A stretch of 64,000 bases of DNA, taken from assembly GCF_003957295.1 (NCBI RefSeq), contig NZ_RQPJ01000021.1:666210-730209 (forward strand), written 5' to 3'. The notes under the pieces are model-generated. The model had not been told where the DNA came from. It saw nothing but the letters and a program-made list of their open reading frames with translations, and did not search any database. How positions within the stretch are numbered: the first letter of the stretch is position 1; every line of letters begins with the position of its first letter. Shown in pieces: positions 1 through 64,000 of this stretch. The translations under genes were made by a program, and so were the position numbers. The stretch is from Arenibacter aquaticus. Lineage in GTDB: Bacteria; Bacteroidota; Bacteroidia; Flavobacteriales; Flavobacteriaceae.

Positions 1-2
1 AG

Positions 3-1850
3 CCGTCGACGACCAAGCTGAGGAATAAAATAGAAGTTTTAAAAGGGCAAAAAAAGGATTTTCAAAAAGATACCACCTATATAGGCTTATTGAACGATCT
101 AAGCATAAAACTCAGATTTACTAATCCCGATAGTCTTTTGTTCTTAGCTACCGAGGCACATAAATTAAGCAAGAACTTAGGTTTTATTAAAGGAGAAATG
201 GAATCCCTAAAGAGCTTGGGGTGTTATTATTCGGACAAAGGACAGCACAAAACCGCAATTGAAAACTATGAAAATGCCTTAAACCTTCCCCATAAGGATA
301 ACTATCCAAATTTAGTATTGCGCATATCAAACGATTTATCTAACGAACATGTTTATAATGGGGATTATTCTAGAGCCCTAATGGGATATTTGGAAAATAT
401 AAAACTGGCACAAAAATTAAATAACAAAACCATGGAGTCTATTCTCTATGAGAATATTGCTTCTTTATATGCCACTCAAAAAGATTATGATCAGGCCCTT
501 TATTTTTATAGCAAGGTTGAAAAATTAAATGCCAATATAGCAGATGATGTAAATTCTGCAGAAACAATGAGCAACGTGGCCAGTATTCATGCCGAAACTG
601 GGGATTTTCAAAATGCCCTGTTCAAGTTAAACCGAAGTATAAAAATATTTGAACAAAACAAGATATTGGATTGGCTTGCCTTTGCATATGAAGTAAAAGG
701 TAAAGTGTACCTTTTGCAAAAACAATACACCAGGGCATTGTATTGGTACAATAAGAGCAATGCTCTGCACGAGAACCTACAGGATGACCGCGGTATCATT
801 GATTTGTACAATGGCATGGCAGAAGCCAATTTTGCCCTAAAAAAAGATAGTCTTGCCCATGATTTTGCTTTTATGGCTTTTGAGATATCAACCTCCATAC
901 AATCTATGGAAGGATTAAAAAAATGCTCAAACACCTTATATAAGATATATAAAAATGAAGAGAATTACACGGATGCCTTAAAATACCATGAGATTTATCA
1001 AAAGATTTCTGATACCTTGTCCAGGGATGGGAACAAGATGAGTTTAACCATGCTGAAAACAGAAATAAATCACAAAAATAGGCATGACGCTTTGGTATTA
1101 GAAAATGAAAAGGCCTTGGCGAAACAACGAAACTATATCTACATCGCCGTTTTTTCTTTATTTATTATGGCCGTCATTGCATACATTATCCACCAGGGTC
1201 AAAAAATTCAGAAAAAATTAAACAAGGAACTGCAAGAGCAAAAACAAGATCTGGAATTGAGGGAAATAGAATTACAAGAGTCCAACAACACCAAGAATAA
1301 ATTATTTTCCATCATAGCACATGATCTACGAGGACCTATAGGGGCCTTGGAGGGCTTATTAAAACTATTGAACAGTGGTGATATCAAAAGTTCCGAGTTT
1401 AGGGAATTTATTCCTAAATTAAAGAATGATGTAAACAGTATATCCTTTACCTTAAATAATCTGCTAACTTGGGGACAGTCACAAATGGAGGAGGCTACTA
1501 CCAACCCCTCTAACATTGATCTGAATCTACTGGTAGAAAGTAATATGAACCTGCTGAGTGAAATTGCCTGTTCCAAGTTAATCACTATAGATAATTTAAT
1601 TGTTGATAAGGCTATAGTTTGGTCCGATGAAAACCAAATGGATATTGTGGTCCGCAATCTTCTTAGCAACGCCTTAAAATTTACTTACGGTACCAATAAT
1701 GAAAAAGGTACGGGTCTAGGGCTTTCCCTATGTCAAGAGATGGTGACCAAAAATGGAGGCAGCTTATGGGTAGAGAGCGAAATGCACAAAGGTACCACCT
1801 TCTATTTCACTGTTCCCAAAGGAAAAAAACAATTACAAAAATCGGCCTAA
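3..1850 (+). CDS. TPR-containing sensor histidine kinase, 5' partial, with a shortened ATPase domain
   Basis: The reading frame is open to the window edge, so the true start lies upstream; a TTG at 90 is only an internal codon. Counting from that TTG, residues 20-310 form tetratricopeptide-like helices, 349-368 a single membrane helix, 370-400 a coiled coil, and 404-430 a HisKA box with HDLRGP (His411). The N-box (RNLLSNALKF, 522-531) is present, but only about nine residues later comes the G2 box (GTGLGL, 540-545). In this family 40-60 residues normally lie between them and hold the G1 motif (DxGxG) and F box. The nucleotide pocket is therefore incomplete, consistent with an in-frame deletion near 1685. 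It overlaps the convergent bshB1 by 4 nt. Family assignment is firm; kinase activity is doubtful. Confidence 0.88.
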   Translation, partial: PSTTKLRNKIEVLKGQKKDFQKDTTYIGLLNDLSIKLRFTNPDSLLFLATEAHKLSKNLGFIKGEMESLKSLGCYYSDKGQHKTAIENYENALNLPHKDNYPNLVLRISNDLSNEHVYNGDYSRALMGYLENIKLAQKLNNKTMESILYENIASLYATQKDYDQALYFYSKVEKLNANIADDVNSAETMSNVASIHAETGDFQNALFKLNRSIKIFEQNKILDWLAFAYEVKGKVYLLQKQYTRALYWYNKSNALHENLQDDRGIIDLYNGMAEANFALKKDSLAHDFAFMAFEISTSIQSMEGLKKCSNTLYKIYKNEENYTDALKYHEIYQKISDTLSRDGNKMSLTMLKTEINHKNRHDALVLENEKALAKQRNYIYIAVFSLFIMAVIAYIIHQGQKIQKKLNKELQEQKQDLELREIELQESNNTKNKLFSIIAHDLRGPIGALEGLLKLLNSGDIKSSEFREFIPKLKNDVNSISFTLNNLLTWGQSQMEEATTNPSNIDLNLLVESNMNLLSEIACSKLITIDNLIVDKAIVWSDENQMDIVVRNLLSNALKFTYGTNNEKGTGLGLSLCQEMVTKNGGSLWVESEMHKGTTFYFTVPKGKKQLQKSA

Positions 1851-2569
1851 ATTAGACTATCCAAGTTTTTAACGGCTATAAATCTTTCGGTAGTAAAGCC
1901 TTCGCCATAGGCCACTCCTACCATTCTCCCCAAATCCCTTGCTCTGTAAATAACACTATCTGTAAAATTTTTACTACTGATAGGCGTTTCGGGCTCATCG
2001 CTGTTTGGGTCATAAAATTGTGAGGCGTATGCTTTTATGGCCTTATCCTTAATTTCTATATATTCTGAGACGTCTACAACAAAATCAGGTTCCAAATTTT
2101 TCCATTGTATATAATGGTGTACCAATTTTGGTCTCCATGCTTCCTGCCAAGCATCCTCACCAGAAAATTTGGTATCTATTTTAATAAGCCCACTTAAAAA
2201 ACAAGCATCACTTACCAGTTTACTTCCTTTTGAATGATCTATATGTCTATCATCTATGGCATTGCACAGAACCGTATCGGGTCTGTATTTGCGGATCATC
2301 TTTATGACCTCTAATTGATGCTCCCTATCATTAGTAAAAAAGCCATCTGCAAATTCCAAATTCTCCCTTATGGCAACACCTAAAATCTCGGCTGCTTTAG
2401 CTGCTTCTTTATCCCTAATTTCCGCGGTTCCCCGGGTACCCAATTCTCCTCTCGTCAGATCTACAATACCTACCTTTTTACCATTGGCCACTTCTTTGGC
2501 TATGGTTGCGCCGGCCCCTAGCTCAGCATCGTCCGGATGTGCCCCGAACACTAAAATATCTAATTTCAT
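1847..2569 (-). CDS. bshB1: bacillithiol biosynthesis deacetylase BshB1
   Basis: A 240-residue PIG-L (LmbE) family enzyme. In bacillithiol synthesis BshB removes the acetyl group from GlcNAc-malate to give GlcN-malate. The zinc motif GAHPDDAE is at residues 9-16 (His11, Asp13, Asp14) and RHIDH at 108-112 supplies the other histidine ligand. The TRGELGTRG segment (39-47) and DGFF (75-78) are typical of the Bacteroidota/Firmicutes BshB1 group rather than the mycothiol enzymes. Length matches the family. No signal peptide is seen, so it is cytosolic. It stands alone on the minus strand, convergent with the kinase gene; no other bacillithiol gene is in the window. Confidence 0.93.
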   Translation of the reverse strand: MKLDILVFGAHPDDAELGAGATIAKEVANGKKVGIVDLTRGELGTRGTAEIRDKEAAKAAEILGVAIRENLEFADGFFTNDREHQLEVIKMIRKYRPDTVLCNAIDDRHIDHSKGSKLVSDACFLSGLIKIDTKFSGEDAWQEAWRPKLVHHYIQWKNLEPDFVVDVSEYIEIKDKAIKAYASQFYDPNSDEPETPISSKNFTDSVIYRARDLGRMVGVAYGEGFTTERFIAVKNLDSLI

Positions 2570-2700
2570 TTATTGATTTTCTAGTCTATTACTGCCAACC
2601 CAATTGTAGTCAACAGGAAAATATCAAAATAAGGTTTTTCTTTTTTTATTCTGGAACAATTTACACAAAAACAAAGATTACCCACTTAGTAATGTTATAA

Positions 2701-3873
2701 TTATACTGTTTGTTTCATTAGCAGTTTAACTTTTGCCAAGGCCTGCTCTATATCAAATATGAGATCTTCTACCTCTTCTATTCCTACTGAAAAGCGAATT
2801 AAACCATCTGAAATACCCTGTCTTGAGCGTTCTTCAGGTCCTAATAGTGCATGTGAGGTCAATGCTGGCGACAGCACTGTGCTTTCTACTCCAGCCAAAC
2901 TCATGGCCGGTCTAATTAATTGTAAGGATTTCTGGAAGGTTGAAGCATCCAAATCCGAATTTAATTCAAAGGACAACATCCCTCCATAACCTTTCATTTG
3001 TCTCTTGGCAATTTCATGATCAGGGTGTGTGGGCAGTCCCGGATAATAGACGGCAGAAATATCCTCATGTTCGTATAAATACTCCGCCATTTGCTGTGCA
3101 TTTTCATTTTGCGCCCTTACCCTAACGCCTAAGGTTTTTATACTCCTCTCCAGTAGCCAAACGGTATAATCACTTAAGCTGCCTCCAAGATTTTTGGCTA
3201 AATGAAAAATACGCTCTATGTTTTTCTCAGTAGTAGCAACTGCTCCAGCACAAATGTCAGAGTGTCCCCCTAAATATTTTGTGGCGCTATGGATAACCAC
3301 ATCTACACCATCATCAATGGGATTTTGATTTACTGGACTCGCAAAAGTATTATCTATCATGGAAATGATCCCATGCTTTTTTGCCACGGCTGCCACAGCC
3401 TGTATATCTGTAATGTTCAATAAGGGATTGGAAGGGGTCTCAATATATATGACCTTGGTATTTTCCTGGATCTTTTCTTCAAAATCCTTGGCTTGGAATC
3501 CATTGGTAAAAGAATAACTAATCCCATATTTTTCAAATTCTTCCACTACCAAATTATAGGTACCGCCATAAAGTATTTTCTGTAGAACAATATGGTCGCC
3601 CGCCTTTAGAAAAGCCAAAAGGGCCGTACTGATAGCGGCCATACCACTACCAAATATCAAACCTGCTTCGGCATGTTCCAAAGCGGCAATTTTTTTTGCC
3701 AAGCCTACCTGGTTGGGTGTATTAAAGTATCTGGGGTAGCGTTTTACGTCTATATCTTCAAAAGCATATGCCGTACCCATATATAATGGGGAAACTGCAC
3801 CTTTAAATTCTTTATCCTCTAATTGCCCTGTATGTGTACAAGTGGTATTAAGGCCTTTCTTCTGCTGTTTCAT
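2701..3873 (-). CDS. trans-sulfuration family PLP-dependent enzyme (cystathionine gamma-synthase / gamma-lyase type)
   Basis: 390 residues of the Cys/Met metabolism PLP family, fold type I. The PLP lysine is Lys199 in HSATKYLGGHSD; the phosphate-binding GSGMAA is at 75-80, and the Asp that contacts the pyridine nitrogen lies in MIDNTFASP (172-180). The Y-x-R element is YPRYFNTPN (46-54) rather than the commoner YSR-x-x-NPT, which marks a Bacteroidota subgroup. The sequence alone does not separate cystathionine gamma-synthase, gamma-lyase, methionine gamma-lyase or O-acetylhomoserine sulfhydrylase. No neighbouring methionine genes help, and no SAM riboswitch was recognised upstream. Family confidence is high, substrate confidence low. 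Confidence 0.85.
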   Translation of the reverse strand: MKQQKKGLNTTCTHTGQLEDKEFKGAVSPLYMGTAYAFEDIDVKRYPRYFNTPNQVGLAKKIAALEHAEAGLIFGSGMAAISTALLAFLKAGDHIVLQKILYGGTYNLVVEEFEKYGISYSFTNGFQAKDFEEKIQENTKVIYIETPSNPLLNITDIQAVAAVAKKHGIISMIDNTFASPVNQNPIDDGVDVVIHSATKYLGGHSDICAGAVATTEKNIERIFHLAKNLGGSLSDYTVWLLERSIKTLGVRVRAQNENAQQMAEYLYEHEDISAVYYPGLPTHPDHEIAKRQMKGYGGMLSFELNSDLDASTFQKSLQLIRPAMSLAGVESTVLSPALTSHALLGPEERSRQGISDGLIRFSVGIEEVEDLIFDIEQALAKVKLLMKQTV

Positions 3874-4040
3874 CCTATGGTTTTATAGTGTCACTTAAAA
3901 ATATCCATAAAGTTACAAAAATAGACTCTTTCCATATTTCTTTGGCCGTGCATTTTACCATGGTTTATATGGATAACTGACTCCCGGGCCAATGTAGGGC
4001 CTTATTTAATTGCAAACACCCTGTACAACAGCATTATAGT

Positions 4041-7000
4041 TTATTTTATGTAAAATTTCTTGTATCGCCAATAACTAACCACTCCCAGTACAAGTACGCC
4101 AAACACTGTATAATAAATAAAGGTAGGTGTAATAACCTGAGCCCCACTGGCATAACTATGTAGCCCCACCAGATAGAAGTTTACACCAAAGTAGGTCATC
4201 ATAATACTGGCAAAAGCTATAATACTGGCAAAGTTAAATATCCACTTTCCGCGTAACCCAGGAATCAATCGCATATGCACAACAAAGGCGTAAACCATTA
4301 TGGATACCAATGCCCAAGTCTCCTTAGGATCCCAGCCCCAATATCGTCCCCAGCTTTCATTTGCCCACTGACCTCCCAAGAAATTACCAATGGTGAGCAT
4401 TACCAAACCTACAGTCAAGGACAGCTCATTAATAATAGTAAGTTCCTTAATATTGTGGTCCATTTTTTCCTTGTTCTTCCCATTGGTCAAAATAATCAAC
4501 AGCAGGCTTACTACTCCTAGGATCATTCCTACTGTAAGAGGACCATAACTACCAACAATAACAGCGGTATGGATCATTAGCCAATAGCTGTCCAATACTG
4601 GTACCAAATTAGCAATAGAGGGGTCTACCCAATTTAAATGGGCTATGGTAAGTAGCATACAGGTAACAAAGGTTGCTGCCGCTACCGTTAAATTACTTCT
4701 TTTACTGAACAATAGTCCCATTCCCAAAGTGGCCCAACCCACGAACAAAATGCTCTCATAGGCGTCACTCCACGGGGCATGCCCGGAAATATACCATCTA
4801 AGGAGCAATCCGGCCGTATGCAATGCAAAAAAGATATAGACCAAGACCTTTAAGGCGCCTATAGTGATTCTTAATGCCTTTCTATCCTTTAAGATCTGGA
4901 AGACCAAGAGGACAAACATCAATAGGCCCACAACACCGTAGTATTTATAAAGTCGGTTAAAAATATCTGCTTTGTTGTAAAATATTTCTGCTTCTATTTT
5001 ATTCTCAGAAGGCAGTACCTCACTTCCATGATTTTCTTGGTTCTTTTTAAAAGCTGCCAGTAATTTATCGGCCTCGGAATAGTCTCCACTTTTCACAGCT
5101 TTCTCTAAACTCATTAAGTAAAAGGGAACCGCATTTTTAACAAAGTTGGCATAAAGGGAATCGGAGATCTGATATTGTCCGCCCCTGTATTCTATGGCAG
5201 AGATCCATTTGTTGTTTTCGTCGTTCAACAGTGGGAATATCTTCACTATTTCACCACTCAGAGCCTTGTTTAGCAGCACCAACCTTAAATCTACCCCTTT
5301 AAAATCTTTTTGAAACTGATTGGGGGTACTGGCGGCATAAGCTTCTTTGAGATATGGAGTCAATTTGTATTGCCCTTTTTCATCGAAAAAGTCAGTTGCC
5401 TTTACATATTTTTTACCCTTTTCTATTCCTATGATCTTTCTAAGGCTATCGTTTTGGGAATTTTTTACTAAAGCAATAAACTCGGCATTGTACCATGCGG
5501 CAGGGTTTAACATCATGGACAGGAATACCTGGTCCGAATTGAAATCTGAAAATTTATCCTTAAGGCTTAATTTTCGTAATAATTCCGATGAAAAGGTATT
5601 AATAGGCTTCATCCTCCCCCCTTCATCCTGTATCACCAACTTGGCAAATTTGGCGGCATGTTCCTTGGATGGGGTAATAGCGTGCAACAAAGAATCTATC
5701 TGTTCTTGTGTAGGCATATTACTATGGGCATGGTCGTTATTTTCTGTATTTTCCTGTGCCATTAGGCTTAAACTGGAAACCAGCAAAAATAATACGGTCA
5801 ATTTTTCCCTTTTCTTTTGCAATTTATCCAGGGCCGCGCCCAAGTCCCTAAAACGTGTCTTACCAAAAAACATAATTCCCATGAGTCCCGCATATAATAA
5901 GAAATACCCAATATAGGTAATCCATGTGCCCCAGAAATCGTGATTTACAGACAAAACGGTCCCTTTTTCATCTGGGTGAAAACTGGCCTGAAAAAAACGG
6001 TACCCCTTATGGTCCAGCACGTGATTCATGTATATATCGTAATCAAATGAACGGTCATCCTCTACCGTAACCTTACTCATAAAAGAAGCGTAGCTATTTT
6101 CGGTGCCAGGATATTTCTCTGCTATAAAATCGTTTAATTTAATACCAAAAGGCAAGGTGTAAACCTTTGAACCGTAACAAAGATTAAAATCCAATCCCCC
6201 AACCTGAAATTCACCAGAAAAGTTAGCTAACCCCTTTGCTCCCAACAACTTCTTTCTCACTGTTTCACCATTACTGCTAACATCTACGATAAGGGCATCC
6301 TGATCATTTTCTGTCTTCTCGTTTTCAGGAATGGCCACTACACCATACGACCCCTTAACAACCGGTTCCGGTATTACAAATTGCATACCTGCCATGGTGT
6401 ATAACGATCTTAATTGTAATGGCTGAAGGCTATCTTTGACCAGTTCTCCCTGGAACTGATCGGCCATTCTCATAAATTGACCGTCGAAGGGCGATTTAAT
6501 TTGATAGGTGCCATCTGATTCCACTATATTAATAGCGCCCTCAGTTATATTGTTTAGGGAGAACAGTACATTGTGTATACTGGTCACTTCCCCACTCTCC
6601 AAATAATGGTCATGACGTTGTCCGTCACCTGCCTCTACTATTTTTAAGTATGTTTTTCCGTTGGGATCTTCAATTAATCCCTCCTTGGCCCCCTCTATAA
6701 AGCCTACATAGGAGATGGTAAAGGGCTGTCCATTAAAATCCGAGTTCCATGGCAGATTGGATTTCATGGCCTCCGGTGTAACCAGAATATCATCCTCCAA
6801 AATTTTACGTTTGGGCTCATTGTTTATTTCACCATCCACATAAACCGTAAGGAATGTTTTGTCCGAATAAAAAATATTCTCTGTATTTCCTTCCCTTATG
6901 GGCATCATGCCTTCAAAACTGATGTATCTTGTAACAAATGCACCAACGATAATCAATACCCAGGACAGATGTAATAACAATACGGCCCATTTTTCCTTTC

Positions 7001-7217
7001 TCAAAAGTTTATACCTAGAAATATTCCCTATAAAATTGATCACAAAAAAGAGCATGATAGCTTCAAACCAAGTGGCATTATAAATCCAAATCCTTGCTGT
7101 TTCGGTACTGTACCAACTTTCAATAAAGGTTCCAAAAGCCATGGCAGTAGCAAAAACAACAAATAAAACAGCGGTTAGACGGGTAGAAAAGAAAATCTTT
7201 TTAAAGAGTTCAATCAT
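4041..7217 (-). CDS. ccsA: cytochrome c biogenesis fusion protein (ResB-like plus CcsA)
   Basis: 1058 residues, a fused System II cytochrome c synthetase as in many Bacteroidota. The first about 480 residues resemble ResB/CcsB: membrane helices near 10-35, 48-70 and 80-100, a long periplasmic part, then another helix near 440. A second extracytoplasmic part (480-750) follows, and the last 300 residues are a multi-helix CcsA domain. The haem-binding WWD motif is in GQWANESWGRYWGWDPKETW (20 residues). CcsA/CcsB move haem across the membrane and attach it to CXXCH apocytochromes. The gene is monocistronic on the minus strand; about 340 nt of AT-rich DNA separate it from the divergent DUF2520 gene. 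Confidence 0.92.
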   Translation of the reverse strand: MIELFKKIFFSTRLTAVLFVVFATAMAFGTFIESWYSTETARIWIYNATWFEAIMLFFVINFIGNISRYKLLRKEKWAVLLLHLSWVLIIVGAFVTRYISFEGMMPIREGNTENIFYSDKTFLTVYVDGEINNEPKRKILEDDILVTPEAMKSNLPWNSDFNGQPFTISYVGFIEGAKEGLIEDPNGKTYLKIVEAGDGQRHDHYLESGEVTSIHNVLFSLNNITEGAINIVESDGTYQIKSPFDGQFMRMADQFQGELVKDSLQPLQLRSLYTMAGMQFVIPEPVVKGSYGVVAIPENEKTENDQDALIVDVSSNGETVRKKLLGAKGLANFSGEFQVGGLDFNLCYGSKVYTLPFGIKLNDFIAEKYPGTENSYASFMSKVTVEDDRSFDYDIYMNHVLDHKGYRFFQASFHPDEKGTVLSVNHDFWGTWITYIGYFLLYAGLMGIMFFGKTRFRDLGAALDKLQKKREKLTVLFLLVSSLSLMAQENTENNDHAHSNMPTQEQIDSLLHAITPSKEHAAKFAKLVIQDEGGRMKPINTFSSELLRKLSLKDKFSDFNSDQVFLSMMLNPAAWYNAEFIALVKNSQNDSLRKIIGIEKGKKYVKATDFFDEKGQYKLTPYLKEAYAASTPNQFQKDFKGVDLRLVLLNKALSGEIVKIFPLLNDENNKWISAIEYRGGQYQISDSLYANFVKNAVPFYLMSLEKAVKSGDYSEADKLLAAFKKNQENHGSEVLPSENKIEAEIFYNKADIFNRLYKYYGVVGLLMFVLLVFQILKDRKALRITIGALKVLVYIFFALHTAGLLLRWYISGHAPWSDAYESILFVGWATLGMGLLFSKRSNLTVAAATFVTCMLLTIAHLNWVDPSIANLVPVLDSYWLMIHTAVIVGSYGPLTVGMILGVVSLLLIILTNGKNKEKMDHNIKELTIINELSLTVGLVMLTIGNFLGGQWANESWGRYWGWDPKETWALVSIMVYAFVVHMRLIPGLRGKWIFNFASIIAFASIMMTYFGVNFYLVGLHSYASGAQVITPTFIYYTVFGVLVLGVVSYWRYKKFYIK

Positions 7218-7560
7218 TTTGGCAAGAAAGGTTTGTTTTAAGCAGGCAAAAATACATCTTTAAAAGTGTTTAAAGATTAAATCTTTTGTTAATTGAGAAG
7301 TTAAATCCATATTTTTTTTATCAATTAGTAATAAATTGTCCCCTAAATATTCAATACCCCATTTGGATGATCTTTTATGTACATTGGTTACATTTTTTTT
7401 TATAAGGAGAATATGTTTATGAAATAATTAGGTTTTAGAGTCTGTTATGAATTCTATTTGAAGATGAACTTAGTCTCGTGATAAAAGCTATAACATATCC
7501 TTTATTAAAAAACATCTGTACCATAGCCTTGAAAATTTTATTTAATATTTACATTTGAAT
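7218..7560. other. intergenic, divergent regulatory space
   Basis: 343 nt between two divergently transcribed genes. It is very AT-rich, has no ORF with a good start, and no strong hairpin. Promoters for both sides must lie here, but I cannot place them with confidence. Confidence 0.5.
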
Positions 7561-8316
7561 ATGATATCTATTGTAATTGTGGGTACGGGCAATGTAGCCA
7601 AACATTTGTTCCGTGCTTTTGTTGGAATTAAGGAAATAGAAGTGGTCCAAGTTATAGGGCGGACGGCAACGAAACTTTTACATTTTTCGGAAATAGTACC
7701 GGTTAGCGTTGATTTTACAAAAATTGTGGAAGCTGACCTATACCTTATGGCTGTAAGTGACAATGCCATCCCGGAAGTATCACACCTTTTAAAAAACAAA
7801 AAAGGTTTGGTAGTCCATACTTCGGGTGGTGTTTCCATAACGGCCATGGGCGATTTGGAAAGAAAGGGTGTATTTTATCCTTTGCAAAGCTTTAGCGCGG
7901 AGAAGGATATTGATTTTAAAACTGTGCCAATATGCATAGAGGCTCAAAACGATAAAGACCTGCTATTACTCAACCAATTGGGGAAATACCTATCTCAGGA
8001 AGTTCAGGTAATTTCATCGGAACAAAGGAAAACCATTCACTTGGCAGCTGTATATGTCAACAATTTCACCAATCATTTGTTTCAAATAGGCCATGAAATC
8101 TGTTCGGAAAACAATATTCCTTTTTCCATTTTAACTCCTCTAATTAAGGAAACTGTCAATAAGTTGGATTATTTATTGCCCTCTGAGGCACAGACCGGTC
8201 CGGCCAAAAGAAAAGATACCAAAACAATGGAAATACATTTAAAGCAATTAAAAGACAAAAATTATAAGGATATTTACAGCTTGTTAAGCAAATCGATCAG
8301 TGAAAAATATGGATAA
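7561..8316 (+). CDS. Rossmann-fold and DUF2520 domain protein
   Basis: 251 residues. The N-terminal dinucleotide-binding loop is VIVGTGNVAKHLF (5-17), followed by a Rossmann-like half to about residue 110; the rest is the all-helical DUF2520 domain, which resembles the C-terminal half of ketopantoate reductase/NADP-oxidoreductases. The biochemical role is unknown. I chose ATG 7561 over the in-frame TTG 7555 because the protein then starts directly with the first beta strand. It overlaps the next gene by 8 nt, and DUF2520-KdsC-Maf order is a recurrent flavobacterial cluster, so co-transcription is likely. Confidence 0.9.
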   Translation: MISIVIVGTGNVAKHLFRAFVGIKEIEVVQVIGRTATKLLHFSEIVPVSVDFTKIVEADLYLMAVSDNAIPEVSHLLKNKKGLVVHTSGGVSITAMGDLERKGVFYPLQSFSAEKDIDFKTVPICIEAQNDKDLLLLNQLGKYLSQEVQVISSEQRKTIHLAAVYVNNFTNHLFQIGHEICSENNIPFSILTPLIKETVNKLDYLLPSEAQTGPAKRKDTKTMEIHLKQLKDKNYKDIYSLLSKSISEKYG

Positions 8317-8836
8317 AAGTTATAAAGAGCAGTTGCACAATATTTCTACCTTTGTTTTTGATGTGGATGGGGTTTTGACCGATGGCACTGTAGTGGTTAC
8401 CACCGAAGGGGAAATGTTGAGGACCATGAATGTTAAGGACGGCTACGCCATTAAAGTGGCAATTAAACAAGGCTATAACGTTTGTATTATTTCTGGAGGC
8501 ACCAATGAGGGGGTCCGACTTCGTTTACGGGGCTTGGGGGTGACCGATATACATATGGGCGCCCACCATAAAATTGACCCATTTGACGAGTATATGGATG
8601 TCTATAATATTGACCCTAAAAATGTACTGTACATGGGCGATGATATCCCTGACATTCCCCCTATGAAACTGGTGGGAATCCCTAGTTGTCCACAAAACGC
8701 TGTGCCAGAGGTGAAGAATGTGTGTAAATATATTTCCCATAAAAAGGGTGGAGACGGCTGTGTTAGGGATGTTATAGAACAAGTATTGAAAGTTAGGGGG
8801 CATTGGGCCGACAACTTTAGCGCCAAGAACGATTAG
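8309..8836 (+). CDS. HAD-family phosphatase, KdsC-like
   Basis: 175 residues of the small C0-type (cap-less) HAD phosphatases. Motif I is FDVDGVLTDG (about residues 16-25: the nucleophile and acid/base aspartates), motif II is in CIISGG, and motif IV is GDDIPDI. This is the signature of 3-deoxy-D-manno-octulosonate 8-phosphate phosphatase, which makes Kdo for lipopolysaccharide, and length matches KdsC. ATG 8309 is preferred to GTG 8300. The gene overlaps the preceding one by 8 nt and is followed 4 nt later by maf. Kdo-8-P is the likeliest substrate, but other HADs of this subgroup exist. Confidence 0.88.
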   Translation: MDKSYKEQLHNISTFVFDVDGVLTDGTVVVTTEGEMLRTMNVKDGYAIKVAIKQGYNVCIISGGTNEGVRLRLRGLGVTDIHMGAHHKIDPFDEYMDVYNIDPKNVLYMGDDIPDIPPMKLVGIPSCPQNAVPEVKNVCKYISHKKGGDGCVRDVIEQVLKVRGHWADNFSAKND

Positions 8837-8840
8837 TGCC

Positions 8841-9428
8841 ATGCTGTTACAGAAATTGAAGGAATATAAGATAATCCTAGCTTCGGCATCACCTAGAAGA
8901 AAACAGTTTTTCAAGGAAATGGGTATGGATTGTACCATACGTCCCATACAGCTTGATGAAGTGTATCCGGATACCCTACGGGCATCCCAAATATCGGACT
9001 ACCTTGCCAAATTAAAAGCCGATGCCTATATGTATCCTTTAGAGAAAAAGGAGATTTTGGTCACTTCAGATACAGTAGTTTGGCATAACAATGAATCCCT
9101 GGCAAAACCAGCGGATGAAAATGAGGCCTTTAGCATGTTGCATACCCTTTCCAACGATGAGCATGAGGTGATTACCTCGGTTTGTTTTACGGCCTTGGGC
9201 AAACAAAAAATTGTACATCATAGTACAAAGGTTACCTATAAGGATCTTAGCGATGACGAAATATGGTATTATATTAAAAATTACAATCCATATGACAAGG
9301 CAGGTGGCTATGGTATTCAGGATTGGATAGGTTTAATTGGGATAACAGAAATACAAGGATCATACACTAATGTTGTGGGATTGCCCACCCAATTGGTATA
9401 CAAAACGTTAATGGATATGGTTGATTAG
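8841..9428 (+). CDS. maf: Maf family nucleotide pyrophosphatase
   Basis: 195 residues. The Maf signature ASASPRRKQFF lies at 14-24, the second conserved acid motif is SDTVVW, and the third is PYDKAGGYGIQ. Maf proteins hydrolyse dTTP, UTP or modified nucleotides to monophosphates and have been linked to septum inhibition. The D-K-A-G-x-Y/G-I-Q motif indicates the YhdE-like dTTP/UTP group. It lies 4 nt after the KdsC-like gene and is the third gene of a tight cluster. Confidence 0.92.
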   Translation: MLLQKLKEYKIILASASPRRKQFFKEMGMDCTIRPIQLDEVYPDTLRASQISDYLAKLKADAYMYPLEKKEILVTSDTVVWHNNESLAKPADENEAFSMLHTLSNDEHEVITSVCFTALGKQKIVHHSTKVTYKDLSDDEIWYYIKNYNPYDKAGGYGIQDWIGLIGITEIQGSYTNVVGLPTQLVYKTLMDMVD

Positions 9429-9463
9429 CTTATTTTGAATAATTTTATCTAAAATCATTTCCC

Positions 9464-10414
9464 ATGGGACAATTTAAATCATATAATGCCCTTTATCTTT
9501 TATTTTTTCTACTATTCATCGTTTCTTGTAGGCAGGGCAAGGAAAATACCGAGAACACATCTTTAGTGGCCAATGATATGGAGGTCTATCCCAATAAAAC
9601 CTCCAATAAACCGTTATCGCCAGAGTTTAAGGAATACTGGTATGCCGGGAAGGCAGAGATCACCTCCTATACTTTAGAACAGGCCCGTTATGGGGAAATA
9701 CGTGATGGACAAGCGGTATTGATTTATGTTACCGAACCCTTTTTGGCCAATAAGCAGGTAAAGGCAGATGAGTCGCACCCAAGCAATGTCTCCGTTCTAA
9801 AGCTGAATAGCACTAAAAAGTTCCTAACGGGAATATACCCATATGCTATAATGAACAGTAGTTTTTATCCGGTTTCGGACCAGCAACATGCTATTAAGCT
9901 GTCTACTTCCGTACAGGAATGGTGTGGCCAAGTATTCACCCAATTGAACAACAGGAAGCAGTTTGAAATAAATTCATTTTCCTACTTTGAAAGTGAAGGG
10001 GATAGATTTTTTAAACTGGATAAGGCGTATTTGGAAAATGAAATTTGGAACAAAATTAGAATTAACCCCAACAACCTACCTGTTGGAGCGATTTCAATGA
10101 TACCTTCCTTGGAATATATACGGCTTTCCCACAAGGATTTAAAAGCGTATGCAGCGGAGGCCAAGTTGGACACTAAAGATAAACTTAGCACCTACTCCAT
10201 AACATATCCCGAATTAAAAAGGACTTTATCTATTAATTTTAATAGTTCTTTTCCTTACGAAATTGATAACTGGACCGAAAGTTACCCCAGTGGATCGGGC
10301 GCCAATTCGCAAATGCTTACCACACGGGCAAATAAAATAAAGACATTAAAACGGGCCTATTGGAAGGAAAATAGTAACAGTGATGTGTTTTTGCGGGACA
10401 GTTTAGGATTATAG
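9464..10414 (+). CDS. conserved lipoprotein of unknown function
   Basis: 316 residues. A hydrophobic signal (residues 8-20) ends in a lipobox FIVSC, so Cys22 should be lipidated and the protein anchored in the envelope. The mature part has no domain I recognise; it is mixed alpha/beta with motifs such as EYWYAGKAEITSY and QEWCGQVFTQLN. Flavobacterial genomes often have such a protein directly after maf, and it is sometimes annotated as a Maf protein by mistake; I see no Maf motif. The next gene starts 4 nt after its stop. Confidence 0.8.
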   Translation: MGQFKSYNALYLLFFLLFIVSCRQGKENTENTSLVANDMEVYPNKTSNKPLSPEFKEYWYAGKAEITSYTLEQARYGEIRDGQAVLIYVTEPFLANKQVKADESHPSNVSVLKLNSTKKFLTGIYPYAIMNSSFYPVSDQQHAIKLSTSVQEWCGQVFTQLNNRKQFEINSFSYFESEGDRFFKLDKAYLENEIWNKIRINPNNLPVGAISMIPSLEYIRLSHKDLKAYAAEAKLDTKDKLSTYSITYPELKRTLSINFNSSFPYEIDNWTESYPSGSGANSQMLTTRANKIKTLKRAYWKENSNSDVFLRDSLGL

Positions 10415-10418
10415 ATAT

Positions 10419-10967
10419 ATGGATATATTTCTTTTGGAATTTAAGGAGGAGCTTTGGGGAACGGCAATTTGTTTGCTAGTATTTATGATTTTAAAATTCA
10501 TAGGTACCAAAGCCATAAAGAAGGTAGGAAAAATAAGCGATATTAATGAGGTTCGTACCCGACTTATAATTAAGTACTCCGCTATAGGCCTTTTTGCCTT
10601 CGCAGTAGTAGCATTAATATTAATATGGGGGGTAGATATAAAGGATATTGGTCTGGTATTCTCCTCTATTTTTGCGGTTATTGGGGTTGCGCTGTTTGCC
10701 CAATGGTCCATTCTTAGTAATATAACCGCCGGAGTTATTTTATTTTTTTCCTTTCCATTTAAAATTGGTGATAAAATTAGAATTATGGACAAGGAGATGG
10801 AGTTGCCCAATGAAGTGTACCTTATAGAGGATATCAGGGCCTTTCATATCCACCTAAGAAGGAAGAACGGAGAACTTTTTACCTACCCCAATAATATGAT
10901 GTTACAGAAGGCGGTTGCTTTGGCACAAACCTTTGAAAATCCACATGATAACTCCGATGCCCTTTAA
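10419..10967 (+). CDS. small mechanosensitive channel (MscS domain)
   Basis: 182 residues. Hydrophobic helices lie near 10-25, 48-70 and 78-112. The last carries the MscS pore-lining pattern (FAQWSILSNITAGVILFF), followed by the beta domain entry PFKIGDKIRI and the typical ...IHLRRKNGELFTYPNNMML. This is the minimal MscS core and it lacks the large C-terminal alpha/beta vestibule of E. coli MscS. The likely role is release of solutes on hypo-osmotic shock through the inner membrane. It starts 4 nt after the lipoprotein gene, so is probably co-transcribed. Confidence 0.85.
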   Translation: MDIFLLEFKEELWGTAICLLVFMILKFIGTKAIKKVGKISDINEVRTRLIIKYSAIGLFAFAVVALILIWGVDIKDIGLVFSSIFAVIGVALFAQWSILSNITAGVILFFSFPFKIGDKIRIMDKEMELPNEVYLIEDIRAFHIHLRRKNGELFTYPNNMMLQKAVALAQTFENPHDNSDAL

Positions 10968-11013
10968 GTTGTTAAAGTAGTTGTAAAAATTACTGTTCGG
11001 GTTGATATATTTT

Positions 11014-11021
11014 TATCTTTG
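11014..11021 (+). promoter_or_regulatory. candidate -7 box (TATCTTTG) before the PIG-L gene
   Basis: TATCTTTG fits the Bacteroidota -7 consensus TAnnTTTG and lies 23 nt before the start codon. A well spaced TTG -33 element is not evident, so the call is tentative. Confidence 0.4.
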
Positions 11022-11044
11022 AGAACCAACTAAAACAAAATTAT

Positions 11045-13555
11045 ATGCGCCTTCTTTGGGTATTCTTCACAGGAATACTGCTGTCCTGTAACCTTATTTT
11101 TTCCCAGGCACCCAAGAAAAACTCTTCTTCGGATATTTATCATTCCATTCAAAAACTAAATTTTTTGGGTACGGCCCTATATATAGCGGCACATCCCGAT
11201 GATGAAAACACAAGGCTTATTTCTTATCTTTCCAATGAAGTGAAGGCCAAAACAGCCTATTTATCCTTAACCCGTGGCGATGGTGGCCAAAATTTAATTG
11301 GTCCGGAGTTAAGGGAGCTTTTGGGGGTGCTGCGAACTCAAGAACTGCTAGCTGCAAGGCGAATGGACGGTGGGGAACAATATTTCTCCAGGGCCAATGA
11401 CTTTGGCTATTCCAAGCATCCTAATGAAACCCTTAAGATTTGGAACAAGGAGGAAGTGCTTAGTGATGTAATATGGATTATCCGCAATTTGAAGCCAGAT
11501 ATCATTATTAATAGGTTTGATCATAGAACCCCTGGTACTACCCATGGTCACCACACCTCTTCGGCAATGTTAAGTTACGAGGCCTTTGATTTGGCCAATA
11601 ACCCCAAAATATATCCGGAGCAATTAAACAGTACGGAGGTTTGGCAACCAAAAAGATTGTTTTTTAATACCTCATGGTGGTTTTACGGCAGTGAGGAGAA
11701 ATTCCTTAAAGCCGATAAGTCCAACTTAATGGGATTGGACGTTGGTGTATATTATCCCTTACGAGGTCTATCCAATAATGAAATAGCCTCAATGGCCAGT
11801 AGCCAACACCTTTGCCAAGGTTTTGGTAGGCTAACCACACGAGGAAGTGAGCAGGAGTACATAGAGCTTTTAAAAGGTGAAATGCCAGAGGACAAAACGA
11901 ACGTTTTTGATGGTATAAATACCACCTGGTCCCGTATTGAAGGAGGTGAGAGCATTGGGGAAATATTGGTGGATATTGAAGATAATTTCAATTTTACTGA
12001 CCCTTCCATGCACCTACCACAACTGTTGGAGGCCTACAAGGCCTTAATGAAGCTAAAGGACAGTCACTGGAAATCCATCAAATTAAAGGAATTAAAAGAT
12101 ATCATTCAGTCGGTCTGTGGTCTATATCTAGAGGCCACTGCTTCCGATTCCAACATGTATCCTGGTGGAACGGTAACAATAAATATAGAAGCTCTTAACA
12201 GAAGTTCTGCTATAATAGAGCTTAAAAATATCACAATTGCACAGGATGTAAAGGAAGGTCTGCCTATTGTTCTGGAAGAAAACAAAAAAGAACTCCTTAA
12301 GCTAAAGTTACCAATTCCTGTGAATACGGGCTATACCAGTCCTTATTGGCTAAATAAAAAAGGAAGTATAGGGATGTACCAGGTAGAGGACCAACAGTTG
12401 ATTGGCAAACCAGAGACTCCCCATGCCTTTGAGGTTACTTTTCTCATGGAGTTTAATGGTATTCCCGTGAAAATTAAAAAACCCGTTGTATACCGCTATT
12501 CCAAACCTGATAAAGGGGAACGCTATCAACCTTTTGAAATTCTTCCAGAAGCAACTGCAAGTTTAAAGGATAAGGTGATAATATTTTCATCCCCAGAGCC
12601 TAAATTAATTCCGGTTACTGTTAAGGCATTAAAAGACAATGTAAAGGGCAGTCTGCAACTTGGATATGAAAATGGCTGGAAAGTAGATAAAGCTTCAAAA
12701 CCTTTTGAAATTGAGAAAAAAGGCGATCAACAAATTATCTATTTTAAGCTAACCCCTCCCTCCCATGAAGATGAGAGTTATATTTCACCGATTATAAAAA
12801 TAGGTGACAATGAAATTTCCAAGCAGTTGGTAGAGATAACTTATGACCACATACCAAAACAGTCTGTTCTACTGCCCTCGGAAGCAAAAGTGGTGAGGTT
12901 GAATATTGCCAAATCTGGAGAGAATATTGGGTACATAAATGGTGCTGGCGACAAAATCCCTGAAAGTTTAAATCAGATTGGATATACAGTCAGTACAATA
13001 GATCCCAACACCATACAGCAGGGCTCCTTAAGTAAATACGATGCCATAGTAGTAGGTATTAGGGCCTACAACGTAGTGGATGAATTAAAATTTAAACAAC
13101 GTTATTTATTGGATTACGTTAAGAATGGTGGCAATTTAATTATCCAGTATAATACAGCAGGAAGAAGAGGCTTTCATATGGAAGATCTGGCCCCCTACCC
13201 TTTGACAGTTTCACGTGACAGAGTAACCGATGAGACCTCGAAGGTAAGCATCATAAACCCGTCGCACCCCTTGGTGAACTACCCCAATAAAATAACAGCA
13301 AAGGATTTTGAAGGCTGGGTACAGGAACGTGGACTGTACTTTCCTAATAAGTGGTCCAAAGATTTTACTCCAATACTATCTATGAACGATGAAGGTGAGC
13401 GGGCATTACATGGTAGCTTGTTGGTTGCCCCCTATGGCAAGGGAAATTATATATATACAGGCTTAAGTTTCTTTAGGGAATTACCTGCAGGGGTAACAGG
13501 TGCATATAGGCTATTCGCAAATATGCTTTCCATGAAACAGGAGAATCAGAAGTAA
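11045..13555 (+). CDS. secreted PIG-L family deacetylase with C-terminal accessory domains
   Basis: 836 residues. A signal peptide (about 1-20, ending SQA) exports the protein. The PIG-L/LmbE domain covers about 35-300: zinc motif AAHPDDEN, the SLTRGDGGQN segment and a second histidine cluster HGHHTSS. This fold hydrolyses N-acetyl groups on amino sugars and related molecules. The C-terminal 500 residues are beta-rich, with a class I glutamine-amidotransferase/ThuA-like segment near 620-820 (YDAIVVGIRAYNV...GGNLIIQYNT). Upstream of a symporter and a SusCD locus, it plausibly deacetylates an imported or scavenged sugar. The natural substrate is not known. Confidence 0.85.
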   Translation: MRLLWVFFTGILLSCNLIFSQAPKKNSSSDIYHSIQKLNFLGTALYIAAHPDDENTRLISYLSNEVKAKTAYLSLTRGDGGQNLIGPELRELLGVLRTQELLAARRMDGGEQYFSRANDFGYSKHPNETLKIWNKEEVLSDVIWIIRNLKPDIIINRFDHRTPGTTHGHHTSSAMLSYEAFDLANNPKIYPEQLNSTEVWQPKRLFFNTSWWFYGSEEKFLKADKSNLMGLDVGVYYPLRGLSNNEIASMASSQHLCQGFGRLTTRGSEQEYIELLKGEMPEDKTNVFDGINTTWSRIEGGESIGEILVDIEDNFNFTDPSMHLPQLLEAYKALMKLKDSHWKSIKLKELKDIIQSVCGLYLEATASDSNMYPGGTVTINIEALNRSSAIIELKNITIAQDVKEGLPIVLEENKKELLKLKLPIPVNTGYTSPYWLNKKGSIGMYQVEDQQLIGKPETPHAFEVTFLMEFNGIPVKIKKPVVYRYSKPDKGERYQPFEILPEATASLKDKVIIFSSPEPKLIPVTVKALKDNVKGSLQLGYENGWKVDKASKPFEIEKKGDQQIIYFKLTPPSHEDESYISPIIKIGDNEISKQLVEITYDHIPKQSVLLPSEAKVVRLNIAKSGENIGYINGAGDKIPESLNQIGYTVSTIDPNTIQQGSLSKYDAIVVGIRAYNVVDELKFKQRYLLDYVKNGGNLIIQYNTAGRRGFHMEDLAPYPLTVSRDRVTDETSKVSIINPSHPLVNYPNKITAKDFEGWVQERGLYFPNKWSKDFTPILSMNDEGERALHGSLLVAPYGKGNYIYTGLSFFRELPAGVTGAYRLFANMLSMKQENQK

Positions 13556-13561
13556 AAAAAC

Positions 13562-13669
13562 ATGATTATGTGCGAAAAATTTATTTGGAAAAAAGAATAT
13601 ACCTTGGTATTGCTCCTCAATGTAATCTATATTATTATTTTTTATTTCATAATGACAGCAAATAGTTAA
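13562..13669 (+). CDS. 35-residue membrane peptide before the symporter
   Basis: ATG at 13562 opens a frame of 35 codons: a short charged N-terminus (MIMCEKFIWKKEYT) followed by one hydrophobic helix (residues 15-32) and a polar end TANS. It lies 6 nt after the deacetylase stop and ends 1 nt before the symporter ATG, so translation should be coupled. A W-K-x-E-Y-T start with one helix looks like the small peptides that precede sodium:solute symporter genes. It could be an accessory subunit or a coupling leader. Position and composition support it; there is no sequence-level proof. Confidence 0.6.
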   Translation: MIMCEKFIWKKEYTLVLLLNVIYIIIFYFIMTANS

Positions 13670-13670
13670 T

Positions 13671-15377
13671 ATGGCAAGCATAGATTGGATCATACTAATA
13701 GGAACCCTTATATTTATAGTTAGCTACGGGGTTTGGAGGACCAGAGGGAGCAAAGACGTAAAAGATTATGTTCTTGGTGGCCATGATGCTAAGTGGTGGA
13801 CCATTGGACTGTCGGTAATGGCAACCCAAGCAAGTGCCATTACTTTCCTGTCCACACCGGGACAGGCCTTCCATGATGGAATGGGATTTGTGCAATTCTA
13901 TTTTGGACTTCCTCTAGCCATGATTTTCATCTGTATTGTGTTCATTCCTATTTACCATAAATTAAATGTATACACCGCTTATGAATTCTTGGAAAACCGC
14001 TTTGATTTAAAAACCAGAACCTTGGCGGCCTTACTTTTCTTAATTCAACGTGGTCTGGCCGCAGGTATAACCATTTTTGCACCATCAATAATACTATCTG
14101 CCGTTTTGGGATGGGATTTAAAGACCTTAAATATTTTAATAGGAATTCTGGTGATCATATATACAGTTTCTGGTGGTACAAAAGCAGTTAGTGTTACCCA
14201 TAAACAGCAAATGTTTATTATTATGACCGGAATGTTTATTGCATTCTTCTTTATCCTGGGGTATTTACCAGAGGATATTACCTTTAGTAAAGCCTTAAAA
14301 ATTGCCGGAGCTAGTGAAAAACTCAATATACTTGACTTTAGTTTCAATACTACCAGTAGGTATACTTTTTGGAGCGGGATTACAGGGGGACTCTTTCTTG
14401 CACTGGCCTATTTTGGCACTGACCAGAGTCAGGTTCAGCGGTATCTTTCGGGAAAAACGGTCCGTGAAAGTCAACTGGGATTAATATTCAACGGACTGCT
14501 AAAAATACCAATGCAATTTTTTATTTTGTTGGTAGGGGTAATGGTCTTCATTTTCTTTCAGTTCAATCACTCTCCCTTGAACTTTAATCCGTCTGCGACC
14601 AATGCTATTCTTGAATCTTCCTATGCCGAAGATTATAAAATATTGGAAGAGGAACAATTATTATTGGAGGCCGAGAAGCGAATGGCGCAAAATAAATTTT
14701 CCACTGCCTTGGACCTAAAGGAATACGGTGCTATTGAAGTAGCCAAGCAACAGATCATAAATATCAACGAAAAGGATAAAAACAATAGGCAAGCGGCACA
14801 GGCATTGATTTCCATGGCCGATGACAGCGTAGAAACCAATGATAAGGATTACGTTTTTATTCATTTTATACTGCATTTCTTACCCAAAGGTTTAATTGGT
14901 CTGTTGCTTGCGGTAATTTTGTCTGCGGCTATGTCCTCTACGGCCTCAGAATTAAATGCCTTGGGCACAGTTACCTCCTTGGATATCTATAAGCGTCATA
15001 AAAAGGGAGAATTTACCCAAGCCCATTATGTAAAGGTTTCCAAACTATTTACTTTGCTTTGGGGTGGTATTGCCATTCTTATTGCTTGTGTTGCGGACTT
15101 ATTTGATAATTTAATACAATTGGTCAACATTATAGGCTCTATATTCTATGGCAACGTACTTGGTATTTTTTTAATAGCCTTCTTTTTAAAATATATAAAA
15201 GGTAATGCCGTATTTGTTGCTGCGCTAATAACCCAGTGTATTGTAATAATTGGATGGAGTTACGATTGGATGTCCTATCTATGGTTAAATGCTTTTGGGT
15301 GTACGCTTATTATACTATTGGCTACGATATTGGAAGGTTTTGACCGCCTACTTAACAATCCTCCTATAGAGCCTTAG
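13671..15377 (+). CDS. sodium:solute symporter (SSS family)
   Basis: 568 residues with about 13 hydrophobic segments. The N-terminal part carries family features: GGHDAKWWTIGLSVMATQASAITFLSTPG pattern near 33-62 (the conserved sodium-site region of SSS transporters), and AYEFLENRF. A hydrophilic insert (about 310-395, rich in E, K and N) sits between helices, as in many Bacteroidota SSS proteins. It should import a sugar, sialic-acid-like or other organic solute with Na+. Coupling with the upstream peptide and deacetylase genes and closeness to the SusCD locus suggest one uptake pathway. Confidence 0.9.
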   Translation: MASIDWIILIGTLIFIVSYGVWRTRGSKDVKDYVLGGHDAKWWTIGLSVMATQASAITFLSTPGQAFHDGMGFVQFYFGLPLAMIFICIVFIPIYHKLNVYTAYEFLENRFDLKTRTLAALLFLIQRGLAAGITIFAPSIILSAVLGWDLKTLNILIGILVIIYTVSGGTKAVSVTHKQQMFIIMTGMFIAFFFILGYLPEDITFSKALKIAGASEKLNILDFSFNTTSRYTFWSGITGGLFLALAYFGTDQSQVQRYLSGKTVRESQLGLIFNGLLKIPMQFFILLVGVMVFIFFQFNHSPLNFNPSATNAILESSYAEDYKILEEEQLLLEAEKRMAQNKFSTALDLKEYGAIEVAKQQIININEKDKNNRQAAQALISMADDSVETNDKDYVFIHFILHFLPKGLIGLLLAVILSAAMSSTASELNALGTVTSLDIYKRHKKGEFTQAHYVKVSKLFTLLWGGIAILIACVADLFDNLIQLVNIIGSIFYGNVLGIFLIAFFLKYIKGNAVFVAALITQCIVIIGWSYDWMSYLWLNAFGCTLIILLATILEGFDRLLNNPPIEP

Positions 15378-15618
15378 AGCCTGTAGTAACTACAAACAGC
15401 ATATGTTAAATAAGTTTTTAACCTAGTGAATCTTCAATGTTTCAGCGGTGTAATTTTCTGTTTGCAAATTTCCGGTATTTAGGTAAATCTATTCTTATTT
15501 GACAATCTGCTAATATTTAGGGGTTATTTATGGGATTATTTATATATTTAACATTATGTTGTGATCTAATTAGTATTTTACATTGTTAAATATTGCTGTT
15601 TTCTTAACCCAATAATCT

Positions 15619-16662
15619 ATGACCACAAGAAAATATACAATCAAGGATATTGCTAATTTGGCGGGTGTATCCAAGGGCACGGTAGATAGGGTTTTGCATA
15701 AACGGGGTAAAGTATCCAGAAAGGCATTTGAACAGGTAGACAAGGTTCTAAAAGAAATAGATTACAAACCCAATCCCATAGCAAGGAACCTGAGAACCAA
15801 CAAAATTTATAACATTCATGTTGTGCTGCCAGACCCTAGTATAGACCCTTATTGGCTTCCAACTGAAGAGGGAATCAATATGGCATTAAAAAGGTATAGT
15901 TCCTTTGGAATTGTTATCCATAAATATCTGTACAACCCCAATGACATATCTACCTTTCTTCTACAAACCGAAAAAGCTATACAGTCATCACCAGATGTAT
16001 TGTTAATGGCCCCAATTTTTGAAAGTGAATCCCAAGAGGTATTTGAGAAGTGCTTTAATAACAATATAAAAGTTGTGGTTTTTAATAATCATATAAACAC
16101 CACCCTTTCAGAACAAATATTTATTGGTCAAGACCTTAAGCAAAGTGGCCGGGTGGCAGCGAGTCTTATGGAAAAGATAAGCAAAAAGAACGATTCTGTT
16201 GCCATTGTCCACATTAACAAGGAACCTCATATGCAATTAAAGGAGGATGGGTTTGTAGAATATTTTAAGGAAAAAAAAGAAGGTCGGACTTGTGTTATTT
16301 CTAAAAATTTAAATTCTACGAAAAATGCTTGCTTTGTTGAGGAGGTCAGGATATTTTCAGAAATGAACCCCCAAATTAGCAATTGGTTTGTTACCAACTC
16401 CAAGGCCCATTTATTGGTTGAGGCGTTAGAAATAGTAAAGAAGAAGGATTATAATATAATTGGTTATGATCTATTGCCAAAAAATATTAGATGTTTAAAA
16501 GAAGGCAAAATAGCATTCCTAATTCACCAAAAGCCCAAAAGACAGGCTTTTTTAGGCATCAGCTATCTGGCCGAGCATTTTTTATTTGGTAAAAATATCC
16601 CCTCAAGAGAATTTCTTCCTATAGATGTAATCACCACTGAGAACCTTCATTATTACATTTAA
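15619..16662 (+). CDS. LacI-family transcriptional regulator
   Basis: 347 residues. The helix-turn-helix and hinge occupy residues 5-62: YTIKDIANLAGVSKGTVDRVLHKR pattern, then NPIARNLRTNK. The rest is a periplasmic-binding-protein-like sugar domain (residues 63-340) of the rhamnose/ribose type. Such regulators leave or bind DNA when a small sugar binds. The gene lies directly upstream of susC in the same direction. A 16-bp palindrome with central CG, the usual LacI-type operator form, sits in the next intergenic region (16725-16740), so I infer that it controls susCD and probably the downstream genes. Confidence 0.9.
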   Translation: MTTRKYTIKDIANLAGVSKGTVDRVLHKRGKVSRKAFEQVDKVLKEIDYKPNPIARNLRTNKIYNIHVVLPDPSIDPYWLPTEEGINMALKRYSSFGIVIHKYLYNPNDISTFLLQTEKAIQSSPDVLLMAPIFESESQEVFEKCFNNNIKVVVFNNHINTTLSEQIFIGQDLKQSGRVAASLMEKISKKNDSVAIVHINKEPHMQLKEDGFVEYFKEKKEGRTCVISKNLNSTKNACFVEEVRIFSEMNPQISNWFVTNSKAHLLVEALEIVKKKDYNIIGYDLLPKNIRCLKEGKIAFLIHQKPKRQAFLGISYLAEHFLFGKNIPSREFLPIDVITTENLHYYI

Positions 16663-16724
16663 TTCTTATTTAAAATATTTCTAAATTTTTAACAAAAACC
16701 TTACTTATTCTAAGGTTTTAACAC

Positions 16725-16740
16725 ATGTGTTCGAACACAT
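16725..16740. promoter_or_regulatory. 16-bp palindromic operator upstream of susC
   Basis: ATGTGTTCGAACACAT is a perfect palindrome centred on CG, the usual symmetry of LacI-family operators. A second palindrome, AACACATGTGTT, overlaps its left side. A near-consensus -7 element TTAGTTTG follows at 16751-16758, so the operator covers the -33 region of the presumed susC promoter. Binding by the adjacent LacI protein is inferred. Confidence 0.7.
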
Positions 16741-16838
16741 TATAGTGTAATTAGTTTGTATAATAGAAAATTTAGCTTAATTTCACAATTAACTAATTTT
16801 TAACAAACAACTAATTTATTAACTCTAACAATTTTATT

Positions 16839-19800
16839 ATGGTTAAAAAACTGCTATTATTTTTTGTTCTGGTTCTTGGGGCGTATCCCTTGCTAGCGCA
16901 AAATAAGACTGTAACCGGAACGGTAACCGATGCTACAGACGGATCCCCCCTACCTGGTGTAAACGTACTGGTACAGGGAACCACTACGGGAACACAGACC
17001 GATTTTGACGGAAACTATTCCATTGAGGCATCTAGTGGAGATGTACTTGTCTTTTCTTTTATAGGTATGAAAACACGGTCTGTAACCGTTGGTGCATCCA
17101 ATACCGTTAATGTATCCATGGAAGAGGATGCGGAACAACTTGGTGAAGTTGTTGTTACTGCCTTGGGTATTAAAAGGGAGGAAAAAACACTGACCTATGC
17201 ACAGCAGACCGTTAAGGCAGATGAGTTGACAGCGACTAGGGATCCTAATTTCATGAACAGTATATCCGGTAAAGCTGCCGGTGTTGAAATTAAGAAAAGT
17301 AGTTCTGGTGCTGGTGGATCTACCAAGATCGTACTTAGGGGAAATAAATCCCTAAGTGGAGATAGCTCACCATTATTTGTGATTGATGGTATTCCAATGG
17401 CGAACAACAAAGGAAGTCAACCAGGAATGTGGGGAGGAGTTGATGCCGGTGACGGACTTTCAGCTATTAATCCAGATGATATTGAGAGTATCAGTATCCT
17501 TAAGGGTTCTAACGCTGCTGTACTATATGGTAGTCAAGGTGCTAACGGGGTGGTTGTGATAACCACTAAACAAGGTAAGTCGGGCAAAACTACCGTTAGC
17601 TTAAATTCGGGTTATACCTTTGAACACTATCTTGAGCTGCCAGATTTACAGTTTAAATACGGCGCTATTGGTAATGCCAAGGAAAGCTGGTCCACGACTC
17701 CCGGTGACTATCAAAGCAGTTATGTAGAAGAATTTTTCCAAACAGGACATAACTTCAATAATACCGTTACCATAAGTGGTGGTAATGATAAGACTACAGC
17801 TTATTTCTCTTACGGTAATATAACAGCTTCCGGTATAACCCCCGAAAATAAATACCAAAAGAATAACTTTACCTTCAAGCAATCTACCAAGATGTTCAAT
17901 GATAAGGTAAAAGTTACATCCAGTGTTATTATGGCTTTAGAGGAAACAAAAAATAGATTGCCTGCTGGATACTACCTAAACCCATTAACAGGTTTATATA
18001 TGTTTCCAAGACAGAGAAATTTTTATGATTACAAAAACAATTACGAAATTTTTGACAATGACAGAAACTTGTATGCACAGAACTGGTTTGTTGTAGATCA
18101 CCATCAATCCAATCCTTATTGGATAATTAACAAAGAGCCTAAAACTGATGAGAATAAAAGGGTGATTGGAAGTTTGAGCCTTGAATATGATATAACTGAA
18201 AAACTTAAATTACAAGTTAGAGGTAACTATGATTATGCAGTAAAAACTTTTGAACAACAACATGCTGCCACATCAAACTCCACAAACGTGCATCCTAAAG
18301 GTGCTTGGGATTACAGAAAGTACGATGACCAATTGGCCTATACCGATGCTATTCTTAGCTACAATACCGATTTAAGTGAAAACTTTAGTTTAAACGGAGT
18401 ATTGGGAGCAAGTTATCAGAAAACGGTTTACGGGGATGGTGTAAGCGTAAATACAGGTACCATAGGTTTACTTTATCCTAATGAGTTCAATTTTCAAAAC
18501 TTACCAACCAATGTACAGGTAAGTTCAACCTATGACGGATCGGTTATTAAACAAGGTGCATTTGCCAACCTTCAATTAGGGTATAAGGAAATGTTGTTCT
18601 TAGATCTTTCGGGAAGAAATGACTGGGCATCAACCTTAGCGCTAACGGGAAATGACTCTTATTTTTATCCTTCTGTTGGTTTAACCGGTATTATTAGTGA
18701 AATGTTCACTATGCCAGAAGCTGTTAGTTTTGGTAAATTAAGGGCTTCTTATACCCAAGTAGGTAACGAAGTGCCTTTTAATAGGATCAATCCACAAAAT
18801 ACTATTGCTAATAATGGTGGTGTAAATAGGAATACAATAAAACCATTTTTGGATGCCAAACCCGAAATCATTACAAGTTTGGAATTTGGTGCTGATTGGA
18901 GATTTTTTCAAAACAGATTGGGGTTAGACATTACCTATTATAGTCTTACCAGTAAAGATCAATTTATTCAAATACCTTTGTTACAGTCCGAATCTGAGGG
19001 TGGCTATACCACTAAGTTCATCAACGCAGGGGAAATCACCAATAAAGGTTGGGAAATTACACTTAGCGCTACTCCTATACAAACAGAGGATTTTCAATGG
19101 GTTACTGCATTTAACTTTACCAATAATACCAATGAGATTGTTGATATAGGACCTGATGATGACAAAGTAATCAATCTTGGATCCTCGGAAGGTTATCAAT
19201 CCAAACTGGTTGAAGGTGGAGCCTTCAATGACCTTTATGTACTTAAATTCCTAAGGAATGACCAAGGTCAAATCTTATTTGACGATGGAAAACCATTAAG
19301 AACAGCCACTACGGAGCTTGTAGGTAATTTGGATCCTGATTGGACACTAGGTTGGAACAACAATTTTAGTTATAAGAGATTTACGTTGGGTATGCAAATA
19401 AATGGTAAATTTGGAGGTAATGTATTTAGCCAAACAGAATCCATGTTGGACGGTGCCGGAGTTTCCCAAAGAACAGCTGATGCAAGGGATGCTGGAGGTG
19501 TTACTGTTAACGGTGTAGATCAGACCTCTGGAGCTGCTGTAACAACCGTGGATGCAGAAACTTGGTTTAGGGCCGTAGGTGATAGAAATGGTGTTGGAGA
19601 GGCCTATGTTTATGACCGTACCAATATTAGAGTTAACCAACTTTCTTTGGGTTACAATATTGATGTGTCAAAATTAGGATTACCAATATCTGCGGCATCT
19701 TTGTCATTCATTGGAAACAATTTGTTCTACCTCTACAAAGATGCTCCTTTTGATCCAGAATTGGCAATGAGTACCAATCAAAATGCTCAGGGATTGGATA

Positions 19801-19856
19801 ACTTTAATCTTCCTTCAACAGGAACTTATGGATTTAATCTAAAAGTAACATTCTAA
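16839..19856 (+). CDS. SusC/RagA-type TonB-linked outer membrane transporter
   Basis: 1005 residues. Signal peptide 1-20 ending LLAQ, then a carboxypeptidase-regulatory-like beta sandwich (VTGTVTDATDGSPLPGVNV ... DFDGNYSI), the plug domain (starting near EVVVTALGIKREEK; contains IVLRGNKSLSG and AVLYGSQGANGVVVITTK), and a 22-strand barrel ending in the aromatic LKVTF. It imports ligands captured by the SusD partner, powered by TonB. The LacI operator lies upstream and susD starts 10 nt after its stop. The ligand is not determined by sequence; an oligosaccharide or sugar conjugate is likely. Confidence 0.95.
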   Translation: MVKKLLLFFVLVLGAYPLLAQNKTVTGTVTDATDGSPLPGVNVLVQGTTTGTQTDFDGNYSIEASSGDVLVFSFIGMKTRSVTVGASNTVNVSMEEDAEQLGEVVVTALGIKREEKTLTYAQQTVKADELTATRDPNFMNSISGKAAGVEIKKSSSGAGGSTKIVLRGNKSLSGDSSPLFVIDGIPMANNKGSQPGMWGGVDAGDGLSAINPDDIESISILKGSNAAVLYGSQGANGVVVITTKQGKSGKTTVSLNSGYTFEHYLELPDLQFKYGAIGNAKESWSTTPGDYQSSYVEEFFQTGHNFNNTVTISGGNDKTTAYFSYGNITASGITPENKYQKNNFTFKQSTKMFNDKVKVTSSVIMALEETKNRLPAGYYLNPLTGLYMFPRQRNFYDYKNNYEIFDNDRNLYAQNWFVVDHHQSNPYWIINKEPKTDENKRVIGSLSLEYDITEKLKLQVRGNYDYAVKTFEQQHAATSNSTNVHPKGAWDYRKYDDQLAYTDAILSYNTDLSENFSLNGVLGASYQKTVYGDGVSVNTGTIGLLYPNEFNFQNLPTNVQVSSTYDGSVIKQGAFANLQLGYKEMLFLDLSGRNDWASTLALTGNDSYFYPSVGLTGIISEMFTMPEAVSFGKLRASYTQVGNEVPFNRINPQNTIANNGGVNRNTIKPFLDAKPEIITSLEFGADWRFFQNRLGLDITYYSLTSKDQFIQIPLLQSESEGGYTTKFINAGEITNKGWEITLSATPIQTEDFQWVTAFNFTNNTNEIVDIGPDDDKVINLGSSEGYQSKLVEGGAFNDLYVLKFLRNDQGQILFDDGKPLRTATTELVGNLDPDWTLGWNNNFSYKRFTLGMQINGKFGGNVFSQTESMLDGAGVSQRTADARDAGGVTVNGVDQTSGAAVTTVDAETWFRAVGDRNGVGEAYVYDRTNIRVNQLSLGYNIDVSKLGLPISAASLSFIGNNLFYLYKDAPFDPELAMSTNQNAQGLDNFNLPSTGTYGFNLKVTF

Positions 19857-19866
19857 TTTATAAAAG

Positions 19867-21444
19867 ATGAAAAAGTTAATATATCTAATTACATTGGTCA
19901 TTGCCTTTAGTGGGTGTACCAACGATTTTGAAGAAACAAATACCAATCCATATCAAATATCCGGTGAATCATTAAAGCAGGATTTTAATCATGTCGGGGC
20001 TTTTTATTCCTCTATGCTGAGCCAAATATTTGGTAACCAGGTAGATCATAACCTGACCAATGTTACATTTGCGCAGCATTTGGCCACTCCTACCCCATTT
20101 GTTGGCGGTGTAAACAACACTACCTACTATATCCGCTGGAACGGTTACTGGGCCAGGGAATATAACAACGTTATGGCTCCAGCCAAACAAGTGATAGATA
20201 TTGCCGCAGCTGATGGATATGACGTATTCGTAGAGTGGGCCAATTTAATTAGAATTGTATCCATGTCTAGGGTTACAACCTATTATGGACCAATTCTATA
20301 TACTAATTATGGTTCCACAGAAAGCGCACTTTATGATAGTGAAGAAACACTTTATAATGCATTTTTTAGTGATCTTGATAGAATCATTTCTGTTTTCAGT
20401 GCCAATACAGATTATGTAGGTCTTAATAATTTTGATGCGAGTTACGGTGGTGATGTTAGTAAATGGGCCAGATATGCTAATTCGTTGAGATTACAATTGG
20501 CTATGCGTATCTCTAAAGTAGCCCCTGAATTGGCTAAAGCGCAGGGTGAGAAAGCTATGGCAGATCCCGTAGGGCTTATAGAGACCAATGCTGACAATTT
20601 TAATATCTCTTTATACGGCCAAAAATTTCACCCAGCCCAAATATGCTTTGAGTGGGGAGATACTAGGATGAGTGCAACTATGGAATCTATTTTGATAGGT
20701 TACAAAGACAACCGTATAGCACCGTTCTTTGATCCTGTAGATGATTTGTCTTTAGTAGCGGATCACCCAGAATGGCCTTATAAAGGTATCCGAAACGGTG
20801 CCGAATTGGTTGCCAAAGATGACCGACTGAGCTTTTCTACTATCGACGAATCCTTTAATGATCCCTCAAAGGTTACTAAACGTAAGGTAATGAGTGCGGA
20901 CGAAGTTTTCTTTATTAAAGCCGAAGCTGCTTTAAGGGGATGGACTGGGGCTGGAGATGCACAGGCAAATTATGAAGCAGGTGTTAGGGCTTCCTTTGAA
21001 TTATGGGGAGCAGGTGGTGTAGATGCCTACTTGGCCGATAACACAAGTTTACCAATAGATTATAATGATCCGGTTGCAGAAGGAGCGGTTAACGATTTTA
21101 CAAACCAGATAACCACTACTGTTGCATGGGATGAGGCTGCGAGCAATGAAGTTAAATTGGAGAAAATTATTACCCAAAAATGGATCGCTGCCTACACCAA
21201 CGAAATGGAAGCTTGGGTAGACTACAGGAGAACAGGCTATCCTAAGCTACCTCCAGTTTATCAAAATAGTAGTAATTCAGATTGGGGGGTAATCCCAGAT
21301 GGAGAAGCTATTAAAAGAATGCCGTTTGTAAATACAGAACGTGAAGGTAATGCCGCAGGTGTCGCGGATGCCACTGCCAAATTGGGAGGACCGGACGAAA
21401 TTGGAACCAGACTTTGGTGGGATACCGGCGGACCAAACTTTTAA
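19867..21444 (+). CDS. SusD/RagB-type ligand-binding outer membrane lipoprotein
   Basis: 525 residues. Lipoprotein signal with lipobox FSGC (Cys17). The fold is SusD/RagB of the SusD-like_2 kind: helical TPR scaffold (e.g. RYANSLRLQLAMRISKVAPELA) and a C-terminal section with DYRRTGYPKLPP and EKIITQKWIAA. The protein lids the SusC barrel and binds the ligand at the cell surface. It lies 10 nt after susC, and a strong terminator follows its stop. Confidence 0.93.
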   Translation: MKKLIYLITLVIAFSGCTNDFEETNTNPYQISGESLKQDFNHVGAFYSSMLSQIFGNQVDHNLTNVTFAQHLATPTPFVGGVNNTTYYIRWNGYWAREYNNVMAPAKQVIDIAAADGYDVFVEWANLIRIVSMSRVTTYYGPILYTNYGSTESALYDSEETLYNAFFSDLDRIISVFSANTDYVGLNNFDASYGGDVSKWARYANSLRLQLAMRISKVAPELAKAQGEKAMADPVGLIETNADNFNISLYGQKFHPAQICFEWGDTRMSATMESILIGYKDNRIAPFFDPVDDLSLVADHPEWPYKGIRNGAELVAKDDRLSFSTIDESFNDPSKVTKRKVMSADEVFFIKAEAALRGWTGAGDAQANYEAGVRASFELWGAGGVDAYLADNTSLPIDYNDPVAEGAVNDFTNQITTTVAWDEAASNEVKLEKIITQKWIAAYTNEMEAWVDYRRTGYPKLPPVYQNSSNSDWGVIPDGEAIKRMPFVNTEREGNAAGVADATAKLGGPDEIGTRLWWDTGGPNF

Positions 21445-21471
21445 TGTTTAAAATTTAATAATATTTAAGAG

Positions 21472-21505
21472 AAAACCTGTGACTTAAAAATCACAGGTTT
21501 TTTTA
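21472..21505 (+). terminator. rho-independent terminator after susD
   Basis: AAAACCTGTGA and TCACAGGTTTT form an 11-bp stem around an 8-nt loop, followed by a T run. It closes the susCD transcript, so the downstream VCBS gene needs read-through or its own promoter. Confidence 0.88.
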
Positions 21506-21700
21506 ATTTGATTAAGCTATAAACAATTCTTATAAGTTAATTTAAATGTCTACCAATTCTTTTATATCCCATCAATTATTGTGGTGAATCCGTAGAATTA
21601 ATTAACTTACCTTTTATAATTATGACCATTGTATCATAAGCTTTTGGTTTTAAAATATAATTTCTGAAATCGAGCCTGTGTTGATAAATTCTTTATTTAT

Positions 21701-24700
21701 ATGATTCAAAATATTACCAAAATATACCTTCTGGCCACAACACTATTTATTTTTTCTTGCCAGGATGTAGATCAAAGCAAGATGTTCTCCCTGATGCCTA
21801 GTAACCAAACAGGAATCACCTTTAAACCTATTTTACAAGAAACGGAAGAATTTAATATTTTAACTTATGGTTATATTTATAATGGTGGTGGAGTAAGCGC
21901 TGGAGATATTAACAATGATGGTCTTACAGACCTTTATTTTACCGCCAGCATGGTAGGAAGCAGGCTATATATCAATAAAGGGAATTTTAAATTTGAAGAG
22001 ATAGCACAAAAGGCAGGCGTATTTGCCGAAGGTTTGTGGAATACAGGAACCACCATGGCCGATGTTAATGGAGATGGTTTTTTGGATATTTATGTCTGTA
22101 GATCGGCTGCCAAGGACGACTATAAAAGAAAGAACTTGTTATTCATTAATAACGGCGACTTAACCTTTACAGAAAAAGCGGCAGAATACGGCATTGATGA
22201 CAGTGGCTATTCAACCCAAGGTGCTTTTTTTGATTATGACAAGGACGGAGATCTTGATTTATTTGTAGTGAATCATTCTTCACAGGAATATTCCAGTTTT
22301 AGACAAATTTCAAATAACCTTAAGCGCCAAAGGAATCCTGCCTATGAGGACCGACTTTATAGGAACGATAACGGAAAATTTGTGAATGTAAGTGATTCTG
22401 CCGGACTTGTTTCAAATGTCTTGGGTTTTGGACTGGGTATCGCCGTTTCGGATATGAATAATGATAATTGGCCAGATATTTATATTTCGAACGACTTTAA
22501 GGAACAGGACTACTTATACATCAATAACCAAGATGGTACGTTTACGGAAAGTCTAGAAGAATATATTGGACACACATCACATTTTTCCATGGGTTCGGAT
22601 GTGGCGGATATTAATAATGACGGGTATCCGGAGATTATGACTTTGGATATGCTTCCGGAAAATAATTACCGTATAAAGATGGTTTCGGGTCCAGATAATT
22701 ATGATAAAAATAGTTTCCTTGAAAAATCCGGATTCTATTATCAGTCCATGAGAAATATGATGCACTTGAACAACCAGGGGAAATCTTTTTCCGAAATTGG
22801 ACAGTTTGCTGGTATTTCCAATACCGACTGGAGTTGGGCTTCACTTTTTACGGATTTGGATAATGATGGTTTTAAGGATTTATTTATTACCAATGGGGTA
22901 AAAAGAGACTATACAAACATGGATTTTATGAACTATGCCGTTCAGGAAAAAATCAATGAAAATAAAACCGGTGTAGAAATGGCCATTACCGATCTATTGG
23001 AGAATATGCCCGCTACTATAGAAGAAAATTATACCTATCACAATAACGGAGACCTTACTTTTACTAAAGTAAATGAAGACTGGGGGCTAAACCAAAAATC
23101 GCTTTCCAATGGGGCCTTATATGCCGATCTGGACAATGACGGAGATCTGGATCTTGTGGTCAATAATATAGATGAACACCCCTTTGTTTACAGAAACAAT
23201 AGTGAACTACATACCAGCAACACGCACTTAAAGATCAATTTAAAGGGAGAAGGCCATAACACCTATGGTATAGGTGCTAAAGTAATTTTAACCATAGGAG
23301 ATAAAATATTAATGCAGGAACTAATGCCTACAAGGGGCTTCCAATCTTCTGTAGATTTTAATTTAATTTTTGGTCTTGGGGATGCGGTGTCCGTAGATCA
23401 ACTTAAAATTATTTGGCCTAATGGCAAAGTACAGGTTTTAAACGATGTAAAGGCCAATCAAACTATTACCCTAAATCAAAAGGAGGCCGTTTTATTGGAA
23501 CACAGTTCCGATGTCATTGTCGGAAAAACCTTTTTTACGGACATATCAATAGATAGTCTTATCCCCTACCGTCATAATGAGAATACTTACAACGATTTTA
23601 AGCGGGAACAATTGCTCCCCCATAAATTATCTACCCAAGGCCCAACAATTACTAAAGCGGACATAAATAATGACGGACTTGAGGATATCTATATCGGTGG
23701 TGCCAAAGGAAGTGAGGGCCGAATGTTTAAGCAAACGTCTTCAGGCAGATTTGTGCCTATAAATGAAAAGTTATTTAATACTGACAAGGATTCAGAAGAT
23801 ATAGGATGCCTTTTCTTTGACGCGGACAACGATAATGATATGGATTTATACGTGGTAAGCGGAGGAAACGATTTTGAAGAAGATTCAAGTGAACTACAGG
23901 ACAGGCTCTACATAAATGACGGAAGAGGCAATTATACCATTAATGCCAGTGCCCTACCAGAAATGTTAACTAGTGGTTCTTGTGTCAAGGCCGGTGATAT
24001 AGATGGCGATGGGGATCTAGACCTTTTTGTTGGGGGCAGATTGGTGCCAGGAAAATATCCTACTTCCCCTAGAAGCTATATTTTGGAGAATAACGGAAAA
24101 GGTAAATTTAATGATATTACTGCTGGTATCAATCCGGAATTGGAATACCCCGGCATGGTAACCGATGCCATTTGGACCAACCTTAATGGTGATGAACATA
24201 TTGATCTTATTCTTGTGGGAGAATGGACAAAAATCCGAACATTTATAAATGTAGACGGTAAATTAAAAGAACTAGACATCAATAATGGTCTAGAAAATTC
24301 CGAAGGATGGTGGAACAGCATTGAGCAGGGTGATTTTGACAAGGATGGGGACTTGGATTATATAATTGGAAATTTTGGTAGAAATTCCCAGTTAAAAACT
24401 TCCACATCAGAACCGGTAAGGTTGTATACCAAGGATTTTGATAATAATGGCTCCTTAGATCCCATAATGAGCTATTATAATATGGGAGAAGAATTTCCAG
24501 TACTGTCAAAGGATGATATGGTAGGACAATTAAGCGGGCTCAAAGGAAAATATATAAATTATTCCGACTACGCCTCAGCGAAAATTACGGATGTTTTTAG
24601 CGCTGAGGAATTAAATGGAGCCACGGTTTTAGAAGCCAAAAATTTTGATACCAGTTATATGGAAAACCTAGGTAATGGAAAATTTAAACTCGCTCCTTTG

Positions 24701-25012
24701 GCCGTGGTAACACAGTTTTCACCTATTTACGGAATCTGGTCCGAAGACATTAACGCTGATGGTCATGAAGACATCATTTTAGGGGGTAATTTCTTTGGGA
24801 CCAGGGTTAAATTTGGAAGATATGACGCCAATAAAGGTTTGGTTTTATGGGGTGACGGAAAAGGAAATTTTAAACCTTCAACAGTAATGGAAAGTGGCTT
24901 AAATATAGACGGAGAAATAAGGGATATCACCAAAATTACCTTAGCCGATAAATCAGAAGTAATGTTGTTCGTAAGAAACAATGATAGCATTGCTATGTAT
25001 AAAATAGAATAA
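21701..25012 (+). CDS. FG-GAP/VCBS repeat lipoprotein with ASPIC/UnbV domain
   Basis: 1103 residues. Lipobox FIFSC near residue 20 anchors it in the outer membrane. Many FG-GAP-type calcium loops follow the pattern D-x-N-x-D-G-x-x-D-L/I-Y/F (for example DINNDGLTDLYF, DVNGDGFLDIYV, DYDKDGDLDLFV), so one or two beta propellers are expected. An ASPIC/UnbV domain (about 515-590: GEGHNTYGIGAKV ... LIFGLGDAVSVDQLKIIWPNG) sits between propellers. This family is often found next to SusCD genes and DUF5107 proteins in Bacteroidota; it is thought to bind carbohydrate or protein at the surface. Catalytic activity is not evident. Confidence 0.88.
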   Translation: MIQNITKIYLLATTLFIFSCQDVDQSKMFSLMPSNQTGITFKPILQETEEFNILTYGYIYNGGGVSAGDINNDGLTDLYFTASMVGSRLYINKGNFKFEEIAQKAGVFAEGLWNTGTTMADVNGDGFLDIYVCRSAAKDDYKRKNLLFINNGDLTFTEKAAEYGIDDSGYSTQGAFFDYDKDGDLDLFVVNHSSQEYSSFRQISNNLKRQRNPAYEDRLYRNDNGKFVNVSDSAGLVSNVLGFGLGIAVSDMNNDNWPDIYISNDFKEQDYLYINNQDGTFTESLEEYIGHTSHFSMGSDVADINNDGYPEIMTLDMLPENNYRIKMVSGPDNYDKNSFLEKSGFYYQSMRNMMHLNNQGKSFSEIGQFAGISNTDWSWASLFTDLDNDGFKDLFITNGVKRDYTNMDFMNYAVQEKINENKTGVEMAITDLLENMPATIEENYTYHNNGDLTFTKVNEDWGLNQKSLSNGALYADLDNDGDLDLVVNNIDEHPFVYRNNSELHTSNTHLKINLKGEGHNTYGIGAKVILTIGDKILMQELMPTRGFQSSVDFNLIFGLGDAVSVDQLKIIWPNGKVQVLNDVKANQTITLNQKEAVLLEHSSDVIVGKTFFTDISIDSLIPYRHNENTYNDFKREQLLPHKLSTQGPTITKADINNDGLEDIYIGGAKGSEGRMFKQTSSGRFVPINEKLFNTDKDSEDIGCLFFDADNDNDMDLYVVSGGNDFEEDSSELQDRLYINDGRGNYTINASALPEMLTSGSCVKAGDIDGDGDLDLFVGGRLVPGKYPTSPRSYILENNGKGKFNDITAGINPELEYPGMVTDAIWTNLNGDEHIDLILVGEWTKIRTFINVDGKLKELDINNGLENSEGWWNSIEQGDFDKDGDLDYIIGNFGRNSQLKTSTSEPVRLYTKDFDNNGSLDPIMSYYNMGEEFPVLSKDDMVGQLSGLKGKYINYSDYASAKITDVFSAEELNGATVLEAKNFDTSYMENLGNGKFKLAPLAVVTQFSPIYGIWSEDINADGHEDIILGGNFFGTRVKFGRYDANKGLVLWGDGKGNFKPSTVMESGLNIDGEIRDITKITLADKSEVMLFVRNNDSIAMYKIE

Positions 25013-25028
25013 ACTAAACAATAGAAAT

Positions 25029-28000
25029 GTGAAATTAAGGAGTATCAGCTTAGTAATGGCTCTGGGATTATATCTCGGAACTATGGCCCAAGTGCCATCT
25101 CTGACCATCAAAGAAGAAGTAATGTCGCTAAAGACTTATAACTTCAATAAACCCAACCCCGTCCCTATCCTTACCGACAATGCGAAAATTTTTCCGTATT
25201 TCAAATTTGAAGAATACGAACATGTGGCAAAGAAGAAAAATTGGAAGGTAGTTACCTTGGAAAATGACTATATAAAGGTATTTGTACTTCCGGAAATAGG
25301 TGGAAAAGTATGGGGGGCCATAGAAAAAAGTACAGGTGAAGAATTTCTCTATAAAAACGAGGTGGTCAAGTTTAGAAACATCGCTATGCGTGGTCCATGG
25401 ACTTCTGGAGGGATAGAATTCAATTTTGGACTCATAGGCCATCACCCCTCTACTGCCACTCCTGTAGATTATAAGGTAATTTCCAATGCGGATGGCAGCG
25501 TTAGCTGTGTGGTGGGCAATATGGATCTGCCTTCCCGTACTGTATGGAGGGTAGAAATAAAATTGGAAGAAGATAAGGCCTATTTTGAGACCAACGCTTC
25601 ATGGTACAATGCCTCTCCCCTAAACCAATCCTATTACAATTGGATGACCGCTGCTGCAGTAGTTTCGGATGACCTTGAGTTTATATATCCAGGAAATCAA
25701 TTCTTGGAACATGGTGGGGACGCCAAACCTTGGCCCATAGATTCAGAAGGACGGGATTTATCCCTTTATAAGAACAATAATTTTGGAGGGGATGTCTCTG
25801 AACATGTGGTAGGCGATTTTAAAGATTTTTTTGGAGGCTATTACCACAACAAGGAGTTTGGTTTTGGACATTGGGCTCCCTATGATGAGATGCCGGGACA
25901 GAAACTGTGGCTATGGTCCCAGGCCAGATCTGGTGGAATATGGGAAGACCTGCTTACGGACCATGACGGACAGTATATGGAATTTCAAGCCGGTAGACTT
26001 TTTAATCAGTATTTCCCAGGTGATACCAATCCCATTTCACAAGCCAATTTTGAACCCTATGTCATGGATAGATGGCGGGAAATTTGGTTTCCTTTCAAAG
26101 AAATTGGCGGAATGGTTGATGCAAACGAAAATGGGGTTCTTAATGTAAAGGAATCAGATAATGGACTATACATAGGGATCAATGCTTTACAAAACCTTAA
26201 GGATACCTTACAAGTAGAGATCAATGGTAAAGAAATTTTTACAGAAGCCCTCGATTTAGCCCCCATGGAATTATTTTCCAAGCTACTCCCAAAACAGCCC
26301 AAGGGCGAAATTGTGGTAAAAGTAGGCAATAGCAAACTACATTATACCAACAATAATAAAGGGTCTCTCCTAAAAAGACCATTTAAGGACGACGAAAATA
26401 TTGTTGTTTCGGAGAATGCAAAATTATATCATGAAGGTTGGGAGGCATTAAAATTCAGGGATTACGCACTGGCATCGGAGAAATTAAAACAACTCCTTGA
26501 CCGGGAACCTGCCCATCAGGGCGCTTTACTGAAATTAGCTGAATTGGAGTACCGGTCAACCAATTACAGTACTGCATTAATATATGTCAACAAGGTTTTA
26601 AAACAGGATACCTATCTCCCTGAGGCCAATTATTTGGCGGGAATTATTTATAGGTCACAGAAAGACTATATCAATGCCTTGGAATCATTTGGTTGGGCGG
26701 CAAGAAGTATGCAATTTAGATCGGTCTCTTTTGCGCAAATGGCCGAAGTATATCTTTTGCAGAATAATTTTAAGAAGGCAGAACTATATACTCAAAAGGC
26801 ATTGGACTATAACCTTTATAACATAAATGCCAAACAAATACAATTACTACTTGCCAGAAAGATGAGCGACAAATCTGAATTTGATAGGGCCTACAACGCT
26901 CTACTTACAGCGGATCCCCTTAATCATTTTGCCCTTATTGAGTCGCAATTAATTAATAATGATCTCCCTCTATCGGTTCCTAATACCATTAAAAATGAAT
27001 TTCCTAACGAAACCATTTTGGAACTAGCGATATATTATCAAGGTCTTGGCCTTACCAAAGAGGCGTTGGAAGTACTGGAATTGGCAACAAATGATGTAAA
27101 AGCAGATTTATGGAAATCCTATTTGCTAAGAGAGTCCAATTCCACCCGAAGCCAGCAACTCCTAACACAAGTACTAAAATCCCCTATCGACTTTGTGTAC
27201 CCCTATAGAGCAGAAACTACAGCTGTTTTGGAATGGGCGCATTCTAGGGATCAAGATTGGAAGCTTACATATTATTTGGCTCAAAACTATATTGCCATTG
27301 GACAATATGATAGTGGCTTACAGCTATTACAAGATTGTGGCATGGAACCCGATTCCCACATATTCTATAGGTTTAGGGCGAAGATGCTGAATGATAACAA
27401 TTACCCCAAAAAAGAAAATGATTATTTAAAGGCGCTACAGTATAAGGCCGATGACTGGAAGATATGGGAAGAAACAATACAGTTTTATTTGGACCATGAC
27501 CATACGGATAAGGCCTATAAAATGGCAGGAAAGGCATATAGGACCTTTTCCCCTAATGCCAATATTGGTTTAATTTATACTAAGGCAGCACTACTTGTAG
27601 ACGAATATAAAAAGACCATAGAGGTTTTAAACAATATTCAAATCCTGCCTTTTGAGCATGCCTCAGAAAGCAAACATATCTTTACGCAGGCCCATATTCT
27701 ATTGGCATTGAAAAATATAGAACACAAAAGATACGCCAAAGCCATAACCCTCTTGGAGACCTCCAAGCAATGGCCAGAAAACCTAGGAGTGGGCAAACCC
27801 CATACTGTAGATGAAAGAATGCAGGACTATCTGCTTGCCCATTGCTATGAACTACTTAATGATCCAGATAAAAAGAAAGAATTGTTAGGCAATATTATTT
27901 CAAGGCTCCAGAAAGGCAACACCTATGGTTCCAATGATCTTTATAGGCTGTTGTCCCTAAAAAAGATGGGGAGGGAAACAGATTTAGTTCAACTGCAGGA

Positions 28001-28148
28001 AAAATTGTCAACTGCTGCAGCAAAAGGAAACGAGGAAGCTGAATGGGTACTTTCGTTATTTAAAAAAGACTATAACATTCCTTTAAAAACCAAGTCGGGT
28101 TTAAAACGTAGCGTGTGGAAAATTTTACAGGCAAGCAGTAAGTTATAG
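25029..28148 (+). CDS. DUF5107 and TPR protein, secreted
   Basis: 1039 residues starting at GTG 25029; the ATG two bases upstream is followed at once by TGA. A signal peptide (1-20, ending TMAQ) is present. Residues 30-340 are DUF5107, a beta-sandwich region resembling galactose-mutarotase/glycoside-hydrolase accessory folds (LPEIGGKVWGAIEKSTGEEF; RGPWTSGGIEFNFG). Residues 460-1020 are TPR-like helical repeats. Proteins of this architecture accompany SusCD and UnbV-type genes. A role in handling a glycoside at the cell surface is probable. It starts 16 nt after the VCBS gene, so they are an operon. Confidence 0.85.
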   Translation: MKLRSISLVMALGLYLGTMAQVPSLTIKEEVMSLKTYNFNKPNPVPILTDNAKIFPYFKFEEYEHVAKKKNWKVVTLENDYIKVFVLPEIGGKVWGAIEKSTGEEFLYKNEVVKFRNIAMRGPWTSGGIEFNFGLIGHHPSTATPVDYKVISNADGSVSCVVGNMDLPSRTVWRVEIKLEEDKAYFETNASWYNASPLNQSYYNWMTAAAVVSDDLEFIYPGNQFLEHGGDAKPWPIDSEGRDLSLYKNNNFGGDVSEHVVGDFKDFFGGYYHNKEFGFGHWAPYDEMPGQKLWLWSQARSGGIWEDLLTDHDGQYMEFQAGRLFNQYFPGDTNPISQANFEPYVMDRWREIWFPFKEIGGMVDANENGVLNVKESDNGLYIGINALQNLKDTLQVEINGKEIFTEALDLAPMELFSKLLPKQPKGEIVVKVGNSKLHYTNNNKGSLLKRPFKDDENIVVSENAKLYHEGWEALKFRDYALASEKLKQLLDREPAHQGALLKLAELEYRSTNYSTALIYVNKVLKQDTYLPEANYLAGIIYRSQKDYINALESFGWAARSMQFRSVSFAQMAEVYLLQNNFKKAELYTQKALDYNLYNINAKQIQLLLARKMSDKSEFDRAYNALLTADPLNHFALIESQLINNDLPLSVPNTIKNEFPNETILELAIYYQGLGLTKEALEVLELATNDVKADLWKSYLLRESNSTRSQQLLTQVLKSPIDFVYPYRAETTAVLEWAHSRDQDWKLTYYLAQNYIAIGQYDSGLQLLQDCGMEPDSHIFYRFRAKMLNDNNYPKKENDYLKALQYKADDWKIWEETIQFYLDHDHTDKAYKMAGKAYRTFSPNANIGLIYTKAALLVDEYKKTIEVLNNIQILPFEHASESKHIFTQAHILLALKNIEHKRYAKAITLLETSKQWPENLGVGKPHTVDERMQDYLLAHCYELLNDPDKKKELLGNIISRLQKGNTYGSNDLYRLLSLKKMGRETDLVQLQEKLSTAAAKGNEEAEWVLSLFKKDYNIPLKTKSGLKRSVWKILQASSKL

Positions 28149-28202
28149 TAATAATGTAGTGTATACTATGTTCTGCTCGTACTTAAAATTTGATTTAAAA
28201 CA

Positions 28203-28233
28203 AAAAAAGCTCACTAAACAGTGAGCTTTTTTA
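28203..28233. terminator. bidirectional rho-independent terminator
   Basis: AAAAAGCTCACT and AGTGAGCTTTTTT form a 12-bp stem with an AAAC loop and runs of A and T on both sides. It lies between the convergent DUF5107 and DUF2911 genes and can serve both. Confidence 0.88.
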
Positions 28234-28251
28234 TTATTTAAAAAACGAAGT

Positions 28252-29097
28252 CTACATTGCCCCCCATTCTTTTAAGGAGTCTTTGTTCATCTTTATATAA
28301 TCATCATTACCTGCAGCTTCTGCAGCAGCCAAAGACTTTTTGGCCGTAGCAATGGCTTGCTTTTTATCGCCTGCTTTGGCATAGATCAAAGATTGTTGTC
28401 TTAATTGCCAAAATGCTGGCTTATCGGTCATGCTCATAGCCTTGTCCATCCATTCCTTGGCTTTGTTAATATCCTTTCCGGAATTCATATAATAAACAGC
28501 TGCAGCGTAATAGTCGTTCGCCGTGGGACCGTTCATTATTCTTTCAATACCCGTCATGACGGTTTTATCTGTTGGCACGCTGAATTTCACGCCCACATAG
28601 GATTTTTCCCAAAGCATCCCCAAGGTTGCTGAATCGGCAGAGAGGTCATCGATAGTTATGGTAAAGGTTTCTACTGGCATATCCATGGAATACACCTGAG
28701 CAGTAGTCTTTGCGGCTACCTTAGTCTCATCCCAATCCGAAGGCGTTCCTCCTCCATTGGTATCGGTATAGAAAAATACCTCCCAAGAAGAGGTTCCCGG
28801 TTTTGTAAAAATAGCATAGGAACCAGCTTTAAGTTCCTGATCACCTATCATTACATCATCACTAAAGGTTATTTTTGTTCTGGCATTGGCCCCTGTACGC
28901 CATAATTTATCATAGGGAACCAAGTCCCCAAATATAGTTCTACCTCGCATAGATGGTCTTGAATATTCAACCGTTACATCGGTCAACCCTACCTTTTGTA
29001 TCAAGGTAGATGCCGGACTCGGTGCCGGTGTTGAGATCTGGGACTGTACTCCAAAGGATACAGCGATCATAATTACAAATAGAGCTAATTTTTTCAT
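28252..29097 (-). CDS. DUF2911 domain secreted protein
   Basis: 281 residues. Signal peptide 1-19 (ending VQSQ). Residues 22-165 form DUF2911, recognised by RPSMRGRTIFGDLVPYDKLWRTGANARTKI (given here as a pattern: RPSMRGR, GDLVPY, WRTGANA), a beta domain of unknown role common in Bacteroidota. The C-terminal 100 residues are helical and TPR-like (AKEWMDKAMSM ... KKQAIATAKKSL). It is monocistronic. The function is not known. Confidence 0.88.
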   Translation of the reverse strand: MKKLALFVIMIAVSFGVQSQISTPAPSPASTLIQKVGLTDVTVEYSRPSMRGRTIFGDLVPYDKLWRTGANARTKITFSDDVMIGDQELKAGSYAIFTKPGTSSWEVFFYTDTNGGGTPSDWDETKVAAKTTAQVYSMDMPVETFTITIDDLSADSATLGMLWEKSYVGVKFSVPTDKTVMTGIERIMNGPTANDYYAAAVYYMNSGKDINKAKEWMDKAMSMTDKPAFWQLRQQSLIYAKAGDKKQAIATAKKSLAAAEAAGNDDYIKMNKDSLKEWGAM

Positions 29098-29410
29098 GTT
29101 GATATGTGTTTTATTTATTTAAGCTAAATTACGGATTAATAGTGTAATTAGGAATACTAAAAAAGAGATTTCACCCCAATATATTAGGGTATTTCCTCCA
29201 TGATTGCAGATTGGCTCTCTTTGGATTGTGGCTTATTTTATTACCTTTAGAAGTAGCAGAGCTATCCTATGGATGCCAAAACAATATGAGGCCAATTTTA
29301 AAGCTGTGGAATGGTATTGTAAAATGGACAATAATCCTGGATTCATAGAATATTTTGGAAATATTAAAAGAAATTGTATCGTCAATTAAATAAGCACGCT
29401 AACGCTATCC
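29098..29410. other. intergenic, no gene seen
   Basis: 313 nt between divergent genes. A 61-codon frame (29204-29389) has no ribosome site or protein-like composition. I see no terminator or clear promoter motif. Confidence 0.5.
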
Positions 29411-30001
29411 ATGCAAAATTTTACAAAATACCTGAAAGCCAAGGCCAATATAGCTGAACCGGAATTCCAAACCTTAATAAAAAAAATTAAGGTGAAACAT
29501 ATACCCAAGGGTAATGTCATTTTGCGTCCTGGCGAAGTTTGTCAGCATTCCTTTTTTGTGGAGAGTGGTCTTTTACGTGCCTATACGGTAGATACCCTGG
29601 GAAAAGAGCATATTATTCAATTTGGATCCGAAAATTGGATAGTGGTAGATCGAAGCAGTACATTTTTTAATGAACCTTCAGATTTGTTCATAGATGCAAT
29701 TGAAGATACCGATGTGGTCTTAATTGATCCTCAGTTTATTACCCAAGCCAGTGAAATAAGTGCTTCATTTAGAAAGTACAATGAAATAGCACTCCATAAC
29801 CACATACGACATCAGCAAAAAAGGATAAACTTGCTTTTAAGTGCCAGTGCGGAAACCAGGTATATTAAATTTATAAAACTGTATCCGGACCTAACCCTAA
29901 GAGTACCACAGTGGATGATAGCTTCTTATTTGGGAATTACCCCTGAAAGTTTGAGTCGCGTTAGAAAGGAACTGGCAAAAAAGAACTTTAAGCAAAACTA
30001 G
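29411..30001 (+). CDS. Crp/Fnr-family transcriptional regulator
   Basis: 196 residues. A cyclic-nucleotide-binding jelly roll covers about 20-115 (ILRPGEVCQHSFFVESGLLRAY pattern), and a short winged helix-turn-helix follows (WMIASYLGITPESLSRVRKEL, 164-184). The phosphate-binding RxA loop of true Crp is not recognised, so the ligand is unknown. This small type is very common in Bacteroidota and often regulates an adjacent gene; here the pirin gene begins 75 nt downstream in the same direction. Confidence 0.87.
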   Translation: MQNFTKYLKAKANIAEPEFQTLIKKIKVKHIPKGNVILRPGEVCQHSFFVESGLLRAYTVDTLGKEHIIQFGSENWIVVDRSSTFFNEPSDLFIDAIEDTDVVLIDPQFITQASEISASFRKYNEIALHNHIRHQQKRINLLLSASAETRYIKFIKLYPDLTLRVPQWMIASYLGITPESLSRVRKELAKKNFKQN

Positions 30002-30076
30002 AGTTGTTCTTAACATACATCAATGCACATAAAAGTGCAAACCCCTAATATTGTATAACGTTAAAGAACAATAATC

Positions 30077-30955
30077 ATGAAAACAAAAAATATAGAAGTA
30101 GTAGTAGCACCTAGGGAACCCCATTTTGTTGGCGACGGATTTAGGGTTCATAATTTTATACCTAGCGGGTATCATTTGGATATGCAGCGAATGGATCCTT
30201 TTATTCTTTTGGATTACAATTCTCCATATTATTTTCCGCCAACCGATACACCAAGGGGGGTAAGTGTTCATCCCCACAGGGGGTTTGAAACGGTCACTAT
30301 TGCCTATCAGGGCAAGGTAGCACATCATGACAGTTCCGGGAACAGTGGAATTATTGGTGAGGGCGATGTACAGTGGATGACAGCTGCTTCTGGGATACTC
30401 CATAAGGAATATCATGAAGAAACATTTAGCAAGGAAGGTGGTTATTTTCAAATGGCTCAATTATGGGTGAACCTTCCTGCAAAATACAAGATGTCTTCCC
30501 CAAAGTACCAAGAAATCACAAAATCCCAGATTAACCGGTTCCAATTGCCAAACCACAAAGGAGAAATAGAGGTTATTGCCGGTAAATATAAAGATGTGAA
30601 AGGGGCAGCCAGTACTTTTTCCGATGTAAATATGTTCAATGCAAGATTGGAAGAAGGGGCCGAAGCAGATTTTAATTTCCCTACTACACATAATACCGCG
30701 CTATTAGTGATTAAAGGTAAGATTAAAGTAAATGGGGACAAAACCATTGGCACTGATCATTTTGTACTCTTTGAAAATGAAGGGGAACAATTTCACATAC
30801 AGGCCAGTGATAAGTCCATAGTTCTGTTGTTGAGTGGAGCACCTTTAAACGAACCTATTGTGGCCCAGGGTCCCTTTGTTATGAACAGTCGTGAGGAAAT
30901 AGCTCAGGCCATATCAGATTATAACCTAGGGAAATTTGGATACTTGGAAGACTAA
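30077..30955 (+). CDS. pirin family protein
   Basis: 292 residues, two cupin domains. The N-terminal metal-binding cluster is present: HPHRGFETVTI, then HHDSSGN and the glutamate-containing GEGDVQWMTAASGILHKE. The C-terminal pirin domain includes GAPLNEPIVAQGPFVMN. Some pirins are iron-dependent quercetin dioxygenases; others act as redox-linked regulators. It lies just after the Crp-like gene and before a stem-loop. Fold certain, role open. Confidence 0.9.
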   Translation: MKTKNIEVVVAPREPHFVGDGFRVHNFIPSGYHLDMQRMDPFILLDYNSPYYFPPTDTPRGVSVHPHRGFETVTIAYQGKVAHHDSSGNSGIIGEGDVQWMTAASGILHKEYHEETFSKEGGYFQMAQLWVNLPAKYKMSSPKYQEITKSQINRFQLPNHKGEIEVIAGKYKDVKGAASTFSDVNMFNARLEEGAEADFNFPTTHNTALLVIKGKIKVNGDKTIGTDHFVLFENEGEQFHIQASDKSIVLLLSGAPLNEPIVAQGPFVMNSREEIAQAISDYNLGKFGYLED

Positions 30956-30974
30956 TGTTTATCTTAGAAGTAGT

Positions 30975-31005
30975 ATAACGGTCTAATTAACTGGACCGTT
31001 ATTCT
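30975..31005 (+). terminator. probable terminator after pirin gene
   Basis: TAACGGTC pairs with GACCGTTA around a 10-nt loop; the following T tract is short (ATTCTT), so the call is moderate. Confidence 0.5.
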
Positions 31006-31147
31006 TACTATTATCCAGCATTTTTTTAATAATAACTGTGAAGTATTAACAATACCGATATACGAAAAGGCATACGGAACAAATAGAGCTCTCGCTCAAT
31101 GGTTCCATAATTCATCCGGTATACCATAACACCTAAATACTTGAGTC

Positions 31148-31441
31148 ATGGAATATGAATTAATAGACAATACCCAAGCCAAACAATATGAATATCATAT
31201 AGAAGGAGTTTTGGCCAAAATAGAATATATAAAGACCAAGGATAAAATATACCTCACCCATACCGAAGTTCCAAAACAATTGGAGGGCAAGGGGATTGCT
31301 TCATCTTTGGTGCATAGTGTATTGGAGGATATTGAGAAAAAAGACTTAACTTTAATCCCTATGTGCCCCTTTGTGGCGGCATATATAAAAAGACATCCAG
31401 ATTGGAAAAAATTAGTTTTAAAAGGTATTAATATTTCTTGA
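31148..31441 (+). CDS. YjdJ-type GNAT acetyltransferase (COG2388)
   Basis: 97 residues. A minimal GNAT fold: the acetyl-CoA loop is QLEGKGIASSLV (about 44-55), and the end has IPMCPFVAAYIKRHPDW, typical of the small COG2388 group. The substrate is unknown. The stop (TGA at 31439-31441) lies 2 nt before the YjdI-like ferredoxin gene, so the two are coupled, a pairing also known in other bacteria. Confidence 0.88.
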   Translation: MEYELIDNTQAKQYEYHIEGVLAKIEYIKTKDKIYLTHTEVPKQLEGKGIASSLVHSVLEDIEKKDLTLIPMCPFVAAYIKRHPDWKKLVLKGINIS

Positions 31442-31443
31442 TT

Positions 31444-31674
31444 ATGGAGGCTAAAGAAAATTTTAAGGAATATTCCAATGGTGATATAACCATCGTTTGG
31501 AAGCCTCATAAATGTATACATTCAGGCATTTGTGTGAAAACTTTGCCAAAAGTATACAACCCCAAGGCCAAACCCTGGATAACGCCAAATAATGCTGGCA
31601 CGGACGAACTAAAATCGCAAATACTAAAATGCCCTTCAGCGGCATTATCATTTTACTCGAATGATAAAAAGTAA
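31444..31674 (+). CDS. YjdI-like divergent 4Fe-4S mono-cluster protein
   Basis: 76 residues from ATG 31444; the TTG 31438 start would overlap the previous gene without need. Cysteines Cys26, Cys31 and Cys61 follow the Fer4_19 pattern (KCIHSGICVKTLPKVYN; LKCPSAALSF). The family is small, soluble and of unknown electron-transfer role. It is coupled to the upstream GNAT gene. Confidence 0.87.
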   Translation: MEAKENFKEYSNGDITIVWKPHKCIHSGICVKTLPKVYNPKAKPWITPNNAGTDELKSQILKCPSAALSFYSNDKK

Positions 31675-31684
31675 ACAAGGACTA

Positions 31685-32194
31685 ATGGGGAAAAAGAGTT
31701 GTTTGGTTTTACTAATATTATTAATGGGCCTTAGCTGTACCGAAGAAAAAAAAGTTAGTCACCTAGATCCCATAAATTGGAAAAAAAGATATGCCAAACT
31801 CCCTGCTAACGATACCTTACTAAAAGGTAGTTCTTACCTTTCTATATATTCGTCTATTTATGATGGAACGGAAAAAACACTGCATCATTTGACGGCCACG
31901 GCCAGTATGAGAAATGTAAGCGTAACAGACACTATATATATATTTAAGGCCGATTACTATAATACCCAGGGTGATCTTATTAGGACCTATTTTGATAACC
32001 CTATATATCTAAAACCATTGGAAACCATTGAGATTGTTATAGATCAAGATGACAAGTACGGCGGTACAGGTGCCAATTTTGTTTTTGATTGGGCTGTGAC
32101 ATCCAATGAACACGAACCTATTTTTGAGGCTGTAATGATCTCTACTACAGGACAACAGGGGATTTCTTTTACCACCCGGGGAATTAAATTATAG
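31685..32194 (+). CDS. DUF3124 lipoprotein
   Basis: 169 residues from ATG 31685; an in-frame ATG at 31661 would overlap the YjdI gene by 14 nt and add a charged extension before the signal. The lipobox is LMGLSC (about Cys16). The mature part fits DUF3124: SYLSIYSSIYDG, ATASMRNVSVTDTIY, DDKYGGTGANFVFDW and a closing GQQGISFTTRG. The function is not known. Confidence 0.8.
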   Translation: MGKKSCLVLLILLMGLSCTEEKKVSHLDPINWKKRYAKLPANDTLLKGSSYLSIYSSIYDGTEKTLHHLTATASMRNVSVTDTIYIFKADYYNTQGDLIRTYFDNPIYLKPLETIEIVIDQDDKYGGTGANFVFDWAVTSNEHEPIFEAVMISTTGQQGISFTTRGIKL

Positions 32195-32349
32195 TCTGTT
32201 TTTTATTTAACAATCAATTTCCCCCAGCCTTAACAGGAAAATAAGTTATCTTTAATTGGATACTATAAATTTAGGTTAGATATGTATGGTTAAATTTTTA
32301 TCAATATTTGTTATATTTTACCAACCCAGACCACTAAGAATTAAAGAAC

Positions 32350-32652
32350 ATGAACATAATTCATGATATTCCGGAACATATATTTGAAAGCGTAGGGATT
32401 GTGGCAGGGCTCAGTGCTTGTTTGGTCATCGCCATTCAGGTTATAAAGGAATTCCGATATAAACACCCCAGTAGTCTTTCCAACGGTTTTATTTTTGGCT
32501 GGGTATTTATTTATCTTTTTTGGTGTTTTTATGGATTGCGCTTTAATGCACTGGCTCTTTGGCTTACCAATGCCATTGCGGTCCTATTACAATCCATACT
32601 GTGTTTCATAGTGATAAGGAAAAGGAAGCGTTACCCTTCCAATACTCAATAA
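32350..32652 (+). CDS. SemiSWEET/PQ-loop-like small membrane protein
   Basis: 100 residues, three membrane helices (about 15-32, 47-64, 68-90), the size and topology of a SemiSWEET half-transporter. The pattern VGIVAGLSACLVIAIQVIKE then SLSNGFIFGWVFIYLFWCFYG and a third helix with IAVLLQSILCFIV aligns with the triple-helix bundle; the first-helix proline of the PQ motif is replaced. Sugar transport is possible as a dimer but not shown. Confidence 0.65.
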   Translation: MNIIHDIPEHIFESVGIVAGLSACLVIAIQVIKEFRYKHPSSLSNGFIFGWVFIYLFWCFYGLRFNALALWLTNAIAVLLQSILCFIVIRKRKRYPSNTQ

Positions 32653-32968
32653 ATCAACTTTATATTTTAATCGGGAACCAATAGCGTACTATGGGTTAGG
32701 CCACATGTGGTTTCCTTTTGAGAACCTCTATAAAGAAAACCATACAGAAAACAAGCCCGTAATACTTGTTCTCATACCAGTCCTTATGTGTAAGGATTAA
32801 ATTGATTTAGAAGGTGTGGCCTTAGGAACATGGGGATACCCGGTAGTATTTGAAGGTTTACCGGGGGGCATCAAAAGATATTGCAGTAATACCCATTCCC
32901 CATTGTATTGCTAATAACTAATTTTGTTGCTCCTTAATTTTCAATAGCTAAAGCATTATCATTGTCAT
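32653..32968. other. intergenic, small palindromes only
   Basis: 316 nt without a supported gene. It contains the palindrome CCACATGTGG (near 32701) and a weak hairpin TCCTTA/TAAGGA near 32783. No function is proposed. Confidence 0.4.
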
Positions 32969-33385
32969 ATGAATATTGAAATCAAACAAATTAAGGCAGA
33001 AGCAACATATTTATTAAGGCATACCGTAATGTGGCCAGATATGCCCAAAAACTATATTATACTTCCTAATGACGCCGAGGGTACTCATTTTGGTCTCTTT
33101 GTAAATAACGCCCTAACTTCTGTAGTATCTTTGTTCATTGATGATAAGGTCGCCCAGTTTCGGAAATTGGCCACAGCCACAGCTGAACAGGGCAAAGGAT
33201 ACGCCAGCATGTTGCTCACTCATGTTGTGGCATATGCCGAACGTAAAAAGGTGAACAGTATATGGTGTAATGCCAGAACGGACAAAAAAGAGTTTTACCT
33301 TAAATTTGGTTTACATAGTACCAAAACTACTTTTACAAAAGGCGAAATAGACTATGTAGTTATGGAAAAAATAATAATTTGCTAA
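32969..33385 (+). CDS. GNAT family N-acetyltransferase
   Basis: 138 residues. The acetyl-CoA motif A is FRKLATATAEQGKGYASMLLTHVV (Q/R-x-x-G-x-G/A: EQGKGYAS), preceded by a beta strand with VVSLFIDDKV, and followed by IWCNARTDKKEFYLKFG. The substrate cannot be read from the sequence. It appears monocistronic. Confidence 0.88.
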   Translation: MNIEIKQIKAEATYLLRHTVMWPDMPKNYIILPNDAEGTHFGLFVNNALTSVVSLFIDDKVAQFRKLATATAEQGKGYASMLLTHVVAYAERKKVNSIWCNARTDKKEFYLKFGLHSTKTTFTKGEIDYVVMEKIIIC

Positions 33386-33500
33386 AAATTTACCTAAAGT
33401 CATTCTACATTTATCAATTGGTTACTTTTTGATTACCTTTCTTGCCGTGTTGCCGTTTGCAGCTATGCAATTAAGTCCTAAAAAGTATAAACTATACATC

Positions 33501-33947
33501 ATGCAAAAATTAATTTTCGCCATTCTGGTATTATTAAGTCTTCAGCTACATGCACAGACCTTTGATTTTAAGATAGACCATTCTTCCTTGATTGTCAACG
33601 ATCTAGACGCTACTGCTAATTTTTATGCCAATATTCTGCAATTAAAGGAAATACCACATCCAGACAAGGCCCCGGGGTTTAGATGGTTTGCTGTACAGGG
33701 CAATTCGCAGCTTCATTTAATTTATAAGGATACCGTGGTTATGAAGAAGCATAAATCTATGCACCTATGCTTATCTACCCCGGATTTAAAGGCCTTTATA
33801 GACCATTTAGAGAGCAATAATGTTGAGTATGAAGATTGGCCTGGTAAAAAAGGGGCCGTTACCTTACGTTCTGACGGAGTGCGGCAAATTTATTTAAGGG
33901 ATCCTGAAGGATATTGGATAGAAGTAAACAATGCTGCACATGATTAA
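33501..33947 (+). CDS. secreted VOC-family (glyoxalase/bleomycin resistance fold) protein
   Basis: 148 residues from ATG 33501; upstream TTG codons would put an extra tail before a clean signal peptide (MQKLIFAILVLLSLQLHAQ). The VOC fold follows: IDHSSLIVNDLDATANFYANILQL pattern, HLCLSTPDLKAFIDHL, and IYLRDPEGYWIEV, with metal ligands His and Glu at the usual positions. An exported VOC protein is less common than a cytosolic one. The substrate is unknown. Confidence 0.82.
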   Translation: MQKLIFAILVLLSLQLHAQTFDFKIDHSSLIVNDLDATANFYANILQLKEIPHPDKAPGFRWFAVQGNSQLHLIYKDTVVMKKHKSMHLCLSTPDLKAFIDHLESNNVEYEDWPGKKGAVTLRSDGVRQIYLRDPEGYWIEVNNAAHD

Positions 33948-34016
33948 TTGTCCTGTACTATTTTTTGGTAGGATTTACTACATTTGGATAAGGAATATAA
34001 AAAACAGAAAAAGCAT

Positions 34017-34493
34017 ATGAACAATACCGATAAAGCTAGGAACACTATGGTAGACACCCTGTTAAATAAAAAGGAGGTTAATTGGCAGGAGGTACTTTCT
34101 ACCGTTATTTCGGGATTTGACTGTAGCACTGGTACCATCCATTTTTTAGATAACAATACCGCTTTGTTAAAGGTGCAGGCCCATCAGGGTATACCAGCCT
34201 TTTTAATTCCCAAGCTTTCCGAGATCCCTATAGGAAAGGGAATGGCAGGTATAGCGGCAGAGCGTATGGAAGCCGTTGAAATGTGTAATCTCCAAACCGA
34301 TGATTCTGGAGTGGCCAGGCCTGCCGCCAAGGAAACTAAGGTAGAGGGCTCTATTGCCGTGCCCATGATACTGGATGGAAAATTATATGGAACCCTGGGT
34401 ATTGCCAAACCTGTACCATACGACTTTACCGAAGATGAGGTAAAGGACCTTATGAGCATTGGCGAGAAAATAAGCAAATATTTGCACGCCTAA
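34017..34493 (+). CDS. GAF domain protein
   Basis: 158 residues from ATG 34017 (an upstream TTG at 33984 is possible). One GAF domain fills the protein: GFDCSTGTIHFLDNNTALLKVQAHQGIP, IGKGMAGIAAERMEAV, and SIAVPMILDGKLYGTLGIAKP patterns. Stand-alone GAF proteins sense small molecules or redox state, like free-methionine-sulfoxide reductases, but the needed cysteines are not evident here. No output domain is attached. Confidence 0.82.
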   Translation: MNNTDKARNTMVDTLLNKKEVNWQEVLSTVISGFDCSTGTIHFLDNNTALLKVQAHQGIPAFLIPKLSEIPIGKGMAGIAAERMEAVEMCNLQTDDSGVARPAAKETKVEGSIAVPMILDGKLYGTLGIAKPVPYDFTEDEVKDLMSIGEKISKYLHA

Positions 34494-34749
34494 CATAATT
34501 GTGCCTTAGTCCACTATCTACCAAATAATGTAGTGATAAACCATATAACTTAGTTTAGGGATCATTCCCATAAGTTGTGTGTGAATTACAAATAGATATA
34601 ATTTACTAACTCAAGTTTGTGTTCTGTTCATTTTTTGCATCGCCCAAAAACGACCAGGGCCGAATAACCAAGGTACGGTGTACCTTGATTAGGAGGAGCC
34701 AGCCGTAGACGAGGAAAGGCTTATTTTAAATTTCTGTAAATCCACGCAC

Positions 34750-34828
34750 TTTCCACGGCCCCAGCGTCCAGGCCGCTTTCACTTGGGTGAAATGCTCTAT
34801 GGACGCCTCCCTCCCTCCAATGTGGAAA
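34750..34828. ncRNA. candidate structured RNA or repeat: nested three-tier stem-loop
   Basis: Three pairs of perfect inverted repeats are nested: TTTCCAC (34750) with GTGGAAA (34822), GCGTCCA (34764) with TGGACGC (34800), and TTTCAC (34777) with GTGAAA (34787) around a TTGG loop. The order is consistent with one long hairpin having internal bulges. It could be a small RNA, a riboregulator or the end of a mobile repeat. Strand is not known and there is no clear promoter. Confidence 0.45.
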
Positions 34829-35285
34829 CCACTTGATTTATTGGAAATTGAAAAATAGGTCTTTACTCTGTTCCGTCAACATAGCAGTGTTGATAAATCA
34901 TATTCCCTTTATTGAATACCCTTTATCTTCTTACTATAAGTAAATTATCAGGTGATCTTCTTCCCTAGCGCAGATGGTATAGCGGTTAAGTGTTATTGAA
35001 GCCGTGGAAATGATTTAGGCCATGGCATCGGTTTGATTGCACAAGAAAAGAAACCGAGAGTTCATGAATACCTTGAAATAACAAGCAGAAATCAATGAAC
35101 TAAATGGAAGAATATTTTAATGATTGGTTTTTCTCGGTTACTCCTATTAATTGAAATTATTGAACAAAAAAACAAGACTGATCAAATTAATCCTGATTTT
35201 TGCGTAAACTCAGCAATTATACTTGATCCGAGTTTAGCTTAAAACACAAAACGTACTGTGGATAAAAGCTACGGGGTACCTAAGC

Positions 35286-35327
35286 AAAAAAAAGCAGGGA
35301 ACTCATTAAGAATTACCTGCTTTTTTT
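35286..35327 (-). terminator. rho-independent terminator of murA
   Basis: On the minus strand a stem GCAGG/CCTGC extended by A/T pairs is followed by a run of eight T, 20 nt after the murA stop. Confidence 0.82.
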
Positions 35328-35346
35328 ATTTGGATAAAATCTTTAT

Positions 35347-36654
35347 TTACACCCTGGTAATTTTGGCGCCAATGGCACGCAATCTTGTATCAATATTTTC
35401 ATAACCCCTATCTATTTGTTCAATATTGTGAATGGTAGAGGTACCTTTGGCCGATAATGCAGCTATTAATAAGGATACGCCGGCCCTAATATCTGGAGAT
35501 ACCATGGTAGTGGCCTTTAAGCTCGACTTAAAGTTATGACCAATAACAGTGGCCCTATGAGGATCACAGAGAATAATCTTAGCGCCCATATCTATTAATT
35601 TATCCACGAAGAACAATCGGCTTTCAAACATCTTTTGATGTATCAAAACTTCTCCTTTTGCCTGTGTGGCCATCACAAGAATAATACTTAACAAATCTGG
35701 TGTAAGTCCGGGCCAAGGTGCATCTGCCACGGTTAGGATTGAGCCGTCTATATAGTTTTGGATCTCGTAACCATCCTTGTGCTCGGGTATGATAATATCA
35801 TCGCCCTGACGTTCCAATTGTATGCCCAGTTTTCTGAAGACTGAGGGTATTTGCCCTAGATCGTCCCAACTAACATCTTTTATGGTAAGGTTACTTCTAG
35901 TCATAGCTGCCAGTCCTATCCAACTACCTATCTCGATCATATCTGGAAGCATTCTATGTTCTGTACCTCCCAAGGTTTCCACCCCTTCTATTTCCAATAG
36001 GTTAGATCCAATTCCCGAAATTTTGGCCCCCATCCTGTTGAGCATCTTGCACAGCTGTTGTAGATATGGTTCACAGGCTGCATTGTAAATGGTAGTCTTG
36101 CCCTCTGCCAAGACTGCTGCCATTACTATATTGGCCGTTCCGGTAACCGAGGCTTCATCCAATAACATATAAGTCCCCTTCAACTTTTGGGCCTCAACGC
36201 CATAGAAGTGTTCCTCTTTATTATACCTGAACTTGGCCCCCAATTTTATAAAGCCTTCAAAATGAGTATCCAGTCGTCTACGCCCTATTTTATCACCTCC
36301 TGGCTTGGGAATATATCCTTTTCCGAAACGGGCCAGCAATGGACCGACCAGCATAATGGATCCCCTAAGCCCCCTACCGTCTTGTTTAAATTGGGCAGAT
36401 TGCAAGTAATCCAAATTAATATCATCCGCAATAAAGGTATAGGACCCCTTGCCCTTTTTCTGGATCTTGACACCCAAATCCTCCAATAGGGAAATCAGTT
36501 TATTTACATCAACAATATCCGGGATATTGGTTATGGATACTTTTTCTGAAGTGAGTAGTACGGCGCAAAGTATCTGTAAAGCTTCGTTCTTTGCTCCTTG
36601 CGGTGTAATTTCACCATGTAATTGATGACCGCCTTCTATTTTAAATGTTCCCAT
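35347..36654 (-). CDS. murA: UDP-N-acetylglucosamine 1-carboxyvinyltransferase
   Basis: 435 residues, EPSP-synthase fold. MurA transfers enolpyruvate from PEP to UDP-GlcNAc, the first committed step of peptidoglycan synthesis, in the cytosol. Seen: QGAKNEALQIL near 19-29 with the catalytic Lys22-Asn23 pair and RAGVSLLIAALSAKG near the C-terminus. The flexible loop reads PKPGGDKIG with Asp121 where E. coli MurA has Cys115, the residue alkylated by fosfomycin. Natural Asp variants of MurA are active and insensitive to this drug. The gene follows DUF4290 by 15 nt, an arrangement common in Bacteroidota. Confidence 0.96.
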   Translation of the reverse strand: MGTFKIEGGHQLHGEITPQGAKNEALQILCAVLLTSEKVSITNIPDIVDVNKLISLLEDLGVKIQKKGKGSYTFIADDINLDYLQSAQFKQDGRGLRGSIMLVGPLLARFGKGYIPKPGGDKIGRRRLDTHFEGFIKLGAKFRYNKEEHFYGVEAQKLKGTYMLLDEASVTGTANIVMAAVLAEGKTTIYNAACEPYLQQLCKMLNRMGAKISGIGSNLLEIEGVETLGGTEHRMLPDMIEIGSWIGLAAMTRSNLTIKDVSWDDLGQIPSVFRKLGIQLERQGDDIIIPEHKDGYEIQNYIDGSILTVADAPWPGLTPDLLSIILVMATQAKGEVLIHQKMFESRLFFVDKLIDMGAKIILCDPHRATVIGHNFKSSLKATTMVSPDIRAGVSLLIAALSAKGTSTIHNIEQIDRGYENIDTRLRAIGAKITRV

Positions 36655-36669
36655 TAAGGTTTGAGAATA

Positions 36670-37323
36670 TTAATATCGCTTTTTACCGCGATTTTGATTT
36701 CTTTGTGTTTTCTTTCCTGAAGTGCTCCTTGGCGACTTAGCTACACGGTTTTTAAGGAATTGACCGCTTTCAGTAAGGTTTTCACCCTCTTTGGCAAGGT
36801 CTATTTCACCATTGCTAAGCTCATATAGGTGCTTAAAAATAACCTTGTCGTCTACCGTATCCTTATTCCAGTTTAGGTAACACTTTTTCATATGGTTGGC
36901 AATGGCATATTCCAATCCGTCTCTCATGTCCCCTTTTTCCCATTTTACGGCCACATCTATCATGCGTTTAATATTGTTCCCGTAAAATCTGTACTTAGGA
37001 AAGTTCTGCGGGTACTCTAAGGGTTCAGGACGTTTCTGTAAAGTTTCCTTGGAAGTGATAGGAAACGGGGATTCCACATTCAGTTTAAAATCGGACATAA
37101 TAAACAATTGGTCCCATAGTTTGTGCTGAAAGTCCGGAACATCCCTTAGGTGTGGTTGAATATTGCCCATTACGCTAATAATGGCCTGTGCCACACGGTT
37201 ACGTTCGGCATCGTCCTCTATAGATATAGCGTGATCCACCATTTTTTGGAAGTGACGCCCATATTCGGGTATAATGAGCTTTGGCCGCTCAGTATTGTAT
37301 TCTAAGTTTTCTACTAAATTCAA
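36670..37323 (-). CDS. DUF4290 domain protein
   Basis: 217 residues, typical of the family: an N-terminal LEYNTERPKLIIPEYGRH motif, helical middle, then LEYPQNFPKYRFYGNNIKRMID, and a basic, disordered C-terminus (SPRSTSGKKTQRNQNRGKK). It is conserved in Bacteroidota and nearly always next to murA. The function is unknown; the basic tail might bind nucleic acid, which is inference only. Confidence 0.9.
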   Translation of the reverse strand: MNLVENLEYNTERPKLIIPEYGRHFQKMVDHAISIEDDAERNRVAQAIISVMGNIQPHLRDVPDFQHKLWDQLFIMSDFKLNVESPFPITSKETLQKRPEPLEYPQNFPKYRFYGNNIKRMIDVAVKWEKGDMRDGLEYAIANHMKKCYLNWNKDTVDDKVIFKHLYELSNGEIDLAKEGENLTESGQFLKNRVAKSPRSTSGKKTQRNQNRGKKRY

Positions 37324-37411
37324 ATTGAAATATTTATTGCTTATGATTTATGATAAGGAAGTCTACTAAATAACGTCTGCAAAATAACAAAATTATGGCA
37401 GATATGCTATT

Positions 37412-37699
37412 TTATAGCGATATAACCCCTTTTACCTGCCCTACCTCCTTATATTTTGCTATAACTTCCTCCGGATTCTTCAAGCTTACCGTAATAGATA
37501 GGCTAGTATATTTGGCATTTTTGGATTTCTTGGATTCTATAACCGCACCTGTATTGTCAAAAATATCCTGGATCTGTTTAATCTTTTCAGGATCTGTTGG
37601 TACTATAAATTTGTAAAGGTATTTGGAAGGCCATTTTGTACTTTGTTCCAACTGCTCCCTTAATCTACTATAAAATTCGTCTGATTTTGCTTGATCCAT
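37412..37699 (-). CDS. DUF493 family protein (YbeD-like)
   Basis: 95 residues with the alpha/beta ferredoxin-like fold of DUF493: KWPSKYLYKFIVP, then YTSLSITVSLKNPEEVIAKYKE and VKGVISL at the end. E. coli YbeD is a member; the role is not established. It is alone and divergent to the AAA gene. Confidence 0.88.
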   Translation of the reverse strand: MDQAKSDEFYSRLREQLEQSTKWPSKYLYKFIVPTDPEKIKQIQDIFDNTGAVIESKKSKNAKYTSLSITVSLKNPEEVIAKYKEVGQVKGVISL

Positions 37700-37814
37700 G
37701 CCAATGTTTTTGCAAATATATAAAGTATCATTGGCAATTTTTTAATCTTATGGGTATTTCATTACTTTGCAAGATCATTTTATGTACGATAGGCATAACT
37801 CTAAATGACACCGT

Positions 37815-38357
37815 TTGAGTATCGAGAAAATTGTTATTACAGGTGGTCCCAGTACCGGAAAGACCTCTATTATAGAAAAAATAGAACAGAAAGGTTTTTA
37901 TTGTTTCAATGAGATTTCTAGGCAGATTACCCTAGAAGCCAGAAAACAAGGAATTCCCCAATTGTTTGTGTCTGATCCCCTCCTCTTTAGCGAGCGAATT
38001 ATAGAAGGAAGGATAAAACAGTTCAAGGCTGCCGAAAAGATAGATAAACCATTGGTGTTTTTTGACAGGGGCATACCTGATGTGGTGGCTTATATGGACT
38101 GTTTTGGCCAAACTTATGGCGAGCATTTTGTGGAGAGCTGTACTTTGCATAGGTATGACCATGTGTTCTTATTACCACCATGGCAGGAGATACACGTGTC
38201 CGACAATGAACGCTACGAAAATTTTGAACAGGCCTTACGTATACACAGTTATTTGGAACGGGTCTATAAGAAATATGGCTATAACATAATTGATGTTCCC
38301 AAGGAAACCGTGGAAGGACGGGTTACCTTTATACTTAATAAAATAAAGAATCTATAG
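37815..38357 (+). CDS. AAA family ATPase (AAA_28, NadR/Ttd14-like)
   Basis: 180 residues starting at TTG. Walker A is GGPSTGKTS (8-16) and a Walker-B-like FFDRGIPDVVAYM follows near 76-88. The fold resembles nucleoside/nucleotide kinases of the AAA_28 group. The substrate is unknown. Its stop codon overlaps the GTG of recQ by one base, so the three genes AAA-recQ-fmt are one coupled unit. Confidence 0.85.
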   Translation: MSIEKIVITGGPSTGKTSIIEKIEQKGFYCFNEISRQITLEARKQGIPQLFVSDPLLFSERIIEGRIKQFKAAEKIDKPLVFFDRGIPDVVAYMDCFGQTYGEHFVESCTLHRYDHVFLLPPWQEIHVSDNERYENFEQALRIHSYLERVYKKYGYNIIDVPKETVEGRVTFILNKIKNL

Positions 38358-40261
38358 TGCAGCAGCACCCTCAGGAGATATTACAACAATATTGGGGATT
38401 TCCCAATTTTAGAAACTCACAGCAAGCAATTATTGAGGCCGTACTTGCCAACCAGGATGTTATGGCCTTGTTGCCAACAGGCGGCGGAAAATCTATTTGC
38501 TACCAAGTCCCTGCCCTGGCCAAGGAAGGGATATGTATTGTTGTATCGCCTTTGATCGCCTTAATACAAAATCAGGTAGACACTTTAAAGAAGCTTGGGA
38601 TAAAGGCCATTGCGCTCACTGGTGGTATTTCGTTTGGGGAGGTAAACGATTTACTGGACAACTGTTTATATGGCAATTACAAATTTCTATACCTTTCCCC
38701 GGAAAGATTGCAACAAGAACTGGTCAAGGAGCGCATAAAACAAATGAACGTTAACCTGATCGCCATAGATGAGGCACATTGTATTTCCCATTGGGGCAAT
38801 GACTTTAGGCCGGCCTATTTGGAATGTGATATTCTTAGGGAATTGGCCCCTAATGCCCCTATGATAGCCCTTACCGCCACGGCTACGGAAACGGTGGTGA
38901 AGGATATTTGCCAAAACCTTCAATTGCAAGATCCACTAGTAATAAAGGACTCTTTTTCCAGAAACAATATTACCTATAGCCTGTGCTGGGAAGAGGATAA
39001 AAAATACCGACTGAAAGAACTGTGTGGCCAAGTCCGTAATAGCGCAATTGTATATGTGCGCAGTAGACGGATGACCACAGAACTAGCCTCCTACCTAACT
39101 GCACAGGGGCATTCGGCAACTTTTTTTCACGGTGGCCTATCCAAAAAGGACAAGGATAAGCGATTAATGCAATGGTTGCAGAACAAGGTAAAGGTGATGG
39201 TGGCCACCAATGCTTTTGGTATGGGGATAGACAAACCCGATGTGGGTCTAGTGGTCCATTACCAAATTCCGGACAGTGTGGAGAACTATTTCCAGGAAGC
39301 GGGAAGGGCCGGTAGGGATGGGAGTCCCGCTAATGCCATCTTAATTACCAATGAAACGGATAAGACCCAGGTACGCAAGCAATTTTTAAGTGTGCTGCCC
39401 GACGTGACTTTTATTAAATTGCTCTATAGGAAACTTAATAATTATTTTCAAATCCCTTTTGGGGAAGGCAGTGGCGAAACCTTTGCATTGCCCTTTTATT
39501 CTTTTTGCAGCATATATAAGCTAAATACGGCACTGGCCTATAATGGGTTGCGGCTATTGGACCAGAATTCCGTGCTATCCTTAACGGAAGCATTTTCACA
39601 GAGGACCAGTATTAGAGTGATTGCTGCCAAAAGGGAAATATTCAATTATTTGGAGAAAAACCAGAAATCGGCCCCCGTTGTCCAAGTAATACTGCGCACT
39701 TATGGAGGGGTGTTTGATTATGAAACAAAAATTAACCCCCATTTAATCTCTTCCAAGGTAAAATATTCCGAAAAAGAAGTGCTTGCCATACTGCAACAAT
39801 TGGAAAAGGACGAGATAATAGAATACAAGGCACAAAGTAGCGACCTGGAAATAACGTTTTTGGTTCCCAGGGAAGATGAGCGTACCATAAACATCTTCGC
39901 CAATAAAATTAAACATATTCAGCAGGTAAGGACAGAGCATGTAAACGCAATGCTGGCCTATATAGATAATAATAAGCGTTGTAGGAGTCAACAGCTACTG
40001 GCCTATTTTGGAGAGTCTAGTAAGGAGAATTGTGGAAAATGCGATGTATGCCTTAGAAAATCCCCTGTAGATAGGGATATTATTTTTATCATTGAACAGG
40101 ATATTCTTAAACTGTTAAGAATAAAAAATGAAAGTTCCAGAAGGTTGATACAATTATTGACCTATAAGGAAAGTTCTGTTATCTTGGCTATACAAAGATT
40201 ATTGGAAGATGAAAAAATTAGAATAGACAGTATAAACCAGTATGAAATAATAGAACAATGA
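38357..40261 (+). CDS. recQ: RecQ family ATP-dependent DNA helicase
   Basis: 634 residues from GTG 38357. Helicase motif I LLPTGGGKS (about 35-43), motif II IDEAHCISHWG (about 137-147), motif III ALTATAT and motif VI QEAGRAGRDG are clear. The zinc-binding region has a Cys4-type cluster (RCRSQQLLAYFG ... NCGKCDVC). A separate HRDC domain is not evident; the last about 80 residues look like a small winged/helical tail. It unwinds 3'-5' in recombination and replication repair. It overlaps AAA upstream (1 nt) and fmt downstream (ATGA, 4 nt). Confidence 0.94.
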   Translation: MQQHPQEILQQYWGFPNFRNSQQAIIEAVLANQDVMALLPTGGGKSICYQVPALAKEGICIVVSPLIALIQNQVDTLKKLGIKAIALTGGISFGEVNDLLDNCLYGNYKFLYLSPERLQQELVKERIKQMNVNLIAIDEAHCISHWGNDFRPAYLECDILRELAPNAPMIALTATATETVVKDICQNLQLQDPLVIKDSFSRNNITYSLCWEEDKKYRLKELCGQVRNSAIVYVRSRRMTTELASYLTAQGHSATFFHGGLSKKDKDKRLMQWLQNKVKVMVATNAFGMGIDKPDVGLVVHYQIPDSVENYFQEAGRAGRDGSPANAILITNETDKTQVRKQFLSVLPDVTFIKLLYRKLNNYFQIPFGEGSGETFALPFYSFCSIYKLNTALAYNGLRLLDQNSVLSLTEAFSQRTSIRVIAAKREIFNYLEKNQKSAPVVQVILRTYGGVFDYETKINPHLISSKVKYSEKEVLAILQQLEKDEIIEYKAQSSDLEITFLVPREDERTINIFANKIKHIQQVRTEHVNAMLAYIDNNKRCRSQQLLAYFGESSKENCGKCDVCLRKSPVDRDIIFIIEQDILKLLRIKNESSRRLIQLLTYKESSVILAIQRLLEDEKIRIDSINQYEIIEQ

Positions 40262-41205
40262 GCAAACCACGAATAGTATTTATGGGCACCCCGGATTTTG
40301 CGGTGGCCATTTTGGACAAACTGGTAAAAGGGAATTATTCGGTTGTTGGGGTTATAACGGCTCCGGACAAGCCAGCGGGACGGGGAAGAAAGATACATGA
40401 ATCTGCCGTGAAGATATATGCCAAGGAAAATGGGCTAAAACTTTTGCAGCCAACTAATTTAAAAGACTCGGATTTTCTGGAAAATTTAAAATCTTTGGAT
40501 GCCCAACTGCAAATTGTTGTTGCCTTCAGGATGTTGCCCAAAGCGGTGTGGGATATGCCAAGTATGGGTACTTTTAACCTTCATGCCTCCTTATTGCCCC
40601 AATACCGTGGTGCGGCACCCATTAACTGGGCCATTATGAACGGGGAACAGGAAACCGGTGTAACCACATTCTTTATTGATGATAAAATTGATACTGGAGA
40701 AATTCTATTACAACGCAAAACAGCCATTTCCGAAAATGACACGGCCGGTTCCCTGCATGACAAATTAATGCATTTGGGGGCAGATCTTGTATTGGAAACG
40801 GTAGATAAGATAGTCAATAAAGACATTGAACCGTACAAGCAACCGAAAGGCGAGCCTTTAAAAGAAGCTTTTAAACTGCACAAAGAGACCTGTGAAATAG
40901 ATTGGACCCAAAGTCTAGATGCCTTACATAACCATATTAGAGGGCTAAGCCCCTACCCTACAGCCTGGACCACATTATATAACGGGGAGGACCAATTATT
41001 CCTAAAGATATATGCTGCAGAAAAAGAAAGGGAGGACCATGATCTAAAGTCCGGAGCATTATTGGCTACTAAAAAGGAATTAAAGGTGGCCGTAAAAGGA
41101 GGCTATATAAATCTATTGGAAATTCAATTGCCCGGGAAAAGGAAAATGTTCACCAAGGAGGTTATAAACGGATTAAAATTGGCAGAAAACGCCTATGTCC
41201 GCTAA
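40258..41205 (+). CDS. fmt: methionyl-tRNA formyltransferase
   Basis: 315 residues. The enzyme formylates initiator Met-tRNA with 10-formyl-THF. N-terminal GTPDFAVAILD (7-17), the family signature NLHASLLPQYRGAAPINWAI, and DDKIDTGEIL are present, followed by the OB-like C-terminal domain. Length is normal. It overlaps recQ by ATGA. Confidence 0.96.
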   Translation: MSKPRIVFMGTPDFAVAILDKLVKGNYSVVGVITAPDKPAGRGRKIHESAVKIYAKENGLKLLQPTNLKDSDFLENLKSLDAQLQIVVAFRMLPKAVWDMPSMGTFNLHASLLPQYRGAAPINWAIMNGEQETGVTTFFIDDKIDTGEILLQRKTAISENDTAGSLHDKLMHLGADLVLETVDKIVNKDIEPYKQPKGEPLKEAFKLHKETCEIDWTQSLDALHNHIRGLSPYPTAWTTLYNGEDQLFLKIYAAEKEREDHDLKSGALLATKKELKVAVKGGYINLLEIQLPGKRKMFTKEVINGLKLAENAYVR

Positions 41206-41308
41206 ACCCCTATGTACATTGACCGTACGGTGAAACGTAAAAATCCTCCTACTTTATCAACAAACGTTTCAAGTTATTAACAAAAATGCGGATTTCCCCC
41301 TATTTTAC

Positions 41309-41338
41309 TTGCGTTACTGGCAAATCCGTATAAATTTG
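41309..41338 (+). promoter_or_regulatory. Bacteroidota-type promoter of the HU gene
   Basis: TTG (41309-41311), 19 nt, TAAATTTG (41331-41338), matching the TTG/TAnnTTTG form. The expected start of transcription is about 40 nt before the HU ATG. Confidence 0.75.
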
Positions 41339-41384
41339 TTGAAGTATTAAAATTATAATTAATAACACTTAATTTATCGAAATT

Positions 41385-41657
41385 ATGAACAAAACAGAAT
41401 TAATCGATGCAATGGCAGCTGATGCTGGCATTACAAAAGCAGCAGCTAAAAAGGCATTGGAATCTTTCTTAGGAAACGTTGAAGGTTCTCTAAAAAAAGG
41501 TGATAGAGTATCTTTAGTAGGTTTCGGATCTTGGTCTGTATCTAAAAGAAATGCAAGGGAAGGTAGAAACCCATCTACAGGAAAAACTATCCAAATTGCA
41601 GCTAAAAATGTTGTGAAGTTTAAGGCAGGTGCAGATTTGAGCGGTGCAGTAAACTAG
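41385..41657 (+). CDS. hup: HU family DNA-binding protein
   Basis: 90 residues, basic. N-terminal helices with TELIDAMAADAGITKAAAKKALESF, the beta arm GRNPSTGKTIQIAA, and the conserved GFGSWSVSKRNAREG region. HU bends DNA non-specifically and organises the nucleoid. It is flanked by its own promoter and terminator. Confidence 0.95.
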   Translation: MNKTELIDAMAADAGITKAAAKKALESFLGNVEGSLKKGDRVSLVGFGSWSVSKRNAREGRNPSTGKTIQIAAKNVVKFKAGADLSGAVN

Positions 41658-41678
41658 TCATAATTTTATTATACAATC

Positions 41679-41710
41679 AAAGCACTTCCCTCATAAGAAG
41701 TGCTTTTTTT
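41679..41710 (+). terminator. terminator of the HU gene
   Basis: AAAGCACTTC pairs with GAAGTGCTTT across an 8-nt loop, then a T run. Confidence 0.9.
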
Positions 41711-41771
41711 GTACAAAAGACTTTTCAGATTAAGGTATTTGTTTTATTTTAGGGATATTAGAACAAATTAT

Positions 41772-42332
41772 ATGGTTGCTGAAAAGCCAAATAAGGGCAA
41801 ACTTTTAATTGCGGAACCAACACTTTCTGGTGATGTTTCCTTCAACAGGTCTATAGTCCTGCTTGCGGAACATAACGAGGAGGGGTCTGTTGGTTTTATT
41901 CTAAACAAACCATTGGACTACCATATCAACGATCTGGTTACAGAAATCGATATTCCTTTTCAGGTATACAACGGGGGGCCGGTAGAACAGGACAACCTCT
42001 ACTTTATACACAAGGTCCCCGAACTAATACATAACAGCATTGAAATCTCGGATGGTATATATTGGGGTGGCGATTTTGGATCTATTGTAGATCTGATCAA
42101 CAATAAGATTATTTCAGAAAATGATATCCGATTCTTTTTGGGCTATTCCGGTTGGTCTTCCTTTCAATTGGACCAGGAATTACTTTCAAAATCCTGGGTG
42201 GTCGTAAAGAATATATATGAAAGTGATATCATTCAAAAAGCTGCCAGTGCTTTTTGGAAAGAAAAAATGATGGAATTGGGTGGCAATTACCTCATTTGGT
42301 CCAATGCCCCAGAAAATCCCAATCTCAACTAA
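41772..42332 (+). CDS. YqgE/AlgH family protein
   Basis: 186 residues from ATG 41772; an ORF extension to 41700 overlaps the HU terminator and is unlikely. Conserved features: LIAEPTLSGDVSFNRSIVLL near the start, GFILNKPL, YNGGPVEQDNLYFIH, and FFLGYSGWSSFQLDQEL. The family is widespread, single-domain and of unknown biochemistry (AlgH named from alginate regulation in Pseudomonas). Confidence 0.92.
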   Translation: MVAEKPNKGKLLIAEPTLSGDVSFNRSIVLLAEHNEEGSVGFILNKPLDYHINDLVTEIDIPFQVYNGGPVEQDNLYFIHKVPELIHNSIEISDGIYWGGDFGSIVDLINNKIISENDIRFFLGYSGWSSFQLDQELLSKSWVVVKNIYESDIIQKAASAFWKEKMMELGGNYLIWSNAPENPNLN

Positions 42333-42337
42333 AAATC

Positions 42338-43183
42338 TTAGTTTAATCTAGCAGCCGCATTTAGCTTACCCACTAAATCCGTAGCCACTGTACTCACATA
42401 TTCCTTTTTTCTATATTTGCCAATAGGCTGTATTCCAACAATGGCATTGGTAATAAACAATTCATCTGCCTTTTGAAGCTCAAAAGGCGAAATATGCGAC
42501 TCTTCAAAGTCATAGGTGTCCAGACTTTCCAAAATAGCAATAAGTTTTTTACGTACTATTCCATTTAAACAGCCATCTTTTAGGGGCGGGGTTTTAATAG
42601 AATTGCCCTTTACCAAGAAAATATTTCCATTAAGGGCCTCCACTACCTTTTTTTCATTATTCAGCATCAAACAATTCTGATAACCGTTTTCTGCTGCGTA
42701 GATACTCCCCACTACATTAATTATTTTATTGTTGGTCTTTAAACTGGACAACATATCAGGGTTCACATAAAAATCTTTGAACAGTTCCACTTCGTACTCC
42801 TTGTTCTCCAATACATAAAATGGCGATGCCATGGTATTGGCCTCCACTATGTAGGACACTTCGTTGGTTTGAGGCAAATACAAGCCGCCATTATTTCTAA
42901 AAACGGTAAGGCGTACCCGTGCAGCTTGGTCCATTAAGGAATTGGCCTCTACAGATGCCTTGATCTGCCCTTCTAAAAATTCCATGGTAAAATCCATAGG
43001 AATTTCCATTCTCAAAATCCGCATAGAAGCCATTAGGCGGAGGTAGTGGTCTTCCCAAAAGAAAATTTTGCCGTGTACCACTCGCATAGATTCAAAAAGA
43101 GCGTCTCCATAGCGTAGCCCTCTATTTTCCTGGTTTAGATAAAAACTGTCTTTAGAAACGAGGTTTCCGTTAAAATTAATCAT
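42338..43183 (-). CDS. class IV aminotransferase (BCAT / aminodeoxychorismate lyase type)
   Basis: 281 residues, PLP fold type IV. The start has RGLRYGDALFESMRV, the family hallmark; the PLP-lysine region is LKTNNKIINVVGSIYAAENG, and a glutamate-Asn element VVEALNGNIFLV follows. Which of branched-chain aminotransferase, D-amino acid aminotransferase or PabC lyase it is cannot be settled; the short length favours PabC-like. It lies on the minus strand before a START-like gene. Confidence 0.85.
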   Translation of the reverse strand: MINFNGNLVSKDSFYLNQENRGLRYGDALFESMRVVHGKIFFWEDHYLRLMASMRILRMEIPMDFTMEFLEGQIKASVEANSLMDQAARVRLTVFRNNGGLYLPQTNEVSYIVEANTMASPFYVLENKEYEVELFKDFYVNPDMLSSLKTNNKIINVVGSIYAAENGYQNCLMLNNEKKVVEALNGNIFLVKGNSIKTPPLKDGCLNGIVRKKLIAILESLDTYDFEESHISPFELQKADELFITNAIVGIQPIGKYRKKEYVSTVATDLVGKLNAAARLN

Positions 43184-43236
43184 AAAAAAAGCCTTGAAAA
43201 ATCAAGGCCAAAGATACGTTATATTGGTATAATAAA

Positions 43237-43620
43237 TTAAGCGGACCCCAAAACTTGTTTTAGACTGGATACTTGATTCTCCCACAACATTTTAGCTTCG
43301 TCCAATTCATCCTCTTCTGCAAAATCTGTTATAAAAAGAGATACGTCCTTGGTAATTTCATCTACAATAATGCGCATTTCAAAAAAACTGTCGTCCTCTT
43401 CCGCCAACCAGGTAAACTTCACAAATTCGTCACTTTTGCGTTTTAATAACTTAGCCTGCTCTTCGGAACCATCCCAAATAAAATTAAACATTTCCCCTCT
43501 AGAATTTACGTTGTCTGCGAACCATTCTGAGAGTCCTGAAGGTGTGGATATATAATTATATAATAGTTGTGGTGAGGATTGAATTACAAATTCAACTTCA
43601 AATTTAATTTTGTCGTCCAT
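43237..43620 (-). CDS. START-like (SRPBCC) domain protein
   Basis: 127 residues of the AHSA1/START-like fold: FEVEFVIQSSPQLLYNYISTPSGLSEWFADNV pattern then FVKFTWLAEEDDSFFEMRI, and a C-terminal helix (LWENQVSSLKQVLG). Acidic overall. Hydrophobic ligand binding is general for the fold, but the role is unknown. It is one of the conserved neighbours of the aminotransferase gene in flavobacteria. Confidence 0.85.
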   Translation of the reverse strand: MDDKIKFEVEFVIQSSPQLLYNYISTPSGLSEWFADNVNSRGEMFNFIWDGSEEQAKLLKRKSDEFVKFTWLAEEDDSFFEMRIIVDEITKDVSLFITDFAEEDELDEAKMLWENQVSSLKQVLGSA

Positions 43621-43704
43621 TCTGAATAGTGTTTAAGGTGGACAATATATATATTTATAAATGATAAAAAAATAATTAGGTAAGAATATTTTATGCAATC
43701 TAAT

Positions 43705-43736
43705 TTGGAAAGACTGAAAATTTACCTTTATATTTG
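43705..43736 (+). promoter_or_regulatory. promoter of tRNA-Met
   Basis: TTG (43705-43707), 21 nt, TATATTTG (43729-43736), with the tRNA beginning 20 nt later. Confidence 0.75.
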
Positions 43737-43755
43737 CACCCGTTAAAAATAACAC

Positions 43756-43829
43756 GGCGAGGTAGCTCAGTTGGTTAGAGCGTCGGATTCATAACCCGGA
43801 GGTCACGAGTTCAACTCTCGTTCTCGCTA
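43756..43829 (+). tRNA. tRNA-Met (anticodon CAT)
   Basis: 74 nt cloverleaf: acceptor GGCGAGG/TCTCGCT, D-arm GCTC/GAGC, anticodon loop TTCATAA, T-arm ACGAG/CTCGT with TTCAACT loop. The 3' CCA is not encoded. CAT could also be the Ile2 tRNA (lysidine) but the overall form is of the elongator Met type. Preceded by a promoter and followed by a terminator. Confidence 0.93.
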
Positions 43830-43852
43830 CAAAACTTAAGTTTTTAAAAATC

Positions 43853-43883
43853 AACGGATTGGTTACTGCCAATCCGTTTTTTT
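43853..43883 (+). terminator. terminator after tRNA-Met
   Basis: AACGGATTGG/CCAATCCGTT, 6-nt loop, then seven T. Confidence 0.9.
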
Positions 43884-44023
43884 ATGCCTTTACCAAACCT
43901 ATCTATTCTATTTGTGTGTAGTAGTGAACGCTAATTAACCCAAAATTTACAATTTACAGCGATTTTAGACTCTCTTAAATAGTAACACAATCTTATTAAA
44001 AAAGAAGGATGTTTTAAATAATT

Positions 44024-44118
44024 TGGGCGTTCCCTCCTTCGTCGGTCGGGCCCTTGGCTATATCCCTTGCCTTGCTTCGGGGATGCCGCCGCGGTCCCTA
44101 ACGCGGGCGGGTCCAACG
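44024..44118. repeat. GC-rich, partly palindromic element
   Basis: About 95 nt far richer in G+C than its AT-rich surroundings, beginning GGGCGTTCCC and ending CCCTAACGCGGG. An inner ATCCC/GGGAT stem encloses the middle. The sharp base-composition change suggests a mobile or repeated element. Its core polarity (GTT left, AAC right) is opposite to an attC, so I do not call it one. No other copy is in the window. Confidence 0.5.
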
Positions 44119-44248
44119 CATCCAAAAAGATATTTAAAAAAAACACTTAAAAAATTGGAACCTTGTAAGAGGAATTATAATAAAACAAAGGCATTTAATT
44201 TGGTTTGTGTTGGTTGTATTTTGCTATAATAATTTTTAAAAATCAATA

Positions 44249-44629
44249 TCAATTTCTTTCCATATAGTCTTGCCATAGTACTAGAACATATTTCTCTTTA
44301 CCCCTATCAACTTTCCTCAAAAATCCGTATTCATACACAAATAGATAAATATCGCCCTTTTTGTTTTTCCAATAATGGGTGAAAAATTTTGGATCGAAGC
44401 CCTCTTCTATAAGCACTGTTTTTCTAATAGTGGTATACCCTGACCTATTATATTTCTTTAGTAGTTTTCGGTTTATTTTTAGTTGCCTGTCTACCTTAAA
44501 ATAAAAGGCCTCTGATTTTTGACGATTTTCATACTGGTTGATGGACCGGCATTTTGCCGAACAGAATTTCTTATCGGATCTACCTTTTATCGTAGCTCCG
44601 CAGACTGGACACATCCTGCTGCTTTCCAT
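44249..44629 (-). CDS. small zinc-ribbon protein, divergent to the recombinase
   Basis: 126 residues. A CPVC (7-10) and CSAKC (23-27) pair makes a zinc ribbon of the DUF2116-like kind; the rest is basic with helix and beta content (RQLKINRKLLKKYN; IYLFVYEYGFLRKV). It is transcribed away from the integrase gene, with an 18-bp palindrome between them. It may be a DNA-binding partner or regulator, but this rests only on position and composition. Confidence 0.7.
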   Translation of the reverse strand: MESSRMCPVCGATIKGRSDKKFCSAKCRSINQYENRQKSEAFYFKVDRQLKINRKLLKKYNRSGYTTIRKTVLIEEGFDPKFFTHYWKNKKGDIYLFVYEYGFLRKVDRGKEKYVLVLWQDYMERN

Positions 44630-44637
44630 TTACCTAA

Positions 44638-44655
44638 ATATTATACGTATAATAT
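44638..44655. promoter_or_regulatory. 18-bp perfect palindrome between the zinc-ribbon and integrase genes
   Basis: ATATTATACGTATAATAT is fully symmetric, lying between two divergent starts (44629 minus, 44692 plus). This is the position expected for an operator shared by both promoters. Confidence 0.6.
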
Positions 44656-44691
44656 ACTATTTATATTTCAGATCTTAGTTAAACTTGATAC

Positions 44692-45819
44692 ATGAATCCC
44701 ATTAGGTCTATAACCCTATACCATCTAATGATCCAAGATCAGAAGATGATCGGTATAAAATTTATGCCGGACAAACTGGTACAGGCCCTTATAAAAAGTC
44801 TTCCAGACCCCAAATGGAGCCAACGTCACAATATGGCCTATATTCCCAACACCAAGGAAAACCTCGGCATAATATACAATACCTTTAGAGGTACGGTATG
44901 GATCAACTACAACCGGTTTTTTGCCAACAAGCCCCTAAATACCCATAACGAAGCCGTTGACGTTGATTGGTATAGAAAGAGAAAGCCTATACCTGATTAC
45001 CGTTATTGTCCAGAAGAATATCTCATAAAGCTGGAATTAAAGAGATATGCCAACAGCACGGTACGCACCTATGTTTCTTTCTTTGAAATGTTCATTAATC
45101 ATTACAAACACAAGGATCTCCACACTATTGATGAAAGCGATATCAGAGCTTTTCTGCAACAGTTAATTCAGCGCAAAGTATCCAACTCCTATTTAAACCA
45201 GGCCATAAACGCCATTAAATTCTACTATGAAGTGGTCATGGACATGCCCAACCGATTTTACGAGATAGAACGTCCTAGAAGGGAACATAAACTTCCCAAG
45301 GTGATATCCAAGGAGGAAGTTCTTTCCATTATTGAACACGCCAATAATTTAAAACATAAATGCATCATAAGCCTATTATACAGCTCGGGTTTGCGGCGTA
45401 GTGAACTATTGAATCTAAAACCCACTGACGTGGATAGCAAAAGGATGCTTATTCGTGTGAAGTCCGCCAAGGGTAATAAGGATAGGCATACTTTACTCTC
45501 ATCAACTGCTCTGGAAGATCTTAGAAGGTATTATAAGGAATGGAAACCTCAAATATATTTGTTCGAAGGACGTAAGGCCAATAGATATAGTGCAGAAAGT
45601 GTGTTGAAAATAGTTAAGGTAGCAGCTATAAAGGCAGGAGTGGGACAAACTGTTACCCCACATGTACTTCGTCATAGCTTTGCTACCCACCTATTGGAAT
45701 CAGGTGTGGACCTACGACAGATACAGGTACTATTAGGCCATGGTTCTAGCAAAACAACGGAAATATACACCCATGTAGCAACAAATACTTTTAATAATAT
45801 TAAAAATCCCTTAGATTAG
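44692..45819 (+). CDS. tyrosine recombinase, putative integron-type integrase
   Basis: 375 residues. After a unique N-terminal extension (1-95), a SAM-like core-binding domain (about 105-185) and a catalytic domain (200-375) follow. The catalytic set is complete: Arg235 in GLRRSE, Lys260, His324-x-x-Arg327 (HVLRHSF), His350 (LLGHGS) and Tyr359 (IYTHV). The end, THVATNTFNNIKNPLD, resembles the V/I-R/K-x-PLD ending of IntI integrases. I do not see the extra helix-containing insert that IntI proteins have before the H-x-x-R box. Unlike class 1 integrons, it points in the same direction as the cassettes. Confidence 0.87.
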   Translation: MNPIRSITLYHLMIQDQKMIGIKFMPDKLVQALIKSLPDPKWSQRHNMAYIPNTKENLGIIYNTFRGTVWINYNRFFANKPLNTHNEAVDVDWYRKRKPIPDYRYCPEEYLIKLELKRYANSTVRTYVSFFEMFINHYKHKDLHTIDESDIRAFLQQLIQRKVSNSYLNQAINAIKFYYEVVMDMPNRFYEIERPRREHKLPKVISKEEVLSIIEHANNLKHKCIISLLYSSGLRRSELLNLKPTDVDSKRMLIRVKSAKGNKDRHTLLSSTALEDLRRYYKEWKPQIYLFEGRKANRYSAESVLKIVKVAAIKAGVGQTVTPHVLRHSFATHLLESGVDLRQIQVLLGHGSSKTTEIYTHVATNTFNNIKNPLD

Positions 45820-45831
45820 TGGGCCTATAAT

Positions 45832-45872
45832 GGATATATAATGACTAGTTGTTATATCCGTACGTTGTAAGT
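45832..45872 (+). other. attI-like recombination site
   Basis: 45 nt or so after the integrase stop. GGATATA (45832) and TATATCC (45853) form an imperfect hairpin, followed by GTAC and the core GTTGTAAG at 45864. The step 'arm, 4-7 nt, GTTG' is the same as at the right side of each downstream attC-like site. It marks the left end of cassette 1. Function inferred. Confidence 0.6.
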
Positions 45873-46014
45873 AATGCGAAAATCGAGCTGAAATTCAACT
45901 TTTGAACTAAAAAAGCCAACCGCATAGTCAAGCACATTTCATTTTGCTCGTGCCTCACAAAATAAAAAAGAGCTTGCCTTTCCCCTACGCTCATTATTAC
46001 TGAATGATAATTTT

Positions 46015-46035
46015 AATACTCATTTAGTGAGTATT
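46015..46035. promoter_or_regulatory. operator-like inverted repeat upstream of the R-M HTH gene
   Basis: AATACTCA, 5-nt spacer, TGAGTATT: perfect 8-bp arms ending 47 nt before the HTH start. This is the arrangement of a controller-protein or autoregulatory box in R-M systems. Confidence 0.6.
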
Positions 46036-46081
46036 TGAAAATTGTTAACTACATTAGTTGACTGAATTAAAAAAATTCAAA

Positions 46082-46285
46082 ATGAACCGAATAAAAGAGG
46101 TTTTAGAACAGAAAGGAATAAAACAAATCTGGTTGGCTGAACAATTGGGAAAGAGTTACAATATGGTACATTCTTACGCCCAAAACAAAAGACAACCGAG
46201 TTTGGAAGACCTATACAAGATTGCGGAAATCTTGAATGTCGAAGTCAAAGAATTATTAATTGAAAGAACAGAACTAAATAAATGA
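46082..46285 (+). CDS. small XRE-type helix-turn-helix regulator of the R-M operon
   Basis: 67 residues from ATG 46082; an upstream TTG at 46058 is possible. Almost the whole protein is a Cro/C1-type HTH: GIKQIWLAEQLGKSYNMVHSYAQNKRQPSLEDLYKIAEIL. It overlaps hsdM by ATGA. A palindrome lies upstream. A role as controller of the restriction genes is inferred from position. Confidence 0.85.
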   Translation: MNRIKEVLEQKGIKQIWLAEQLGKSYNMVHSYAQNKRQPSLEDLYKIAEILNVEVKELLIERTELNK

Positions 46286-48336
46286 TTACAAAACAAGCAT
46301 TAGGAAGCACACTTTTTGGAATGGCTGACATTCTACGTGACAAAGTAGAAGATTATAAAGCATACATACTTTCACTACTATTTTTCAAACGTCTTTCGGA
46401 TAATTACGAATGGGAAACGGAAAACGAAATCAAGGAATTTGTAAAACGTGAAGGAAGACAACCAACAGAAGCGGAAAAAAGAATAATCGTAGGTAAAAAA
46501 CACGATTTTAAAATTCCAGCAGGTTGCTTTTGGAAAGATGTGCGTGATGCTTCACCTGACAAGAAAAATGAAAAACTGAACAAAGCAGTAAACGAAATTG
46601 CAGATGCCAATATTGACCGACAAGGAAAAGCAGTTTTAAAAGGTGTAATCAACACAGTACGTTGGAACGAACCTGCACCTGATGGTTCTGGTAGTAAAAA
46701 GTTAAGTCCACAGGTTTTAACTTCTTTAGTTAGTTATTTAGATGCTGTAGATTTAAGTAACAAAAATGCTTCTGTTGATGTTTTGGGAGATGCTTATGAG
46801 TATCTTATCAAGCGTTTTGCAGACGAAAACAAAGGTGGAACAACCGCTGGCCAATTTTATACACCTCAAGAAGTTGTTGATGTCATTGTTCGCTATTTAA
46901 AACCACAGAAAAACACAACGGTTTACGACCCAACTTGTGGTTCTGGTGGATTCTTGATTAACGCAGCTAAATATTGCAAAACAAACTACAACAACTCAAA
47001 AGCTATTCGCTTATTTGGTCAAGAAGATGTTTGGAACACTTGGGCGATTGCCAATATCAATATGATTCTTCACGGATTGGATGCTCGAATAGAAAAAGGA
47101 GACACCATTCTCGACCCAAAATTTGTAGAAGAAGACAACGAGCTTGAAATCAAACAATTTGATTTAGCAATGGCAAATTTTCCATTTTCGCAGGAGAACT
47201 GGACAAAAACAGGCAAACCAAAAAAAGATAGCAAGGGAAAAACCAAGAATAAAAAAGATGGTTCACCTCAATTGGAATATCCTAAAGATGGTTTTACAGA
47301 CCCTTATGGAAGATTAGTTTATGGACAACCACCTTATTCTAATGGAGATTTTGCTTTTTTACAACATATTGTGGCTTCAATATAAGATGATGGAAAAGCA
47401 GGAGTTGTTTGTCCGCAAGGTGTTTTGTTCAGAGGACAACCTGAAAAAACCGAAGAAGAAGACGGACAAAACCGAAAAGCAGATGATGAGTATTTAATTC
47501 GTAGAGGATTTTTACAAGGTAAAGTTGACCATAATGGCGAGTTTACAGAAGTGCACAATATTATTGATGCTATTGTAGTCTTACCTGGCAATTTGTTTTA
47601 TGGCACGACCATTCCAGGTGCTATTTTGTTTATCAATAAAAACAAACCAGCAGAACGTAAAGACAAAGTACTAATGGTTTATGCTGCCAAAGAAGGATGG
47701 TATAAAGAGGAAGCCAATATGAATGTGCTTTTACCACACGATATTTTGCGTATTTCTACCATTTTAGAAAGTTGGGGAGATTTGGAAATTGCAAAGACTT
47801 GGATTGATTCTCAAAAGACAAGACTTAAAAACTTAATACAGGAAGACCTTGATTTTAAACTATTAGAAATTAAAGAGTATTACGCAGAAGACATAGAAAT
47901 TAAAAAGGATAAACTGGCAAAAGCAAAAAAAGTAATTACAGACCGAGAAGCTGCCAACAAAAAACCAACAAAAGGACAAGAAAAAGCTGTTGTTACTGCT
48001 CAAACTGCTTTAGATAAACTCACCACAGAAAAAGAAAACAAAATAACAGCAGCACACGAACAAGCGGAAAAAGAACGTCAAGCTATTGATGATGTAGAAC
48101 AAGAACTCATTGCAATGTTGCAAGACCCAGAACTTCGCAAACGATACTTTGCAATTGCAGATATGGAAGAATTGGATGAAAACGAGTTTAATCTAAACAT
48201 ACCACGTTACGTAGATACGTTTGAACCTGAAGAAGAAATTGATTTAAAAGAAGCTATTATTGAATTTAAAGACACCATTTATAAAGAAAATGACTTGGAT
48301 AAGTCTATTAGTGAACTCTTAAAAGTATTGGCTTAA
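46282..48336 (+). pseudogene. hsdM: type I restriction-modification DNA methyltransferase subunit, interrupted by an in-frame stop
   Basis: The reading frame continues from 46282 to 48336 (684 codons) with one TAA at 47383-47385. The sequence on both sides is ordinary HsdM: ...FLQHIVASI, stop, DDGKAGVVCPQGVLFRG, so a lysine codon has likely become TAA. Features: HsdM N domain, SAM motif I DPTCGSGGFLINAAKYC near 214-230, and motif IV as NFPF near 297-300 instead of NPPF. The C-terminal 200 residues are a charged coiled coil. As written the methylase is truncated after residue 367. Single-base sequencing error is an alternative. Confidence 0.85.
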
Positions 48337-48337
48337 T

Positions 48338-49612
48338 ATGGAAAATATTGGTCAATACATAACAAAATATAGAAAGGGGAAAGTGCCAAAGCAACTTTTT
48401 GAAAATCAAGAAGAAGGTTTGCTACCCTACCTTTCGCCAGATTATTTAAGAAGAAAATCAAAACCTGAATTTTACGCTGAACCAACTGAAAAAGTTGTAG
48501 AAGTTGAAGATGGAGAAGTAATAGTTCTTTGGGATGGCAGTAATGCTGGAGAAATTTTCATTTCAAGAAAAGGAATTTTAGGTTCTACAATGGTCAAGTT
48601 AGAATTTAATGAAGATGAAATTTTCAAACCATATTTCTCTTTTTCATTCGAGTACTTGGAATATGTTTTAAAAGCAAAAACGGCTGGTTCTGGAATTCCT
48701 CACGCAGATAAAGGAGTAATTAAAAAACTTGACTTTTTTAAACCACCAAAACCAGAACAAACAGCGATTGCAATAATTCTTTCCAAAGTAAATGCAAACA
48801 TAGAAGCTGTAAATAAAAGTGTTAAAGCAGCCGAAAAACTCAAAAAAGCTTTAATGCAAAACTTACTAACTGGCAAATTAAAACCAGATGGTACTTGGCG
48901 TAAAGAAGATGAATTCTATGAGGATGAGAAGTTTGGAAAAATACCTGTTGGTTGGCAAATTATAAAAGGAAATAAGATTACAGATAAAATTACCAAAGGT
49001 CAATCACCAAAATGGCAAGGATTCGAATATCAAGATAACGGAATTCTATTTGTAACAAGTGAAAATGTTAGAGATGGATATATTGAAGTTGATAGTCCAA
49101 AGTATTTACCGATTGAGTTTCACAATAAAATTAAAAACAGTCAACTTCAAAAAGAAGATATTCTAATAAATATCGTTGGTGCTTCAATTGGTAGATGTGC
49201 TGTATTCAATTTAGATGTAGAATATGCCAATACTAATCAAGCTGTTTGTGTTTTTAGACCAAATGATGAAAATGATAGTGATTTTTTAGCCTATTATTTA
49301 CAAAACGGTTATACACAACAAAGGCTTTTAGGTACACAAGTTGAAACTGCAAGAGCAAATCTTTCATTGGGAGATTTTAGAAAGTTCAAATTTATTATAC
49401 CTAAATCAAAAGACGAACAGGTATTAATTGCAGAGAAATTAAATGAAGTAGTTTCTACTATTCAATCTAAACAAGATAAAATTAAAAAACTTCAACGCTT
49501 AAAAAAATCATTGATGCAAAATTTACTAACTGGTAAAGTCCGTTTGCCAAAAGAATTTATTGCACAATTTGTAAATGAGCTCGAAGTAACCAACACAACT
49601 ACAACAGCATAA
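48338..49612 (+). CDS. hsdS: type I restriction-modification specificity subunit
   Basis: 424 residues, two target-recognition domains (about 1-150 and 200-370) separated by a conserved helix and followed by a second. The helices end in the near-identical stretches ALMQNLLTGKLK (about 172) and SLMQNLLTGKVR (about 392), the internal repeat that gives HsdS its pseudo-twofold symmetry. It sets DNA sequence specificity for both methylation and cutting. The ATG is 2 nt after the hsdM stop. Confidence 0.92.
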   Translation: MENIGQYITKYRKGKVPKQLFENQEEGLLPYLSPDYLRRKSKPEFYAEPTEKVVEVEDGEVIVLWDGSNAGEIFISRKGILGSTMVKLEFNEDEIFKPYFSFSFEYLEYVLKAKTAGSGIPHADKGVIKKLDFFKPPKPEQTAIAIILSKVNANIEAVNKSVKAAEKLKKALMQNLLTGKLKPDGTWRKEDEFYEDEKFGKIPVGWQIIKGNKITDKITKGQSPKWQGFEYQDNGILFVTSENVRDGYIEVDSPKYLPIEFHNKIKNSQLQKEDILINIVGASIGRCAVFNLDVEYANTNQAVCVFRPNDENDSDFLAYYLQNGYTQQRLLGTQVETARANLSLGDFRKFKFIIPKSKDEQVLIAEKLNEVVSTIQSKQDKIKKLQRLKKSLMQNLLTGKVRLPKEFIAQFVNELEVTNTTTTA

Positions 49613-49616
49613 TTAT

Positions 49617-52600
49617 ATGGGACATTTAACAGAACTAAAAGGTGTAGAAAAACCAGTTACCGAATGGTTAAGTAAAATGGGCTGGTCATTCAAAAGTAAT
49701 GATGATTTAAAAACCTACGAACGTCCTTTTTCAAAACCCATTATTGAACAAATATTGGTAGAAAAAACAGCTTTAATAAATAATATAAGCGAAGAAGTTG
49801 CACAACACGCAGTTGAAATGCTGATGCAAAATCTAAACAATCCAATTCCTATTCTTGGAAATGAGGCGTTTTTAGACAAATTGGTTTCAGGTGTTACGCT
49901 TTCGGTAAAAGACAAAGACATTGATGTGCTTTTTATCGACTTTGAAAACATTTGGGAAAATGATTTTATCGTAACCAACCAGTTTTGGGTACAAGGTTAC
50001 AAAATGGTAAAAACTGATATTGTTTTGTTAGTTAATGGTGTTCCTTTAGTACCAATAGAAGCAAAACAAAGAGCCAGAAAAGGTACAAATTGGATGGAAG
50101 GTGTTCGTCAATTTTCAACTTATGACCAACGTGCAGATAAATTATATATGTGTCATTGTTTTGGTGTGGCTTGCAATGGTAGAATTACAAAATATGGTAT
50201 TCCAGGAGCTTCTTCTTCCTATTTCAACGAATGGAAAAACACCTTATTAGATGTAAGTCAACCCAATCCAATTTTAGAACCAACTAATGACCTTTGTCCA
50301 ACCTATCAAGATAAAAAAGACGGACTTTGGAATTTTGATGTTGACCGCTTACCAAATGGAGAAGTATTGGAGCGAATGAAACTTGGCATTATTGGCTTAT
50401 TACAACCAGCAAGAGTGTTGGATATTTTAAAACACTTTTTAGTTTTTGAACGAGAAGAAGGAAAAATTGTAAAAAAAGTAGCTCGATATCAACAGTTAAG
50501 AGCAGCCAATAAAATTGCAGATAGAGTTATAAAAGGCGATTTAGACCAAGGTGTAATTTGGCATACACAAGGTTCTGGAAAGAGTTTAACAATGCTTTAC
50601 ACAGCATACAAACTTCGCCAAAGTAAAGAGCTAAAAGACCCAACTATTTACATTGTAGTTGACCGTAAAGATTTGCGAGAACAAATTGGAGGAACTTTTG
50701 ACGATTGCGAATTTCCAAATGCAAGACCAGTAAATAATATTGGAGATTTAAAACATATTATTAAAACTTCACCTTCTGGCGTTTTTATCACGACCGTTCA
50801 AAAATTTGATGAATTAGGAGACCGACAAGATTTACGCGATAATGTAATTGTTTTAATTGACGAAGCACACAGAACGCAATACGGAAATTATCAAATGGAA
50901 TTGCAAGCAGTTTTACCAAACGCCAAACGATTTGCATTTACAGGAACACCAATTCCAAAAACGCACCAAGAATTTGGAATAGTTGACCAAGACAAAGGAA
51001 AACACGAATATTATTTAGATAAATACAGTATTCAAGATGCGATTGATGATGGAGCAACAAAACCAATTCGCTACACTTTTGGACCAACAGAATGGTTTTT
51101 AGACAAGGAGAAATTAAAAGAAGGCTACGAAGAAATAACAGCAGAACTTACAGAAGATGAAAAGAAAGCAGTAGAAAGAAGAGTTTCAGCTTGGAAAGTC
51201 TTTTTAAAGCATCCAGATAGAGTTGAAACACTTGCTAAAGATATTGCAACCGATTTTAAAGAAATGCTCGAACCACAAGGTTATAAAGCTCAAATAGTGG
51301 CTTGTGATAAAGAAGCTTGTGTTTTGTACTATAATGAACTAATCAATTATTTCGACCGTTCAGAAGTCGCAATAATATTTTCAACTGGACATTACGAAGA
51401 AGGAGAAAAATACGAACTCTACAAAGACCATTACAAAGAAGACAAAGAGCGTAAAAAACTAATAAAGCAGTTCAAGAAAAGAATTACAGAGGAAGAACAA
51501 AAAATGGGTAACAATCTGAAAATCTTCATTGTCTGTAATATGCTTTTAACTGGTTTTGATGCACCAATTGAGCAAACAATGTATTTGGATAGTCCTTTGC
51601 GTGACCACAATCTTTTACAAGCTGTAGCAAGAACCAACAGACCTTATGACGATAAAGTAACCAAGCTATCGAAAGAATTTGGACGAATAGTTGATTATGT
51701 TGGAGTCTTCCAAAATTATAAAGAAGCATTGAATTACGACCCAGAAGATATTGGCGAGTTTGAAGATGTAGAAAGTTTAGTGAAAACATTCCCTAAAGTT
51801 TTAGATGAAGCGTTTAAGCCTTTTGAAAACATTAAACTGGAAGATAGTTATGAATGTACAATGGCAATCGTGAGAAAGCTATCGGAAATTGACCACGGAA
51901 AATTTGAAAATGATTTTAGAGAAGTTATTCAACTTTGGGAATCAATTTCGCCTCATCCAGCATTGCGTGAATCTAAAATAAAATACTTGTGGTTAAATGA
52001 GATTTATGAAATCTATTTAGAAGAATTTAAACGATTGGATTTTGATGCAGAAATTTATGCAGCGAAAACACGAAAGTTAATTCAAGAAACCTCAAAACTA
52101 CTAAATTTTAAAGGTCATTTGCCTGAAATTTCAATTGATTCAGATTACTTAAATAAACTGAAAGAAATCAAGCTTGACCCTTCAGATAAAGCAGAAAAAA
52201 TCATCAGAGATATTGAAACCGTAATTCGTAAGAATGAAGTAAATAGTGCTGTTTATGTTGAGTTTCAAAATCGATTAGATGATTTGATTAAACAAAAACA
52301 AGAAGAAAGTTTGGCGATTGAAGAAATCTTAAATCAATTAGGCGAACTTTATTCAGAATTAGATGAAATTGCTTCGCTTCCTGAAAGAATGGGCTTTCCA
52401 GACAAAGGAAGTTTTGAGTTTTTTACAATCATAAAGAATGTTTCAGGAGAAACTTTTAATGAAGAATTGGTTAGAGAGTTTTCATTTGAAGCAGCGGAAA
52501 AAATAAAAGCCAAAATTTACAATGGTTGGCAAGAAGTTCCGAGAGAATTCGACCGTTTGAAATATGAAATTTTACTCTTGTCTGTAAATCCAAAATTTGA

Positions 52601-52679
52601 GGAATTAAAGATTGATGGAAATGGAGAATTGATGGAGCAAATTATGAAGGCTGTTTTACAGAATTATAAATTGAGTTAA
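49617..52679 (+). CDS. hsdR: type I restriction endonuclease / DNA translocase subunit
   Basis: 1020 residues. N-terminal PD-(D/E)xK nuclease: TDIVLLVNGVPLVPIEAKQ near 137-155 (D...E-x-K). Then the SF2 motor: Walker A HTQGSGKS near 314-321, DEAH box near 413, motif III FTGTPIPK, and motif VI QAVARTNRP. The C-terminal part is helical. It cuts unmodified DNA after translocating. It follows hsdS by 4 nt and its stop overlaps the next ATG by 1 nt. All motifs are intact, in contrast to the broken methylase gene. Confidence 0.93.
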   Translation: MGHLTELKGVEKPVTEWLSKMGWSFKSNDDLKTYERPFSKPIIEQILVEKTALINNISEEVAQHAVEMLMQNLNNPIPILGNEAFLDKLVSGVTLSVKDKDIDVLFIDFENIWENDFIVTNQFWVQGYKMVKTDIVLLVNGVPLVPIEAKQRARKGTNWMEGVRQFSTYDQRADKLYMCHCFGVACNGRITKYGIPGASSSYFNEWKNTLLDVSQPNPILEPTNDLCPTYQDKKDGLWNFDVDRLPNGEVLERMKLGIIGLLQPARVLDILKHFLVFEREEGKIVKKVARYQQLRAANKIADRVIKGDLDQGVIWHTQGSGKSLTMLYTAYKLRQSKELKDPTIYIVVDRKDLREQIGGTFDDCEFPNARPVNNIGDLKHIIKTSPSGVFITTVQKFDELGDRQDLRDNVIVLIDEAHRTQYGNYQMELQAVLPNAKRFAFTGTPIPKTHQEFGIVDQDKGKHEYYLDKYSIQDAIDDGATKPIRYTFGPTEWFLDKEKLKEGYEEITAELTEDEKKAVERRVSAWKVFLKHPDRVETLAKDIATDFKEMLEPQGYKAQIVACDKEACVLYYNELINYFDRSEVAIIFSTGHYEEGEKYELYKDHYKEDKERKKLIKQFKKRITEEEQKMGNNLKIFIVCNMLLTGFDAPIEQTMYLDSPLRDHNLLQAVARTNRPYDDKVTKLSKEFGRIVDYVGVFQNYKEALNYDPEDIGEFEDVESLVKTFPKVLDEAFKPFENIKLEDSYECTMAIVRKLSEIDHGKFENDFREVIQLWESISPHPALRESKIKYLWLNEIYEIYLEEFKRLDFDAEIYAAKTRKLIQETSKLLNFKGHLPEISIDSDYLNKLKEIKLDPSDKAEKIIRDIETVIRKNEVNSAVYVEFQNRLDDLIKQKQEESLAIEEILNQLGELYSELDEIASLPERMGFPDKGSFEFFTIIKNVSGETFNEELVREFSFEAAEKIKAKIYNGWQEVPREFDRLKYEILLLSVNPKFEELKIDGNGELMEQIMKAVLQNYKLS

Positions 52680-53335
52680 TGGAGTTACCAGATAACTACA
52701 TATTAATCCGAAAGGAAGTAAAACACGCTCGACTTCGAGTAAGTGAAGATGGAAAAGTACGCATAATTGCACCACCAGACTTTTCAGAGGACGATATCAA
52801 TTCAATGTTGAAGAAAAAAAACAGATGGATTGATAAAAACCTAAAGTATTTTGATGGAAAGTCGTCCATTGAATTAAAGAGAAATCAATTATTACTTTTC
52901 GGAAATAGATACGCATATTTTTATGACACAACCTATTCGCAAAAGGTTACAGTTGACCACGAACACAAAACAATAAATTCGAAAAGAGATTTACTTGACC
53001 CAAAAGTTCAGGAAAAATGGTATCGAAAAGTTGCTAAAAAACATTTGACAATACGGACAAACCAACTTGCCGAAAACTTGAATTTTAAACACAATAAACT
53101 ATTCATTCGAGAATCCAGAACGAAATGGGGAAACTGTTCGAGAGAAAAGAATATCTCATTGAACTGGAAATTGATAAAAGCACCTGAATATGTGATTGAC
53201 TATATTATAATTCACGAATTGATGCATACTGTAGTAATGAATCACACACATAAATTCTGGACTTTAATGAAATCATATTATCCGAATTATAAAGAATCAA
53301 TAAAATGGTTAGAAAAATATGGAAATAGTTTATGA
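52679..53335 (+). CDS. YgjP-like zinc metallopeptidase (DUF45) with the R-M operon
   Basis: 218 residues. The zinc site HELMH (about 178-182) is followed by NHTHKFW, and WGNCSREKNISLNWKL precedes it, the standard pattern of YgjP/DUF45. The gene is coupled to hsdR by a one-base overlap and is a frequent extra gene of type I systems. Its target is unknown; processing of a restriction subunit would be a guess. Confidence 0.88.
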   Translation: MELPDNYILIRKEVKHARLRVSEDGKVRIIAPPDFSEDDINSMLKKKNRWIDKNLKYFDGKSSIELKRNQLLLFGNRYAYFYDTTYSQKVTVDHEHKTINSKRDLLDPKVQEKWYRKVAKKHLTIRTNQLAENLNFKHNKLFIRESRTKWGNCSREKNISLNWKLIKAPEYVIDYIIIHELMHTVVMNHTHKFWTLMKSYYPNYKESIKWLEKYGNSL

Positions 53336-53474
53336 AAAGCCAACGCTCAAAGCCATACACATTCGCAATTCGCTGCAGACAACGCAACGCCAAAAATTGC
53401 AAAAGAGTATGTCTTGCCAACGCTCACATTTGAACTAAATAACAAACATCGGAAAACAAAGTAGAACGTGAAAA
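53336..53474. other. non-coding tail of cassette 1
   Basis: 139 nt with repeated AACGC/CCAACGCTC words (53349, 53394, 53430). They look like worn cassette-end sequences, which may mean that cassette 1 grew by fusion of smaller cassettes. Confidence 0.4.
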
Positions 53475-53685
53475 GCACTACTTACAACAACGTGTATAAA
53501 ACATAGCTATTATAGGCTTTCCGAGAGGTTTTTGTATATTTACAAAGTACGCCAAATTTTTTATTTGGTTATATTTATAAAAGAAAATTAAACATAAAAA
53601 TAAAAAATTCGGCTTGTGCTAAATCCGAAAAGTAAGCGTTTATTTATACGCTACGTTTCATACACAAGACCGTTAACTACAAGTG
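53475..53685 (+). repeat. attC-like site 1
   Basis: Left core CTTACAAC (to 53488), arms GTGTATAAAACATAGC and GCTACGTTTCATACAC, right core GTTAACTAC at 53674. The left core complements the start of cassette 1 (45864), the right core belongs to cassette 2. About 200 nt, with an AT-rich inner loop. Confidence 0.75.
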
Positions 53686-53704
53686 CTCCAAAAAAAAATA
53701 CTAA

Positions 53705-54100
53705 TTGAAAAATATTATTCTTATTTCATTATTTCTTTTCTGCCTTCTGAATATTTACGGACAGGAAAACGGTCGGACTTATTTGCACCGAGGACACCAA
53801 TATAATTACACATATTGTTATTCGGTACAAAAATTAACCATAAAAACTGACTCGACATATATTTGGGACAGCTATTGTTTAATTAGCAAAAAAGAGTGGA
53901 AATCATATAAGAATTTACGACCTGAGAAATCAGTTGGAAAAATCACTCGAAATGGAGAATATTATTTATTGACCGAATTTAGAAACGGGAATAAAACGGA
54001 CTATACTTGGACTGTGAAAATAACTGACAAAAAAATTCTCTTCTATCTTGAAAATGCAAACGGAAAATTAAAAAAAGTGACGAAATATAGACGGATTTGA
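53705..54100 (+). CDS. cassette 2 protein: small secreted protein, unknown
   Basis: 131 residues from TTG 53705. A clear signal peptide (1-19, ending IYGQ) and a beta-rich mature part (YNYTYCYSVQKLTIKTDSTYIWDSYC ... YTWTVKITDKKILFYL patterns). No family recognised. It is the only gene of a 688-nt cassette and begins 31 nt after its GTT. About 137 nt of unexplained DNA lie between its stop and the next attC-like site. Confidence 0.65.
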   Translation: MKNIILISLFLFCLLNIYGQENGRTYLHRGHQYNYTYCYSVQKLTIKTDSTYIWDSYCLISKKEWKSYKNLRPEKSVGKITRNGEYYLLTEFRNGNKTDYTWTVKITDKKILFYLENANGKLKKVTKYRRI

Positions 54101-54236
54101 ATTTTGAGAAAACCCAGTAAAGAATGTTGAATAGCCACAAATCGAATTTTTGAGCAACTTTACGCAGATGGACTTTACTCAGACGGAAAAAAACGAAAAC
54201 GGAATCGAAATGTGCTCACTCGCACGTGTCGCACGA

Positions 54237-54371
54237 GTAGTTAACAATGGCTATAATTCAGCGTTGCCGAACCGCCAATAACAAAATTCATTACCTTTAA
54301 CCGGCATGATCCCAGCTTGAAAAATCCCACCGGATTTTCTCGCCGAAATCATAGCCAAACCGTTGGCAAAC
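54237..54371 (+). repeat. attC-like site 2
   Basis: Left core GTAGTTAAC (54237-54245), arms TGGCTATAATTC and GAAATCATAGCCA, right core GTTGGCAAA at 54362. The left core is the exact reverse complement of the start of cassette 2. Confidence 0.78.
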
Positions 54372-54397
54372 ATGCTAAAGATAACTATTCCCTATAA

Positions 54398-54787
54398 ATG
54401 AAAATCAATTTTCAATGCATAGAACTGACAATACAGGATGAAGAGTTAGGGTGTACTATTACATTTTCAGATTCAAGGTCAACGGATGACCAGTTTAAAA
54501 CCGAGGAAGAGATAATGAATAGCGTTAAGAAATATCTTTTGATTCAAAGAACTTACGCCGAAGATGAAGATGACGTAGAGCATTACTACATTGAATCTTC
54601 CGAATCCTATATGGATTTTAAACCTAACGAAAAAATGATTATGAGCATAAACCAGGACAGGCTTGAAACCAAATGTAATGGAGAACAAGTGATAATAGGC
54701 TTGAATCTAAAAAAACAAGAATTTGAAAATTTGTTACGGATTTTGGAAACTAAATTTAATGAACGGGTAACGATACGCAGACTATAA
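54398..54787 (+). CDS. cassette 3 protein: acidic cytosolic protein, unknown
   Basis: 129 residues, no signal peptide, acidic (EDEDDVEHYYIESSE stretch), alternating beta strands and one closing helix (QEFENLLRILETKF). I recognise no family. It starts 36 nt into the cassette and stops 12 nt before the next attC-like core, so the cassette is almost all gene. Size and acidity resemble immunity proteins, but there is no toxin next to it. Confidence 0.62.
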   Translation: MKINFQCIELTIQDEELGCTITFSDSRSTDDQFKTEEEIMNSVKKYLLIQRTYAEDEDDVEHYYIESSESYMDFKPNEKMIMSINQDRLETKCNGEQVIIGLNLKKQEFENLLRILETKFNERVTIRRL

Positions 54788-54798
54788 AAAAAGCACGA

Positions 54799-54998
54799 TT
54801 TGCCAACAGTACCTATAAGCAATGCGGGCCTTGGTGTTCAAATCAAAGTTTTGTCTATATTTATGAGGAGCAAAACCTTTTTAGGTTTGCTTCAACAAAT
54901 AAAAAATAACCAAACCCTCCAAGCTTTTGCTTGGGAGAGTCCGGAATGGTAAGTGAATACTTGTCACCGCACTGCCTATAGCTCGGGCGTTGCCCACA
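54799..54998 (+). repeat. attC-like site 3
   Basis: Left core TTTGCCAAC (54799-54807), arms CCTATAAGCAATGCGG and CCGCACTGCCTATAG, right core GTTGCCCACA at 54989. About 200 nt; the inside is related to that of site 6. Confidence 0.8.
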
Positions 54999-55002
54999 AT
55001 TA

Positions 55003-55551
55003 ATGCGAACCTCTAAAGCTCTTATTTTACTAATCTTTTTAATAAGCTTTGGCTCATGCGTTGAATCAAAGCATCAAGATCAGGTCAACCTGAAATTACA
55101 GGAGTTTAAGGATGCTATTTACTCCGGTCAGACCTATCTTTTTTATCATCAAAACGATTCAATTGGAGAATGGGGAGGAACTGAAATTCTTTTGAAGTTG
55201 AAAGGGGATCCGGAAAGTAAAAAGGTTTTGTTAGATATAAAAAAAGTCCTCGCATCCAAAGTTCCTCCTCCACCCCCTCACTCGGATTCTTTGAGGATCT
55301 ATTATGACAAACTAACAATCATTGACACAAGTGATATCACCTTGGATGATGATCAGGTGTTGCTTGCAATAAAATCAATCTCAGAGCTATCTCAGCGAAA
55401 ATTAATAAGCACACCAAATTCCGGGTACTATTGTTTCGATGGACATAAACATGAAATCATCAATGCAGATTCAACGCTTATTATTTCGGACTGCACTTCT
55501 TTACCTTGGGAGAGCTTCCTAGAACTAAATAGATCCTTAAAAAATAAATAA
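55003..55551 (+). CDS. cassette 4 protein: lipoprotein, unknown
   Basis: 182 residues. Signal with lipobox FGSC (about Cys19). Mature part contains a proline run (KVPPPPPHSDS, near 91) and otherwise no known domain. The ATG lies 14 nt after the cassette GTT and the stop is 2 nt before the next core, the tight packing usual for integron cassettes. Role unknown. Confidence 0.65.
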   Translation: MRTSKALILLIFLISFGSCVESKHQDQVNLKLQEFKDAIYSGQTYLFYHQNDSIGEWGGTEILLKLKGDPESKKVLLDIKKVLASKVPPPPPHSDSLRIYYDKLTIIDTSDITLDDDQVLLAIKSISELSQRKLISTPNSGYYCFDGHKHEIINADSTLIISDCTSLPWESFLELNRSLKNK

Positions 55552-55552
55552 C

Positions 55553-55690
55553 TGTGGGCAACAACGGGTCATGCCCAATAGCTAGCCCTCTCCCTCCTAT
55601 CGAATTATTCCTCTATATTTAAAACCTTTACCGGGAATGCGCCAGGTATTATATCGCCGCTACTGGGCATACCCGAAAACGTTGTGGTGC
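55553..55690 (+). repeat. attC-like site 4
   Basis: Left core TGTGGGCAAC, arms GGGTCATGCCCA and TGGGCATACCC, right core GTTGTGGTGC at 55681. Its 138 nt are about four-fifths identical to site 5 (shared blocks CAATAGCTAGCCCTC and CTCTATATTTAAAACC). Confidence 0.85.
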
Positions 55691-55703
55691 ATTAAAATCG
55701 ATT

Positions 55704-56360
55704 ATGCTTTTTAGATTATTCCAATTAATCTTGACAACGTTGATCATAGTTGGTTGTAAACACCACCAAGACAAGGACCCTGTTAACTTATCGCCTGATA
55801 ATAAAGCTAGCACCCTAATACATGGCAGGAGGGATGGTAGAACCGTTACAAAGGAAGGAGAATTAAAACTGGATCAATTTACCGGTTTCAGATCACTTTT
55901 AAATAGAGCGGATGAAATAACATGCAGTGACAGTATTCCCTTCATACAAATTGAAAAAAATGAAAATAGGCATAAATTCTATATAGACTTGGATTGCTGG
56001 AGTGACGGAATTATATACGATTACAGCCAAAAGAATATCTTAATAATCCATAATGATAGTATAGAAAAGAGGTTAATAAATCCATGGGTTATCCGCAGAT
56101 TTCATATCGACGAACTTGAAGCAGTACTAAAAAAGGATTTGACAAATAAAGGTAGTGATCCAAATTGGAGCGTTAACCCCTCAAAACTGATCTTAAATAT
56201 TTCTGTTTCTGAAAATAGATTGGAACAATTACCTATTATATTCAATGAATTGGCCGAGGCGTCGGAACGTCACAAACTGAAGATGGATTTTAGAATATGG
56301 CTAGCAGATTATCTTCCTCATTTTATTCCTCCTGAACCTCCAATTCAAAATAAGAACTAA
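55704..56360 (+). CDS. cassette 5 protein: lipoprotein, unknown
   Basis: 218 residues. Signal peptide with lipobox IVGC (about Cys18). The mature domain (residues 60-210) is alpha/beta (FYIDLDCWSDGIIYDYSQ; LILNISVSENRLEQLPIIFNEL) and I cannot assign it. It fills its cassette: 23 nt before, 2 nt after. Confidence 0.65.
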   Translation: MLFRLFQLILTTLIIVGCKHHQDKDPVNLSPDNKASTLIHGRRDGRTVTKEGELKLDQFTGFRSLLNRADEITCSDSIPFIQIEKNENRHKFYIDLDCWSDGIIYDYSQKNILIIHNDSIEKRLINPWVIRRFHIDELEAVLKKDLTNKGSDPNWSVNPSKLILNISVSENRLEQLPIIFNELAEASERHKLKMDFRIWLADYLPHFIPPEPPIQNKN

Positions 56361-56361
56361 C

Positions 56362-56497
56362 GCACCACAACAACGGGTATGTCCAATAGCTAGCCCTCAC
56401 TCACTATCGAAATAATCCTCTATATTTAAAACCTGAACCGGGAAAGCACCAGGTACTAAAACGCCGCCACTGGGCATACCCGTAACCGTTGTGCTTA
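56362..56497 (+). repeat. attC-like site 5
   Basis: Left core GCACCACAAC (to 56371; 13/14 complementary to the start of cassette 5), arms GGGTATGTCCA and TGGGCATACCC, right core GTTGTGCTTAAT at 56488. Close relative of site 4. Confidence 0.85.
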
Positions 56498-56520
56498 ATA
56501 TTGAAAAAACGAAATCATCG

Positions 56521-56937
56521 ATGAAAAATCCATTGTTATTACTACTAATAGTATTTTTTATTGGACTAACTATGACTGCGCAAGAATTGACTTGTGCAGA
56601 TTTTAAAAATGGAACTTTTATTGTTCCAAAAGCATCGGAAGATTCACCTGAATATAAATTAGTCCGAGATGGAAATTCTCAAATGGAAATTATCGAAATG
56701 AACGGACAAACCATCACACTTTACGGAATTTTGGAATGGATTGATGAATGTTCATACAAGTTGATTTATGACGAAACTAAGATGAATCTCCCTGAAGAAA
56801 TTCAATTTGTTAATGATAATGGAGGAATTGTCTCGGAGATGTTAAAGATTGAAGATAATTGCTTTTTCTATAAATCCGTTCTCATTGTTGACGGAAAGGA
56901 AACTAAAAGGATTGATGGAAAATACTGTGCGCAATAA
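56521..56937 (+). CDS. cassette 6 protein: small secreted protein, unknown
   Basis: 138 residues from ATG 56521 (a GTG 10 codons upstream is part of the recombination core). Signal peptide about 20 residues ending TMTAQ. The mature part has paired cysteines (LTCADF, DECSYKL, DNCFFYK, KYCAQ) that may form two disulfides, and a strand-rich body. No family recognised. Confidence 0.66.
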   Translation: MKNPLLLLLIVFFIGLTMTAQELTCADFKNGTFIVPKASEDSPEYKLVRDGNSQMEIIEMNGQTITLYGILEWIDECSYKLIYDETKMNLPEEIQFVNDNGGIVSEMLKIEDNCFFYKSVLIVDGKETKRIDGKYCAQ

Positions 56938-56941
56938 ATAC

Positions 56942-57124
56942 TAAGCACAACAAAACCTATAAACAATACGGGCTTGGCTGTTTAAAATATAAACCCGGAA
57001 TATCAACAAACACCGCCAAATCTTTTGGATTTGGCATTAAATAAAAAAAGAAAAAGCAAAACAAAAAGGTTTGGCTACGGGCGTGACGGAATGTAAGTGC
57101 TAACTTGCCCCCGTACTGTTCATA
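56942..57124 (+). repeat. attC-like site 6, left part (split by a group II intron)
   Basis: Left core TAAGCACAAC (to 56951), left arm CCTATAAACAATACGGG, and right arm CCCGTACTGTTCATAG up to 57124. The rest of the right side (TAAAC then GTTGTGCATAATG at 59035) lies after the intron. Without the intron the site is about 200 nt and related to site 3. Confidence 0.78.
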
Positions 57125-57610
57125 GTGTGCCAAGAAGCAGCCACGGCAATAAAATGACTGCGTGCTGTAAATAAGATGATGGTAGGCCCATCAGAGTCGT
57201 TGTATAGGCGATGGCTCTAAACCACCCAAAGGTGCTGTTGTGAACAGCAATGGTGCTGAGCGTTTGGGAGAATCCGATCCATGAGGTCAGCAGGTGGGAA
57301 TAAAGGAGTTGAACGAAAGTGAACCATTGAAGAGGTGTCGAGAAGTTGCGTACCTCCAGTCAAAAGCTACGAAGTATGATACGGAGTGAAAAGTGATGTT
57401 GCTCATAACATCAATTGCAGAGATTACCTATTTATTTTCTGTAGGGCTGGCGTCATTCAGATGGCAAGAACTTTATTCAGGCTTATTTACGGAACTTGGG
57501 AAACTGTATGCAAATGCCAAGGGAAATGCACAATAAGAACAACTTAGAGGCAAAATACCGATAGTGCATGCAGCGGCAGACCAAGCCGTAGTAGTGTTGA
57601 GATTTCTGTA

Positions 57611-58939
57611 ATGGAAATGGAGCGAAGGACTTGGGTTGTACCGTTTTATTTTATTGACCAACTCATAAGAATGAGGATGAATTCATGGAATGAAACAAAA
57701 TCAATACCGATAAGCCGCCAAATGGTTTGGGAGGCTTATCAAAAAGTGCGCTCCAACCAAGGGAGTGCGGGAGTAGATGCGGTAAGTATACAAGAATATG
57801 ATACCAATCGCAGCAAACACTTGTACAAACTATGGAATCGAATGGCATCGGGGAGCTATTTTCCTCCGCCCGTCAAAGAGGTGGAAATACCCAAGAAGGA
57901 TGGAAGCATCCGAAAACTGGGCGTGCCCACCATAAGCGACAGGGTTGGACAAATGGTAATCAAGATGTTCATAGAGCCAAGATTAGAGGCGGTATTCAGT
58001 CCAAATTCTTACGGTTATCGACCGAATAGAAATGCACATCAAGCGTTGCAAAAAGTTCGGGAAAACTGCTGGAAACAAGACTGGGTAATCGACCTTGACA
58101 TCAAAGGATTCTTCGACAACATTGACCACCAGAAACTGATGCTAGCCGTAAAGAAGCACGTACCCGAAAATTGGGTCGTTCTTTACATCGGTCGATGGTT
58201 GGAAGCACCCGTTTTTACAACATCCGGACAACTCGTACAAAAAGAAGGGAAAGGAACACCGCAAGGAGGCGTAATAAGCCCACTCTTGGCGAACCTATTT
58301 CTTCATTACGCTTTTGACAAATGGTTGGAAAATGCGAATGCTGATGTACAGTTTGCACGTTATGCCGACGATGCGATCGTACATTGTAAAAGCAAAGCTC
58401 ACGCAAAACAGATACTAAATGCGGTACATCTAAGGATGGAATCGGTAGGATTGGAACTACATGCACAAAAGACGAAAATCGTCTATTGCAGAGATTATCG
58501 ACGTAAAGGAAAACACCCGATTGTCAAGTTTGATTTTCTGGGCTATTCCTTTCAGCCGAGAAGTGCATTTTCCAAGAAAACAAAGAAAATGTTCTTAGGT
58601 TATGATTGTGCAATCAGTATCAGTTCGAGAAAACGAATCGCCGACAAGTTAGGAGAACTCAACGTGAACAGGTTAAATTTTAGAAGCATCGTAGGAGTTG
58701 CCCAATACCTAAATCCAATGATCAGGGGATGGGTGCGTTACTACGGTAAATTTAAGATGTACGAACTCACAAAAGTCTTCCGACTGCTAAGCGCGCGATT
58801 GGTTTGGTGGGCAAGGAGAAAGTATAAGCGCTACAAAACCAGCATGGGAAAAGCCTATAAATGGTTGACAACAGTCAGGAAGCAATTTCCGACTTTGTTC
58901 TACCATTGGCGACTTTCTGAAATAAATGTAGTAGCTTAG
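57611..58939 (+). CDS. ltrA: group II intron reverse transcriptase/maturase
   Basis: 442 residues from ATG 57611; the conserved part begins at MNSWNETKSIPI, so ATG 57677 may be the true start. RT motifs are intact: RKLGVPTISDRVGQ, PNSYGYRPNRNAHQAL, DLDIKGFFDNIDH, PQGGVISPLLANLF, and YADD near 251-254. A maturase X-domain follows (SIVGVAQYLNPMIRGWVRYYGKF). No HNH endonuclease domain is seen, as in the class C type. It splices and mobilises the surrounding intron. Confidence 0.92.
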   Translation: MEMERRTWVVPFYFIDQLIRMRMNSWNETKSIPISRQMVWEAYQKVRSNQGSAGVDAVSIQEYDTNRSKHLYKLWNRMASGSYFPPPVKEVEIPKKDGSIRKLGVPTISDRVGQMVIKMFIEPRLEAVFSPNSYGYRPNRNAHQALQKVRENCWKQDWVIDLDIKGFFDNIDHQKLMLAVKKHVPENWVVLYIGRWLEAPVFTTSGQLVQKEGKGTPQGGVISPLLANLFLHYAFDKWLENANADVQFARYADDAIVHCKSKAHAKQILNAVHLRMESVGLELHAQKTKIVYCRDYRRKGKHPIVKFDFLGYSFQPRSAFSKKTKKMFLGYDCAISISSRKRIADKLGELNVNRLNFRSIVGVAQYLNPMIRGWVRYYGKFKMYELTKVFRLLSARLVWWARRKYKRYKTSMGKAYKWLTTVRKQFPTLFYHWRLSEINVVA

Positions 58940-58952
58940 ATTTGTATAACAA

Positions 58953-58986
58953 GAGCCGTATGATGGGAGACTATCACGTACGGTTC
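58953..58986 (+). ncRNA. group II intron domain V
   Basis: 34 nt: GAGCCGTATGAT, GGGAGA turn, then CTATCACGTACGGTTC, with the catalytic AGC triad in GAGCC. Domain VI and the 3' end follow. Confidence 0.87.
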
Positions 58987-59021
58987 TGTGAGAGGCTCGG
59001 GGTGAAATTCCCCTTGCCTAC

Positions 59022-59047
59022 TCGATGCCTAAACGTTGTGCATAATG
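59022..59047 (+). repeat. attC-like site 6, right end
   Basis: The exon downstream of the intron: GATGCCTAAAC then the core GTTGTGCATAATG at 59035, which opens cassette 7. Confidence 0.72.
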
Positions 59048-59116
59048 TAAAAAAACAACGAGAATGCATCAAAAGTGTCAAATGAAAAGCGGAAAACTTA
59101 ACTCAAATATTACGGA

Positions 59117-59635
59117 TTGAAACGGAAAGAAATTTTTTGGCTGATAGCTACATTTGGTATTTCAATAATTATTAGTCTGATTTTGCTTGGACTTAATTGC
59201 TTCAGCTCATCAACTACTGACATTAATATTCACGATACTTATTTCGTTGTGGAAAAAAATGAATTGTCCCTGCTAATTATCAAGGTTACTTTTTTCCTTG
59301 TATACCTAATCAGAATGCTAAAAAGAAAATTCAAAAATTTAGCGGCAAATCTGATTTTTATGATTGCCAATGTACTTATGAATTTTTCGGTTGTTGGATT
59401 ATTTTCACTGATTAAATCTTTTGCTCGTTCGACAGGAGTGATTGAAAATAATATGACAAAAAATTCTATGTTAGATAGTGGTTCAACCGAATATATTATT
59501 TTGTGGTTGATATTTTTGATGTTTCAAATATTCTTGCTGATTTCGCTCGGATATACTGGGTTTAAAACCGGACTGAATTACAAAAATAATGGAGAAAACA
59601 CTATGCACAACAATGTATCCTATGAAAAGCACTAG
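59117..59635 (+). CDS. cassette 7 protein: integral membrane protein, unknown
   Basis: 172 residues from TTG 59117. Four hydrophobic helices (about 8-28, 52-66, 75-95, 125-148). A loop after helix 1 reads TTDINIHDTYFVV, like the HDTYFVV element of haem-copper oxidase subunit I, though the haem ligands are absent. The last 10 codons run into attC-like site 7 and stop inside it. Role unknown. Confidence 0.66.
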   Translation: MKRKEIFWLIATFGISIIISLILLGLNCFSSSTTDINIHDTYFVVEKNELSLLIIKVTFFLVYLIRMLKRKFKNLAANLIFMIANVLMNFSVVGLFSLIKSFARSTGVIENNMTKNSMLDSGSTEYIILWLIFLMFQIFLLISLGYTGFKTGLNYKNNGENTMHNNVSYEKH

Positions 59636-59846
59636 TCCAGTTCCTTAAAGTTAATATTTTCTCGTTTAACTATCTCATAATGTTTTTTTTTAAAACGTAT
59701 TGAATTATAGATGAGGCTATGCATCATTTAAAATTCAATACCATATAACTTGCTCTGCATCCTATATGTGATCCACATCCTAGCAGGAGTGGTCACCAGC
59801 ATCTGTATGATTATAAGTTATAATAAGCCTGGTCACTTGCTAACCG

Positions 59847-59880
59847 ATGTGGTTCCCGCCAGCGGCGGGACCACCTACAT
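59847..59880. ncRNA. strong hairpin in the IS non-coding end
   Basis: TCCCGCC/GGCGGGA with an AGC loop, extended by GTGG/CCAC and ATGT/ACAT. It lies in the region that encodes the bridge RNA in IS1111-group elements, so it may be part of one. Confidence 0.45.
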
Positions 59881-59952
59881 TGTTTTGTGATCCAAGCAAA
59901 TCTACTATTCTTTGTGAGCTTAGTTATTTTATTACTTTTCATTCTCAGTATT

Positions 59953-61008
59953 TTATTCCAATACCCCTATCACATAAGGGGTCTCCGTCTTTATTACCGC
60001 CAGTGTCCTGCTTAGCAGTTTCCTGGCCACCTTTACAATGATACTCTTTACATTTTTCCCATGGTGTTTGCGGTAAAAAGCCTGCATCACAGGATCCGTG
60101 CGAATAGCCTGCCAAGAAGCCTCAATGAAATAACTCCGTATTAAGCGGTGGGCACGCATGCTCACCCCCGTATGACGGACGGTATCACCACTTTGGTAAA
60201 TGCCCGGTGCCAGACCTACATATCCGGCCAAATGTTTAATATTCTTAAAACGGCGCAGGTCTCCCAATTCACTCAAAATACCACTGGCAACTATTGGACC
60301 TATACTGGGAATACTTCGTAGAAGCATATAATCTTTCTTAAAATGGATTTTGGTATACCTCCGCAATAAGGTGGAAACATCACGAAACTCCTGATCAATA
60401 AACCGAAAGCTGCGCATCCGGCTGCGCAAAACTTCATTGCCCGTATCATACTAAAAGTCCAAATTATCAATCCAACCCCTAAATTTATGACTCCAATGGT
60501 CGTTATCTAGATCCTGTGGTATTCTGATCCCATAATACAACAATTGCATTTTGATATAGCTCTTGATTTGCCGCATATCCTTTACCAAATCGTTCCTACG
60601 GCGAAACAGACTACGTAGTTGCTCCCTACATTTATCCGCTACACAAATACTTTTCAGCTTATCATCTTTAAGTTCTCGCGCTATAAGTTGTGCGTCTATT
60701 CGGTCTCTTTTGGTGTGGCGCTCTTTGCCTTTTCTAAAAATATCGGCTGGATTGACCACCAATGACCGCCAGCCATAACTTACAAAGCAACGATGTGCGT
60801 GGTATCCGCAACAGCCCGCTTCATAGGCGGTAGACACTTCATAACCTGGATAATGTTTGGCTACATATTCGCAAAGTAATTCGGCATGCGGTTGCATACT
60901 AAAAGTCTTGCCAGATGACAGATCGGTGGCACAGTGTACTTTCCAACTGCGTTTGTGTATATCGATTCCAATGAATAACTTAGGTGTGGCAGTAATTTGA
61001 GTGTTCAT
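59953..61008 (-). pseudogene. IS110-family transposase with an in-frame amber codon
   Basis: Two same-frame pieces, 185 residues (61008-60451) and 158 residues (from 60429), are split by one TAG after IDNLDF. The N-terminal RuvC-like DEDD domain has FIGIDIHKRSW and KRDRIDAQLIAREL; the C-terminal Transposase_20 part has LRSIPSIGPIVASGILSELGDL and LAGYVGLAP with the catalytic serine region. Gene otherwise complete (352 codons), so inactivation is recent, or the stop is a sequence error. Confidence 0.82.
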
Positions 61009-61205
61009 ATCTTTAATTTTTAGTTCATCTTAAAGATACTCGACTTACTGCTTTTACATAGATGCTAACCGCAATTACGGCGGATTCGACTACGTCCGAA
61101 TCCACTCAGAATTGCTAAAGTCTGCGTATATTAACCCGTAACTGATGGTTATAGGAGACCGTTGTGTACAATGAGATCACCGTCCCATTAGTTAAACATT
61201 ATTAA

Positions 61206-61820
61206 ATGAAAACAATCTTTATTATTCTTTTTGCTACAAATATGAGTTTGTCATTTGGTCAAATTTCATATCAAAAATCTCAACCTGGTATTTTCAAAAC
61301 TTATGTAAATTTTCTAATGAACGATATTACATTAGAAGACACTATAACGGTAAAAAAGAACTATAATCGCACAGATAATACATTTAGACTTTGGAATAGT
61401 CAAGGGAAAAGAATCAAAGAACCTTATGCAGTCTCTGATGGAAAACATATATATTTTAGAGCGAATTCAATAAAAAAATATTTTACCAATAAAGTAAATG
61501 AAAAATTAAGGGTAAGTAAAAATGGATATTTCAGAGCCATTTGTAGTAATGAAAAGTATATTTATATTGAAAGTTTTTTCCATAGTATGGGATTGACTGA
61601 TTGGAGAGTTGGCACTAATTATCGGGCTGGTATTATATATAATATTTCAAAAGGGACATTTACTGTATTTTACACAATTGAAGATTTGAATTCATTTTTA
61701 AAACAAGCCATTGATGCAGAAATGAGTGATGAATATTTGGGTCAGAAATTAAGTATGAATACTGTTTGGTTCGCCATGAACAATCTATTTGATGATAAAT
61801 TTTATCCATATAACCAATGA
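61206..61820 (+). CDS. cassette 8 protein: secreted protein, unknown
   Basis: 204 residues. Signal peptide 1-18 ending SFGQ. Mature part is strand-rich and basic (NRTDNTFRLWNSQGKR; GTNYRAGIIYNISKGTFTVFYT). No family recognised. It starts 45 nt into the cassette; 78 nt without a gene follow before the core CACTGTACACAAC. Confidence 0.66.
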   Translation: MKTIFIILFATNMSLSFGQISYQKSQPGIFKTYVNFLMNDITLEDTITVKKNYNRTDNTFRLWNSQGKRIKEPYAVSDGKHIYFRANSIKKYFTNKVNEKLRVSKNGYFRAICSNEKYIYIESFFHSMGLTDWRVGTNYRAGIIYNISKGTFTVFYTIEDLNSFLKQAIDAEMSDEYLGQKLSMNTVWFAMNNLFDDKFYPYNQ

Positions 61821-61894
61821 TAGAACTTAAGTTGATTTTAGCTTTCTAACTTTTATTATAAACAAGATTAATTTATTAAAAAAATCACCCAAAG

Positions 61895-61960
61895 CACTGT
61901 ACACAACAAAGTATCCTATGAAAAGTACTACTCCAGTTTATTGGGAACTAATTTGAATGT
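61895..61960 (+). repeat. attC-like site 8, left half only
   Basis: Core CACTGTACACAAC (12/13 complementary to the start of cassette 8), then AAAGTATCCTATGAAAAGTACTACTCCAG-like sequence shared with site 7. No matching right arm or GTT core is found downstream, so the array ends here by deletion or insertion. Confidence 0.7.
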
Positions 61961-62105
61961 TCTAATCCATATTTATTTCATCTTAAAGATACTCCGATCC
62001 AGGGCCTGTTTTTCTTTAGTATGGGGAACACCACTTCTACAGCTACAGATTATTGATACAGGTGAAGGGGACCTTTTAGCGAGTATATTTTGATGAGAGC
62101 TCATT
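61961..62105. other. end of array, with IS-like 18-mer
   Basis: TTCATCTTAAAGATACTC (61977-61994) also occurs upstream of the IS transposase (61025-61042). It may be the remnant of a second copy of that IS, which would explain the missing right half of site 8. Confidence 0.45.
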
Positions 62106-64000
62106 TTGAAACTATCTTTAATAAAATTTTTGACATTGATTAAAAATATCCTAACCATCATCTTTCTTTTCCTGTATGCATCGGTAGTTTGCCAGGATAC
62201 CATTTATCCCTCAAAACAGGTGATAATTGGAAATAAAACTCACAGCAATAGAGATTTTTTAAATCATTCCCTGGTTGATAGAGAAGGGAATATAGTTCTG
62301 GTAGGAAGTACGGAGAATGATTTTTCTTTTAATGATGTAATGGTCATTAAACTTAATGAAAATCTGGACGAATTATGGAAAAAAGAAATTAGTTTTAATA
62401 CTAGATATTCCTTTGATAGAGTCCACTGGTCCCACGTTGATGAGAATAACAATATCATTCTAGTTTGTAAAAGTCTTTTTGCTTCTGATTATGAGACCTT
62501 GTTCATTGTAGTGCTTGATGAAAATGGAAATCAAATTTGGCAACTACCTTTTTCGGAGCTTGAGAATATTGACTATGGAGTGCATCCAAAGAACATTCTT
62601 GCCAATGTAAACAGCTCTGGTAATTTGGAATTGGCCTACACTAATTTAGGCCTGGGAAAGGCTGAAAACTTATGGGTATATGAAATATCCAAGACAGGTG
62701 AAATCTTAGAAGAATATCAACATAATGATCTCTTTGGTTATGATTTACATTCAACAACAGGATTTGAATATGCAGATAGTCATTACTACAGTGTATTAAG
62801 AGAACGTATTGATCAAGCTTCTTTTTTACAAAATAATTTAATCACAGCGCATCAGAACGAACTTACCAAAATTCAACTTGATTATTTTTCAGAAGAAGAA
62901 TTGAATTTGATTGGGCGATCTGAGAAACAAGAACTAATTCATGGCGGTGATGATACCCTAATTTGGTTTATAAATCATGATTTATATTATAATAATGAAA
63001 TTCATCAAGGCTATTCAATTTATTATTTTACTGAAAAAGGTGATTTAATAAAATCTATCCCGATTGATGACACTAAAGAGAAATATGTAATTGGCCTATC
63101 AAAAGACGTTATGGAAATTTAATTGTAATAAGTAATGATAAAAACAAAGGAACAGAAGAAGAGTTAATTATTTCGATGCAAAAATACTCCTCTTCTGGAG
63201 ATCTCATATATACCAAAACACATAATACCAATGTTTGGGGAAACACCAGTTTTTTTTCTGAAAATAAAATAAGTGTGTATAGTGGGCAGGATACTATGTT
63301 GGTATTTGATTATGACCTGAATTTACAAGAAGAAATATCTTTTAATACAGTGAATGGTCTTGGTTATAATCCAACCAATATGCATTTCATCAATGGGCAT
63401 AGTTTTATGACTGGAACGGTAATCGCTTCTATGTATGAAGGTTCTGATTTTTATGGAGAATTAAACTTCAATGTTAAGAAGGTTTCCCAATCAACAGAAG
63501 TCAAAGATTATATTTTTTCTGGAGAAGGAACTTCAAAAACTTGGATAAACTGGGTAAAGAAAAATGAACATAATCAATATGTTGTGCATATCACTGATAA
63601 ACTTGGCCCTGACAATCTTTTTATAGGTGGTTCTCGGAGCAGTGAATATAGTTCTAACTATTATTTTGATTCTGAATTGAACCAAACAGATGTAGTTGAA
63701 GACGTTACCAGAGTACAATGGGTCAATCCTTCCTCTGTCGAAACAGATCCTTTCGATTTAGATGGTTTTAATTATCACTATTTATTCGACTACGACAGTA
63801 AAACTTTTAGTCTTACAAAAAATGGTAATGTTGTTTGGAACAAAACTTGGGAGGACAATAAAACACATTTTTATGATTTTAATGTCAATTCGGAGGGAAA
63901 TTTAGTGTTTAGAGGAAGCTTTAACTATGGCCACAGTCATTTTATTGGCACTATATCCTTAGAGGGCGCCATAACTACAATAAATTATGAAGGCACAATT
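62106..64000 (+). pseudogene. secreted beta-propeller-like (SBBP-type) protein, frameshifted, 3' partial
   Basis: The first frame gives 338 residues from TTG 62106 with a signal peptide (ending VVCQ) and stops at 63122. From about 63108 the same kind of protein continues in another frame (RYGNLIVISNDKNKG, then VVWNKTWEDNKTHFYDFNV) open to the window end. A one-base loss near 63110 explains both pieces (GLSKD-G-YGNLIV). Repeats of the form G-N-I/L-V-L/F-x-G-S with W-K/N-K are like SBBP beta-propeller blades; such proteins often end in a type IX secretion signal, which would lie outside the window. Confidence 0.72.

Follow-up and report, generated by a model that had tools for sequence, protein, structure and literature searches.

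An attC-like site split by a group II intron of class D type, and a Bacteroidota intron clade apparently dedicated to such sites

The region analysed here, referred to as the window, is a stretch of 64,000 nucleotides from Arenibacter aquaticus (contig NZ_RQPJ01000021.1, positions 666,210 to 730,209). It contains an array of cassettes headed by a tyrosine recombinase gene (44692..45819), and the sixth attC-like site of this array is split by one complete group II intron of 1902 nt (57125..59026). The interrupted site is palindromic, with 56945-57124 lying before the intron and 59027-59041 behind it. Recombinase, sites, intron and the neighbouring cassette genes are all on the forward (+) strand.

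The element has a GUGYG start (GTGTGCC), ribozyme domains I, V and VI and an open reading frame for a reverse transcriptase (RT)-maturase, as a group II intron should. Part of domain I was recognized by the Rfam family RF01999 (group-II-D1D4-2) at 57178..57295 (E 1.5e-20, 104.9 bits), and the 3' part by Intron_gpII at 58951-59026 (E 4.7e-11). Domain V (58953..58987) starts with GAGCC and has the triad AGC at 58954-58956, while domain VI (58990..59023), located by folding, has its bulged A at 59020, at a distance of 7 nt from the intron's 3' end, CTACTCGAT. The fold of the 3' part with domain V has a z of -5.8; that of the 5' 491 nt is barely better than shuffles (z -1.46) and is uninformative. 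The intron-encoded protein (IEP; 57611..58939, 442 aa) is an RT with a YADD motif followed by maturase domain X, and belongs to the TIGR04416 family. Pfam identified only RVT_1 and GIIM in it, and no HNH or other En endonuclease domain was found; an earlier note on this DNA had described the maturase as lacking HNH.

The same note had described paired arms around the intron, the GTGTGCC start, domains V and VI and a core GTTGTG at 59035, all of which are present. The arms pair as described, although two of their coordinates need a shift of one position: CCTATAAACAATACGGG, the left arm, occupies 56956-56972, and CCCGTACTGTTCATA, the right arm, 57110-57124. The G that follows the right arm is base 1 of the intron, and the site's own G is at 59027. 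The intron borders, for which the note had proposed folding as a check, are exactly 57125 and 59026, and excision would join ...CCCGTACTGTTCATA to GCCTAAACGTTGTGC.

The junction could also be compared with uninterrupted sites. A DNA search with the left flank gave matches in 18/18 genomes of the genus (A. aquaticus included), and in all five congeneric loci fetched (L159-L163) the sequence CCCGTACT(G/A)TTCATAGC(C/T) runs directly through the junction, within long-loop sites of the same type. It should be noted that these are same-type sites at other places and not site 6 before the insertion; of the uninterrupted site 6 proposed as a check, the site type was found, and the same cassette was not. 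Because these five foreign loci are continuous over the junction, they support both intron borders, and no duplication or loss is seen.

The array begins with an attI-like crossover GTTGTAAG (45864..45871), which lies 44 bp behind the end of the recombinase gene. The left end of attC 1 is its complement at 10/10 nt. A type I restriction-modification operon of 7.6 kb forms the first cassette, and attC 1 (53481..53678) closes it; this site was recognized by its ends and by two weak part matches (19.5 and 17.7 bits) to R1, a covariance model of such sites described below. R1 also detected attC 2 (54238..54368, 44.4 bits), attC 4 (55555..55687, 40.5 bits) and attC 5 (56364..56494, 43.5 bits), and missed attC 3 (54801..54995), which was read by eye and has ends that fit both neighbours. 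The left part of attC 6 (56945..57124) consists of the R'' box GCACAAC (56945-56951), a long loop and the L' box, and its right part (59027..59041) contains the R' core GTT at 59035. All seven cassettes between 45864 and 59607 have ends that match at 9-10 of 10 nt.

This complementarity extends well beyond the window. Of the 33 array stretches to which R1 was applied, 19 supplied the 249 sites used for comparing cassette ends (A4 with 150 of 156 matches). In 208 of 226 cassettes, the 5 nt after the GTT are perfectly complementary to the 5 nt before the AAC of the next site; the same comparison within a single site gave 11/248, and shuffling gave a mean of 7.2 and a maximum of 17. A smaller test on 25 cassettes gave 216/250 matches against a shuffled mean of 144.5 (0/10000). 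In the same 226 cassettes, the first base of R' after the GTT is G or A in 223; the second is T (109), G (75) or C (42); and the third is C (104), G (64), A (55) or T (3), so that past GTT-R the consensus appears to depart from the RRRY of GTTRRRY. Locus L017 is an exception: a constant sequence recurs at the left ends of its sites, and the three cassettes tested there mismatch their own starts; part of this constant sequence also occurs at L026. As far as sequence can tell, the complementarity of the cassette ends is the R''/R' signature of integron cassettes.

The recombinase that heads the array keeps its catalytic residues, which are invariant in the alignment (R235, H324, R327, H350 and Y359 in the numbering of the window protein). 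The IntI-specific insert is absent from it, the columns of the insert in intI1 being gaps in all five Bacteroidota recombinases aligned, and its score against TIGR02249 is 206 bits, below the cut-off of 265. Many of its homologues have an N-terminal extension of about 100 aa. Twenty homologues were tested, taken from the 22 best matches in 100 genomes after the A. aquaticus genome itself (the two skipped sit at contig starts): 18 head arrays of R1 sites, and in the other two, fewer than 200 bp follow the gene before the contig ends. At these 18 loci, all 102 R1 sites are downstream of the recombinase and on the same strand, with none upstream. Among arrays fetched by their sites, those of G031 and G104 (L129, L131) have a homologue at their 5' end, and G085 has one upstream; in a second G031 array (L126), no recombinase was found within the stretch fetched. 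In G102 and G061, the recombinase is divergent to the nearest listed sites, and co-orientation is therefore not universal.

Sites of this kind might instead be terminator-like or REP-like intergenic palindromes that are conserved in sequence and play no role in recombination, and in some of the genomes listed (e.g. G148) the matches are indeed far apart. However, such palindromes would not account for complementary ends that run across 226 cassettes and are rare within single sites, for the single site orientation in each array stretch read, nor for the arrays headed by 18 of the 20 recombinase homologues tested, and we consider this explanation very improbable. Targeting of plain terminators by the intron was likewise ruled out by the oriented arrays with matching cassette ends. 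The host array would rather be a cassette system under a non-IntI tyrosine recombinase, a reading which, taken jointly with that of a class D intron in the top strand of an attC site, we hold with high confidence.

The structure of the sites was examined on 14 target sites of related introns, joined across the insertion. Seventeen pairs were found, with standard pairs in 92% of the cells; 11 of the pairs changed on both sides, and the covarying pairs include ones that straddle the insertion point. On each of the five measures, all 500 shuffles fell short, and with the partners shifted by one column pairing dropped to 28%. The model R1 was built from these 14 occupied sites, leaving out the window, L014, L016, L018 and L023; the left arms of L016, L018 and L023 are not resolvable within 220 nt. 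R1 gave 43 matches in 34 loci, all in the orientation of the intron, 18 of them at occupied sites and 25 at sites without an intron. At E 1e-6 it matched 83 of the 100 Flavobacteriaceae genomes sampled and 56 of 148 Bacteroidota genomes, so that the intron serves as an unbiased detector of the system, the model having been derived from its targets alone. No match at E 1e-3 was obtained in 30 genomes outside Bacteroidota, hand-chosen from loci with non-Bacteroidota titles, and class 1 attCs were not detected (best E 4.3); the blank in the 30 genomes carries weight only beside the matches obtained in Bacteroidota. In the genome of A. aquaticus itself there is no match at E 1e-6 and eight pass E 1, because the Arenibacter sites have diverged. 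As R1 scored 33 or 22 candidates per genome, the per-genome site counts are lower bounds. Among 249 empty sites, 184 contain [TC]C[AT]TA, which in 178 of the 184 lies 8-9 nt before the GTT. On the covariation, the R1 matches, the cassette ends and the recombinases, the sites are attC-like.

We then considered how far the intron is bound to them. Exons were read for the window and for 30 relatives that are roughly 60% identical or closer (L002-L027, L031, L109-L111), some of which have one flank only: the 5' exon is absent from L020 and L022, L024 is without its 5' half, and the 3' exon is absent from L004, L006, L008 and L011. In this clade, the CGTT core is reached in 26 of 27 readable 3' exons, in one of them (L111) only past a second intron. 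Automatic scoring found CGTT within 17 nt after the intron in 22 of 25 clade loci. The three loci that failed are L015, which has CGTT (the 3' end had been taken from a second intron), L111, where it follows the second intron, and L031, which has none; the window and L021, outside the automatic count, also have CGTT. Outside the clade, it was found in one of 39 scored relatives (L039). The 5' exon ends in [TC]C[AT]TA in 19 of the 24 that are readable, the exceptions being L021, L023, L026, L027 and L031. Of 53 loci outside the clade, 52 are free of matches at E 1 to a covariance model of the sites; at the remaining one, L029, the intron sits just downstream of an intact site. The clade is thus dedicated to the Bacteroidota attC-like site. 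The earlier note had proposed that the site is attC-like and that the intron supports this identity apart from the cassette ends; the specificity of the clade, the covariation of the arms and the model R1 all bear this out, and the attC reading is right, and stronger than stated there.

The basis of this specificity was sought by scanning intron columns for covariation with exon positions. The top-scoring region (z 5.5, 0/300 shuffles) is EBS1 (TATGAT, 57375..57380), which pairs with IBS1 (TTCATA, 57119..57124), exon bases -1 to -6; a hand guess placing EBS1 at an ATGAGG further upstream was dropped in favour of this position. EBS2 (GCGTAC, 57348..57353) pairs through its GTAC with IBS2 (GTAC, 57113..57116), which is in the L' box of the site. 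For EBS2 against exon positions of about -9 to -13, 23 introns gave 104.5 against a shuffled mean of 94.6, with 0/3000 shuffles as good; since the introns share ancestry, these EBS shuffle counts are not true probabilities. The EBS2 loop varies among introns (GTTGC, GTAGG, GTGGG and, in the window, GCGTAC), and EBS1 follows the exon, as seen for L027 (TATGCT/AGCATA), L023 (GGATGG/CCATCT) and L031 (AAGTT/AACTT). In the window the pairings are short, 5 bp for EBS1-IBS1 and 4 bp for EBS2-IBS2, and according to the EBS1 scan the introns of L003, L025 and L110 are mismatched to their present sites.

The exon boxes read by EBS1 and EBS2 coincide with two elements of the site, its conserved spacer and its L' box, and linear pairing would therefore be enough for specificity. 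A class D intron could nevertheless require the hairpin, that is, the folded site rather than just the linear right arm, and the palindrome kept in the 14 alignable target sites, with changes on both sides in 11 of 17 pairs, is what such a requirement would leave behind. Yet R1 also matches empty sites, so that selection for recombination accounts for the palindrome, and since EBS1 and EBS2 together span the right arm, their pairing there would open the hairpin. Given the class D placement of the intron and its use of EBS1 and EBS2, recognition of the folded site is not needed, and we regard a hairpin requirement as possible, though rather unlikely.

The earlier note had also assigned the intron to class C, as one of the IIC-attC introns that recognize folded attC sites. 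An attC-like target and the lack of an En domain fit such an origin, and the best PDB matches by phmmer, at about 155-161 bits, include the RT of GsI-IIC and 7uim, the RT of the E. rectale IIC intron. To our knowledge, however, there is no class D RT among the PDB chains in the phmmer listing. In an RT tree of 90 rows (obtained by a quick search that flagged long branches), the window protein falls in a clade of 24 rows (SH-aLRT 99), in which a Fidelibacterota MAG is the sole member from outside Bacteroidota. The 24-row clade is nested in one of 81 rows that includes L112, which we take to be RmInt1 of Sinorhizobium meliloti; the GsI-IIC and 7uim RTs form a separate group (96) with those of L113 and L114, references from class 1 integrons with intI1 whose IIC-attC label was assigned in this analysis. 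RmInt1 is a class D intron. A passage in PMC3552965 is consistent with this.

The ribozyme agrees with the RT. RF01999 is found both in the window and in L112 (107.3 bits), whereas L113 and L114 have RF02001 and RF01998. The domain V triad is AGC, against CGC in IIC introns (PMC7923331, in the part available to us), a value applied here as a rule rather than read off L113 and L114. The window intron lies in the same sense as its neighbouring cassette genes, and L113 and L114 are opposite to the adjacent cassettes. The EBS2-IBS2 pairing of the window clade has no counterpart in IIC introns, for which, in the same part of PMC7923331, no IBS2 is known and a stem-loop takes its place. As to the missing HNH domain, which had been thought to fit a IIC-type intron, classes A, D, E and F also lack En (PMC3552965, as far as the accessible text goes), so its absence is no pointer to class C. 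RT clade, ribozyme family, triad, strand and EBS2-IBS2 pairing are thus five features that contradict membership of the IIC-attC group, with which the intron shares the attC-type target; the class C reading is wrong, and we give it next to no probability. The RT clade with RmInt1, the IIB-like ribozyme, the paired EBS1 and EBS2 and the lack of a detectable En domain are those of class D/IIB3, the IIB assignment being based on the Rfam family and the EBS pairing. From the tree, RF01999 and the triad, the intron is of class D/IIB type. This placement, together with the site-dedicated clade, indicates that class D introns came to target attC sites independently of IIC-attC introns, and on the other strand.

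Copies of these introns have moved recently, as identical ones in different sites show. In a Mesonia MAG, identical introns of 1902 nt are in two different attC sites (L012, L013), and Gelidibacter maritimus shows four or more different 5' junctions; these lie at contig ends, so copies may have been merged in assembly. It might be argued that the intron does not enter attC sites on its own, and that cassette recombination spread one ancestral insertion: shuffling is to be expected of cassette arrays, and almost every copy is in an attC site. This is hard to reconcile with identical introns in attC sites that have different arms, and with EBS1 and exon changing together (L023, L027), and such passive carriage strikes us as highly improbable.

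Some sites hold more than one intron. At L015 (Gelidibacter maritimus), one attC site contains two ORF-less introns in tandem, and at L111 (G161) a relative of the second L015 intron stands behind an intron that encodes an RT. The following introns of L015 and L111 have a hairpin loop with GTCGAG, the complement of the CTCGAC that ends the preceding intron. For these two cases, the simplest reading is that the follower is an intron that would home to the 3' ends of other introns. A third tandem junction was seen at L065, outside the clade.

Taken together, the data make it highly probable that the window contains a mobile class D (IIB-type) intron inserted in the top strand of an integron-type attC site, in an array headed by a non-IntI recombinase. 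On the top strand, TTCATA and GCC flank the insertion within the right arm of the attC. EBS1 and EBS2 would select this arm through its spacer and L' box, and the intron RNA, with the RT, would reverse-splice into single-stranded top-strand DNA. Because the intron is without an endonuclease, priming would presumably come from the replication fork, and a replication-fork primer is known for En-minus introns (PMC4424553, in the portion accessible to us). The intron would be co-transcribed with the cassettes and spliced out, so that, being co-oriented with them, it should harm no gene. At the DNA level, with the site split by 1.9 kb, its folding for recombination would be lost.

On a wider scale, we lean slightly towards the view that Bacteroidota own a widespread integron-type cassette system whose recombinase is without the IntI insert (described as essential), together with dedicated class D introns that read the right arm of attC and second-tier ORF-less introns that stack behind them, with EBS1 directed to the 3' ends of the resident introns. 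This cassette-collecting system is large and apparently overlooked. For Bacteroidetes, the accessible part of the IntegronFinder 2.0 paper (PMC9024848) names no more than In0 elements and a single complete integron, from Salinibacter, and the parts of PMC9668308 and PMC8618304 at hand name Bacteroidota among the integron-bearing phyla without detail. In the open-access text available to us (preprints being outside it, and few subscription papers inside), we found no description of class D introns in attC sites or of these flavobacterial arrays. If the recombinase adjacent to the array works, the IntI insert is dispensable for an integron-type system. The array exposed by the intron may merit more attention than the intron itself. 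Moreover, attC specificity as a lineage trait has previously been tied to class C introns, which have a stem-loop where IBS2 would otherwise be. With another, unrelated lineage that reaches such sites from the other strand and pairs with both IBS1 and IBS2, the question of structure versus sequence becomes directly testable.

Among known introns, the class D/IIB3 intron RmInt1 shares with the window clade the RT clade, RF01999 and the lack of En, at 46.9% identity. RmInt1, like the window clade, recognizes its target through EBS1 and EBS2. It homes to an insertion sequence, not to attC. The group IIC-attC introns (S.ma.I2 type; L113 and L114) are similarly an attC-dedicated lineage without En, located within or beside the attC stem (PMC7923331, as above). 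They differ from the window clade in RT clade and ribozyme family, in being opposite to the cassettes (L113, L114 and the same part of PMC7923331) where the window clade is in cassette sense, in having no known IBS2, and in the attC family they use, on which R1 gave no better than the E value quoted above for class 1 attCs. In UHB.I2 (CL1) and H.ha.F1/F2 (class E), from hypersaline integrons, IIB-type introns are again associated with integron arrays, and UHB.I2 is cassette-oriented; UHB.I2, however, sits just downstream of attC, these introns belong to other IEP classes than the window intron, and the text seen describes no dedicated clade for them (PMC7923331, accessible part). Finally, the array differs from class 1 and chromosomal integrons in the five aligned recombinases without the IntI insert, in the extension of about 100 aa at the N-terminus of many homologues, in the co-orientation of recombinase and cassettes at the 18 tested loci (not in G102 and G061), and in an R' that beyond GTT-R does not appear to follow RRRY. 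It resembles them in having a recombinase beside the array, an attI-like point, R''/R' ends around GTT and structured sites.

The array of the window opens, within 44692-53678, with a tyrosine recombinase that lacks the IntI insert, followed by an attI-like point at 45864 and then by the first cassette. This cassette, 7.6 kb in length, carries an entire type I restriction-modification operon together with a YgjP-like peptidase, and its two ends match each other. The hsdM gene of the operon (46282-48336) is broken into two ORFs, 46282-47385 and 47425-48336, and the N6_Mtase model aligns to each of them over a separate portion of its length. Homologues of the recombinase head many of the big, co-oriented cassette arrays found in Flavobacteriaceae genomes (L124-L136 and L138-L157), where the median cassette length is 660 bp.

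Shared attC left ends were observed at two loci of the intron clade: TTTATAGTTGTGCAACAGCCACA forms the left end of four attC sites of L017, and L026 has GTTGTGCAACAGCCACA in common with them. None of the three L017 cassettes tested showed a site left end matching the cassette start.

Group II introns were also found in tandem. In Gelidibacter maritimus (L015:3020-4279), tandem ORF-less introns both lie within one attC, while in genome G161 an ORF-less intron (L111:1628-2251) stands behind an RT-coding one; in both cases the second intron carries a loop resembling EBS1, GTCGAG, that is the complement of the sequence closing the preceding intron at its 3' end. A further tandem junction lies at L065:5336, outside the clade. 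Directly downstream of an intact attC, within the cassette start, L029:3043-3200 shows an intron that belongs to a neighbouring clade and has 50% identity. The A. aquaticus genome itself contains a decayed relic of the window's intron (L096, C9:27510-27866), and GCACTACTCATA lies several hundred bases upstream of it.

The next attC of the window (region 59600-61170) has an element of the IS110 family in or adjoining it, at 59953-61008 on the minus strand. Read by eye, the left half of this site starts from 59605, and its right half may lie near 61150. Targeting of attC sites is known for IS110/IS1111 elements.
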